Below are positions 1 through 43,532 of a stretch of 43,532 nucleotides of DNA, piece after piece. The notes beneath the pieces are model-generated. The model was not told the origin of the DNA and ran no database searches. It saw only the letters and a list, made by a program, of their open reading frames with translations. The position numbers were made by a program, and so were the translations under genes. The stretch covers positions 1 to 43,532 of the forward strand of contig FZLR01000017.1 in NCBI GenBank assembly GCA_900197615.1, given 5' to 3'. This DNA comes from Rhodospirillaceae bacterium Spongia-Bin9. Its GTDB lineage: Bacteria > Pseudomonadota > Alphaproteobacteria > Bin65. How positions within the stretch are numbered: position 1 is the first letter of the stretch; each line of letters opens with the position of its first letter.

Positions 1-689
1 ATCCCAACGCCTTGCCCCCCTCCCCTCGGGGGAGGGGCAGGGGGAGGGGTATCGCGGGGAAGGATCCACCGCTGCCGAATTTTGCTCTGCCCGACTTTCG
101 CAGAGGAAGCCACCCGACGGCGGCGCCACTGGTTTGTCAGGGCCGAAAAAAACAAGCGTTAGCGCCGGTTTCCAACGGTCGCCGCCCCCGCATCGGTCCG
201 CAGACCGCAGACCGGATATCCCGAACGGAAAGCGACTGCCGGGCTGTGAAACCCGACCGGCCGGACAGGGCAGTCGCCGCCTCGTGCCGCCCGACCGGGG
301 CGGCAAAGGGATCGACATTCGGGAGGATTGGGGGCGCCCGGGAACTGCGGCGCGCGCAGTTCGGGCGTTGATGGAAACCGACATAGGAGACAAAAATCTC
401 TATGTCAAGGAAAAAAGCGAAATAATCGGCATAATGTTTGGAATTTGTCCGAACGCCCCCTTCGACTTCGCTCAGGGCAGGCTCCTTCGATACGCCCCGC
501 CCTTCGATACGCCGCCTGCGGCGGCTACTCAGGGTGAGGGAGGGTGCGGTTGACACTGAGAATACCCCCCTCATCCCGAGTAGCCCCGGACGCGCCCGGG
601 GCGTATCGAGGGGCGTATCGAGGGGCGTATCGAGGGGCGGCAAGGGTGGGGGACGCTGACATTTTGGATGCCCGTTTCGGAGCACCCCG
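1..689. other. Non-coding left end with hairpins and short repeats
   Basis: No convincing gene was found here; the open frames are rich in Arg, Pro and Gly and look like chance frames of GC-rich DNA. Visible structures are a 9-bp C/G hairpin (arms 17-25 and 29-37, loop tcg), an A/T-richer hairpin (arms 380-386 and 400-406), a GCCGCC/GGCGGC hairpin at 511-525, a CCCCGG/CCGGGG hairpin at 584-601, and a 12-bp tandem repeat at 598-633 with inverted copies at 487-513. The block resembles intergenic repeat DNA downstream of the minus-strand gene that ends at 690. Confidence 0.6.
598..633. repeat. Three tandem copies of a 12-bp unit with inverted partners
   Basis: The unit GGGGCGTATCGA occurs three times head to tail, followed by a partial GGGGCGG. 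Its reverse complement TCGATACGCCCC lies at 487-498 and a shorter copy TCGATACGCC at 504-513. The whole 480-640 block can therefore fold into a large compound stem. This is what the sequence shows; membership of a genome-wide palindromic repeat family is inferred. Confidence 0.7.
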
Positions 690-1520
690 CTAAATCCCGC
701 GTCCGAGCCAGCGTGCGCCGAGCATGAGCGCCAGAATATGCGCCGGGGCCAGCCGGTCCGGGGCGGCGAACGGGTCGAAACCGCCGCGTTCGAGACGGTC
801 CAGCTGCGCCGCTGCGACCGGCTTCAACACCAGCAATCGATCCGCCGGTCCGCCGGTTTCGGCCACGGCGGCGAGCCGGTCGCGCGCCATCGCCGCCACC
901 GTCCCGGCCGCGGCGCGCACACCCGGCGTCGCCCGCCGTTCCAGCAGGTCGCGCGGGCCTGCCGCGCCGGCCGCCAACGCCGATTGCGGCAACAGCTGCC
1001 GGCCCTGTGCGGCATGGAAACCGGCGGCGCGCAGGATGCCGGCAAGCGCCCATCCGGTGCCGAGCGCCCGCGCCGCTTGCCGCGCCGGCTCGCTCGCGCG
1101 GCCGTTTTCGGCGGCGACTGCCATCGCTTCGGCCAGGACGCCGCCGGTCCGTCCGGCATAGTCGGCGAGCGCCGCTTCGTCGGTCATCGGCGCGTCGTCC
1201 AGGTCCCGCTCGCGCCCGTCGATCAGGGCCTGCAACAGCGCCGTGTCGAGCCCGCCGGCGCGCAGGGCTGCGGTGAGCGGCACTGCCACTTCATGCTGCC
1301 GCACCGGCGCGCCCGCCGCCGCAGCCTCCAGCACCTCCCGCCACCATTGCAGCCGGATCTGCCCGATCGCCGGCTCGCTGACGATCTCGCGGATACGGGC
1401 GATCTCGATATTGAAGGCGAGCAGAATCCACAGCGCAGGCCGTTGCCGGCGCGGTGCGAACAGGCTCGCGAGATAGCGCTCGAAATCGAACCGGCGGGCC
1501 CGCCGGCGGGCGGAATTCAC
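690..1520 (-). CDS. Squalene/phytoene synthase-fold protein, NDUFAF6-like
   Basis: The protein has 276 residues with the N-terminal block DFERYLASLFAPRRQRPAL and then EIARIREIVSEP and IRLQWWREVLE, which are typical of the family containing the mitochondrial complex I assembly factor NDUFAF6. The Asp-rich motifs that bind prenyl diphosphate in true squalene or phytoene synthases are not visible, so terpenoid synthesis is unlikely. A role in respiratory complex I assembly is inferred from family and context. The start is a GTG at 1518-1520 with GGAAG five bases upstream; the N-terminus is short. The Mth938/NDUFAF3-like gene is on the same strand, separated by a gene on the other strand. Confidence 0.8.
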   Translation of the reverse strand: MNSARRRARRFDFERYLASLFAPRRQRPALWILLAFNIEIARIREIVSEPAIGQIRLQWWREVLEAAAAGAPVRQHEVAVPLTAALRAGGLDTALLQALIDGRERDLDDAPMTDEAALADYAGRTGGVLAEAMAVAAENGRASEPARQAARALGTGWALAGILRAAGFHAAQGRQLLPQSALAAGAAGPRDLLERRATPGVRAAAGTVAAMARDRLAAVAETGGPADRLLVLKPVAAAQLDRLERGGFDPFAAPDRLAPAHILALMLGARWLGRGI

Positions 1521-1530
1521 GGGGGCTTCC

Positions 1531-1561
1531 GGGGGGGGTCTCTTTTCTTTTTTTTTTTTTT
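1531..1561. repeat. G8 and T14 homopolymer tracts between divergent genes
   Basis: A run of eight G (1531-1538) is followed by TCTCTTTTC and a run of fourteen T (1548-1561). Both lie in the 118-base gap between the minus-strand NDUFAF6-like gene (GTG start at 1520) and the plus-strand PuuD-like gene (start 1639). Tracts of this length can slip and could change promoter spacing or leader length; they are also prone to sequencing error. Confidence 0.75.
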
Positions 1562-1638
1562 ATGCAGATTAGGCGCAGCAACGGTGCGCGGCGGCCTGCC
1601 GGGCTCGGCTGATGTATGACTTGCCTTGGGGAGACATC

Positions 1639-2256
1639 ATGGCGGCTATTCTGACAAAGCTCAGCAACACGGTGATTGCCGGCATCGTGGCGCTGATCGT
1701 TATGTTCGTCATCGTCGGCGCCACGGCCGGCGGCGGCGCTTTCGACCACACCTGGTGGAGCTTCCTGTTCCGCTATCTCCACGTCCTCTCGGGCGTCATG
1801 TGGATCGGCCTGTTGTATTATTTCAACTTCGTCCAGATCCCCAACATGCCGAACATTCCGGACGAGCAAAAGCCGGCCGTCGGCAAGGTGATCGCGCCCG
1901 CGGCCCTGTTCTGGTTCCGCTGGGCCGCCATGTCGACGATCGTCACCGGCCTGATCGTGGCCCTGATGCAGGGGTATCTCGTCGAGGCCATCGCGATCGG
2001 CTTCACGGACGAAGGCAACAGCACGGCGATCGGCATCGGCATGTGGCTGGGCGCCATCATGTGGTTCAACGTCTGGTTCGTCATCTGGCCGAACCAGAAG
2101 CGGGCGCTCGGCATCGTCGAGGCCGACGCCGCTTCGAAAGCCAAGTCGGCGCGCACGGCCATGCTGTTCTCGCGCACCAACACGCTGCTCTCGATCCCCA
2201 TGCTGTTCTGCATGATCGCGCAGCAGAATGGCGGTTTCGTGGGATTCGGCGGCTGA
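1639..2256 (+). CDS. PuuD-type integral membrane protein without cytochrome c domain
   Basis: The 205-residue protein has about five hydrophobic segments and matches the membrane half of urate hydroxylase PuuD, including a His in a membrane helix (LHVLSGVMWIGLLYYFNFVQ). Full-length PuuD carries a C-terminal cytochrome c domain with a CxxCH haem motif; no such motif is present and the protein ends soon after the last helix. Urate oxidation is therefore uncertain, and a redox-linked membrane role is only an inference. The ATG at 1639 is preferred over 1612 because GGGGAG at 1628-1633 is well placed before it. A terminator follows at 2307. Confidence 0.75.
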   Translation: MAAILTKLSNTVIAGIVALIVMFVIVGATAGGGAFDHTWWSFLFRYLHVLSGVMWIGLLYYFNFVQIPNMPNIPDEQKPAVGKVIAPAALFWFRWAAMSTIVTGLIVALMQGYLVEAIAIGFTDEGNSTAIGIGMWLGAIMWFNVWFVIWPNQKRALGIVEADAASKAKSARTAMLFSRTNTLLSIPMLFCMIAQQNGGFVGFGG

Positions 2257-2306
2257 CGCCAAATTATTCCGGCGTCCCCCGGTTGGAGGGCGACGGCAAT
2301 CGAAGG

Positions 2307-2338
2307 AAACGGGCTCCGCCATCGGTGGGGCCCGTTTT
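2307..2338 (+). terminator. Intrinsic terminator after the PuuD-like gene
   Basis: AAACGGGC (2307-2314) pairs with GCCCGTTT (2330-2337). The pairing continues inward through TCCGCC and GGTGGG with two G-T wobbles to a three-base loop, and the 3' arm ends in TTTT. It lies between convergent genes and could also act on the minus strand. Confidence 0.8.
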
Positions 2339-2459
2339 CGTTGCTGCGCACGCGATCTTCGGGTCGCCCGAACCCCAATCCGGTCCGGGTGGAAATACCG
2401 TAGGGGGTGAAACCCTTCCCTACTGTCGGGATAGAACTCGGTGCAGCGATGCCGCCCGG

Positions 2460-2840
2460 TCAGCCGGCCGGCAACGCCATCAGCGCCGCGCCGACCGCCC
2501 GGCCCTCGCCGGCCAGGAGGTTGTAGGTCCGGCAGGCGGCCCCGGTGTCCATCGCCTCGACGGCAAGGCCGGCTTGCCTGAGTGCCTCGCGCCCGGCCGG
2601 CGGGATCGATGCCGCGCCGGCGCCGAGGCCGAGGATCAGCAGTTCCGTCCGATCGCCGGCAAAGGCGGCGGCAAGCGCCGCTGCATCCAGGGTAGCAGGG
2701 TCGTCGGTTTCCCAGGCGACGACCCGGTCCGCCAGGATCAGGACCGATCCGGCCCACCGTTCGCCGCCGATGCGGAAGCCGCCGGGGCCGTAGCTTTCGA
2801 CGAAAGGCCGGTCGCCGCGCGCCGCCTCGGTCAGTTCCAT
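2460..2840 (-). CDS. Mth938-like domain protein (DUF498), NDUFAF3-like
   Basis: This 126-residue protein belongs to the Mth938 family. Visible family features are FVESYGPGGFRIGGERWAGS near the N-terminus, LLILGLGAG in the middle and the late block MDTGAACRTYNLL. The mitochondrial relative NDUFAF3 helps assemble complex I, so a similar assembly role is inferred. The frame opens upstream to 2894, inside secF, but the ATG at 2838-2840 gives the usual N-terminus and lies 19 bases after the secF stop. It is probably co-transcribed with apaG and secF. Confidence 0.82.
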   Translation of the reverse strand: MELTEAARGDRPFVESYGPGGFRIGGERWAGSVLILADRVVAWETDDPATLDAAALAAAFAGDRTELLILGLGAGAASIPPAGREALRQAGLAVEAMDTGAACRTYNLLAGEGRAVGAALMALPAG

Positions 2841-2859
2841 CGGCCTGTCGGCGCGCGCG

Positions 2860-3813
2860 CTAGCCGGCGGCGGCCTCGGCGGTATCGCCGGCATCGCCCG
2901 CCCGGCCGAGGCGCTTGATGCGCAGGATCAGCAACAGCGGCACCGCCAGGCAGATCGACGAATAAGTGCCGACGACCACGCCCCAGATCAGGGCGATGGA
3001 GAAGCCGCGAATCACCTCGCCGCCCAGGAAGAACAGGGCGAGCAGCGCCAGCAAGGTCGTCACGCTGGTCAGAACCGTGCGCGACAGGGTGTCGTTGAGC
3101 GACAGGTTCATCAGGTCCGGCATCGCCATTTTCTTGTACTTGCGCAGGTTCTCGCGCACCCGGTCGAACACCACCACCGTGTCGTTGATCGAATAGCCCG
3201 CGATGGTCAGCACCGCGGCTACGGTCGACAGGTTGAATTCGAACTGGAACAGGCTGAACAGGCCGATGGTCAGAAGCACATCGTGGGTCAGCGCCGCCAC
3301 GGCGGCGATGCCGAACTGCCATTCGAAGCGGAACCACACATAGGCCATGATTGCGAGCAGCGCGAGCATCGTCGCGACGATGCCGGCCTGGATCAGCTCG
3401 GCGCCGACCTTGGGGCCGACGAACTCCTCGCGCCCGACGCGGAAATTCTTGCCCAGCGCCGCCGTCACCGTTTCGATCGCCTGCATCTGGCGCTTGTTGT
3501 CGCCCGGCTGCTTCTCGACCCGGATCAGCACCTCGGACTCATTGCCGAAATTCTGGATCGAGACCTCGCCGAGGCCGAGCGCGTTGAGCCGGCTTCGCAG
3601 TCCGGCCACATCGGCCGGCTTCTCCGCGCCCTTGTCGTCCAGCGCGGTGACCTGAAGCAGGATGCCGCCCTTGAAGTCGATGCCGAAATTGAGACCCTGG
3701 CCGAAGAACATCCCGGCGCTGAGAAGCAGCAGGGCGACCGAGAACGCCAGATAGATCGCGCGGAACCGGACGAAGGGGACAGTCGTGCCGGCCGGCACCA
3801 GACGAAGCAACAT
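2860..3813 (-). CDS. secF: Protein translocase subunit SecF
   Basis: SecF works with SecD in the inner membrane to support Sec-dependent export. The 317-residue protein has a first membrane segment at about residues 18-38, the motif GIDFKGG at 44-50, a periplasmic domain, and a C-terminal group of membrane helices with GYSINDTVVVFDRVRE. The length is normal for SecF. GGAGAA lies just before the ATG at 3813. The upstream neighbour is apaG, 42 bases away, rather than secD, which is not in this window. Confidence 0.96.
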   Translation of the reverse strand: MLLRLVPAGTTVPFVRFRAIYLAFSVALLLLSAGMFFGQGLNFGIDFKGGILLQVTALDDKGAEKPADVAGLRSRLNALGLGEVSIQNFGNESEVLIRVEKQPGDNKRQMQAIETVTAALGKNFRVGREEFVGPKVGAELIQAGIVATMLALLAIMAYVWFRFEWQFGIAAVAALTHDVLLTIGLFSLFQFEFNLSTVAAVLTIAGYSINDTVVVFDRVRENLRKYKKMAMPDLMNLSLNDTLSRTVLTSVTTLLALLALFFLGGEVIRGFSIALIWGVVVGTYSSICLAVPLLLILRIKRLGRAGDAGDTAEAAAG

Positions 3814-3855
3814 GAGGCGATTTCTCCGTAGGCCTATCGGGCGCCCGACGAGCGC

Positions 3856-4248
3856 CTAATGGACCATGTTGCGGACGAAGGGGCTGTCCAGCGAGAACAT
3901 GGGAATGCGGACATCGAACCGGCTGCCGTCGTCGCGCGTCATCTCATAGGCGCCGACCATGAAGCCGGAGGGGGTATTGAGCGGGCAGCCGCTGGTGTAT
4001 TCGAAACTCTGGCCCGGTTCCAGCACCGGCTGCTCGCCGACCACGCCGGGGCCGCGGACTTCCTGCTGCTGGCCGGCCGCGTCGGTAATCCGCCAATGCC
4101 GGTTGAGCAGCTGGACCCGTTCGCCGCCCTCGTTGCTGATCGTCACCGTGTACGCCCAGACATAGCGGTTCTCATCGGGCTCCGACTGCTCTTCCAGATA
4201 GATCGGTTTGACCGAAACGAGGATATCGACCGTCTTTTCCGAATACAT
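3856..4248 (-). CDS. apaG: ApaG domain protein
   Basis: The 130-residue protein matches ApaG, a small Fn3-like beta-sandwich protein. It shows [13 protein letters not shown], the block [19 protein letters not shown], and the C-terminal [20 protein letters not shown]. The frame extends far upstream through cmk on the other strand; the ATG at 4246-4248 gives the normal family length. The biochemical role of ApaG in bacteria is not settled. It is first in a probable apaG-secF-Mth938 unit and divergent from cmk. Confidence 0.93.
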
Positions 4249-4416
4249 CGTCAGAAACTTGGCTGCGAAGGTTAACGCCGGGTATGTAGGCAAAATCGGC
4301 CGGCTGTCGAGACGGCATCTTCGTGCGGCAGGCCGGTGGCGCCGATTTCGCAACGGCATAAAATGCACTAGCCTCGGCGCCACACGACAAAGCCCGGCGC
4401 CCCTGTCCCCGATCCC

Positions 4417-5109
4417 ATGTCCGAAACCGTATCTCCGTCCTCGCTCGTTATCGCTGTCGACGGCCCGGCCGCCGCCGGCAAGGGCACGCTGGCGCGGCGG
4501 CTCGCCGACGCGCTGGGCCTGGCCTGCCTGGACTCGGGCGCGCTTTACCGCGCGGTCGGGCTGGCCGTGCTGCACGCCGGCGGCGATCCGGCCGACGAAG
4601 CGGCCGCCGCCGCCGCGGCCCGGACGCTGGATACCGGCCGCCTTTCCGACCCGGCCCTGCGCACGCCCGAAGCGGGCGATGCCGCCTCCAAAGTCGCCGC
4701 TTTCCCCTCGGTCAGGGAAGCCCTGCTCGAATTCCAGCGCCGTTTCGCGCGCGAGCCGCCCGCCGGCTGCCGCGGCGCGGTGCTCGACGGCCGGGATATC
4801 GGCACCGTCGTGTGCCCGGACGCGCCGGTGAAAATCTTCGTCACCGCCAGTCCGGACGAAAGGGCGCGCCGCCGTTTTGCGGAGTTGCAGGCCGCCGGGG
4901 CGAAGGCTATATACGCCGCTGTCCTGAGCGAGTTGGCGGAACGCGACGACCGCGACAGCAACCGCGCCGTTGCCCCGCTGAAGCCCGCCGACGACGCGGC
5001 GATTCTCGATACCAGTACGCTGGATGCCGATACGGCGTTCCGCGCGGCGCTGGAAATCGTGGCGCAGCGCGCGCCCGGATGGCGAAGGCTCGTGCAGGAT
5101 GTCCGGTAA
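4417..5109 (+). CDS. cmk: Cytidylate kinase
   Basis: The enzyme transfers phosphate from ATP to CMP or dCMP in the cytoplasm. The 230-residue protein has the nucleotide-binding loop GPAAAGKGT at residues 16-24, the block [15 protein letters not shown], the motif [19 protein letters not shown], and [19 protein letters not shown] near the C-terminus, all typical of Cmk. rpsA follows after 131 bases, a common bacterial gene order. Confidence 0.97.
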
Positions 5110-5141
5110 CGGCAACGCAACGGCGCTGCATTCCGACCCGG

Positions 5142-5177
5142 CCTGACGGAGGACCGATTGGGGATCCGCCCGTCAGG
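5142..5177 (+). promoter_or_regulatory. Inverted repeat in the rpsA leader
   Basis: CCTGACGG (5142-5149) and CCGTCAGG (5170-5177) are perfect complements separated by 20 bases. They lie 63 bases before the rpsA start. In other bacteria S1 represses translation of its own mRNA through leader structure, so this stem is a candidate control element; that role is inferred only from position. Confidence 0.35.
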
Positions 5178-5240
5178 AAGCGCTCCGTCGGGATTGCAGC
5201 CAGGAAGCCGGCCGGAAGACGAGAGGACATCCGGAAACCC

Positions 5241-6944
5241 ATGACGACTGCGACAGAAACCGCGGCGGCGTCCGGCGAGGACTTCGCCGCGCTGCTCGAT
5301 GCATCCCTGAAAGACCACGACCAGTTCGAAGGCAAGGTGGTAGCCGGCCGGATCGTGGCGATCGAAAACGACCACGCCGTGATCGACGTCGGCCTGAAGG
5401 CCGAAGGCCGCGTGCCGGTCAAGGAATTCGCGCCGCCGGGCGCGGCGCCGGAGATCAAACCGGGCGACGAGGTCGAGGTCTATGTCGAGCGGCTGGAGAA
5501 CGCGAACGGCGAAGCCGTGCTGTCGCGCGACAAGGCCCGGCGCGAGGAAGCCTGGGTCCAGCTCGAAAGCGCCTTCAACGACGGGCAGCGCGTAACCGGT
5601 CACATCTTCGGCCGGGTCAAGGGCGGCTTCACGGTCGATCTCAACGGGGCCGTTGCTTTCCTGCCCGGCAGCCAGGTCGATATCCGGCCGGTGCGCGACG
5701 TGACGCCGATCATGAACACGCCGCAGCCCTTCCAGATTCTCAAGATGGACCGGCAGCGCGGCAACATCGTGGTCTCGCGCCGCGCCGTGCTCGAGGAAAC
5801 CCGCGCCGAAGCCCGCGCCGAGCTGATCGCCAACCTGAAGGAAGGCCAGGTGCTGAAGGGCGTGGTGAAGAACATCACCGATTATGGCGCGTTCGTCGAT
5901 CTGGGCGGCATCGACGGCCTGCTCCATGTCACCGACATCTCCTGGAAGCGGGTCAACCATCCTTCGGAGGCGCTCTCGATCGGCGAGACGGTCGACGTCC
6001 AGGTCATCCGCTTCAACCCGGACACCCAGCGCATCAGCCTGGGCATGAAGCAGCTCGAAGCCGACCCGTGGGACGGCGTGGAAGCGAAATATCCGGAGAG
6101 CGCCCGCTTCACCGGCCGGGTGACCAACATCACCGACTACGGCGCCTTCGTGGAGCTGGAGGCCGGCATCGAAGGCCTGGTCCATGTCTCGGAAATGTCC
6201 TGGACCAAGAAGAACGTCCATCCGGGCAAGATCGTCTCGACCAGCCAGGAAGTCGAAGTGATGGTGCTGGACGTCGATTCCCAGCGCCGCCGGATCAGCC
6301 TGGGCCTGAAGCAGACCCGGGACAATCCCTGGGCGACCTTTGCCGGGCAGTATCCGTCCGGCACGGAGATGGAAGGCGAAATCCGCAACATCACCGAATT
6401 CGGCCTGTTCGTCGGCCTGCCGGGCGAAATCGACGGCATGGTGCACCTGTCCGACATCTCCTGGAACACGCCGGGCGAGGAAGCCGTCGCCCGGTACAAG
6501 AAGGGCGACATGGTCAAGGTGAAGCTCCTCGAGGTCGATACCGAGAAGGAACGGATCAGCCTGGGCATCAAGCAGCTCTCGGAAGACCCGCTGGCCGGGG
6601 CCGCGGGCTCGATCCGGAAGGGCGAGCTCGTGACCTCGACGATCACCGCGGTCACCTCGGGCGGCCTGGAGGTCGAGGTCCACGGCATTCAGGGCTTCAT
6701 CCGCAAGGCCGACCTGTCGCGCGAGCGCGTCGAGCAGCGGCCGGACCGCTTCGCCGTCGGCGAGAAGATCGACGCCAAGGTCACCAACTTCGACAAGAGC
6801 GCCCGCAAATTGAGCCTGTCGGTCAAGGCGCGGGAGATCGCCGAGGACAAGGAAGCGATGGAGCAGTTCGGCTCCTCCGATTCCGGCGCTTCGCTCGGCG
6901 ACATCCTGGGCGCCGCGCTCAACAAGGCGAAGAAGGACGGGTAG
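5241..6944 (+). CDS. rpsA: 30S ribosomal protein S1
   Basis: S1 binds mRNA on the small ribosomal subunit and helps load structured or weakly recognised messages. The 567-residue protein contains six S1/OB RNA-binding repeats, roughly at residues 30-97, 117-180, 200-270, 290-357, 375-445 and 460-530; the repeated phrase NITDYGAFVDL / NITDYGAFVEL / NITEFGLFVGL marks repeats three to five. The frame opens upstream within cmk, but the ATG at 5241 gives the standard N-terminus. A very stable GC hairpin follows the stop codon. Confidence 0.97.
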   Translation: MTTATETAAASGEDFAALLDASLKDHDQFEGKVVAGRIVAIENDHAVIDVGLKAEGRVPVKEFAPPGAAPEIKPGDEVEVYVERLENANGEAVLSRDKARREEAWVQLESAFNDGQRVTGHIFGRVKGGFTVDLNGAVAFLPGSQVDIRPVRDVTPIMNTPQPFQILKMDRQRGNIVVSRRAVLEETRAEARAELIANLKEGQVLKGVVKNITDYGAFVDLGGIDGLLHVTDISWKRVNHPSEALSIGETVDVQVIRFNPDTQRISLGMKQLEADPWDGVEAKYPESARFTGRVTNITDYGAFVELEAGIEGLVHVSEMSWTKKNVHPGKIVSTSQEVEVMVLDVDSQRRRISLGLKQTRDNPWATFAGQYPSGTEMEGEIRNITEFGLFVGLPGEIDGMVHLSDISWNTPGEEAVARYKKGDMVKVKLLEVDTEKERISLGIKQLSEDPLAGAAGSIRKGELVTSTITAVTSGGLEVEVHGIQGFIRKADLSRERVEQRPDRFAVGEKIDAKVTNFDKSARKLSLSVKAREIAEDKEAMEQFGSSDSGASLGDILGAALNKAKKDG

Positions 6945-6953
6945 ACCGGATTT

Positions 6954-6985
6954 CCCGCCGCGGCCGGCAACCGGGCCGCGGCGGG
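6954..6985 (+). terminator. Perfect 12-bp GC hairpin after rpsA, no T-run
   Basis: CCCGCCGCGGCC (6954-6965) and GGCCGCGGCGGG (6974-6985) are perfect complements around an 8-base loop, nine bases after the rpsA stop. No run of T follows, so it may terminate poorly alone and instead stabilise the mRNA 3' end or act with Rho. Confidence 0.6.
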
Positions 6986-7136
6986 ACGGCGCCTCTGTGG
7001 ATTGCGTGAATCGGGCGCATAACCGGCGCAAATCCCTGTTGTCCAACATCGTTCCGGGATCCGGCATCGGGAAAACCGGTTGGATAAATGCCAGATCGAT
7101 TGAGATAACTTATTGATTTAACATGATTTTTCGGCT

Positions 7137-8354
7137 ATGGCATGGTGCGCGCAACCGGAAATCGAATTGCGCGCCATGGAAACCCGACTGACGCCAGTGG
7201 GCGACAACGACCTTTTCCGCTCCGAAATTCCCGAAGCCGCGGCCGAGGGGGACAGGTCGCGCCAGAATACCGGGATCTATCCGTCCCAGGAAATCGAGGC
7301 GCTGATCCGCGGCAGGAAGATTCTGGCCTCGGCGCCGATCGCCGACCGTCAAATCCAGCCGGCGAGCCTCGATCTCCGGCTCGGCCGGACCGCGTACCGG
7401 GTGAACGCCAGCTTCCTGCCCGGGCCGGACCATAGCGTCAGGGAACGCATAGACGCGTTCGCGCAATATGAGATCGACCTTGCCGAAGGCGGTGTCCTCG
7501 AACAGGGGCATGTCTACATCGTGCCGCTGCTGGAGCAGCTCGATCTGCCCAGGCCGCTGAGCGCCTATGCCAATCCGAAAAGCTCGGCGGGGCGGCTCGA
7601 CATCTTCACCCGGGTTATTACCGACCGATCGACGTCGTTCGACCGTATCGCTGCAGGCTATTGCGGCGCGCTGTACGCCGAAATCTCGCCGCGCACGTTC
7701 AGCGTGCGGGTCCAGACCGGAACGCGGTTGAACCAACTCAGGATGCGCCGGGGCGCGCCGACCCTCAGCAAAACCGCCCTGCGCGCCCTCCAGACCGAGC
7801 GCAAGCTCTCCACCGACGGGTCGGAAATCACGCTGGAAGGCGACAAGCTCAACATTTCCCTGGACCTTCGCGGCAGTGCACCCGATGCGATCGTCGGCTA
7901 CAAGGCGAAAAAGAACTGCGACGTGATCGACGTCGAAAGGGTCGGGCACTATCCGGCCGCGGATTTCTGGGAGCCGATCCGCGCGCCGGCGGATGGCGGT
8001 TTTGTCCTCAATGTCGACGATTTCTATATCCTGGCCTCGAAGGAAGCGGTCTCCGTGCCGCCGGACCATGCCGCCGAAATGATCCCTTACGATACGCTCG
8101 TCGGCGAGTTCAGGGTCCACTACGCAGGCTTCTTCGACCCCGGCTTCGGCAGCCCGGAAGCCGGCGGAACCGGCAGCCGCGCCGTCCTCGAAGTCCGGCC
8201 CCACGAAGTGCCGTTTTTCGTCGAGGACGGGCAGGTCGTCGGACGGCTCGTCTACGAGCGGCTGCGCGCCGTGCCGGATCGGCTCTACGGCAAGGACATG
8301 GGCTCCAACTACCAGGCCCAGGGGTTGCGCCTGAGCAAGCATTTCCGCATGTAG
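7137..8354 (+). CDS. dcd: 2'-Deoxycytidine 5'-triphosphate deaminase, double-domain form
   Basis: The enzyme deaminates dCTP to dUTP, the precursor of dTTP. The protein of about 405 residues is roughly twice the size of E. coli Dcd and matches the long alphaproteobacterial form with two dUTPase-like folds. The first half has ANPKSSAGRLDIFTRVITD and YCGALYAEISPRTFSVRVQ, comparable to the Ser/Arg-rich and catalytic Glu segments of Dcd; the second half repeats the fold around FRVHYAGFFDPGFG and AVLEVRPHEVPFFVEDGQ. The start could be 7137 or 7176 (METRLTPVG). The 60 bases upstream are A/T-rich and probably hold the promoter. Confidence 0.88.
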   Translation: MAWCAQPEIELRAMETRLTPVGDNDLFRSEIPEAAAEGDRSRQNTGIYPSQEIEALIRGRKILASAPIADRQIQPASLDLRLGRTAYRVNASFLPGPDHSVRERIDAFAQYEIDLAEGGVLEQGHVYIVPLLEQLDLPRPLSAYANPKSSAGRLDIFTRVITDRSTSFDRIAAGYCGALYAEISPRTFSVRVQTGTRLNQLRMRRGAPTLSKTALRALQTERKLSTDGSEITLEGDKLNISLDLRGSAPDAIVGYKAKKNCDVIDVERVGHYPAADFWEPIRAPADGGFVLNVDDFYILASKEAVSVPPDHAAEMIPYDTLVGEFRVHYAGFFDPGFGSPEAGGTGSRAVLEVRPHEVPFFVEDGQVVGRLVYERLRAVPDRLYGKDMGSNYQAQGLRLSKHFRM

Positions 8355-8418
8355 CGGCCGGCCGGCCGCCGCCGGGCCGGCCATTTCCGAACTTTCCCCC
8401 ACCGATGGATCGAGACCG

Positions 8419-8736
8419 ATGACCCCTGTCGAAGACGCCGCGCTCAACGCCGGCACCAGCGAAATTGCCACCCCCGAAGCGCCGGCAAGTCCCGGCCGGG
8501 CCGGCGGCATCGCCGGCGATATCCTGCGCGCCTATGTCGAGCGCATCGAGCGTCTCGAGGAGGAGAAAAAGGCGCTGACCGCGGACATCCGCGAGGTCTA
8601 TGCCGAAGCGAAGGGCAACGGCTACGATCCCAAGATCATGCGCAAGCTGATCGCCCTGCGCCGCATGGACCAGACCGACCGCCGGGAGCAGGAGGAACTG
8701 CTCGACGTCTACCGCCGCGCCATCGGGATGATGTAG
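8419..8736 (+). CDS. gapR: GapR/DUF2312 family DNA-binding protein
   Basis: The 105-residue protein ends in the DUF2312 domain with YVERIERLEEEKKALTADIR and EAKGNGYDPKIMRKLIALRR. In Caulobacter, GapR binds overtwisted, AT-rich DNA and helps topoisomerases ahead of replication and transcription; the family is largely alphaproteobacterial. The N-terminal 30 or so residues (Ala, Pro, Thr-rich) are variable in the family and probably flexible. The Glu/Lys/Arg-rich core is predicted helical. Confidence 0.9.
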   Translation: MTPVEDAALNAGTSEIATPEAPASPGRAGGIAGDILRAYVERIERLEEEKKALTADIREVYAEAKGNGYDPKIMRKLIALRRMDQTDRREQEELLDVYRRAIGMM

Positions 8737-8821
8737 CCGCTTGTCCTTTCGCCGGCCTTCCGCCGCGGGGCAGCCTTGCGCTAAGGTGGCGGCTCCAGGG
8801 GGCAGGAAGCGGAATTCGGTC

Positions 8822-9817
8822 ATGGCAGGTTTGTCGGTGTCTGCATCGGACTGGAAGCCCTCGGCGGAGCAGGAAGCGGTCTGGCCGGAGGTTTCCGGCA
8901 ACGCCATCAACGGGCTGGGCGAAGAGGCGTTCGGCCCACCGCGGCCGGTGTTCTGGCGCGACGACGGCCATTCGATCGAACATACCGGCGTCCTGCGCTT
9001 TTTCTACGACCGCTACCGCGACAACGGGAATATCCGCGAAGCGCGGAAATACCGCCGACGCGCAGCGGAATTTGCCGACTGCCCGGTCGCGCCGTCACGG
9101 GCGTCCGAGCCGGCGGACGGCTGGAGCGCCGCCGTCAGGCAGGCCGCGCTGGAGGCCGGCGCCGACGATGCCGGCATCTGCGAATTCCGGGAGTCGTGGA
9201 CCTACACCGACCGCCCCCGGCCGGCCGGGCGCTGGGTCGTCGTCATGGCGTTTGCGCACGAATACGACCGGCTCAACACCGCGCCCCACGAGGACGCCTA
9301 TATCGAGGTCATGGTGCAATACGGCCGGGCCGGGATTGCCGCCAAGCGCCTCGCCAACTGGATCCGCGAGCGCGGCAGTCCCGCCGAAGCGAAGACCGGC
9401 CCGATGACCGAGGACGTGCTGATGATCCCGGCGGCGATCGAGGCCGGGCTGGGCGAACTGGGCAAGCACGGCTCGATGATCCACCGCCGCTTCGGCTCCA
9501 ATTTCCGGCTCTCCATGGTCACGACCGACCTGCCGCTGGAACCCGACGCGCCGGATGCGTTCGGCGCCGACCTGTTCTGCCAGAGCTGCCAGGTGTGCAC
9601 CCGGGCCTGCCCGCCGGACGCCATCGCGCGCGAGAAGCAGACGGTTCGGGGCACGAAGAAATGGTATGTCGATTTCGACAAGTGCCTGCCCTATTTCGTC
9701 GAGAACGAAACCTGCGGCATCTGCCTCGCCGTCTGCCCGTGGAGCCGGCCGGGGATCGCTGACAACCTGGTTACCAAAATGGCGCGGCGCTTGCCGCTAG
9801 CGCCGGAGAGCCCCTAG
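8822..9817 (+). CDS. Double [4Fe-4S] protein of the QueG/reductive dehalogenase type
   Basis: The 331-residue protein has two C-terminal iron-sulfur motifs: Cys 253, 256, 259 and 263 (CQSCQVCTRAC), and Cys 288, 298, 301 and 305 (ending CGICLAVCPWS). The segment GLGELGKHGSMIHRRFGSNF, followed by VTTDLPL, is characteristic of reductive dehalogenases and the related epoxyqueuosine reductases, which use cobalamin. No twin-arginine signal is present, so it should be cytoplasmic. The substrate is unknown. The open frame begins at a TTG at 8741; the ATG at 8822 is chosen because AGGAAG lies upstream (8804-8809). No membrane-anchor partner gene is adjacent. Confidence 0.72.
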   Translation: MAGLSVSASDWKPSAEQEAVWPEVSGNAINGLGEEAFGPPRPVFWRDDGHSIEHTGVLRFFYDRYRDNGNIREARKYRRRAAEFADCPVAPSRASEPADGWSAAVRQAALEAGADDAGICEFRESWTYTDRPRPAGRWVVVMAFAHEYDRLNTAPHEDAYIEVMVQYGRAGIAAKRLANWIRERGSPAEAKTGPMTEDVLMIPAAIEAGLGELGKHGSMIHRRFGSNFRLSMVTTDLPLEPDAPDAFGADLFCQSCQVCTRACPPDAIAREKQTVRGTKKWYVDFDKCLPYFVENETCGICLAVCPWSRPGIADNLVTKMARRLPLAPESP

Positions 9818-9914
9818 GCTTCGGCCGACTCGCGAACCGGTCGATGAACCATTCGAGGGAGGGGTCATGTGCGCGGCCGGGGAACCGGCCGGCAACCCGC
9901 AAGGAGGAAAGTCT

Positions 9915-10973
9915 ATGAAGAAGTCCACCCGCAGCATTGTCTTGAGCATCGCCGGCGCTGCTACAGTCCTGGCGTTCGGCGTGACGTCCATTTGGGCGCC
10001 GGCGCAGGCCGCCGAGGTCAACGGCCCGAAACTGACCTGGAACTATTCGGTCTGGGGTAAGAAGCGCGCCTTTACAGCCGGCATCGAGAAGCTGTCCGCC
10101 CTGCTGGCTGCAAAAACCGGCGGCAACTGGACGCTCAAGATCCACTATGGCGCAGCGCTCTCCAAGTCGCGCGAGAATCTGGACGGGCTGAAGATCGGCG
10201 CGTTCGAAGGGGCGATGTTCTGCAACTTCTACCACCCGAAGAAGAACCCGGCCTTGATGGCGCTGACCCTGCCCTTCCTGCCGATGGCGACGTGGGAGGA
10301 AAACCGCAAGGTCCGCGAGGCGGTCTACGCCCATCCGGCGGTCGGCAAGCAGCTCGCGCGCTGGAACGCCATGATCTACACCTCGTCCTTCCTGCCGCAG
10401 TATGAGCTGCTCGGCAAAGGCAAGCCGCCGGTCGCGCTCGCCGACTGGAAGGGCATGACGGTCCGGGCCGGCGGCGGCCTCGGCCGGGCGATGAAGGTGC
10501 TGGGCGCGACCCCGACGACGCCGACGGCGACCGAGGTCTATACCGGCATGCAGCAGGGCACGATGCAGGCGGCTTCCTTCCCCTTCACCTACGCCCATGT
10601 CGCTTACAAGATCCACGAACTGGCCGACTGGTACACCGCCAACCTGTCGCCCGGCACGTCGGACTGCCCGCTGACCTTCGCGATCGGCGCCTACAAGAAG
10701 CTGCCGGCGCAATACAAGAAACTGCTGGAAGACTCGAAGGAAGCGGTCATCGCGGCCCAGATCGACGCCTACAAGAAAGCGGACAAGAAAAATCTGCCGA
10801 TGCTGAAGAAGAAGCTGAAGGAAGTCCGCTATACGGACGCGCAGATTGCGGCCTTCCGCAAGGCGGGCGGCCGGCCGGTGATCGAAGCCTGGATCGAGGA
10901 GAACCAGGGCAAGTTCGACGCCCGCGGCCTCGTGAAGTCCATGTTCGCCGCCGTCGGCAAGACATACGAATAG
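9915..10973 (+). CDS. dctP: TRAP transporter substrate-binding protein
   Basis: This is the periplasmic solute receptor of a tripartite ATP-independent transporter. The 352-residue protein starts with a clear signal peptide, likely cleaved after residue 32 (APAQA-AE), and has the DctP-type fold signatures KIGAFEGAMFCNFYHPKKNP, a G-M-T-V-R-AGGG strand with the conserved Arg, and YTGMQQGTMQAASFPFTYA. A strong ribosome-binding site AAGGAGG at 9901-9907 fixes the ATG at 9915 rather than 9867. The ligand cannot be read from the sequence; organic acids are the usual class. A hairpin separates it from the permease genes. Confidence 0.93.
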   Translation: MKKSTRSIVLSIAGAATVLAFGVTSIWAPAQAAEVNGPKLTWNYSVWGKKRAFTAGIEKLSALLAAKTGGNWTLKIHYGAALSKSRENLDGLKIGAFEGAMFCNFYHPKKNPALMALTLPFLPMATWEENRKVREAVYAHPAVGKQLARWNAMIYTSSFLPQYELLGKGKPPVALADWKGMTVRAGGGLGRAMKVLGATPTTPTATEVYTGMQQGTMQAASFPFTYAHVAYKIHELADWYTANLSPGTSDCPLTFAIGAYKKLPAQYKKLLEDSKEAVIAAQIDAYKKADKKNLPMLKKKLKEVRYTDAQIAAFRKAGGRPVIEAWIEENQGKFDARGLVKSMFAAVGKTYE

Positions 10974-10987
10974 TCCTACGCAGGCTT

Positions 10988-11035
10988 GCGGCCCGCCGTC
11001 CGCATCCGTATCGGGCGGCGGGCTGCGCCATTTTT
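10988..11035 (+). terminator. Hairpin plus T5 between dctP and dctQ (probable attenuator)
   Basis: Bases 10988-11002 pair with 11012-11026 (15 pairs, two of them G-T) around a 9-base loop; GCCA and five T (11031-11035) follow. It sits in the 79-base gap between the binding-protein and small-permease genes. Partial termination here would make more receptor than membrane subunits, a common arrangement for periplasmic binding-protein operons. Confidence 0.75.
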
Positions 11036-11052
11036 CCCTCTCCGGAAATTCC

Positions 11053-11676
11053 ATGATCGGGGACGCGCCGGAATTCGGCCGCGCGCCGCCGGACGACCTG
11101 CTCGGCCGCGCGGTCTGGCGGGCCGACCGCCTGCTGGCGCCGCTTGAATTGGTCTGCACGCTGATCGGCGGCGTGCTGGTGTTCGGCCTGATGATCCTGG
11201 GCATGATCCAGATCGTGCTGCGCAATCTCTTCGGCGCGCCGATCTTCGGCTATATCGATATCGTCGAGTTCGGCATGATCGGCTTCGCCGTCTTCGGCAT
11301 CGCCTGGGTCCAGCGCCTGGGCGGCCATGTCCGGATGGAGTTGCTGCTCGGTCGCCTGAAGGGCCGCGCCATGTGGCTCGCCGAGATGGCCGGCGTGCTC
11401 ATCGGCATATTCATCGTCGCGATCCTGATTCCCTATTCCTACCAGCATTTCGGCCGGGCCTGGGAACTGGGCGACAGCACCATCGACATCGAACTGGTGA
11501 CCTGGCCGGGCAAACTGGCGGTGCCGATTTTCCTCTGCTTGCTGCTGGTCCGCTTCGCCGTGCAGTTCTTTGCCTATCTGCGCCTGTTCCTGAATCCGGC
11601 GCTGGCGCCGGTCGGCGCGCCGCACATCAAGACGGTCGAGGAACTCGCCAAGGACGAGATCGAGGGCACTGCCTGA
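11053..11676 (+). CDS. dctQ: TRAP transporter small permease subunit
   Basis: The 207-residue protein has about four membrane segments and matches the DctQ family, with VLRNLFGAPIFGYIDIVEFG, the following WVQRLGGHVRMELL and the C-terminal LFLNPALAPVGAP. DctQ connects the binding protein to the large permease in the inner membrane. Its TGA (11674-11676) overlaps the dctM ATG by one base, so translation is probably coupled. Confidence 0.93.
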   Translation: MIGDAPEFGRAPPDDLLGRAVWRADRLLAPLELVCTLIGGVLVFGLMILGMIQIVLRNLFGAPIFGYIDIVEFGMIGFAVFGIAWVQRLGGHVRMELLLGRLKGRAMWLAEMAGVLIGIFIVAILIPYSYQHFGRAWELGDSTIDIELVTWPGKLAVPIFLCLLLVRFAVQFFAYLRLFLNPALAPVGAPHIKTVEELAKDEIEGTA

Positions 11677-13034
11677 TGCTGGGCCTGGAGCCGTTCAACA
11701 CCGGCATCGTCGCGGTCGTCTTCCTGATCGTCCTGGTGGTGCTGGGCGTCCGGGTTTTCGTTGCGGCGGCGCTGACCGGCTTCCTCGGCCTGCTGGAGTT
11801 GCGCGGCTGGAACGTGGCGGCGGCGATCTCGGGGACTATTCCGCATTCCAAGACGATCACCTATCCGCTGTCCGTCCTGCCGCTGTTCATCCTGATCGGC
11901 TTCCTCGCCTTCTATGCCGGCCTGACCGGCCGGCTGTTCGAGGCGGCGCGGCGCTGGGTCGGCTGGGTGCCGGGCGGCCTCGCCGTGGCGACTGTGTTCG
12001 CCACCGCCGGTTTCGCCGCCGTCTCCGGCGCGTCGACCGCAACCGCCGCCGTGTTCTCCCGGGTCGCGATTCCCGACATGCTGAAGAACGGCTACGACCG
12101 CAAGCTGGCGGCCGGCGTCGTCGCGGCGGGCGGCACGCTGGCCTCGCTGATCCCGCCCTCGGCCATCCTGGTGATCTACGCGATCATCGTCGAGGAATCG
12201 GTCGGCAAGCTGCTGCTCGGCGGCTTCCTGCCGGGCCTGGTCTCGGCGCTGATCTATGCCGCGCTGATTATCGGCATGTGCCTGTGGAAGCCCCAGCTCG
12301 GCCGGCCGATCGCCGGGTTCACCCTGCGCGAGAAGCTGGCGACGGTGCCGGGCATCCTGCCCATCTTCGCCGTCGTCCTGGTGATATTCGGCGCGATCTA
12401 CACCGGCACGGCGACGCCCACGGAGGCGGCGGCGCTCGGCGCGGCCATCGTGTTCGCGATCTACGTGTTCGAAGCGTTCCGGCAGAAGGCCGTCGGCGAC
12501 ATGGCCGGCCGGCTGAAAGAGGCGCTGCTCGAGACCGCCAAGCTGACGGCGATGATCTTCACCCTGATCTGGGGCGTTTTCCTGTTCGTGCGCTTCCTCG
12601 GCTTCGCCGGCCTGCCGGCCTCCTTCGCCGGCTGGGTGACGACGCTCGACATGCCGCCCATCGTCATCATGATCTGCATCCTGCTGGCCTATGCCGTCCT
12701 GGGCATGTTCATGGACGCGATCGGCATGCTGATCCTCACCCTGCCGGTGGTGTTCCCGGCGGTCGAGGCGCTGGGCTACCACCCGGTCTGGTTCGGGATC
12801 ATCGTCGTCAAGATGGCGGAGATTTGCCTGATTACCCCGCCCATCGGGCTCAACTGTTTCGTCGTCGCCGGGGTCAGCCGCGACCTGCAGGACGCCGAGG
12901 GCCGCTCGCTCGAAGTGCCGTTGCAGGATGTGTTCCGCGGCATCGGCCCCTTCTTCGTCGCCGACGTCGCAACCGTCGCCGTGCTGCTGGCCTTCCCCGG
13001 AATCGTGCTTTGGCTGCCGAGCCTGATGGGGTAA
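11676..13034 (+). CDS. dctM: TRAP transporter large permease subunit
   Basis: The 452-residue, very hydrophobic protein matches DctM, the ion-driven channel subunit. Signatures include GASTATAAVFSRVAIPDM, GGTLASLIPPSAILVIYA, and near the C-terminus KMAEICLITPPIGLNCFV. The open frame extends back to 11373 inside dctQ, but the ATG at 11676 overlapping the dctQ stop gives the usual N-terminus. It completes the dctP-dctQ-dctM operon. Confidence 0.95.
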   Translation: MLGLEPFNTGIVAVVFLIVLVVLGVRVFVAAALTGFLGLLELRGWNVAAAISGTIPHSKTITYPLSVLPLFILIGFLAFYAGLTGRLFEAARRWVGWVPGGLAVATVFATAGFAAVSGASTATAAVFSRVAIPDMLKNGYDRKLAAGVVAAGGTLASLIPPSAILVIYAIIVEESVGKLLLGGFLPGLVSALIYAALIIGMCLWKPQLGRPIAGFTLREKLATVPGILPIFAVVLVIFGAIYTGTATPTEAAALGAAIVFAIYVFEAFRQKAVGDMAGRLKEALLETAKLTAMIFTLIWGVFLFVRFLGFAGLPASFAGWVTTLDMPPIVIMICILLAYAVLGMFMDAIGMLILTLPVVFPAVEALGYHPVWFGIIVVKMAEICLITPPIGLNCFVVAGVSRDLQDAEGRSLEVPLQDVFRGIGPFFVADVATVAVLLAFPGIVLWLPSLMG

Positions 13035-13073
13035 GACCGGCTATCGTGGCAAATTATCCGAACGGACAAGACA

Positions 13074-13364
13074 ATGGCTAAAGGATATTGGGTTTCCTGC
13101 TACCGCGAGGTGAAGGATCCGGACGCGCTGGCCTCCTATGCCGAGCTGGCCGGGCCGGCAGTCCTGCAACATGGCGGCCGTTTCCTCGCCCGCGGCGGCA
13201 AGGTGACGCCTTATGAGGCCGGCCTCGCCAACCGCACGGTGGTGATCGAGTTCGATAGCTACGAACAGGCCGTCGCCGCGCGCGAGAGCGACGCCTACGC
13301 CGCCGCGCTCGAACGGCTCGAAGGCGCCGTGGTGCGGGATTTCAGAGTGCTTGAAGGGGTCTGA
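13074..13364 (+). CDS. DUF1330 family protein
   Basis: The 96-residue protein matches DUF1330, small ferredoxin-like alpha-beta proteins: it has GYWVSCYREVKDPDALASYA, then LARGGKVTPYEAG, and VVIEFDSYEQAVAARESDAY. Molecular function is unknown for the family. It lies 39 bases after dctM and may be co-transcribed with the TRAP genes, but nothing in the sequence shows a functional tie. Confidence 0.85.
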   Translation: MAKGYWVSCYREVKDPDALASYAELAGPAVLQHGGRFLARGGKVTPYEAGLANRTVVIEFDSYEQAVAARESDAYAAALERLEGAVVRDFRVLEGV

Positions 13365-13638
13365 CCGCGCAGCTTTTCCCGCGCCGGGTTTGCTCTGCAA
13401 AAGGCCGCGGGAGTCCGCGGCGCTGTCCCTCTGTAGAGGAGGAGGCCCGGCTTGAACTGGGGTGGGGGTGGCGCGTCGCCGATTCCCGTAGCGGGGCGCG
13501 CTTCGCCGCAAGGCGAATCCTCCGGTTGCCCGCAGCACCCCCATCGACCCCGGATCAAATCCGGGGCGGCATTTTCGGTTATTCTTTAGGCGTCCGCGAA
13601 CGAGCGGCGTTTGCGGCGACCGCCGGCGTCCCCCCCCC
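13365..13638. other. Gap between convergent DUF1330 gene and greA with two hairpins
   Basis: The 274-base gap holds no convincing gene. It has a 7-bp hairpin (GCCGCGG at 13404-13410, CCGCGGC at 13415-13421) and the palindrome CCCCGGAT-CAA-ATCCGGGG at 13548-13566. Either could end transcription from both sides, although neither has an adjoining T-run. A run of nine C lies at 13630-13638. Confidence 0.6.
13548..13566. repeat. CCCCGGAT / ATCCGGGG palindrome
   Basis: Two perfect 8-base arms surround a CAA loop. Palindromes of this composition are frequent between genes in many alphaproteobacterial genomes, so this may be one copy of a dispersed intergenic repeat. Only one copy was noticed in this window. 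Confidence 0.5.
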
Positions 13639-14112
13639 TCAGTCGTATTTCACCTTCATGATCTCGTAGGCCTTCGAGCCGCCCGGCGCGGTGACCTCGA
13701 TGGAATCGCCGGTTTCCTTGCCGATCATCGCCCGGGCGAGCGGCGAGGTCAGCGACAGCAGCCCGTTGCGGATATCGCCCTCGTCCTCGCCGACGATCTG
13801 GTAGGTGCTTTCCTCGTCCGTATCCTCGTCGGCGAGCGAAACGGTGGCGCCGAAGCGCACGACATCGCCGGACAGGCTGCGCGGGTCGATCACCTGGGCC
13901 CGGCTGACCTTGTCCTCCAGTTCCATCAGGCGGCCTTCGATAAACGCCTGGCGTTCCTTGGCGGCGTGGTATTCCGCATTTTCGGAGAGATCGCCGTGGG
14001 AGCGCGCCTCTTCCAGCGCATTGATGACCGCCGGGCGCTCTACCGTTTTCAGCCGCTTCATTTCATCCTGAAGCATGCCGTAACCGCGCTCTGTCATCGG
14101 AACCTTATCCAT
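13639..14112 (-). CDS. greA: Transcription elongation factor GreA
   Basis: GreA rescues backtracked RNA polymerase by inserting its coiled coil into the secondary channel and stimulating transcript cleavage. The 157-residue protein shows the coiled-coil tip [20 protein letters not shown] with the acidic residues needed for cleavage, and the C-terminal block [18 protein letters not shown]. The ATG at 14112 gives the standard length; a second Met lies five codons later. It follows carB by 117 bases on the same strand. Confidence 0.97.
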
Positions 14113-14229
14113 CGGGCGGACCGTCAGTAGTCAAAAGGCTTTCCGGGCGCTCGCGGCAACAAACCGCTTCATCGGCGTCTCGAAAAGGGGGACGCCGGGG
14201 ATGTTGTGCGCGCTCGCGCCTTTGGGTTC

Positions 14230-17463
<3,234 letters not shown>

Positions 17464-18699
17464 CTAAGCCTGATCCGCCGCCGCCATGTCCGCCACGAAG
17501 CGCTCGAACAGGTATTGGCTGTCCTGGGGGCCGGGGCTGGCTTCGGGGTGGTACTGCACGCTGAAGACCGGTTTGCCCTCGACCTTCAGGCCTTCGCAGC
17601 AGCCGTCGAACAGGGACTTGTGGGTCATGGTCACGCCGGCGGGCAGGCTTTCGGCGTCGACCTCGAAGCCGTGGTTCTGGCTGGTGATCTCGACCTTGCC
17701 GGTCTCCAAATCCTGCACCGGATGGTTCGCGCCGCGGTGGCCGTGATGCATCTTGCGGGTCCTGGCGCCGAGCGCCAGAGCCAGCATCTGGTGGCCGAGG
17801 CAGATGCCGAAGACCGGCAGGTCGAATTTCAGCAGCTGCCGGATGACCGGCACGGCATAGGCGCCGGTCGCCGCCGGATCTCCCGGCCCGTTGGAGAGGA
17901 ACACGCCGTCCGGCGCGTGGCGCAGGATTTCCTCGGCGCTCGCCGTCGCGGGCACGACCGTGACCCGGCAGCCGAGCGAAGCCAGGCTGCGCAGGATGTT
18001 GCGCTTGGCGCCGAAATCCATCGCGACGACATGGAAGCGCGACGCTTCCTGCCGGCCGTAACCTTCGCCCCACGCCCAGGCGGTCTCGTCCCACCGGTAG
18101 GTCTGGGCGCAGGAAACTTCCTTCGCGAGATCCATACCCTCCAGGCCGGGCCAGGCCTGCGCGTTGGCGATCAGGTCGCCGACCGGGAAATCGCCGCCCG
18201 GATCGTGGCGCAGCACGGCATTGGCCGCGCCGCCGTCGCGCAGCCGCCGGGTCAGCCGGCGGGTATCGATGCCGGTGATCGCCGGCAGATCGTGGCTCTT
18301 CAGCCAGGCATCGAGATGCTGGCCGCTGCGGTAGTTGGACGGGTCGGCGATATCGGCGCGGAACACGCCGCCGAGCGCCGCCGGGGTCGTCGTCTCGATA
18401 TCCTCGGCGTTGGTGCCGACATTGCCGATATGCGGGAAGGTGAAGGCGATAATCTGTGCGGCGTAGGACGGATCGGTGAAGATTTCCTGATAACCGGTCA
18501 GAGAGGTGTTGAAACACAGCTCGCCCGGCACCGTCTTCGCCGCGCCGGCGCCGCGGCCCCAGAACACCGTCCCGTCGTCCAGGAACAGCCCCGCCGTCGC
18601 CCATTCCGGCCGCTCCGGGACCGGCCGGGCCGCAGATGTCTGCGCCGAAGGCCCACCGCCGGGGCCCGCAGCCGCGTCGGGCGATGGGGACGCCTGCAT
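17464..18699 (-). CDS. carA: Carbamoyl-phosphate synthase, small (glutaminase) subunit
   Basis: CarA hydrolyses glutamine and channels ammonia to CarB. The 411-residue protein has the class I glutaminase nucleophile motif FGICLGHQMLALALGA and the later His/Glu region QYHPEASPGP. The start at 18699 leaves a Pro/Ala-rich extension of about 34 residues before ATAGLFLDDGTVFWG, longer than in many relatives; no ATG closer to the conserved domain is available. The frame opens further upstream, to 19269, but this start fits the promoter seen at 18781-18810. Confidence 0.95.
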   Translation of the reverse strand: MQASPSPDAAAGPGGGPSAQTSAARPVPERPEWATAGLFLDDGTVFWGRGAGAAKTVPGELCFNTSLTGYQEIFTDPSYAAQIIAFTFPHIGNVGTNAEDIETTTPAALGGVFRADIADPSNYRSGQHLDAWLKSHDLPAITGIDTRRLTRRLRDGGAANAVLRHDPGGDFPVGDLIANAQAWPGLEGMDLAKEVSCAQTYRWDETAWAWGEGYGRQEASRFHVVAMDFGAKRNILRSLASLGCRVTVVPATASAEEILRHAPDGVFLSNGPGDPAATGAYAVPVIRQLLKFDLPVFGICLGHQMLALALGARTRKMHHGHRGANHPVQDLETGKVEITSQNHGFEVDAESLPAGVTMTHKSLFDGCCEGLKVEGKPVFSVQYHPEASPGPQDSQYLFERFVADMAAADQA

Positions 18700-19054
18700 C
18701 GACTGTCCGTTGTCTGGGGCCGTTTCGCTGGCCGTCGCGGTTGGAATGCGCCGGTCCGGAGCGTGCCGGACGGCGCGCGTTAGGTAGGAAGGGACCGGCT
18801 TGCCGGTCAAGCGCGCGGGCCTACTTAACGGGCTTCGTGCCGGGCCGCATTTCGTCACAGCGAACCGGCGCGCAGGGGCGTATTCCGGGGCGGGAAACCG
18901 GCGACCTGTCCGCGAGCGGCGTCCGCTCCATTGACTCCCGCGGCCTGTCGATGGCATTTTTTGGCCTCTTGACGCGCGGCCGGAGAGTACCGGCGCGCCC
19001 GGCATCGAGTTTGGGATGGGCTCGTCGAATCGGGCCGGGACTGGAGACGGACAG
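18700..19054. other. Divergent carA / yqeY intergenic region
   Basis: This 355-base gap holds no credible gene. Towards carA it contains a promoter-like pair at 18781-18810 with a palindrome between the boxes. Towards yqeY no convincing promoter pair was found. The minus-strand frame open through the gap is in phase with carA but lacks family-like sequence. Confidence 0.55.
18781..18810 (-). promoter_or_regulatory. Candidate carA promoter with internal palindrome
   Basis: On the minus strand, TTGACC (18810-18805) and TACCTA (18786-18781) are separated by 18 bases, predicting a start near 18774 and a leader of about 75 bases. The perfect palindrome GACCGGC-TT-GCCGGTC (18793-18808) overlaps the -35 box and fills part of the spacer. 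It could be an operator or simply a hairpin-forming sequence. Confidence 0.4.
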
Positions 19055-19525
19055 ATGGCTGACGCCATGCTGCGCGACCGAATCAAAGCCGAACTGAAAG
19101 AAGCGATGAGGGCAAGGGAGCGGCGGAAAACCGCCACCCTTCGGCTTATTTCGGCAGCGCTGAAAGACCGGGATATCGCCGCCCGCACCAAGGGGGTGCC
19201 GGACGGCATCGACGAGATGCAGATTCTGGGCATGCTGCAGACCATGGTGAAGCAGCGCCGGGAAAGCATCGACCACTACGAACAGGGCGGGCGCCTCGAA
19301 CTCGCCGAACAGGAGCGCGAGGAGATCGATATCATCAACGATTTCCTGCCGCCGCGGCTGGACGAAGACGCGATCGAAGCCGCCGTCGGCTCGGTGATCG
19401 ACGAGCTCGGCGCCGCCTCGATCAAGGATATGGGGCGCACCATGGCCGAGTTGCGCGAGCGCTATGCCGGCCAGATGGATTTCGGCAAGGCGAGCGCACT
19501 GGTAAAATCGCGTCTGGCGCTGTAG
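19055..19525 (+). CDS. GatB/YqeY domain protein
   Basis: The 156-residue protein matches the YqeY family, which resembles the tRNA-binding tail of the amidotransferase subunit GatB. It shows KTATLRLISAALKDRDIAAR, EQEREEIDIINDFLPPRLDE and the C-terminal GQMDFGKASALVKSRL. Function is not firmly known; tRNA or amide-transfer links are inferred from homology. The ATG at 19055 follows GGAGAC and is preferred over 19016. It heads a common alphaproteobacterial yqeY-dnaG-rpoD arrangement. Confidence 0.9.
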   Translation: MADAMLRDRIKAELKEAMRARERRKTATLRLISAALKDRDIAARTKGVPDGIDEMQILGMLQTMVKQRRESIDHYEQGGRLELAEQEREEIDIINDFLPPRLDEDAIEAAVGSVIDELGAASIKDMGRTMAELRERYAGQMDFGKASALVKSRLAL

Positions 19526-19617
19526 CCGCTGCCGGCCGGGCGGGCGGCGGCGATTTCGGGCGTGAAATCCTGACAATAGCTGCGGCGGTCGCGGTCGCTA
19601 CATGCTAATCTCGCGCT

Positions 19618-21441
19618 ATGACGATCACCCCCCAGTTCCTGGACGAGCTGCGCAGCCGGGTGCCGGTGTCCGATGTCGTCGGGAAGCGGGTGAAGCTGGC
19701 CAAGAAGGGCCGCGAATTCAGCGGCCTGTGCCCGTTCCACAGCGAAAAGACGCCGTCTTTCACCGTCAACGACGACAAGGCCTTTTATCACTGTTTCGGC
19801 TGCAGCGCGCATGGCGACGTCATCCGCTTCGTCACCGAGACCGAAGGGCTGACGTTCCCCGAAGCTGTCGGGAAGCTGGCCGGGATGGCCGGCCTGACAG
19901 TGCCGGAAGCGACGCCGCAGGAACGCCGGCGGGCGGAACGGGCCAGGACCCTCCAGGAAGCCTGCGAGGCGGCGCTGCGCTTCTTCCGGCAACGCCTCGA
20001 CGGGCCGGACGGGGCGGCGGCGTTGGCCTATCTGCGGCGGCGCGGCGTTAAGCCGGAAACAATCGATGCGTTCCGGTTGGGCTGGGCGCCGGATGGGCGA
20101 AGCGCATTGAAACAGGCCCTGACCGGCGAGGGCTTTTCCGAAGACATGCTGGTCGAGGCCGGCCTGCTGATCCGGCCGGAGGACGGCGGCGAGAGTTACG
20201 ACCGCTTTCGCGGCCGGGCGATCTTCCCGATCGCCGACCGGCGCGGCCGGGTCATCGCCTTCGGCGGCCGGGCGCTGGGCGACGCCCAGCCGAAGTATTT
20301 GAACTCCCCGGAAACGCCCCTGTTTAACAAGGGCCAGCTTCTCTACAGCCTCGACAAGGCGCGCCAGGCCGTGCGCGAAGGCCCGGACGGCCCGGACGGC
20401 AAGGGGGGCGCCGACGTCATCGTGACCGAAGGCTACACGGACGTCATCGCGCTCCACCAGGCCGGCTTCGGCGGCGCCGTCGCCCCGCTCGGCACCGCGC
20501 TCACCGAGAGCCAGATCGAGGAGCTGTGGCGGCTCGCGCCGGAGCCGGTGCTGTGCTTCGACGGCGACGAAGCCGGCCGCCGCGCCGCCGGCCGGGCGCT
20601 CGACCGGCTGCTGCCCCGCCTCGTGCCCGGCAAGACGGCCCGCTTCGTCTTCCTGCCGGAGGGCGAGGACCCGGATTCCTTCGTCAATCTTTCAGGGCCC
20701 GAGGCCTTCGGCCGGCTGATCGAGCGGGCGACATCCGTTTCGGAGGCGCTATGGCGGCGCGTCGCCGGATCCCAGACCATCGATTCCCCGGAATTTGCCC
20801 TGATCGTCCGCAAGAATATCGACGAGACCGTCGCGCAGATGGCCGAGAGGGACACGCAATTCTACTATCGCGCGTTCTTCAACAAGAGGCTGCGCTCGCT
20901 GATTTGGGAACGGCGGGACAGAACCAGGAAAACCAAACCCGTCGAAATGAAATCCGATGTCGGGCCGGAAGAAAATATCTCGAACCGGCAGAAAGCCCTG
21001 CTGGCGGCGCTGATCAACCATCCGCAGCTGATCGGCGGCTACGGCGAACGGCTGGTCGAGGCCGAGTTGTTTTCGACCGGTCTGGCCGAACTATTGACGG
21101 ATGCCATCGATCTGCACGGCCAGTCCGAAGACATGGAAGCCGACGCGCTGAAGGAACGCCTTCGGTCCCGCGGGCACGACGTTATGGTGGAGAACATTTG
21201 CAGCCGGACAATTTACGCCGTGGCGCCTTTCGCCGACCCGGCTTTCGATCGGGATTCCGTCGAACCGGGCTTTGCAGATGCGTTGCGGCAGTTGGAGCGG
21301 AGTTTGGCCAAGGTGGAGTTGCAGCAGCGGTTGAAGCGCGGCCTGTACCGCGACGACCCCGCCGAATATGCCCGGCTGACCGAGTTCGCCTCGGACATCG
21401 CCCGCCAGGCGGCCGGAAGCGACGAGGCCGACCCGGCGTGA
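19618..21441 (+). CDS. dnaG: DNA primase
   Basis: DnaG makes RNA primers for replication. The 607-residue protein has the N-terminal CHC2-type zinc site (Cys38, His41, Cys59, Cys62), the RNA polymerase core with YLNSPETPLFNKGQLLYSL, and the TOPRIM motif EGYTDVIAL with the metal-binding Glu at about residue 271, followed by CFDGDEAGRRAA. The C-terminal helicase-interaction region is variable, as expected. It lies 92 bases after yqeY. Confidence 0.97.
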   Translation: MTITPQFLDELRSRVPVSDVVGKRVKLAKKGREFSGLCPFHSEKTPSFTVNDDKAFYHCFGCSAHGDVIRFVTETEGLTFPEAVGKLAGMAGLTVPEATPQERRRAERARTLQEACEAALRFFRQRLDGPDGAAALAYLRRRGVKPETIDAFRLGWAPDGRSALKQALTGEGFSEDMLVEAGLLIRPEDGGESYDRFRGRAIFPIADRRGRVIAFGGRALGDAQPKYLNSPETPLFNKGQLLYSLDKARQAVREGPDGPDGKGGADVIVTEGYTDVIALHQAGFGGAVAPLGTALTESQIEELWRLAPEPVLCFDGDEAGRRAAGRALDRLLPRLVPGKTARFVFLPEGEDPDSFVNLSGPEAFGRLIERATSVSEALWRRVAGSQTIDSPEFALIVRKNIDETVAQMAERDTQFYYRAFFNKRLRSLIWERRDRTRKTKPVEMKSDVGPEENISNRQKALLAALINHPQLIGGYGERLVEAELFSTGLAELLTDAIDLHGQSEDMEADALKERLRSRGHDVMVENICSRTIYAVAPFADPAFDRDSVEPGFADALRQLERSLAKVELQQRLKRGLYRDDPAEYARLTEFASDIARQAAGSDEADPA

Positions 21442-22142
21442 CACGGACGCAATTGCAGTCGACGGCGGTTTGCGCAACATAGGCAACGGATCGGATTTTG
21501 TGACCGACAGGATTATCGGATGTCCGGGGATCGCACGGGGCAGAGCGCAGGGGCAGAGCGCAGGGGCGGACGCGACCGCCGGCCACGAAGAGACAACCGC
21601 TCGTGTCGCTCCGGCGCAGCCGCACGATGCCGCCGGACCCGGACGCAAGGGCTCGGCAGCCCTGTTTCGTCGTCTGCGCGACACCTGGGAACCTGCCGGA
21701 ATGTCGATCGATGACATTCTGCGGTCCCGCCATGACCGACATCGTGTGCGACGGTCCTGCTCCTTGACGCTTCGGCCGACCTTTCCGAAGCCGCCACGGA
21801 CTTGAACTTTTCCCCGGTCTGCCCTGCCGACGCACTGTAGCGCCGAGTCGGACGCTTCTCCGAACCGCCCCTGAGAAACGCGAAAATCCGGCCGCGATCC
21901 CCTCCGCAACCGGCTCCCGGCCTTGTTGTCCGCCCGCTGGGGGCTATATCTCGCCGAGTCGCTTGACGGCGTCCGGGATCGCAGCCTGAGGTTGCATTCG
22001 GCGGCGCACCGGGGGATCGGCGACATTCGCGGGGGCGCCCGAGGCTTCGAAGGCGCGGAAATTCCCCGTGGAAGCCCTAGCGGATAAACAACTCGCGCGC
22101 GCCGGAGCGCCTGCGCCGCGCGACATCGGGGACGGAAGCTAC
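21442..22142 (+). other. dnaG-rpoD intergenic region
   Basis: About 700 bases without a supportable gene. The plus-strand frame 21470-21805 (111 codons) and its minus-strand overlaps show no recognisable protein. The region contains a 13-bp tandem duplication (GGGGCAGAGCGCA at 21537-21549 and 21550-21562), and near its end a promoter-like pair at 21923-21950 that would give rpoD a leader of roughly 185 bases. Confidence 0.6.
21923..21950 (+). promoter_or_regulatory. Candidate rpoD promoter
   Basis: TTGTTG (21923-21928) and TATATC (21945-21950) are separated by 16 bases and resemble the alphaproteobacterial housekeeping consensus. The predicted start lies near 21957. It would let rpoD be transcribed independently of dnaG. 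Confidence 0.45.
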
Positions 22143-24446
<2,304 letters not shown>

Positions 24447-24480
24447 GGGGGCGGCGGTAACGACGGATCGTACACCGCCC

Positions 24481-25197
24481 ATGCGCATCGTCGCCTGGAA
24501 TTGCCAGGGCGGCCTTCACAATAAATTCGAGCCTCTTCTGGCGCTGAATCCGGACATCGCCGTTGTTTCCGAATGCGCGAAGCCGGAGATACTGGCGCGC
24601 AAATGTGAATTACCGAGGTTTTCCGCTCCGCCGGTCTGGACCGGGGGCAATCAGAACAAGGGGTTGGCGGTTTTCTTTTTCAGCGATGCTGTCGGTACTC
24701 TTCACAGCCCGTTCAATCGCGATCTGCACGGCATCATCCCGGTCGAGGTCACGGCGCCATGGCGCCTTAACCTACTTGCTGTATGGGGCCCGATGGGGCT
24801 TCCCAAGACCGATCCGGGACCCCTGAACCGGGCGCTGGAATTCTACCGCCGATTCCTGATCGAACGGGACGCCGTGATCGCCGGCGATTTCAACCACAAC
24901 GTCTTTTGGGACGAGGACGGCTGGGTGCGTAATTTCAGCAATACGATCACCCATTTGGACAGTTTGGGTTTGGCCAGCGCCTACCATAAGAAAACCCGCG
25001 AGGAGCACGGGCAGGAAAGTTGCCCGACATTCTATTTCTACCGGAAACAGAACAAGCCGTATCACATCGACTATATCTTCATGCCCCGCGCCTGGACGGA
25101 ACGGGAGTACGGCGTGAGTGTCGGTTCATTCAAGGCGTGGACCGGCGCCGGCATCAGCGACCACACGCCGGTAGTGCTCGACATCGCCGACACTTGA
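24481..25197 (+). CDS. Endonuclease/exonuclease/phosphatase (EEP) family protein
   Basis: The 238-residue protein has the full EEP catalytic set: Asn7 (WNCQGG), Glu31 (SEC), Asp136 and Asn138 (GDFNHN), His195 and Asp197 (HIDYIF), and Asp227-His228 (SDHTPV). Such metal-dependent enzymes cut nucleic acids or phosphoesters; the substrate is not identifiable. It lacks a signal peptide. It starts 34 bases after rpoD with no clear ribosome-binding site, and its base composition is visibly less GC-rich than its neighbours, which suggests acquisition. Confidence 0.82.
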
Positions 25198-25252
25198 CCG
25201 TTCAGGCTCCTTGGCGATCCGACATCGCCCCGACCGCCGACTTTCGATACCG

Positions 25253-25293
25253 CCCCCTCCCCCGTTGTCCTGCTCTGCAGCTTGGCGTATTGC
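25253..25293 (+). repeat. Direct repeat, left copy, before the HigBA-like cassette
   Basis: CCCCCTCCCCCGTTG (25253-25267), 13 bases, then CTTGGCGTATTGC (25281-25293). The same two blocks with the same 13-base spacing recur at 25987-26028, on the other side of the toxin-antitoxin pair. In this copy the second block continues into the palindrome CTTGGC-GTATT-GCCAAG. Confidence 0.7.
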
Positions 25294-25339
25294 CAAGTCG
25301 CTTTGCGTGCAATCGGTCGCGCGCTTGACTGAGTGTCAA
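25281..25339 (+). promoter_or_regulatory. Two inverted repeats upstream of the HigB-like toxin
   Basis: CTTGGC-GTATT-GCCAAG (25281-25297) and TTGAC-TGAGT-GTCAA (25325-25339) are perfect inverted repeats with 5-base centres. The second ends 14 bases before the toxin start. Antitoxins of this type repress their own operon by binding such sites, so these are candidate operators. Confidence 0.5.
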
Positions 25340-25353
25340 CCAAGGTTCACAGT

Positions 25354-25656
25354 ATGCCGGCGATCGAAGTCATCGAAAGCGCTTCGTTCGGGCGTTGGCT
25401 TCGAGACCTGCGCGACAGGGGTGCGATTGCCCGGATCAACGCGCGTTTGCGTAATGTCTCGTTAGGCAATTTCGGCGATGTGAAACCGATCCAAGAGGGT
25501 CTTTTCGAAATGCGCGTGCATTCCGGTCCCGGTTATCGCCTTTATTTCCTCCGCGAGGGCGTGACGGTCGTGATGCTTTGCGGCGGCGACAAGGGCAGCC
25601 AGCGGCGCGACATTGAGCGCGCCGGCCGGTTGGCGCAGGACTGGAGACGGACATGA
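25354..25656 (+). CDS. RelE/HigB-like toxin (HI1419-type killer protein)
   Basis: The 100-residue protein matches the small RelE/ParE-fold toxins of the HI1419 type: SFGRWLRDLRDRGAIARINA near the start, then FEMRVHSGPGYRLYFLREG and VVMLCGGDKGSQRRDIERA. Toxins of this fold usually cleave mRNA at the ribosome; that activity is inferred. The ATG at 25354, after AAGG at 25342-25345, is preferred to the GTG at 25333. Its stop overlaps the antitoxin ATG by four bases, the toxin-first order of higBA. Confidence 0.88.
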   Translation: MPAIEVIESASFGRWLRDLRDRGAIARINARLRNVSLGNFGDVKPIQEGLFEMRVHSGPGYRLYFLREGVTVVMLCGGDKGSQRRDIERAGRLAQDWRRT

Positions 25657-25940
25657 CCGAAACCTTCGCGAAATGGGACGCTGCGGAACATTTGCGCACG
25701 CGGGAGGATGTGCGGCTCTATCTGGAAGCCTGCGCCGAGGAGGATCCGGGCGACGGCAGCCTGATCCGGGCGGCGCTGAACGACATAGCGCGGGCGGAAA
25801 ATATGAGCCGGCTGGCGCGCGAGGCAGGCATGAGTCGCGAAGGCCTTTACAAAGCCCTGTCGGAAGACGGCAACCCCACCTTCGCCACGGTAATGCGGAT
25901 TACGCGCGCGCTGGGGATGCAACTTCGCATCACGGCGTAG
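25653..25940 (+). CDS. HigA-like helix-turn-helix antitoxin (HI1420-type)
   Basis: The 95-residue protein carries a C-terminal helix-turn-helix: MSRLAREAGMSREGLYKALS followed by NPTFATVMRITRALGMQL, typical of the antidote partner of HI1419-type toxins. It should neutralise the upstream toxin and repress the operon. The ATGA overlap with the toxin gene (25653-25656) implies coupled translation. Confidence 0.88.
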   Translation: MTETFAKWDAAEHLRTREDVRLYLEACAEEDPGDGSLIRAALNDIARAENMSRLAREAGMSREGLYKALSEDGNPTFATVMRITRALGMQLRITA

Positions 25941-25986
25941 CGGTTCCGCCGTTCCGGCCGGCCGCCTCTTCGACGACCGCACCGCA

Positions 25987-26028
25987 CCCCCTCCCCCCGT
26001 TGGCTCCGCCCGCCGCTTGGCGTATTGC
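25987..26028 (+). repeat. Direct repeat, right copy, after the HigBA-like cassette
   Basis: CCCCCTCCCCCCGTTG (25987-26002), 13 bases, then CTTGGCGTATTGC (26016-26028). It mirrors the copy at 25253-25293 apart from one extra C and a different 13-base spacer. It lies between the antitoxin and the NicX-like gene. Confidence 0.7.
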
Positions 26029-26075
26029 TGGGGCCGGGCCGGAGCCGGCCCCGGAAGTCCAGCGGGAGGCATGCC

Positions 26076-27125
26076 ATGATGCAGGAGCGGATCGAGGCCA
26101 AGTGGATCCGGGCGTTCGAGACGGTGTTCGGGCTGTGCGCGGTCGAGCCGGGCGATCCGGTCGCCATCCTGTCCGAGACCCAGTCGCGCGCCGTCAATGT
26201 GCAGCTGGCCGAGCTGGCCTTGAGCGCGATGGGGGCGAAGCCGTTCCATGTCGTGCTGCCGACGCCGCCGCAATCGGCGCCCGTGCCGGTGCGCTCGACC
26301 GGCGCGACCGACGTCGTGCAGCGGTTGGCGCCGGTGATCGAGGCGCTGGGCGCGTCGGCCCTGTTCGTCGATTGCACCGTCGAGGGCATGCTGCACGCGC
26401 CGGAGCTGCCGGAGATCCTCGGCAAGGGCACGCGCGGCCTGATGATCTCCAACGAGCATCCCGAAGCCCTGGAGCGGCTGGCGCCCGACGCGGACCTCGA
26501 AGGCCGGGTCAAGACCGGGATCAAAATGCTGCGCGCAGCCTCGGAGATGCATATCGCCTCAGACGGCGGGACCGACCTCACCATCGGGCTGGAGGGCGCG
26601 GCGGCGGGCGGCGGCTGGGGCTTCACCAAGCGGCCCGGCACCATGACCCACTGGCCCGGCGGCCTGTGCCTGTGCTTCCCGGCGTCCGGCAGCGTCAACG
26701 GGCGGCTGGTGCTCGACCGCGGCGACGTCAACCTGACCCTCAAACGCTATATGGAAGCGCCGGTGACGCTCACGGTCGAGGACGACTACGTCACCGACAT
26801 TGCCGGCGACAATCTCGATGCCGACCTGTTCCGCGCCTACATCGCCGCCTGGGGCGACCGCGAGGCCTATGCCGTCAGCCATGTCGGCTGGGGCATGAAC
26901 CCGGCGGCGCGCTGGGAATCGATGGCGCTCTACGACAAGGCGGATTTCAACGGCACGGAGCTGCGCGCCTTCGCCGGCAACTTCCTCTATTCGACCGGCG
27001 CGAACGAGGTCGCGGGGCGGCACACGCTCGGCCATTTCGACCTGCCGCTGCGCCACTGTACGGTGTCGCTGGACGGCCGGACCGTCGTCGACAAGGGCGT
27101 GCTGCAGGGCGACCTCGCCGGATGA
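26076..27125 (+). CDS. NicX-like (2,5-dihydroxypyridine 5,6-dioxygenase family) enzyme
   Basis: The 349-residue protein resembles NicX of nicotinate-degrading Pseudomonas, a non-haem iron ring-cleavage dioxygenase related in sequence to M29 aminopeptidases. Residues corresponding to the NicX iron ligands are present: His269 (SHVGWGMNP), His320 and Asp322 (HFDLPLRHC). THWPGG (His192), NGRLVLDRGDV and GNFLYSTGANE also match. The true substrate may differ from 2,5-dihydroxypyridine. GGGAGG at 26064-26069 supports the ATG at 26076. No maleamate amidase or formamidase gene lies beside it; an acyl-CoA dehydrogenase and ligase follow instead. Confidence 0.8.
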   Translation: MMQERIEAKWIRAFETVFGLCAVEPGDPVAILSETQSRAVNVQLAELALSAMGAKPFHVVLPTPPQSAPVPVRSTGATDVVQRLAPVIEALGASALFVDCTVEGMLHAPELPEILGKGTRGLMISNEHPEALERLAPDADLEGRVKTGIKMLRAASEMHIASDGGTDLTIGLEGAAAGGGWGFTKRPGTMTHWPGGLCLCFPASGSVNGRLVLDRGDVNLTLKRYMEAPVTLTVEDDYVTDIAGDNLDADLFRAYIAAWGDREAYAVSHVGWGMNPAARWESMALYDKADFNGTELRAFAGNFLYSTGANEVAGRHTLGHFDLPLRHCTVSLDGRTVVDKGVLQGDLAG

Positions 27126-27277
27126 ACGCACCGCCGCTGCCGGGCGTGCCATCCTGCATCGAGGCCGGCGCGGGCCTCCCGGCCGCCGGGGAAAACCCGC
27201 TGGCGGTCAACGGCGAAAGCGGCCGATTTCTACCGGATATTTCCCGGCAAGACCCGGTTCGGAATTAGGGGGGCTGC

Positions 27278-28519
27278 ATGACGCAAGCGCTCATGGACAT
27301 CCATGGGGCGGACGCGACCGCCCGCCAGAAAGACCTGATCGGCCGCATCCGCGAACTCGGCCGCGACCGGTTCCGCCCGCGCGCTGCCGAACTGGACGCA
27401 CAGAACCTGTTTCCGTTCGAGAACTATGCCGACCTGCGCGAGGCCGGCTTCTACGCGCTGACGATCCCCGAAGACCATGGCGGCATGGGCGCCGACTACC
27501 GCACCTATGCCCTGGTTTCCGCCGAACTGGGCCGCTGGTGCCCGGCGACGGCGCTGACCTTCAACATGCACGCCGCCACCTTGTTCTGGGCATCGCGCCT
27601 GGCGGACGAACTGGACATGCCGGACGATGTGCGCGCGCAGCACAACATCCGGCGCGCGGACATTTTCCGCCGCGTGGTCGAGGACGGTATGCTGTTCGCC
27701 CAGCCTTTTTCCGAACCGGACAGCGCCGCCGCCGCCGGCAAGGCGGCTTTCGGCACCTTGGCAAGGCCGGTCGAGGGCGGCTACCGGGTCGACGGCATCA
27801 AGCATTTCGCGTCGCTCTCCGGCGCGGCGAGCCATTACGGCCTGGTCTGCACGCTGGACGAGGAAGGCGTCGAGCCGATCCCGCAGAACACCATGTTCCT
27901 TGCCGTGCCGGCCGATGCCGACGGCGTGACGATCTTCGGCGAATGGGACGTCATGGGCATGCGGCCGACCGACAGCCGCTCGCTGAAGTTCGAGAATGTC
28001 TTCGTGCCCGACGACCTGACGATGCTGCCCCACGGCCTCTATTACCAGGCCGCGCTCAACTGGCCGCACATGTTCATGACCCTGACGCCGACCTATCTCG
28101 GCCTCGCCCACGCGGCCTTCCGGTTCACCGTGGACTATCTGCGCGGCGAAGTTGCCGGCGCACCGCCCGCCGGCCCGGCCCGGCACAGCCCGGCCAAACA
28201 GCTCGCGGTGGCGGAAATGCGGATCAAGCTGGAGCAGGCGACCGCCCTGTTCCGGCGCACGATCGGCGAGGCCCGGCTCCGCCCGAACAAAGAAGACCGG
28301 CTGCGCGCCTACGCCACCCAGTTCACCGTGATGGAATACGCCAACGACATTGCCCGCCTCGGCCTGCGCACCTGCGGCGGCCGGGCGATCTTCAGGAATT
28401 TCGATATCGAGCGCTGGTATCGCGACAGCCGCTGCGGTGCGCTGATGCTGCCCTGGACGGCGGAAATCTGCCTGGAGCGGCTGGGCCGGGAGAGCCTGTT
28501 CGAACGCGGCGAGCGGTAA
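27278..28519 (+). CDS. Acyl-CoA dehydrogenase family protein
   Basis: The 413-residue flavoprotein has the family layout: an N-terminal helical domain with LREAGFYALTIPEDHGGMG, a middle beta domain with WDVMGMRPTDSRSLKFENVF, and a C-terminal helical domain with CGGRAIFRNFDIERWYRDSR. Where medium-chain enzymes have the catalytic Glu in a YEGT-type motif, this protein reads LMLPWTAEI (residues 389-397), so the usual base is missing or displaced. It may desaturate an unusual acyl-CoA or do different flavin chemistry. Its TAA overlaps the next ATG by one base. Confidence 0.85.
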   Translation: MTQALMDIHGADATARQKDLIGRIRELGRDRFRPRAAELDAQNLFPFENYADLREAGFYALTIPEDHGGMGADYRTYALVSAELGRWCPATALTFNMHAATLFWASRLADELDMPDDVRAQHNIRRADIFRRVVEDGMLFAQPFSEPDSAAAAGKAAFGTLARPVEGGYRVDGIKHFASLSGAASHYGLVCTLDEEGVEPIPQNTMFLAVPADADGVTIFGEWDVMGMRPTDSRSLKFENVFVPDDLTMLPHGLYYQAALNWPHMFMTLTPTYLGLAHAAFRFTVDYLRGEVAGAPPAGPARHSPAKQLAVAEMRIKLEQATALFRRTIGEARLRPNKEDRLRAYATQFTVMEYANDIARLGLRTCGGRAIFRNFDIERWYRDSRCGALMLPWTAEICLERLGRESLFERGER

Positions 28520-30096
28520 TGACCGGTCAGCGGTCCTTCAAGCCGGCAGGGCGCAGCCAGACCGACATTTCCGGCTGGATCGCGCAGCGCGCCGGCTGGG
28601 CGCCGGGCGATACCGCCATCCGGTTCGAAGGGGCGGACATCTCCTATGCGGCGCTGGAGGACCGGATCGGCCGGACCGCCGGGGCGCTCGCCGGCGCGCT
28701 GGACGTCGCCAAGGGCGACCGGGTGGCCCATCTCGGCGTAAACGCGCCGGAGGCGATCGAACTGCTGTTCGCCTGCGCCCGCCTCGACGCGATCTTCGTG
28801 CCCCTGAACAACCGGCTCACGGTCGAAGAGCTGCTGTGGCAGTTGCAGGACTGCGGCGCCAGCCTGCTGTTCGTCGAACCGGACTATTTCGGCCACGCTG
28901 CCGAACTTGCCGCGGCGCTTCCCGAATTGCGTCTCGCAACCTATGCCGGCGACGACCCACGCTGGCCGGGCCTGGAGCCGCTTCGCGAGGCGGCGGATCC
29001 CTGCCCGCCCTCGCTGTACGCCGACCTGCGCCGCCCGGCGAAGATCGTCTACACCTCGGGCACGACCGGCCGGCCCAAGGGCGCGGTGCTGTCGCAGGAA
29101 GCGCTGTTCTACACGGCGCTGAACGGCCAGTCGGTCTTCGAGTTCCGGCGCAACGACCGTATCCTGACGGCGATCCCGCTGTTCCATGTCGGCGGCATGA
29201 ACATCCAGACCCTGCCGGGCCTGCGTGCCGGGGCGACGGTCACGCTCCACCGCCGGTTCGATCCGGCGGCGGTCCTCAAGGCGCTGACCGAGGACCGGAC
29301 GACGCTGCTCGCCGTCGTGCCGACCATGGCGCGCGCCCTGTTCGCCCTGCCGGACTTCGCCGGTTCCGACCTTTCGGGCCTGCGCTGCGTGTGCATGGGA
29401 TCGTCTTCGGTGCCGCCCGCCCTGTTCGCGCCCTGGCACGCCCGCAACATACCGGTGAACCAGGTCTACGGCCTGACCGAGAGCGGCCCGACCGCAGTGG
29501 CGCTGCCCATTGCCGACGGCTTCGCGCGCAGCGCCTCGGCCGGCAAACCAGTGCTGCATTGCGCGGCGAAGGTCGTCGCCGACGACAGCGGCAGGGAAGC
29601 GCCGCCGGGCGAAATGGGCGAAATCTGGCTGCGCGGACCCAACCTGATGACGGACTACTGGGGCGACCCCGAAGCGACCGCCGGAGCCTTTACCGAAGGC
29701 GGCTGGTTCCGGACCGGCGATCTCGGCCGGGTCGATCGGGACGGCTACTTCGTCGTCGAGGACCGGAAGACGGACATGATCGTCTCCGGCGGCGAGAATA
29801 TCTATCCGGCGGAGCTGGAGCGGATCCTGGCCGAAGCGGAGGACCTGGCCGAGTTCGCCGTCGTCGGCCGCCCGGACGAGACCTGGGGCGAAACCCCGGT
29901 CTGCATCGTCGTGCCGAAACCCGGCGTAACTGTTACCGAAGACTCGGTCCTGGCGATGTTCGACGGCCGGCTGGCGCGCTACAAGCGCCCGCGCGCCGTC
30001 GTGCTGACGGCAGGCCCGCTGCCGCGCACGCCGCTCGGCAAAGTCCGCAAGTTCGAACTGCGCGAGGCTTTGCTGGCGGGGCGGGTGGAAACGTAG
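28519..30096 (+). CDS. Acyl-CoA ligase (AMP-binding family)
   Basis: The 525-residue enzyme should activate a carboxylic acid to its CoA thioester through an acyl-adenylate. It has the ATP-binding loop YTSGTTGRPKG at residues 178-188, YGLTESGPTAV, the hinge WFRTGDLGRVDRDGYF, SGGENIYPAELE, and the catalytic Lys in PRTPLGKVRK near the C-terminus. The substrate is unknown. The start at 28519, overlapping the dehydrogenase stop, is chosen although the frame is open back to 27538. It closes the three-gene operon. Confidence 0.92.
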   Translation: MTGQRSFKPAGRSQTDISGWIAQRAGWAPGDTAIRFEGADISYAALEDRIGRTAGALAGALDVAKGDRVAHLGVNAPEAIELLFACARLDAIFVPLNNRLTVEELLWQLQDCGASLLFVEPDYFGHAAELAAALPELRLATYAGDDPRWPGLEPLREAADPCPPSLYADLRRPAKIVYTSGTTGRPKGAVLSQEALFYTALNGQSVFEFRRNDRILTAIPLFHVGGMNIQTLPGLRAGATVTLHRRFDPAAVLKALTEDRTTLLAVVPTMARALFALPDFAGSDLSGLRCVCMGSSSVPPALFAPWHARNIPVNQVYGLTESGPTAVALPIADGFARSASAGKPVLHCAAKVVADDSGREAPPGEMGEIWLRGPNLMTDYWGDPEATAGAFTEGGWFRTGDLGRVDRDGYFVVEDRKTDMIVSGGENIYPAELERILAEAEDLAEFAVVGRPDETWGETPVCIVVPKPGVTVTEDSVLAMFDGRLARYKRPRAVVLTAGPLPRTPLGKVRKFELREALLAGRVET

Positions 30097-30112
30097 GCGC
30101 TGAATTCGATCT

Positions 30113-30691
30113 TCAGGGAAGAAGCCCGTTTTCCTGTGCCCATTCCCGCCACTCGATTTCCTCTTCGGAGACCGGTTCAAGACGTTCGGACAAGGCGTGA
30201 TTCTCTGTAAAGATCATCAGATTATCGCAGGTCCAGCGCGCAGAAGGGGCGATCAGCCCGTCAAAACCCAGAAATGCCAGCGCTGCGCCGACACTCTGGG
30301 TCTGGGCGTAATCCCGCTCTCCGTAGCGGCCCAAATCGATGCCGAAATCCGGCAGGTCCGCTCGAACGAGACGAACGGTCCGCGCCGTCGAAACGGCGAG
30401 GCGCGTCACCTTGATCGGTCGTGGACCGGGGACCGGGGTCAATCCGGCAAGGAAGGAAGCAACTTCAGCGAGCGCTCCGTCCCGCTCCAGGCTTGTATAG
30501 AGAACATAGACGCCAGGATCGCCCCGCGGAGGCGGCGCCCACCGTCCGCCGCTGATCGAAGGCGCCGTAGGGTCAGCACCGGCACGGGTGGCGCGAAACG
30601 CTTCGCCGCCGAAACGCTCCGTGCGAAGCGCGCTCAAGCGATCGACGAGAGCCTGATCGTGGATCACGTCCCGCCGACCCGTACCGCTCAA
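30113..30691 (-). CDS. RES-domain toxin
   Basis: The 192-residue protein matches RES toxins, which deplete NAD+ by phosphorolysis or hydrolysis. Family features are FRATRAGADPTAPSISGGRW, VYVLYTSLERDGALAEVASF with the conserved Tyr and Glu, and the late CDNLMIF. The first available start is a TTG (30691-30689) overlapping the antitoxin TGA by four bases; a GTG eight codons later (30667) is the alternative. It converges on the acyl-CoA ligase gene with a 16-base gap. Confidence 0.85.
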   Translation of the reverse strand: MSGTGRRDVIHDQALVDRLSALRTERFGGEAFRATRAGADPTAPSISGGRWAPPPRGDPGVYVLYTSLERDGALAEVASFLAGLTPVPGPRPIKVTRLAVSTARTVRLVRADLPDFGIDLGRYGERDYAQTQSVGAALAFLGFDGLIAPSARWTCDNLMIFTENHALSERLEPVSEEEIEWREWAQENGLLP

Positions 30692-31050
30692 ATGTAAACC
30701 GCGTCGCGAAGCTGGTTCACCAAGCGCCGCACCTCATCGATCCGCCCATCCCGGATCAGTTCGGCCGGCGACGATCCGTCAAGGTGCTTCTGCGGCGAGA
30801 AAATCCACTGACGGGCCTCTTTCGGCTCATAGAAGTCCGACAGCTCATCCACGATGAACTCGAATTCCAGAAGGGTTTTTTCAGTCCTGGCATGGGGATA
30901 GGCACGCCCCTGGTTCCAGCGCGAAACCGTTTCCGGACGGGTGCCGAGCAGGTTCGCAACCTCGACATGCCGCATCGCCCCCTTGGTGCGGATCGATTCC
31001 AGCTTTCTGGCGACTGCGTTACTCACGGGCGCCGCCCTGGCACTTGCCAT
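30688..31050 (-). CDS. Xre-type antitoxin of the RES toxin
   Basis: The 120-residue protein has an N-terminal helix-turn-helix (RHVEVANLLGTRPETVSRWN) and a C-terminal toxin-binding region of the MbcA/ParS/Xre type (DGSSPAELIRDGRIDEVRRL). It should neutralise the RES toxin and regulate the pair. The ATG at 31050 is preferred to an in-frame GTG/ATG further out at 31101. A promoter with an overlapping inverted repeat lies at 31215-31247. Confidence 0.87.
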   Translation of the reverse strand: MASARAAPVSNAVARKLESIRTKGAMRHVEVANLLGTRPETVSRWNQGRAYPHARTEKTLLEFEFIVDELSDFYEPKEARQWIFSPQKHLDGSSPAELIRDGRIDEVRRLVNQLRDAVYI

Positions 31051-31214
31051 CGTTAGTTTTCCCGAACCGGTGCACCGTCGCTCACCGCGCCCGGCTCGCA
31101 CGAAAGGGGCCAGTTCGTTCGGGATTGCGCGCCGTGCTGTCCGGGCGGGCGCGGACGATCTTTGAGACGCTGGCCAACATTTTCGGCATAGTCACGGCAT
31201 TGCGATTAGGATTG

Positions 31215-31247
31215 CGTAAAATATATTGTTTACGATTGACATTTCAA
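31215..31247 (-). promoter_or_regulatory. Promoter and inverted repeat upstream of the Xre-RES pair
   Basis: On the minus strand, TTGAAA (31247-31242) and TATATT (31225-31220) are spaced by 16 bases. The inverted repeat CGTAAA-8-TTTACG (31215-31234) covers the -10 box, a good place for an antitoxin operator. The DNA is much more A/T-rich than its surroundings. The leader to the antitoxin start would be about 160 bases. Confidence 0.55.
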
Positions 31248-31273
31248 CTGGCGCCCGATGGGCGCTCGGCGCC

Positions 31274-31906
31274 TCACACCGTCTTGCCCTTGAAGCGGCA
31301 CAGGTCGTTGACGATGCAGGCCGGGCAGTCGGGCTTGCGCGCCTTGCAGACATAGCGGCCGTGCAGGATCAGCCAATGATGGGCGTGCTGCCGGAAGCGC
31401 GGCGGCGTCGCCTTCTCCAGCTTCTGCTCGACCGCCAGCGGCGTCTTGCCGGACGCCAGGCCGGTCCGGTTGCCGACCCGGAAGATATGGGTGTCGACCG
31501 CGATGGTCGGCTCGCCGAATGCGATGTTCAGGACGACGTTCGCCGTCTTGCGGCCGACGCCGGGCAGGGCTTCCAGCGCGGCGCGGTCCTGCGGCACCCG
31601 GCTGCCGTGCCGCTCGATCAGGATATGGCTGAGCGCGATGACATTCTTCGCCTTGGCGTTGTAGAGCCCGATGGTGCGGATATGCGCCTTCAGCCCGGCC
31701 TCGCCGAGCGCCACCATCTGCTCCGGCGTCGTCACGCGTTCGAACAGCGCTTTCGTCGCCTTGTTGACGCCGACATCGGTCGCCTGGGCGGAGAGGACGA
31801 CGGCGACCAGCAAGGTATATTCGTTGACATGGTTCAACTCGCCCTTCGGCGCCGGCCGCTGCGCCTCGAAGCGGGTATACATTTCGACGATATCGGCTTT
31901 TTTCAT
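31274..31906 (-). CDS. nth: Endonuclease III (DNA glycosylase/AP lyase)
   Basis: Nth removes oxidised pyrimidines from DNA. The 210-residue protein has the helix-hairpin-helix LPGVGRKTANVVLN with catalytic Lys120, Asp138 in VDTHIFRV, and the [4Fe-4S] cysteines 187, 194, 197 and 203, at the same positions as in E. coli Nth. It is divergent from the DUF2244 gene across 45 bases. Confidence 0.97.
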   Translation of the reverse strand: MKKADIVEMYTRFEAQRPAPKGELNHVNEYTLLVAVVLSAQATDVGVNKATKALFERVTTPEQMVALGEAGLKAHIRTIGLYNAKAKNVIALSHILIERHGSRVPQDRAALEALPGVGRKTANVVLNIAFGEPTIAVDTHIFRVGNRTGLASGKTPLAVEQKLEKATPPRFRQHAHHWLILHGRYVCKARKPDCPACIVNDLCRFKGKTV

Positions 31907-31951
31907 GGCACGGACTTTACCACGAAAAGGTGGCCGGCCTATGTTTCACGG

Positions 31952-32428
31952 ATGAGCCAGCCGCCGGTCTATCTCGACGCCGAACTCCGGCCCAACCGCA
32001 GCCTCAGCCCGCGCGGCTTCCGCTGGCTGATGGGCGGCCTGCTGGCGATTTCCTTCGTCGCCGGCATCTTTTTCGTCTCGATCGGGGCCTGGCCGGTTTT
32101 CGGCTTTTTCGGGCTCGATGTGCTGTTGATCTGGCTCGCCTTCCGCGCCAGCTATCGCAGCGGGGCGATGTTCGAATATCTCAAGCTGACCCGCGACGCG
32201 CTGGAAGTGAAGCGCATCCACCCTTCCGGCCGCGAGCAAAGATGGTCGTTCCAGCCATGGTGGGTAAGGGTATCGCTACCCCGGCCGGTCGAGCATGAGA
32301 GCCAGCTTTCGCTTTCCTCCCACGGCCGGCGGCTGATCGTCGGGGCGTTCCTCAGCCCCAGGGAGCGCGGCGAGGTCGCCGACGCGCTGGAAAACGCTTT
32401 GCAAAGAGTGCGCGCCGCGCCGGCCTGA
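31952..32428 (+). CDS. DUF2244 family membrane protein
   Basis: The 158-residue protein has two closely spaced membrane segments at about residues 25-65 and a soluble C-terminal part with FEYLKLTRDALEVKRIHPSG and VGAFLSPRERGEVADALENA, matching DUF2244. Function is unknown. The frame is open back to 31226 across nth, but the ATG at 31952 gives the family N-terminus (YLDAELRPNRSLSPRGF). It converges on dapB with a 15-base gap. Confidence 0.85.
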   Translation: MSQPPVYLDAELRPNRSLSPRGFRWLMGGLLAISFVAGIFFVSIGAWPVFGFFGLDVLLIWLAFRASYRSGAMFEYLKLTRDALEVKRIHPSGREQRWSFQPWWVRVSLPRPVEHESQLSLSSHGRRLIVGAFLSPRERGEVADALENALQRVRAAPA

Positions 32429-32443
32429 CGCCGCCCGGCGGCC

Positions 32444-33253
32444 TTAACGCAGCCCGAGCACGTCCGCCATGTCGTAAAGGCCCGGCGCCCGGCCGGCTGC
32501 CCAGCGCGCCGCCCGGACCGCGCCGCGGGCGAAGATGGCGCGGCTGCCCGCCTTGTGGGTGATCTCAACCCGCTCGCTGTCGGTCGCGAAAACCACCGAA
32601 TGTTCGCCGGCGACATCGCCGCCCCGCAGCACGGCAAAGCCGATATCGCCCTGGCGGCGCGCGCCGGTGACGCCATCCCGGCCGCGGTCGGCGACCGCGT
32701 CCAGATCGACACCGCGGCCCCTCGCGGCGGCGCGGCCGAAGCCGAGCGCGGTGCCCGACGGCGCGTCGGCCTTGTGCTTGTGGTGCATCTCCACGATCTC
32801 GATATCCCAGTCCTCGCCCAGCGCCCGCGCGACCTGTTCGGTCACCGCGAACAGCAGGTTGACCCCCAGGCTCATATTGGGCGCGTAAACCACAGGGACG
32901 GTCGCCGCGGCAGCTTCCAGGGCTGCCGTCTGGACAGCCTCCAGCCCGGTCGTGCCGATCACCAGCGCCGTGCCGGCTTCCGCGGCAGCCGCCGCGTGCC
33001 CTGCCGCCGCGGCCGGCACGGTGAAATCGACCAGCACGTCGCTCGCGGCGGCAGCGGCGGCGGCATCGTCGACCACAGCGATGCCCAACGGATCGAGGCC
33101 GGCGACCGTGCCGGCATCCCGTCCGACCGCGGCATCGCCCGGCAGTTCGGTCGCCGCGCCGATGCGGCAGCCTTCGGCGGCGCCGGTTTCCCGGATCAGC
33201 ATCTGTCCCATCCGGCCGCTGCAGCCGAGTACGGCAATCCGGCAATCGCCCAT
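32444..33253 (-). CDS. dapB: 4-Hydroxy-tetrahydrodipicolinate reductase
   Basis: DapB makes tetrahydrodipicolinate for lysine and peptidoglycan synthesis. The 269-residue protein has the dinucleotide-binding loop GCSGRMGQM (residues 10-18) and the catalytic motif HHKHKADAPSGTA (157-169). The ATG at 33253 gives the normal length; the longer open frame to 33454 would add an unrelated leader. Ala-rich runs near residues 64-90 are unusual but within the normal fold. Confidence 0.96.
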   Translation of the reverse strand: MGDCRIAVLGCSGRMGQMLIRETGAAEGCRIGAATELPGDAAVGRDAGTVAGLDPLGIAVVDDAAAAAAASDVLVDFTVPAAAAGHAAAAAEAGTALVIGTTGLEAVQTAALEAAAATVPVVYAPNMSLGVNLLFAVTEQVARALGEDWDIEIVEMHHKHKADAPSGTALGFGRAAARGRGVDLDAVADRGRDGVTGARRQGDIGFAVLRGGDVAGEHSVVFATDSERVEITHKAGSRAIFARGAVRAARWAAGRAPGLYDMADVLGLR

Positions 33254-33438
33254 GTCCACATATCCCGATCGCGAACCCCGATTCTCCGCCCTGCCTACGG
33301 CACGCCGCCCGGCCGCGCAAGGCGGGTGCCGCCGCTCGTTCGTCGGTGTCCGAAAACCAAAGATGCCGCGCCGATCCGATTGCGCGTGTATTCGATATTG
33401 ATTAACCTGACTACGAATTTGATTTAGGAGATCGATTC

Positions 33439-33705
33439 GTGCGGCACACGACAACGATGACGGTTCGTCTCAGCGGCGCGCTTAGCGACTTCGTCGCGGC
33501 CAATGTCGGCGAGGCCGGATCCTACGAGAATATCAGCGAATACATTCGCGATCTGATACGGCGCGACAAGGAACGGTCCGAGCGCCAGGCCTTCGACCGC
33601 CTCAAGGCCGAACTCGACCGCGCCTTTGCTGCGCCGGACGATACCTATCGCGTGCTGTCGGCCGCCGATGTGGTCGCGAGAAACAGGGTGCAATCGGGCG
33701 CATGA
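33439..33705 (+). CDS. parD: ParD-like antitoxin
   Basis: The 88-residue protein has an N-terminal ribbon-helix-helix with TMTVRLSGALSDFVAANV and YENISEYIRDLIRRDKERSE, typical of ParD antitoxins that bind their own promoter as dimers. The start is a GTG at 33439 with TAGGAGAT eight bases upstream. The 50 bases before it are A/T-rich and probably hold the promoter. The TGA overlaps the toxin ATG by four bases. Confidence 0.9.
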   Translation: MRHTTTMTVRLSGALSDFVAANVGEAGSYENISEYIRDLIRRDKERSERQAFDRLKAELDRAFAAPDDTYRVLSAADVVARNRVQSGA

Positions 33706-34016
33706 CGCCGGTGCGCGTCCAGGACGCAGCCGCAGTCCGCATCGACGAAATCTACCGCTTTACCCGCGATCGTTGGGGCGAGACCCAGGCGGGCGCCTAC
33801 ATCGACGGGCTGTTCGAGGCATTCGAGGACATCGCGACCGGCAAGACGGCGTCGCGACCGGTCCCGGCGGAATTCGGTGTGGACGGCTATGTCTTCCGGT
33901 ACAAACGACATTTCGTCTACTGGAAGACGTTAGGCGACGGGGCGCTCGGCATCGTTACCGTTCTGCACGAACGCATGCACCGGATCGATCGATTTCCGGA
34001 GGATCGCGAGCCGTAA
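33702..34016 (+). CDS. parE: ParE/RelE-fold toxin
   Basis: The 104-residue protein matches ParE toxins: AAVRIDEIYRFTRDRWGETQ at the start, a central FGVDGYVFRYKRHFVYWK, and the C-terminal VTVLHERMHRIDRF. ParE members poison DNA gyrase; that target is inferred from family. It forms a standard parD-parE pair placed between dapB and thpR, both of which are on the other strand. Confidence 0.9.
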   Translation: MTPVRVQDAAAVRIDEIYRFTRDRWGETQAGAYIDGLFEAFEDIATGKTASRPVPAEFGVDGYVFRYKRHFVYWKTLGDGALGIVTVLHERMHRIDRFPEDREP

Positions 34017-34104
34017 GCCTGCTTTACAGACCGGCACGATCCTGCGGACGTCGGGATCGGCGAGGCTTGTCCTTCACCGATCTGCCGTGACCGGCCCCCT
34101 TCCC

Positions 34105-34641
34105 TCAGGCAAGGGCATAGCTTCGTAGCGACCGATATGCCGCGCCGTGCCGGGTGAGTTGGCTCTCGTAGAGGCGAAAGTCATCGACCCCGAAAGGCGG
34201 CGCACGAAAATCGCCGTGTTCGGAGAGGAAATTCGCCAGATGATGCCCGGTCTCGCCCTTGATCCGCGCCAGCGTGACATGGGGTTTGAACCGGCGCTCT
34301 TCCGGCGCATGGCCGGCGCGCACGATGGCGGACTCGACCCGGGCCTGGAGACGGTCGAGCGCCTCGTTCGCCTCGACGGCGGCCCAGACCGACCGCGCCT
34401 TGCGCAGCTTGCCGAAATGGCCAACGCCGGCGAGCGACAGGGCGAAAGGCGGCGCCTGCACCGCGCCCAGCGCCGAATCGATGTCCTCGGCCCGGTCTTC
34501 CGCCACCTCGCCGATAAAACGCAGCGTGATGTGATAGTTGTCGGCCTCGATCCAGCGCGCCCCGGGGATGCCGCGCTCCAACATGGAGAGAGTCTCTCGC
34601 AGGGATACGGGAAGGCCGAGGCCAACGAAGAGGCGGATCAT
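34105..34641 (-). CDS. thpR: RNA 2',3'-cyclic phosphodiesterase (2H family)
   Basis: The 178-residue protein has the two HxTx motifs of 2H phosphoesterases: His37 in YHITLRFIGE and His121 in KPHVTLARIKGE. ThpR enzymes open 2',3'-cyclic phosphates on RNA ends. It lies 98 bases after tesA on the same strand and may share its transcript. Confidence 0.93.
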   Translation of the reverse strand: MIRLFVGLGLPVSLRETLSMLERGIPGARWIEADNYHITLRFIGEVAEDRAEDIDSALGAVQAPPFALSLAGVGHFGKLRKARSVWAAVEANEALDRLQARVESAIVRAGHAPEERRFKPHVTLARIKGETGHHLANFLSEHGDFRAPPFGVDDFRLYESQLTRHGAAYRSLRSYALA

Positions 34642-34739
34642 GGGATCGGGTGAAGAGCTCTCGCGGAACGGTCCGCGCCACAGCGGATACGCCAGAGCCG
34701 GCCGTGTGGGAAGCGCAATTCTCGACCGGGCGCCGCACT

Positions 34740-35393
34740 CTAGCCGGCGGCCTTGCGCATCAGCCTTTCGACGAAGGGCAGGATCCGTTGCACGATCACG
34801 GCGACGCCCCTAGCATTCGGGTGGATGAGATCCGGCTGGTTCAGCTTCGGATCCAGTGCGACGCCGTCGAGAAAGAAGGGATAGAGCAGCGCGCCGTATC
34901 GCTTTGCCAGCGCCGGATAGGCGTCGTTGAAGGCCTGTTCGTATTCCGGACCCAGATTACGCGGCGCTTTCATGCCGGCCAGCAGGACCGGGATCTTCTT
35001 CTCCCTGAGCCGCGCCAGGATGGCCTTGAGGTTCGCCCTGGTTTCGGCGGGGTCGAGGCCGCGCAGGCCGTCGTTGCCGCCGAGTTCGACGATGACATAG
35101 TCCGGCTTCGAAGACAGCGCCCAGCCGAGCCGGGCGCGGCCGCCTGCCGTCGTATCGCCGGAAATGCTGCCGTTCATGACTTTGATGTCGTGGCCGCGGC
35201 GGCGCAGCGCCGCCTCGAGCCGGGCGGTGAAACCCTGCGCGGCCGGCAGGCCGTAACCGGCGCCCAGGCTGTCGCCCAGCACCAGCAGCGTGCGGGACGC
35301 CGCCTGCACCGAAGTTGCGCCGACCAGGCCGCACAGGAGGGCGAGACCGAGAGCCAAGCGGTTGATCCGGCGGCGGCCGGTCACATATGCCAT
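34740..35393 (-). CDS. tesA: SGNH-type arylesterase / lysophospholipase (TesA-like)
   Basis: The 217-residue protein begins with a signal peptide (cleavage likely after residue 31) and has GDSLGAGYG with nucleophile Ser42, the oxyanion-hole Asn in VELGGNDGLRGL, and Asp/His in QPDLIHPNARG. It should act in the periplasm on thioesters, lysophospholipids or aryl esters. The ATG at 35393 is chosen because it gives a signal peptide; the open frame to 36650 is a shadow of the ABC genes. It is divergent from the ABC genes, a common arrangement for tesA. Confidence 0.92.
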   Translation of the reverse strand: MAYVTGRRRINRLALGLALLCGLVGATSVQAASRTLLVLGDSLGAGYGLPAAQGFTARLEAALRRRGHDIKVMNGSISGDTTAGGRARLGWALSSKPDYVIVELGGNDGLRGLDPAETRANLKAILARLREKKIPVLLAGMKAPRNLGPEYEQAFNDAYPALAKRYGALLYPFFLDGVALDPKLNQPDLIHPNARGVAVIVQRILPFVERLMRKAAG

Positions 35394-35534
35394 GGCAGCT
35401 TCCTTGAGCAGCGCCGGCCGAGACGGGCCGGCCGCGTTCGCGGGACTTTCGTCATCTGGGGATCGCGACGCCGGGATTCCATGGCTGACGCGTTCAACCG
35501 AAACGCTTAACCGCCAGAGTTTTCCGGATCGCCG

Positions 35535-36224
35535 ATGATCGAACTCTCCGACATTCACCTGCGCCTGCCGAGCCTGGCCGGGGAAGTTCACATCCTGCGC
35601 GGGATCGACTTCTCGCTCGACGCCGGCGAAGCGGCGGCGCTGGTCGGCCCGTCCGGTTCCGGCAAGTCGACGATGATGATGGTGCTGGCCGGCCTGGAGC
35701 GGCCGAGCGAAGGGACGGTCGCCGTCGCCGGACAGGAATTGACGGCGATGAACGAGGATGCGCTCGCCGTTTTCCGGCGCGATAATATCGGCATCGTGTT
35801 CCAAAACTTCCATCTCGTGCCGACCATGACGGCGCTCGAGAATGTCGCCATGCCGCTGGAATTCGCCGGCCGCGCCGACGCCTTCGACCTGGCGAAGGAC
35901 GGGCTGGCCCAGGTCGGCCTCTCCCACCGGCTGACACACTATCCGGCCCAGCTCTCCGGCGGCGAACAACAGCGCGTCGCGCTCGCGCGTGCCTGCGCCG
36001 CGCGGCCGCGGCTCATTCTGGCAGACGAGCCGACCGGCAATCTGGACGGCGACACCGGCGCCGCGGTGATGGATCTGCTGTTCCATATGCGGGACGAGCT
36101 GGAAATGACCCTGCTGCTGATTACCCACGATCCGGGCCTGGCCGGGCGCTGCGGGCGGATCGTGCGCATGGCCGACGGGCGGATCGCCGATCTCGGGCTC
36201 GCGCCCGCCGCCGCGGCCGAATGA
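35535..36224 (+). CDS. ABC transporter ATP-binding protein, YbbA/LolD-like
   Basis: The 229-residue ATPase has Walker [10 protein letters not shown] (38-46), the Q-loop [20 protein letters not shown], signature [14 protein letters not shown] (from 140) and Walker [13 protein letters not shown] (160-171). The sequence belongs to the MacB/LolD/YbbA branch that pairs with FtsX-like permeases. Its stop overlaps the permease ATG by four bases. The location next to tesA supports the YbbA assignment. Confidence 0.93.
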
Positions 36225-38794
36225 ACGGATTTGCCTACGATCTGCGGATCGCCGTCCGGCTCGCCCGCCGGGAGCTGCGCGCCGGTGTGCGCGGTTTCCG
36301 CATCTTCCTCGCTTGCCTGGCGCTCGGCGTCGCCGCGATTGCCGGCATCGGCTCGCTGGGCACGGCCGTGCGCGAAGGCCTGCGCGCCGACGCGCGGAAA
36401 ATTCTCGGCGGCGATGTCGCCGTCCGGCTGATCCATCGCGACGCAAGCCCGGCCGAGCAGGCCTGGCTGCGCCGCAACGCGACGGTGTCGCAGGCCGCCG
36501 ACCTGCGCGCCATGGCCTATACGACCGGCAGCGAGGCTGGACAACGCAGCCGGGCACTCGTCGAACTGAAAGGCGTCGACGGGCTGTGGCCGCTCTACGG
36601 CAACGCCGCAGTCGACGGCAAACCTGCCGGGCATGATCGGGTGACTGCATTGCTGGCGGCGCGCGATGGCGTCTACGGCGCCCTGGTCGACCCGGTGCTG
36701 CCGATCCGGCTGGACGTCGCCATCGGCGACCGGCTGCGCATCGGCGGGCAGCAGTTCGAAATCCGCGGGCTGCTGACCGGCGAGCCGGACCGCGGCACCC
36801 GCCTGATCAAGCTCGGGCCGCGGGTTCTGGTGAGCCGCGCGGGGCTCGACGCGACGGGCCTCGTGCGCACCGGTAGCCTGATCTATTTCCACTACCGCCT
36901 GAAGTTGCCGCCCGGCGCGGATGCCGCCGCCTTCGCCGGCCGGCTGAAAGCGGCCTTGCCGAAGGCCGGCTGGCGCGTCCGCTCCCTCGGCGAGGCAACC
37001 CCCGGCGCCCGGCAGTTCCTTGCCCGGATCACGCTCTATCTGACGCTGGTCGGTCTGACCGCGCTGCTGGTCGGCGGGCTGGGCGTCGCCAATGGCGTGC
37101 GGGCCTGGCTCGACGGCCGTATCGCGACCATCGCCACCTTCAAATGCCTCGGGGCTTCGGCGCGCATCGTCTTCCTCACCTATCTGATCCAGGTTATCGT
37201 TCTGGCACTCGCCGGAATCGCCCTCGGCCTGACCGTTGGCGCCATCCTGCCCGCCCTGTTGGCCGGAGCCGTCGAGAGCATCCTGCCGGTCACGCTGCGC
37301 CTCGGCATCTATCCGGGGCCGCTGGCGGTCGCCGCCCTGTTCGGCTTGCTGACGGCGCTCGCCTTTTCGCTCTGGGCGATTGCCCGGGCGCGCGAAGTGC
37401 CGCCGGCCATGCTGTTCCGCCAGACCGTGTCGGCCATCGAAGGCCGACCGAGGCGGGTCTATGCGGCGGCGACCGGGCTGCTCGTCGCTGCGTTGGCGGC
37501 GCTCGCGATTCTCACCGCGGCCGATCCGTTCATCGCTGTCATCTTCATCGGCGGCTGCGCCGGCGCCTTCCTGCTGTTCCGCGGCATGGCCTGGCTGGTC
37601 GCGCGGGCGGCGGCCCGCTTGTCCGATCCGGCGCGCAACATCCGGCGCGGGCCGAACCTGCGCCTGGCGCTTGCCAACATCCACCGGCCCGGCGCACCGA
37701 CCGCGAGCGCGATCCTGTCGCTCGGCCTCGGCGCGACGGTTCTGGTCGCCATCGCGCTGATCCAGGGCAACCTGATGGACCAGGTCCGGCGCCAGATGCC
37801 GGATTCCGCGCCCGCTTTCTTCTTCATCGACATCCTGCCCGATCAGGTGTTGCAATTCGATACGGCGGTGAAGAACACCGACGGCGTCAGCCGGACGACC
37901 CGGATGCCGATGGTGCGCGCGCGCATCGCGAGGCTGAACGGCGTTCCCGCCGCCGAGGCCGCGGTGCATCCGGACGCGCGCTGGGCGACGCGCAACGAGC
38001 GCGGCCTGACCTATGCCGCGACACTGCCCGAAGGCTCCCGCCTCATTGCCGGGAAATGGTGGCCGGCGGATTATCGCGGCCCGCCGCTGGTGTCGTTCGA
38101 CGCCGAACTGGCGCGCGGTATGGGCCTCGGGGTCGGCGACACCATCACCTTCAACGTGCTGGGCCGGGAGATTACCGCGACGATCGCCAATCTGCGCCGC
38201 ATCCAATGGCGCACTGTCGGCATGAATTTCACCGTCATCTTTGCGCCCGGCACGCTGGAAAACGCGCCGCACAGCCACATTGCGGCGGTCTATGCCGCGC
38301 CGGAGGCCGAGAACCGCCTGCTCGCCGCCGTAAATGGCGCTCTGCCGAACGTCTCCGGGGTCCGGGTGCGCGACGCGCTCAGCGCAGCGGCGGGGCTATT
38401 GGAGAATATCGGTGTCGCCCTGCGCTCGACGGCACTGGTGACTCTCGTTGCGGGCCTGCTGGTCCTCGCCGGCGCGATTGCCGCCGGCCACCGGCGGCGC
38501 GTCTACGACGCGGTGGTGCTGAAGGTGCTGGGCGCGACGCGGTGGCGGGTCTTGCGCGCCTTCCTGCTGGAATACGGCCTGCTCGGCCTGGCGACCGCGG
38601 CGATCGCCGCCCTGCTCGGCGCGCTCGTTGCGTGGGCGGTGCTGACCCTGGCGATGCGTTCGCCCTGGACCTTCCTGCCCGGCACCGCCATCGGCACCGC
38701 GCTGCTCTGCCTCGCCGTCATGCTGCTGTTCGGCTTCGTCGGCACCTGGCAGGCGATGCGCCAGAAGCCGGCGGCCCTGCTGCGCAACGAATGA
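36221..38794 (+). CDS. FtsX-like ABC permease, YbbP-like
   Basis: The 857-residue protein has an N-terminal membrane anchor, a large periplasmic domain, then two FtsX-type groups of membrane helices, the second near the C-terminus with [20 protein letters not shown]. This layout is that of YbbP-type permeases, which probably move or extract lipophilic substrates rather than import solutes. With the upstream ATPase it forms a complete exporter. The substrate is unknown. Confidence 0.92.
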
Positions 38795-38846
38795 TCGGGC
38801 AACGGCCCGAGCCGGCGAATCTGCCGGAGTGCGCGGCCGAAGCCCA

Positions 38847-38874
38847 TTGATTTTTCGCGCCCGGACGCCAAAAT
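38847..38874 (+). promoter_or_regulatory. Candidate promoter of the BI-1/YccA gene
   Basis: TTGATT (38847-38852) and CAAAAT (38869-38874) are spaced by 16 bases, giving a predicted leader of nearly 40 bases before the ATG at 38919. A short CCCGGA...TCCGGG inverted repeat surrounds the -10 box. Confidence 0.35.
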
Positions 38875-38918
38875 AGCTTCCGGGCTTCAATCAACTCAAC
38901 CGAGGGACTCCGAGAACC

Positions 38919-39668
38919 ATGGATCCGCGTTACCAGGGTGGCGTCGCCAGCGGGGCCGCAACCGCCGCTGCGATCGACGAGGGCCTGCGGGCATATATGC
39001 TCAAGGTCTACAATTATATGGCGGTCGGCCTCGTCCTCACGGGCGCGGTGGCGTTCGCCGTGATCAACGTTCCGGCGATTTCCAGTATTTTCTTCGCCAC
39101 GGTCCAGACGAGCTACGGCCTCGCCACCCAGCTGACGATGTTCGGCTGGATTGCGCTGTTCGCGCCGCTGCTGTTCGTCTGGGTGTTCGCCTCGCGGCTG
39201 CACAGCATGGATCCGAACACGGCGCAAACGCTGTTCTGGGTCTATGCCGGCATGATGGGCCTGGCGATCGCGCCCATCGTGGCCGTCTACACGTCGATGA
39301 GCGTCGCCAAGGTTTTCTTCATGACCGCCGGCACCTTCGGCGCCATGAGCCTGTACGGCTACACGACCAAGCGCGACCTGACGAAATGGGGCTCGTTCCT
39401 GATGATGGGCCTGATCGGCGTCATCATCGCCATGGTCGTCAACATCTTCCTGCAGAGCCCGGCGCTGCATTTCGCCATTTCGGTGATCGGCGTGCTGGTC
39501 TTCGTCGGCCTGACCGCCTACGACACCCAGCGCATCAAGTCGATGTACGCCGCAGCCGACGGCACCGCCGTGATGACCCGCAAGGCGATCATGGGCGCGC
39601 TGCAGCTCTATCTCGACTTCGTCAACATGTTCCTCCTCCTGCTGATGCTGTTCGGCAACCGCGAATAG
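38919..39668 (+). CDS. Bax inhibitor-1 / YccA family membrane protein
   Basis: The 249-residue protein has seven membrane segments and the BI-1 family signatures SVAKVFFMTAGTFGAMSLYG, TKRDLTKWGSFLMMGLIGVI and VGLTAYDTQRIKSMY. Bacterial members act as pH-gated calcium leak channels or regulate the FtsH protease, depending on the member; which applies here is not visible. GGGACTCC lies before the ATG. An intrinsic terminator follows. Confidence 0.94.
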   Translation: MDPRYQGGVASGAATAAAIDEGLRAYMLKVYNYMAVGLVLTGAVAFAVINVPAISSIFFATVQTSYGLATQLTMFGWIALFAPLLFVWVFASRLHSMDPNTAQTLFWVYAGMMGLAIAPIVAVYTSMSVAKVFFMTAGTFGAMSLYGYTTKRDLTKWGSFLMMGLIGVIIAMVVNIFLQSPALHFAISVIGVLVFVGLTAYDTQRIKSMYAAADGTAVMTRKAIMGALQLYLDFVNMFLLLLMLFGNRE

Positions 39669-39693
39669 CCCGGCGGCACGACCGACGGACAGG

Positions 39694-39726
39694 ACGGCCC
39701 CGCCTCAGCGCCGGGCCGTTTTCTTT
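39694..39726 (+). terminator. Intrinsic terminator between the BI-1 gene and pyrF
   Basis: ACGGCCC (39694-39700) pairs with GGGCCGT (39713-39719), followed by TTTTCTTT. It sits just after the BI-1 gene and before the convergent pyrF stop. Confidence 0.8.
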
Positions 39727-39732
39727 GGGAAT

Positions 39733-40452
39733 TCAGCCGAAGCGGGCTGCGATTCGCTCCTGGATGGCGGCGGCGGCGGCGGCCGGGTCGGGCGCGGTGC
39801 GGATCGGGCGGCCGATCACCAGATAGTCGGCGCCGAGGTCGAACGCCTGCTCGATATCGACCGACCGTTTCTGGTCGTCGGCGGGCTTGTTAACGCCCGG
39901 CCGTATGCCGGGGCAGACCGCGATCAATTCGTCGCCGACCTCCGCGCGCAGCGCCCTCACCTCCAGGCCCGACGACACCACCCCGGCGCAGCCCAGCGCC
40001 AGCGCCCGCTTCGCCCGGGACAGCACGACCCGGCCGATATCCGCCTCGAAGCCGAGATCCTCCATATCGCCCCGGTCGAGGCTGGTCAGCACCGTGACCG
40101 CCAGGATGCCGGGCCCGTGGCCGGACTCGTCCGCCGCCTCGACTGCCGCTTCCATCATGGCGTCGTTGCCGTGGACGGTGCAGAAAGTGGCGCCGCGGCC
40201 CGAGAGGTTGCGCACGGCCGCCGCGACCGTCGCCGGGATATCGAAGAATTTGAGGTCGACGAAGACCTTCTTGTCCCGCGCGATCAGCCAGTCGAGCAGG
40301 GCGAAAAACTCGCCCCCCATCATCAATTCCAGGCCGATCTTGTAGAAGCGCACCGTCTCGCCCAGGCCGGCCACGAGGGCCTTCGCTTCGCCGGCGGTCG
40401 GCACGTCCAGCGCCAGGATCAGGCGTTCGTCCGGGGGAATCGCCTTTGTCAC
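39733..40452 (-). CDS. pyrF: Orotidine 5'-phosphate decarboxylase
   Basis: PyrF catalyses the last step of UMP synthesis. The 239-residue protein has the catalytic motif DLKFFDIPAT (residues 66-75), the N-terminal LILALDVPTAGEA and the C-terminal GADYLVIGRPI phosphate site followed by A/P-rich residues. It lies 30 bases after gyrB on the same strand. With carAB and cmk it is one of several pyrimidine genes in the window. Confidence 0.97.
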   Translation of the reverse strand: MTKAIPPDERLILALDVPTAGEAKALVAGLGETVRFYKIGLELMMGGEFFALLDWLIARDKKVFVDLKFFDIPATVAAAVRNLSGRGATFCTVHGNDAMMEAAVEAADESGHGPGILAVTVLTSLDRGDMEDLGFEADIGRVVLSRAKRALALGCAGVVSSGLEVRALRAEVGDELIAVCPGIRPGVNKPADDQKRSVDIEQAFDLGADYLVIGRPIRTAPDPAAAAAAIQERIAARFG

Positions 40453-40482
40453 GCCGCCCCGGCCCTCCGCCTTGCATGAAAG

Positions 40483-43532
<3,050 letters not shown>

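Follow-up and report, generated by a model that had tools for sequence, protein, structure and literature searches.

The window, a stretch of 43,532 nucleotides, carries a real gene at 8822–9817 on the + strand, where an open reading frame (ORF) with its ATG at 8822 translates into 331 amino acids. A GapR-type gene lies upstream, and genes for the TRAP transporter subunits DctP, DctQ and DctM and for a DUF1330 protein lie downstream, all on the + strand. The relevant features are as follows.

8822–9817, + strand: compact reductive-dehalogenase-type iron-sulfur (probably corrinoid) enzyme, 331 amino acids (ORF, 54-member family, AlphaFold model and PDB comparison)
8918–9106, + strand: predicted N-terminal unit, residues 33–95, aligned with the N-terminal unit of PceA and NpRdhA and outside the QueG-aligned part
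9320–9322, + strand: Y167, equivalent of PceA Y246 and NpRdhA Y426, the proposed proton donor (HMMER alignments, 53/54 members)
9506–9508, + strand: R229, equivalent of PceA R305 and NpRdhA K488 (HMMER alignments, 54/54 members)
9578–9613, + strand: FeS1 motif CX2CX2CX3CP, residues 253–264 (54/54 family members)
9683–9739, + strand: FeS2 region, C288 plus CX2CX3CP at residues 298–306 (motif pattern and family alignment)
9915–10973, + strand: TRAP solute-binding subunit DctP (PF03480); the ORF runs from 9867, but translation more likely starts at the ATG at 9915, which follows AAGGAGG
11053–11676, + strand: TRAP small permease DctQ (PF04290)
11673–13034, + strand: TRAP large permease DctM (PF06808); the scanned stretch begins one codon before the ATG at 11676
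13074–13364, + strand: DUF1330 protein (PF07045), last of the genus-shared run

Protein family and sequence motifs

The gene appears to be under selective constraint, with dN of 0.060–0.073 vs dS of 0.29–0.44 against four same-genus orthologues (dN/dS approximately 0.17–0.22 by a simple count). Identity to the orthologues of six other same-genus genomes is 87–91% in five and 75% in one. For the wider family, 64 matches covering at least 280 query residues were reduced to 54 distinct proteins by removing identical rows and any containing N. The distribution is patchy and accessory: at E ≤ 1e-60, members occur in 19 of the 289 genomes of the class (the window's own included) and 12 of 223 genera, and Gammaproteobacteria-titled records also contain them. 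Family members in G205:C1, G294:C89 and G091:C32 have one in-frame stop each and are perhaps pseudogenes or assembly errors.

The original prediction described two cysteine motifs for [4Fe-4S] clusters and the GELGKHG and TTDLPL blocks, all of which are present. FeS1 is found in all 54 members and the CX2CX3CP motif of FeS2 in 53; C288, upstream of FeS2, is invariant, and the two blocks occupy residues 211–217 and 234–239. The exception for FeS2 (L023) lacks the last cysteine of the motif and is possibly a decayed or changed copy.

The absence of an export signal, an anchor, a vestigial second core and a reductase domain was computed directly. By a simple pattern, no TAT-like motif occurs in the first 60 residues of any of the 54 members, and no RdhB-anchor-like gene is among those adjoining the enzyme gene in the window, as had been proposed for both. 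The window's protein has no membrane-helix-like stretch (highest 19-residue hydropathy 1.0), and the N-terminal transmembrane helices that characterize transmembrane RdhA proteins are absent from its first 70 residues (highest 19-residue hydropathy 0.15). Members are 318–340 amino acids long and have a single core, without the vestigial duplicated core of catabolic RdhA proteins; double cores occur in C213 and other proteins examined. A C-terminal FMN/[2Fe-2S] reductase domain is also absent: the alignment with dehalogenases stops at model residue 309–326 of 331, and Pfam recognizes only 4Fe-4S domains in the enzyme.

The NCBIfam reductive dehalogenase profile, TIGR02486, scores the window's protein at 117 bits, below its curated cut-off of 160.35, and the QueG profile, TIGR00276, at 60 bits, below its cut-off of 200. 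Each profile matches all 54 members at E ≤ 1e-5, with TIGR00276 below cut-off in every one. PF13486 produced no match in the window's protein at E ≤ 1; this profile discriminates poorly, and C213, a paralogue in the same genome, passes TIGR02486 yet lacks PF13486 at E ≤ 0.01. A profile of the 54 members, searched against PDB sequences, matched NpRdhA at 7e-50 and two PceA entries at 7e-46 and 3e-44; QueG (2e-12 and 2e-8) ranked below an iron-sulfur subunit of formylmethanofuran dehydrogenase (3e-14).

Gene neighbourhood

The dctP gene adjoins the enzyme gene in all seven same-genus genomes. No + strand terminator-like site was detected between the two by a pattern scan, which allows, but does not prove, a single transcript; the genes may be transcribed as one unit. 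The DUF1330 gene is present in four of the five named genus loci (L037, L038, L039 and L047; not L040). At L038:7060-9507, a second, diverged DctP gene (74% vs 86% identity to that of the window) sits between the enzyme gene and the remaining TRAP operon. Outside the genus, TRAP linkage was seen only in L049, where a member with 46% identity stands in the order acyl-CoA ligase, enzyme gene, DctP and then a DctM match. These adjacency counts were obtained by searching 77 loci, a number of which have short flanks, with selected queries in tblastn, and the neighbour survey drew on 30 proteins hand-picked mostly from 369 called ORFs. On that basis, no neighbour is common to the entire family. In the window, no electron-donor gene adjoins the enzyme gene.

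An acyl-CoA ligase gene lies within approximately 1 kb in five of the 33 named loci outside the genus (L042, L048, L049, L051 and L052; the 33 are L041–L074 minus L047, some with short flanks); counting all loci, such genes adjoin or are near members in L015/L042 (one genome), L020, L021, L048, L049, L051 and L052. Many neighbours outside the genus seem to have no bearing on halo-acid catabolism, among them argininosuccinate synthase (L050), AnmK (L056), a cation-efflux protein (L041) and the two RNA-modification-type neighbours in L058 described below. A 4-hydroxybenzoate 3-monooxygenase gene (TIGR02360, above cut-off) follows the member in L044 and is a suggestive hint to the substrate; L017 shows the same monooxygenase at the same spacing with 100% identity, so the two were counted once. 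A Rieske oxygenase gene is located upstream in three of the seven same-genus genomes (G001–G003). It most resembles monooxygenases of the glycine-betaine/carnitine type and, after these, aromatic dioxygenases, and it is therefore weak evidence for an aromatic substrate; the adjoining 107-amino-acid ORF had no NCBIfam match at E ≤ 1e-20. A search for the TRAP ligand through solved DctP relatives was fruitless, as the 19 listed were all distant and none was named as aromatic-binding.

Several other arrangements were observed. Tandem copies of the gene, 60% and 64% identical to that of the window, occur at L042:4200-9123 (also L015/L024, G009), flanked upstream by a cupin gene and downstream by one for an acyl-CoA ligase. 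In L069, L071 and L073, the member has a conserved DMFA2_C gene (dimethylformamidase-like) and a gene for a TauD-family dioxygenase as neighbours; in L065 and L066, a xanthine-dehydrogenase-like, molybdopterin-dependent enzyme (large and FAD subunits) is encoded next to it. At L058:4532-7901, a radical SAM protein of the methylthiotransferase type and a dihydrouridine synthase (Dus) flank the member, a setting reminiscent of RNA modification.

Predicted fold, active site and relation to QueG

The AlphaFold model of the enzyme (pLDDT 92.3, pTM 0.91) was compared with solved structures using VIA-align 2. Against PceA and NpRdhA, it aligned with Z scores of 26.9–28.2 and rmsd of 2.7–3.2 over 270–292 residues, spanning model residues 32–35 to 309–326; the predicted structure is thus the corrinoid/iron-sulfur fold of these two dehalogenases over about residues 33–323. 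Against QueG, only the core aligned (Z 15.0–15.4, rmsd 2.5–2.7, 193–196 residues), covering residues 96–312 only. MMACHC and CblD were distant fold matches (Z 6.2–7.7). The N-terminal part had been singled out as different from QueG. Because the dehalogenase alignments start at residues 32–35 and those of QueG at 96–99, this part is, in the model, the N-terminal unit of dehalogenases, and the dehalogenase fold predicted for the protein includes this unit, as in RdhA proteins.

The Tyr plus Arg/Lys dyad of RdhA proteins is also found, with Y167 in 53 of the 54 members and R229 in all of them. The corresponding residues are described as the Tyr246–Arg305 pair in a dehalogenase (PMC4646009) and as the proton-donor dyad Y426/K488 of NpRdhA (PMC7565698); the former, in its available text, gives QueG no equivalent of the Arg and treats the DYH motif as QueG-specific. 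DYH is present in 11 of 11 QueG rows and at the active site of none of the 54 members, where its letters occur elsewhere in two; the window's protein has QYG around Y167. MAFFT set another QueG tyrosine in the Y167 column, so at this position QueG was compared through the DYH search and the QueG paper rather than through the alignment column. The position of PceA Asn272 is Gly in 42 of 54 members (G193 in the window's protein) and that of NpRdhA R552 is Phe in all 54 (F292); the pocket would therefore be unlike that of any known enzyme. Judged from the alignments, the residues for chemistry appear to be retained and the substrate pocket rebuilt. One member, at L032:1477-2478, has Ile where the other 53 have the active-site Tyr and is possibly a decayed or changed copy.

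A tree was built from 91 core sequences, with long branches present and family rows collected by similarity to the window's protein. The family and four C116-type paralogues formed one clade (97/94), and the 11 QueG rows formed their own (98/99), which excludes the window's protein. Eighteen dehalogenase rows, including PceA, NpRdhA and C213, C292 and C305 from the same genome, grouped weakly (83/45). An AU test did not reject the family and QueG as one clade (p 0.37). The tree supports a separate clade outside QueG and does not settle whether dehalogenases or QueG are the nearer neighbour; the predicted structure and the aligned residues point to dehalogenases as the nearer kin.

The window's genome is 95.9% complete in 316 contigs. 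Contig C260 ends in a separate queG fragment with DYH, cut by the contig boundary and neighboured by ORFs that resemble queF and tgt by eye; QueG scores above cut-off in each of the six other genus members. CobN (TIGR02257, 1158 bits vs a cut-off of 822) and CobB/CbiA (TIGR00379, 296 bits vs 261) are encoded in the same genome, which may be read as consistent with B12 synthesis. The view that the protein is not a normal QueG therefore stands on the missing DYH, the low TIGR00276 score and the separate queG, and a divergent QueG was rejected on the same grounds, the tree alone not being decisive. The proposal of a cytosolic cobalamin-dependent reductase likewise gains support from the predicted PceA/NpRdhA fold and the position outside QueG, with cobamide as the probable ligand. 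Of the two outcomes named beforehand as counting against it, lack of a plausible corrinoid pocket and placement within the QueG clade with a conserved catalytic Asp, neither was encountered.

Proposed activity and alternative readings

Domain organization has been used to divide reductive dehalogenases into a respiratory, a transmembrane and two catabolic subfamilies, one of the latter having a reductase domain and both a vestigial second core; the enzyme fits none of the four as set out in the available text of PMC10463259. Because it shows no subfamily feature and scores below the TIGR02486 cut-off, we call it a compact sister clade, probably working like a dehalogenase, rather than an RdhA of a known subfamily. 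A literature search, mostly of papers outside subscription, found no compact single-core clade named in the titles or abstract openings retrieved.

NpRdhA of Nitratireductor pacificus and BhbA/JtRdhA resemble the enzyme in being cytoplasmic and TAT-less, with two [4Fe-4S] motifs and a Tyr plus basic-residue dyad, and NpRdhA matches the predicted model with a Z score of 27. They differ in their vestigial second core and, often, C-terminal reductase, neither of which the enzyme has (PMC10463259, available text); at the positions of NpRdhA K488 and R552 it has Arg and Phe, respectively, and it falls in another clade. PceA, the respiratory tetrachloroethene dehalogenase, shares the single core, the Tyr246 and Arg305 equivalents and the predicted fold (Z 27–28), whereas the enzyme lacks a TAT signal and anchor gene, has Gly at the Asn272 position and is more than 100 residues shorter than the solved chains (331 vs 464 and 503). 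QueG has the core fold (Z 15), the cluster motifs and the cytoplasmic location in common with the enzyme, which is distinguished by the lack of DYH, the extra N-terminal unit and R229, in a genome with its own queG. Ros_A3X954, a TAT-less cytoplasmic debrominase of a marine alphaproteobacterium, is active on 2,6-dibromophenol (PMC13101508, which also cites the E. coli screen of Ng and Silver). Going by that paper's description rather than an alignment, C292 and C305 are similar to it in motifs and length; it is reported with PF13486 and a second cluster motif at 337–345, whereas the enzyme lacks PF13486 and has the motif at 298–306. The novelty of the enzyme is moderate because Ros_A3X954 is already a TAT-less marine alphaproteobacterial phenol debrominase.

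The fold of the model, the two iron-sulfur motifs, the Y167/R229 pair and the within-genus TRAP linkage were computed directly, and we favour, by a narrow margin of confidence, a cytoplasmic enzyme of reductive-dehalogenase type, compact and with a single core, that would dehalogenate imported halo-organic acids, with its substrate, cofactor and electron donor assigned by analogy and context. Within this proposal, a dehalogenase-type corrinoid reductase is highly probable, dehalogenation is its fairly likely activity, and an imported halo-aromatic acid is put forward tentatively as the substrate. Import would fall to the co-located TRAP transporter, and the acid it carries would most likely be a halo-aromatic compound encountered in the sponge. 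By analogy with NpRdhA, a cellular ferredoxin or flavodoxin would feed electrons to the two [4Fe-4S] clusters, which would pass them to a base-off cobamide; the reduced cobalt would then take the halogen from the substrate held over the corrin, Y167, tuned by R229, would donate the proton, and the dehalogenated organic acid would enter catabolism.

The sponge Aplysina aerophoba is rich in bromotyrosine compounds. The nearest named relative of the protein, 91% identical (L037), is in MPMX01, which is bin65, a Rhodospirillaceae bin of the Aplysina aerophoba metagenome (PMC5649159), and the metaproteome of this sponge was found to contain TRAP transporters annotated for chloroaromatics, the label being an annotation rather than a measured ligand (PMC6081418). 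If the enzyme is a dehalogenase, reductive dehalogenation would be present in relatives of sponge symbionts that encounter halogen compounds of their host. The solved dehalogenases, exported PceA and double-core NpRdhA, are larger, and a soluble version of 331 residues would offer a small chassis for mechanistic and bioremediation work.

The main competitor is a corrinoid reductase with the dehalogenase fold that would have lost dehalogenation and instead reduce an epoxide, an ether, an activated C–O bond or a CoA-thioester group in acid catabolism. G193 and F292, which differ from the pocket residues of known dehalogenases, the acyl-CoA ligase genes at or near members in the loci listed above and the setting of the C116 paralogue, between an acyl-CoA ligase and an enoyl-CoA-hydratase-like ORF (by eye), would all suit such an enzyme. 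However, the dehalogenation-linked Tyr–Arg pair is kept almost throughout the family, whereas the Arg is missing from QueG, a superfamily member with different chemistry (PMC4646009, available text), and three other proteins of the genome pass the TIGR02486 cut-off; we regard this competitor as rather unlikely. Somewhat more speculative still is a fifth structural subfamily of corrinoid/iron-sulfur reductases, one core plus N-terminal unit, serving acid or CoA-ester catabolism in marine and sponge Proteobacteria, in which some members would use CoA thioesters as substrates or target bonds that are not carbon–halogen; if true, this would be new chemistry for the enzyme class.

Two further readings carry little weight. 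A non-catalytic corrinoid carrier, an MMACHC-like B12-processing protein or a plain electron carrier would accord with the distant MMACHC match (Z up to 7.7), the 4Fe-4S domains that are all Pfam finds and the rank of the formylmethanofuran dehydrogenase subunit above QueG, but the dehalogenase match is far stronger and nearly full-length, R229 is invariant and Y167 nearly so, which makes a role of this kind very improbable. We consider a divergent epoxyqueuosine reductase or other RNA-modification enzyme marginally less credible again: no member has DYH at the active site, the TIGR00276 score is 60 bits vs a cut-off of 200, the QueG rows are a separate clade (98/99), and a DYH-bearing queG fragment is present in the genome, as is above-cut-off QueG in the six other genus members. 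These outweigh the sub-threshold TIGR00276 matches in all 54 members, the QueG grouping left possible by the AU test and the neighbours of the L058 member. The proposed dehalogenase-type enzyme remains our preferred reading.

Besides the window's enzyme, the genome has eight related genes (one further row, the tenth, is another fragment of C292). Three score above the TIGR02486 cut-off: C213 (L003; 743 amino acids, two cores, 177 bits), C292 (L004; 420 amino acids, 177 bits) and C305 (L005; 404 amino acids, 162 bits), none with a TAT motif by eye. The C116 paralogue (L002; C116:19.4-20.4 kb) is compact, with 340 amino acids and 119 bits. With the window's enzyme, this gives five dehalogenase-type genes in one genome, so the question is directly testable. 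An acyl-CoA ligase gene follows C292, a prephenate-dehydrogenase-like ORF (by eye) precedes C305, and the C116 paralogue, flanked as described above, has homologues in three other genus members (L029, L030 and L031). Tandem pairs of distant RdhA/QueG-like iron-sulfur proteins occur at C156:17.8-19.9 kb (L006) and C198:16.2-18.4 kb (L008), with sizes of 381+344 and 379+328 amino acids; when aligned, they show neither the Tyr nor the Arg of dehalogenases. The C156 pair is preceded by a benzoate-CoA ligase family protein (TIGR02262, 500 bits vs 375), and the pairs are possibly a two-subunit reductase of aryl-CoA compounds.

Follow-up and report, generated by a model that had tools for sequence, protein, structure and literature searches.

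Evidence for a reduced copy of an apparently widespread operon joining a NicX-like dioxygenase, an acyl-CoA-dehydrogenase-fold enzyme and a CoA ligase in Rhodospirillaceae bacterium Spongia-Bin9

The stretch of DNA that was analysed (the window; 43,532 nucleotides) carries an operon that we consider, at about even probability, to have been reduced from a conserved catabolic operon acting on an aromatic or N-heteroaromatic carboxylic acid and comprising genes for a NicX-like dioxygenase, a hydrolase, an acyl-CoA-dehydrogenase-fold flavoenzyme (ACAD), and a CoA ligase; both the substrate and the order of the steps are those that we infer. The four-gene operon is apparently widespread in bacteria and uncharacterised. 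We tentatively suggest that it encodes an undescribed, widespread aerobic hybrid pathway, in which an ACAD-fold two-component monooxygenase would hydroxylate the CoA thioester of a ring acid and a NicX-superfamily dioxygenase would then cleave it, the cleaved substrate being not 2,5-dihydroxypyridine but perhaps a ring of the anthranilate or salicylate type or its CoA ester. Among the papers searched, none joined dihydroxypyridine, a CoA ligase, and an acyl-CoA dehydrogenase in one gene cluster, and none joined a dihydroxypyridine dioxygenase, an acyl-CoA dehydrogenase, and a flavin reductase.

As had been read from the sequence alone, the dioxygenase, ACAD, and ligase genes lie on one strand (plus). 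They encode a NicX-like non-haem Fe(II) ring-cleavage dioxygenase (26076..27125, 349 amino acids), the ACAD (27278..28519, 413 amino acids; Pfam Acyl-CoA_dh_N/M/1/2), and an AMP-dependent acyl/aryl-CoA ligase (28519..30096, 525 amino acids; AMP-binding and AMP-binding_C). The TAA stop codon of the ACAD gene and the ATG of the ligase gene share base 28519, a one-base overlap. Between the dioxygenase and ACAD genes, an in-frame stub of 48 codons (27122..27268, plus strand) was identified as the remnant of a deleted alpha/beta-hydrolase gene. Searches of Rfam and PADLOC gave no matches.

Two toxin–antitoxin pairs lie outside the operon, and their earlier identification was confirmed by profile matches above the cut-offs, with paired genes in each case. 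The upstream pair, on the plus strand, consists of a HigB-like/RelE-family toxin (25333..25656; TIGR02683, 114 bits) and a HigA-like antitoxin (25653..25940; TIGR02684, 111 bits); the downstream pair, on the minus strand, consists of a RES-domain toxin (30113..30691; PF08808, 68 bits) and an Xre/MbcA/ParS-type antitoxin (30688..31101; PF09722 Xre_MbcA_ParS_C, 32 bits). In loci of the same genus, the HigBA-like genes had partial matches or none; the RES toxin had a partial match in genome G003 and no match in the stretches of G004 or G002. As these genes vary within the genus, they were rejected as operon members, and no role in the pathway is assigned to them.

The assignment of the first gene to the NicX type was borne out. 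Among solved structures, NicX of Pseudomonas putida (7cn3) was the closest (phmmer E=5.5e-56, 35% identity), with Z=46.0 for the AF2 model. In the alignment, the window's enzyme has all the Fe ligands (H269, S306, H320, and D322) and R297; in NicX numbering, the Fe(II) ligands His265, Ser302, His318, and Asp320, as well as Arg293, were kept in 89 of 89 clade members. Glu177 of NicX, which forms hydrogen bonds to N1 and O1 of its substrate and whose replacement in E177A leaves 2.7% activity (PMC7910607), was retained in five other NicX-like sequences compared but in none of the 89 clade members, where the position is Gly (53), Val (28), Ser (5), Asn (2), or Ala (1); it is Gly180 in the window. 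The substrate of the clade would be other than plain 2,5-dihydroxypyridine. A search for a clade enzyme with an assayed substrate found none.

The linkage of the three genes, which the sequence-only reading had proposed to look for in other genomes, was kept in all family genomes with a NicX orthologue and far beyond. The four genes stood in the same order in 47 of the 86 loci that offered enough sequence, the carriers being Alpha-, Beta-, and Gammaproteobacteria, and NicX and the ligase were kept in Acidimicrobiia. Because the linkage is conserved in relatives and absent from all 10 control loci of other NicX-family homologues, it is not due to chance. The ligase was conserved in 59 of 80 loci; some loci were without the ligase or without the ACAD, and the complete route is therefore not invariant. 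A MarR gene was present in 28 of 90 loci. A second ACAD group was observed near approximately 20 loci; it is mixed, most members showing 23–32% identity to the seed, and a glutaryl-CoA link suggested by it was rejected on that ground. A kynurenine link was also rejected, as a tryptophan 2,3-dioxygenase and a kynureninase-like gene adjoined the cluster only in Pandoraea (L158).

The lack of a hydrolase had been taken as a feature of the route, which did not hold. Judged from the aligned loci, it is a lineage-specific loss, because relatives have a hydrolase exactly at this place and the window keeps a stub. An alpha/beta hydrolase lies between NicX and the ACAD in all eight family genomes with a NicX orthologue, and the interval, 152 bp in the window, is 824–848 bp in same-genus relatives and encodes a hydrolase of 270–278 amino acids. 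The start of the stub overlaps the NicX stop codon (ATGA), and the stub has no catalytic triad, the position of the catalytic His being altered. Short direct repeats (GCCGGGGCGGG) were seen at the hydrolase gene in relatives, and the gene was lost by an in-frame deletion, probably between them; translation may thereby have continued from NicX into the ACAD.

Misassembly of this genome, which was recovered from a metagenome and comprises 316 contigs, is a very improbable source of the gap, as a new artefact would show no drift, whereas the stub is 63–73% identical to relatives against 90–94% for the flanking genes, and its dN is 0.31–0.38 against 0.02–0.045 for NicX and the ACAD. Decay of the operon to a non-functional state in this lineage is also unlikely. 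The hydrolase is gone, and one same-genus genome (G005) has no NicX orthologue; however, the dN/dS values of NicX and the ACAD (0.08–0.15) are like those among hydrolase-bearing relatives, and NicX, the ACAD, and the ligase occur without the hydrolase in six other loci. Since NicX and the ACAD are under purifying selection, the operon is probably still in use, with hydrolysis provided in trans or dispensable.

The ACAD had been read as a dehydrogenase, and the comparison of homologues argues against this. The position of the catalytic Glu in the C-terminal YEGT motif carried no acidic residue in 51 of 51 homologues matched, in which the equivalent stretch reads CG[SA]LMLP[WL] or LGSLMLPW. The helix G Glu of the IVD/LCAD type was aligned by eye; here, 53 of 59 homologues have WPHMF, with no acidic residue, and from that alignment we tentatively take this motif to be the equivalent of the IVD Glu254 site, with Pro at the Glu position. 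A flavin reductase gene (PF01613) was present in 23 of 90 loci, in 21 of them within 0.9 kb of NicX, and directly follows the ACAD gene in Thauera and in rhizobial plasmid clusters. Because the YEGT-type catalytic Glu is missing, the IVD-type one apparently so too, and a reductase is often beside NicX, these features make a dehydrogenase less likely for the ACAD than the oxygenase component of a two-component flavin hydroxylase. Its best PDB profile match was 5z8t/5gj7 (E=2.6e-46; the record of 5z8t is titled as a flavin-containing monooxygenase), and that to SCAD was 4.5e-35. The AF2 model has the ACAD fold, with Z of approximately 37–42 to both oxygenases and dehydrogenases; fold comparison did not separate the two and was discarded as a discriminator. 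In the window, no flavin reductase or MarR gene lies beside the operon, and the sole flavin reductase homologue found is unlinked (C128).

The ligase retains both domains (PF00501, 269 bits; PF13193, 60 bits) and intact TSGTTGRPKG and PLGKVRK motifs. It is possible that it acts on a ring-opened acid, and the gene neighbours agree no less well with CoA activation ahead of hydroxylation. In the route that we propose, the ligase would convert the ring acid to its CoA thioester, and the ACAD-fold enzyme, supplied with reduced flavin by a reductase, would hydroxylate the ring, as the missing catalytic Glu and the gene neighbours suggest. The NicX-like Fe(II) enzyme, with its His2-Asp-Ser site, would by homology then split the ring next to the new hydroxyl, and the hydrolase of the relatives may open a lactone, thioester, or N-acyl bond of the product.

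A different order, in which ring opening by the NicX-like enzyme comes first and the opened acid is converted by the ligase to a CoA thioester that the ACAD then dehydrogenates in the manner of beta-oxidation, seems rather unlikely. The frequent presence of the ligase speaks for it, as does the fact that some clusters have a gene for an acyl-CoA dehydrogenase, enoyl-CoA hydratase, or thiolase at a distance of up to 9 kb, although the second ACAD group consists mostly of weak matches; it is opposed by the non-acidic catalytic positions, the reductase next to NicX, and the rhizobial clusters, where the ACAD and flavin reductase occur without a CoA ligase. There is little likelihood that the operon serves the ordinary nicotinate/2,5-dihydroxypyridine pathway, the deleted gene being a NicD-type deformylase. 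NicX is the closest solved structure, a xanthine-dehydrogenase-type large subunit gene adjoins the cluster in Ramlibacter (L144) and in one other locus (L159), and a NicF-like gene (51% identity) occurs elsewhere in the genome, unlinked. Nevertheless, Glu177 is missing clade-wide, none of the NicX-linked NicD, NicF, and NicE is in the operon, a weak NicE-like match is likewise unlinked, and the best NicD match in the genome is poor (24%). Compared with the NicD-like gene from a nic-type cluster, the relatives' hydrolase reached no more than 23% identity (31 bits); it scores best to PcaD-type models, below their cut-offs. The earlier contrast with the nicotinate operon thus stands on these points, except where it relied on the missing hydrolase. 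An M29 aminopeptidase is hardly credible for the dioxygenase: the fold is shared (AmpT/PepS, Z of approximately 21) and clade relatives are labelled "peptidase M29" in public plasmid records, but the NicX match is stronger, and Arg293 and the iron ligands of NicX, the unusual Ser among them, are invariant.

Among the proteins filed as "peptidase M29" or NicX-like is a large clade that probably cleaves rings in many environmental bacteria, and the way in which the ligase, ACAD, and dioxygenase would join CoA activation and hydroxylation to ring opening would be a new combination. The cluster is a ready gene set for substrate finding, with a regulator included in relatives. The window also exemplifies that a gene missing in one genome can be a lineage-specific deletion and not a pathway feature.

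Compared with NicX of P. putida, the 2,5-dihydroxypyridine 5,6-dioxygenase whose product is N-formylmaleamate, the clade shares the fold, the iron ligands, Arg293, His189, and His105 and differs in overall sequence, in the Glu177 position, and in its operon partners. IacA of the iac indole-3-acetate cluster is an ACAD-fold group D oxygenase, and IacG is annotated as its flavin reductase (PMC7225977). This cluster would share the pairing of the two components, as a functional parallel only. To our knowledge, it involves no NicX-type ring cleavage. Clusters on plasmids of Ensifer adhaerens and Aminobacter aminovorans, made up of genes for a "peptidase M29", an ACAD, an alpha/beta hydrolase, a GS-family ligase, and a flavin reductase, share a same-clade NicX-like gene (56–58% identity), the ACAD, a PcaD-like hydrolase, and the reductase; they differ in gene order and in that an enzyme of the glutamine-synthetase family replaces the CoA ligase, and the Aminobacter cluster also has a gentisate/5-aminosalicylate-type dioxygenase. 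With the salicylyl-CoA 5-hydroxylase and 2-aminobenzoyl-CoA monooxygenase routes, the proposed pathway would share activation of the aromatic acid by CoA before hydroxylation, and a salicylyl-CoA 5-hydroxylase-type gene lies near seven clusters; it would differ in that the hydroxylase is of the ACAD fold and the cleavage is NicX-like.

The window carries an operon of three genes on the plus strand, encoding a NicX-like non-haem Fe(II) dioxygenase (26076-27125; E=5.5e-56 to 7cn3, the structure of Pseudomonas putida NicX), an acyl-CoA-dehydrogenase-fold protein (ACAD; 27278-28519, Acyl-CoA_dh domains), and an AMP-dependent CoA ligase (28519-30096, AMP-binding domains). The one-base overlap described in the sequence-only reading was confirmed, with base 28519 common to the ACAD and ligase ORFs, and the HigBA-like and Xre-RES pairs that it placed beside the operon were recovered as TIGR02683/TIGR02684 and RES/Xre matches. 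The assembly holding the window (contig C129) comprised 4.06 Mb in 316 contigs, and a public MAG named Alphaproteobacteria bacterium carried a NicX 93% identical to that of the window. In several members of the genus, rpoD and nth (window 22068-24446 and 31274-31906) lie on either side of the operon; in the three remaining genera of the family, neither gene gave a hit beside the operon in the sequence retrieved.

The search of related genomes bore out the proposed linkage. Of 100 loci (known duplicate contigs removed by hand), 86 had enough sequence after NicX, and 47 of these carried an alpha/beta hydrolase, ACAD, and ligase in this order. The other loci carried hydrolase-ACAD only (9), ligase only (9; those named were Acidimicrobiia and other Actinobacteria), ACAD-ligase without hydrolase (6), hydrolase only (5), hydrolase-ligase (3), ACAD only (2), or none of the three (5, including L078, which has hydrolase-ACAD-ligase divergently beside NicX); these counts include close relatives (several Polaromonas and the window's own family genomes) and hence are not independent. 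Besides the window, NicX-ACAD-ligase without an intervening hydrolase was observed at L127, L142, L108, L137, L141, and L075. At 10 loci carrying other homologues of NicX, with 34-41% identity, all three partner genes were absent. The operon-type clade, including two rhizobial plasmid members, was monophyletic in a FastTree tree (support 0.80). Related clusters on plasmids of Ensifer adhaerens (L177) and Aminobacter aminovorans (L178), annotated as 'peptidase M29', have a glutamine-synthetase-family gene in place of the CoA ligase. The operon is conserved and apparently uncharacterised, and the window holds a three-gene derivative of it.

The lack of a hydrolase, which had been read as a feature of the route, proved to be a deletion. 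The NicX-ACAD gap is 152 bp in the window versus 824-848 bp in same-genus genomes, where it encodes an alpha/beta hydrolase, and all eight family genomes with a NicX orthologue carry this gene. The window keeps a stub, a 48-codon plus-strand ORF (27122-27268), of which the first 18 codons match the start of the hydrolase and the last 30 its end. The stub lacks every residue aligned with Ser92, Asp213, and His241, the presumed catalytic triad given the alpha/beta-hydrolase fold, and has Leu at the His position. In relatives, GCCGGGGCGGG or a near copy is found at both deletion ends and in one and the same codon phase, so the gene was probably lost by slippage between these short repeats. The short gap could alternatively be an assembly error, judged here from the genome sequence only; however, a fresh error would show no drift, whereas identity to relatives falls from 90-94% in NicX and ACAD to 63-73% in the 3' part of the stub, and dN rises from 0.02-0.045 to 0.31-0.38, making such an error very improbable. 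The dN/dS of NicX and ACAD was 0.08-0.15. The stub start and the NicX stop overlap in ATGA, and 9 bp separate the end of the stub from the start of ACAD, so translational coupling from NicX to ACAD may have survived the deletion.

The hydrolase of the relatives scored highest with PcaD-type models, yet below their cut-offs, and shared only 23% identity (31 bits) with the NicD-like protein encoded at L087, a nic-type cluster with genes named by eye. The window's genome gave no good match to NicD and has an unlinked 40% homologue of the hydrolase on contig C213. The same contig carries an ORF (L094, 13624-15855) resembling, by eye only, a reductive-dehalogenase-type iron-sulphur protein.

A MarR-family gene accompanies 28 of 90 clusters, some of them from the window's family but outside its genus. 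Seven clusters have a bifunctional salicylyl-CoA 5-hydroxylase/oxidoreductase-type gene in their vicinity, and the two of these genes that were scored exceeded the cut-off of the family. Two clusters have a molybdopterin hydroxylase large subunit nearby, and one Pandoraea cluster has tryptophan 2,3-dioxygenase. In Aminobacter, the cluster is bordered by a gene for a gentisate/5-aminosalicylate-type dioxygenase and by a glutamine-synthetase-family ligase. These neighbours suggest a substrate class of aromatic or N-heteroaromatic acids or amines, fixing no single one.

The CoA route of the sequence-only reading, turning a ring-opened acid into a CoA thioester, is plausible, with the step order and the roles of ligase and hydrolase presumed; its dehydrogenation step was not supported, as ACAD lacks the catalytic Glu and more probably acts by hydroxylation than by dehydrogenation. 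True acyl-CoA dehydrogenases have YEGT where all 51 ACAD homologues matching the search pattern have, after RD[SAT]R, CG[SA]LMLPW or a close variant without an acidic residue. In an alignment by eye, the alternative IVD-type Glu would fall at the WPHMF motif. The top PDB profile match of ACAD was 5z8t/5gj7 (5z8t is titled a flavin-containing monooxygenase), with SCAD behind, and oxygenases and dehydrogenases tied in structure comparison. A PF01613 flavin reductase was present in 23 of 90 loci and lay within 0.9 kb of NicX in 21, several of these being closely related Polaromonas and Rhodoferax; it directly follows ACAD in Thauera and likewise occurs in the rhizobial clusters. None was found near the operon in the window, and the window's genome has one homologue on a different contig. 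IacA with IacG is a studied precedent for pairing an ACAD-fold oxygenase with a flavin reductase (PMC7225977).

The AF2 model of the window's NicX-like protein (pLDDT 89) matched 7cn3 with Z=46.0 over 342 residues, versus Z of about 21 for M29 aminopeptidases. A second NicX-family gene in the window's genome (L093, 10069-11079 on contig C168), about 34% identical to that of the window, encodes Gln in place of Glu177 and Phe in place of His105; this second gene was found in all genus genomes searched. Active-site residues for comparison were taken from NicX (2,5-dihydroxypyridine 5,6-dioxygenase), in which Glu177 holds N1 and O1 of 2,5-dihydroxypyridine and the E177A variant retains 2.7% activity (PMC7910607). 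Five other NicX-like sequences (L018, L087, L088, L090, and L092) keep this Glu. The clade shares with NicX the four iron ligands, Arg293, and His105 (89/89) and His189 (87/89), but differs in the absence of Glu177 from all 89 members (Gly in 53, Val in 28, Ser in 5, Asn in 2, and Ala in 1), suggesting that its substrate is probably not plain 2,5-dihydroxypyridine.
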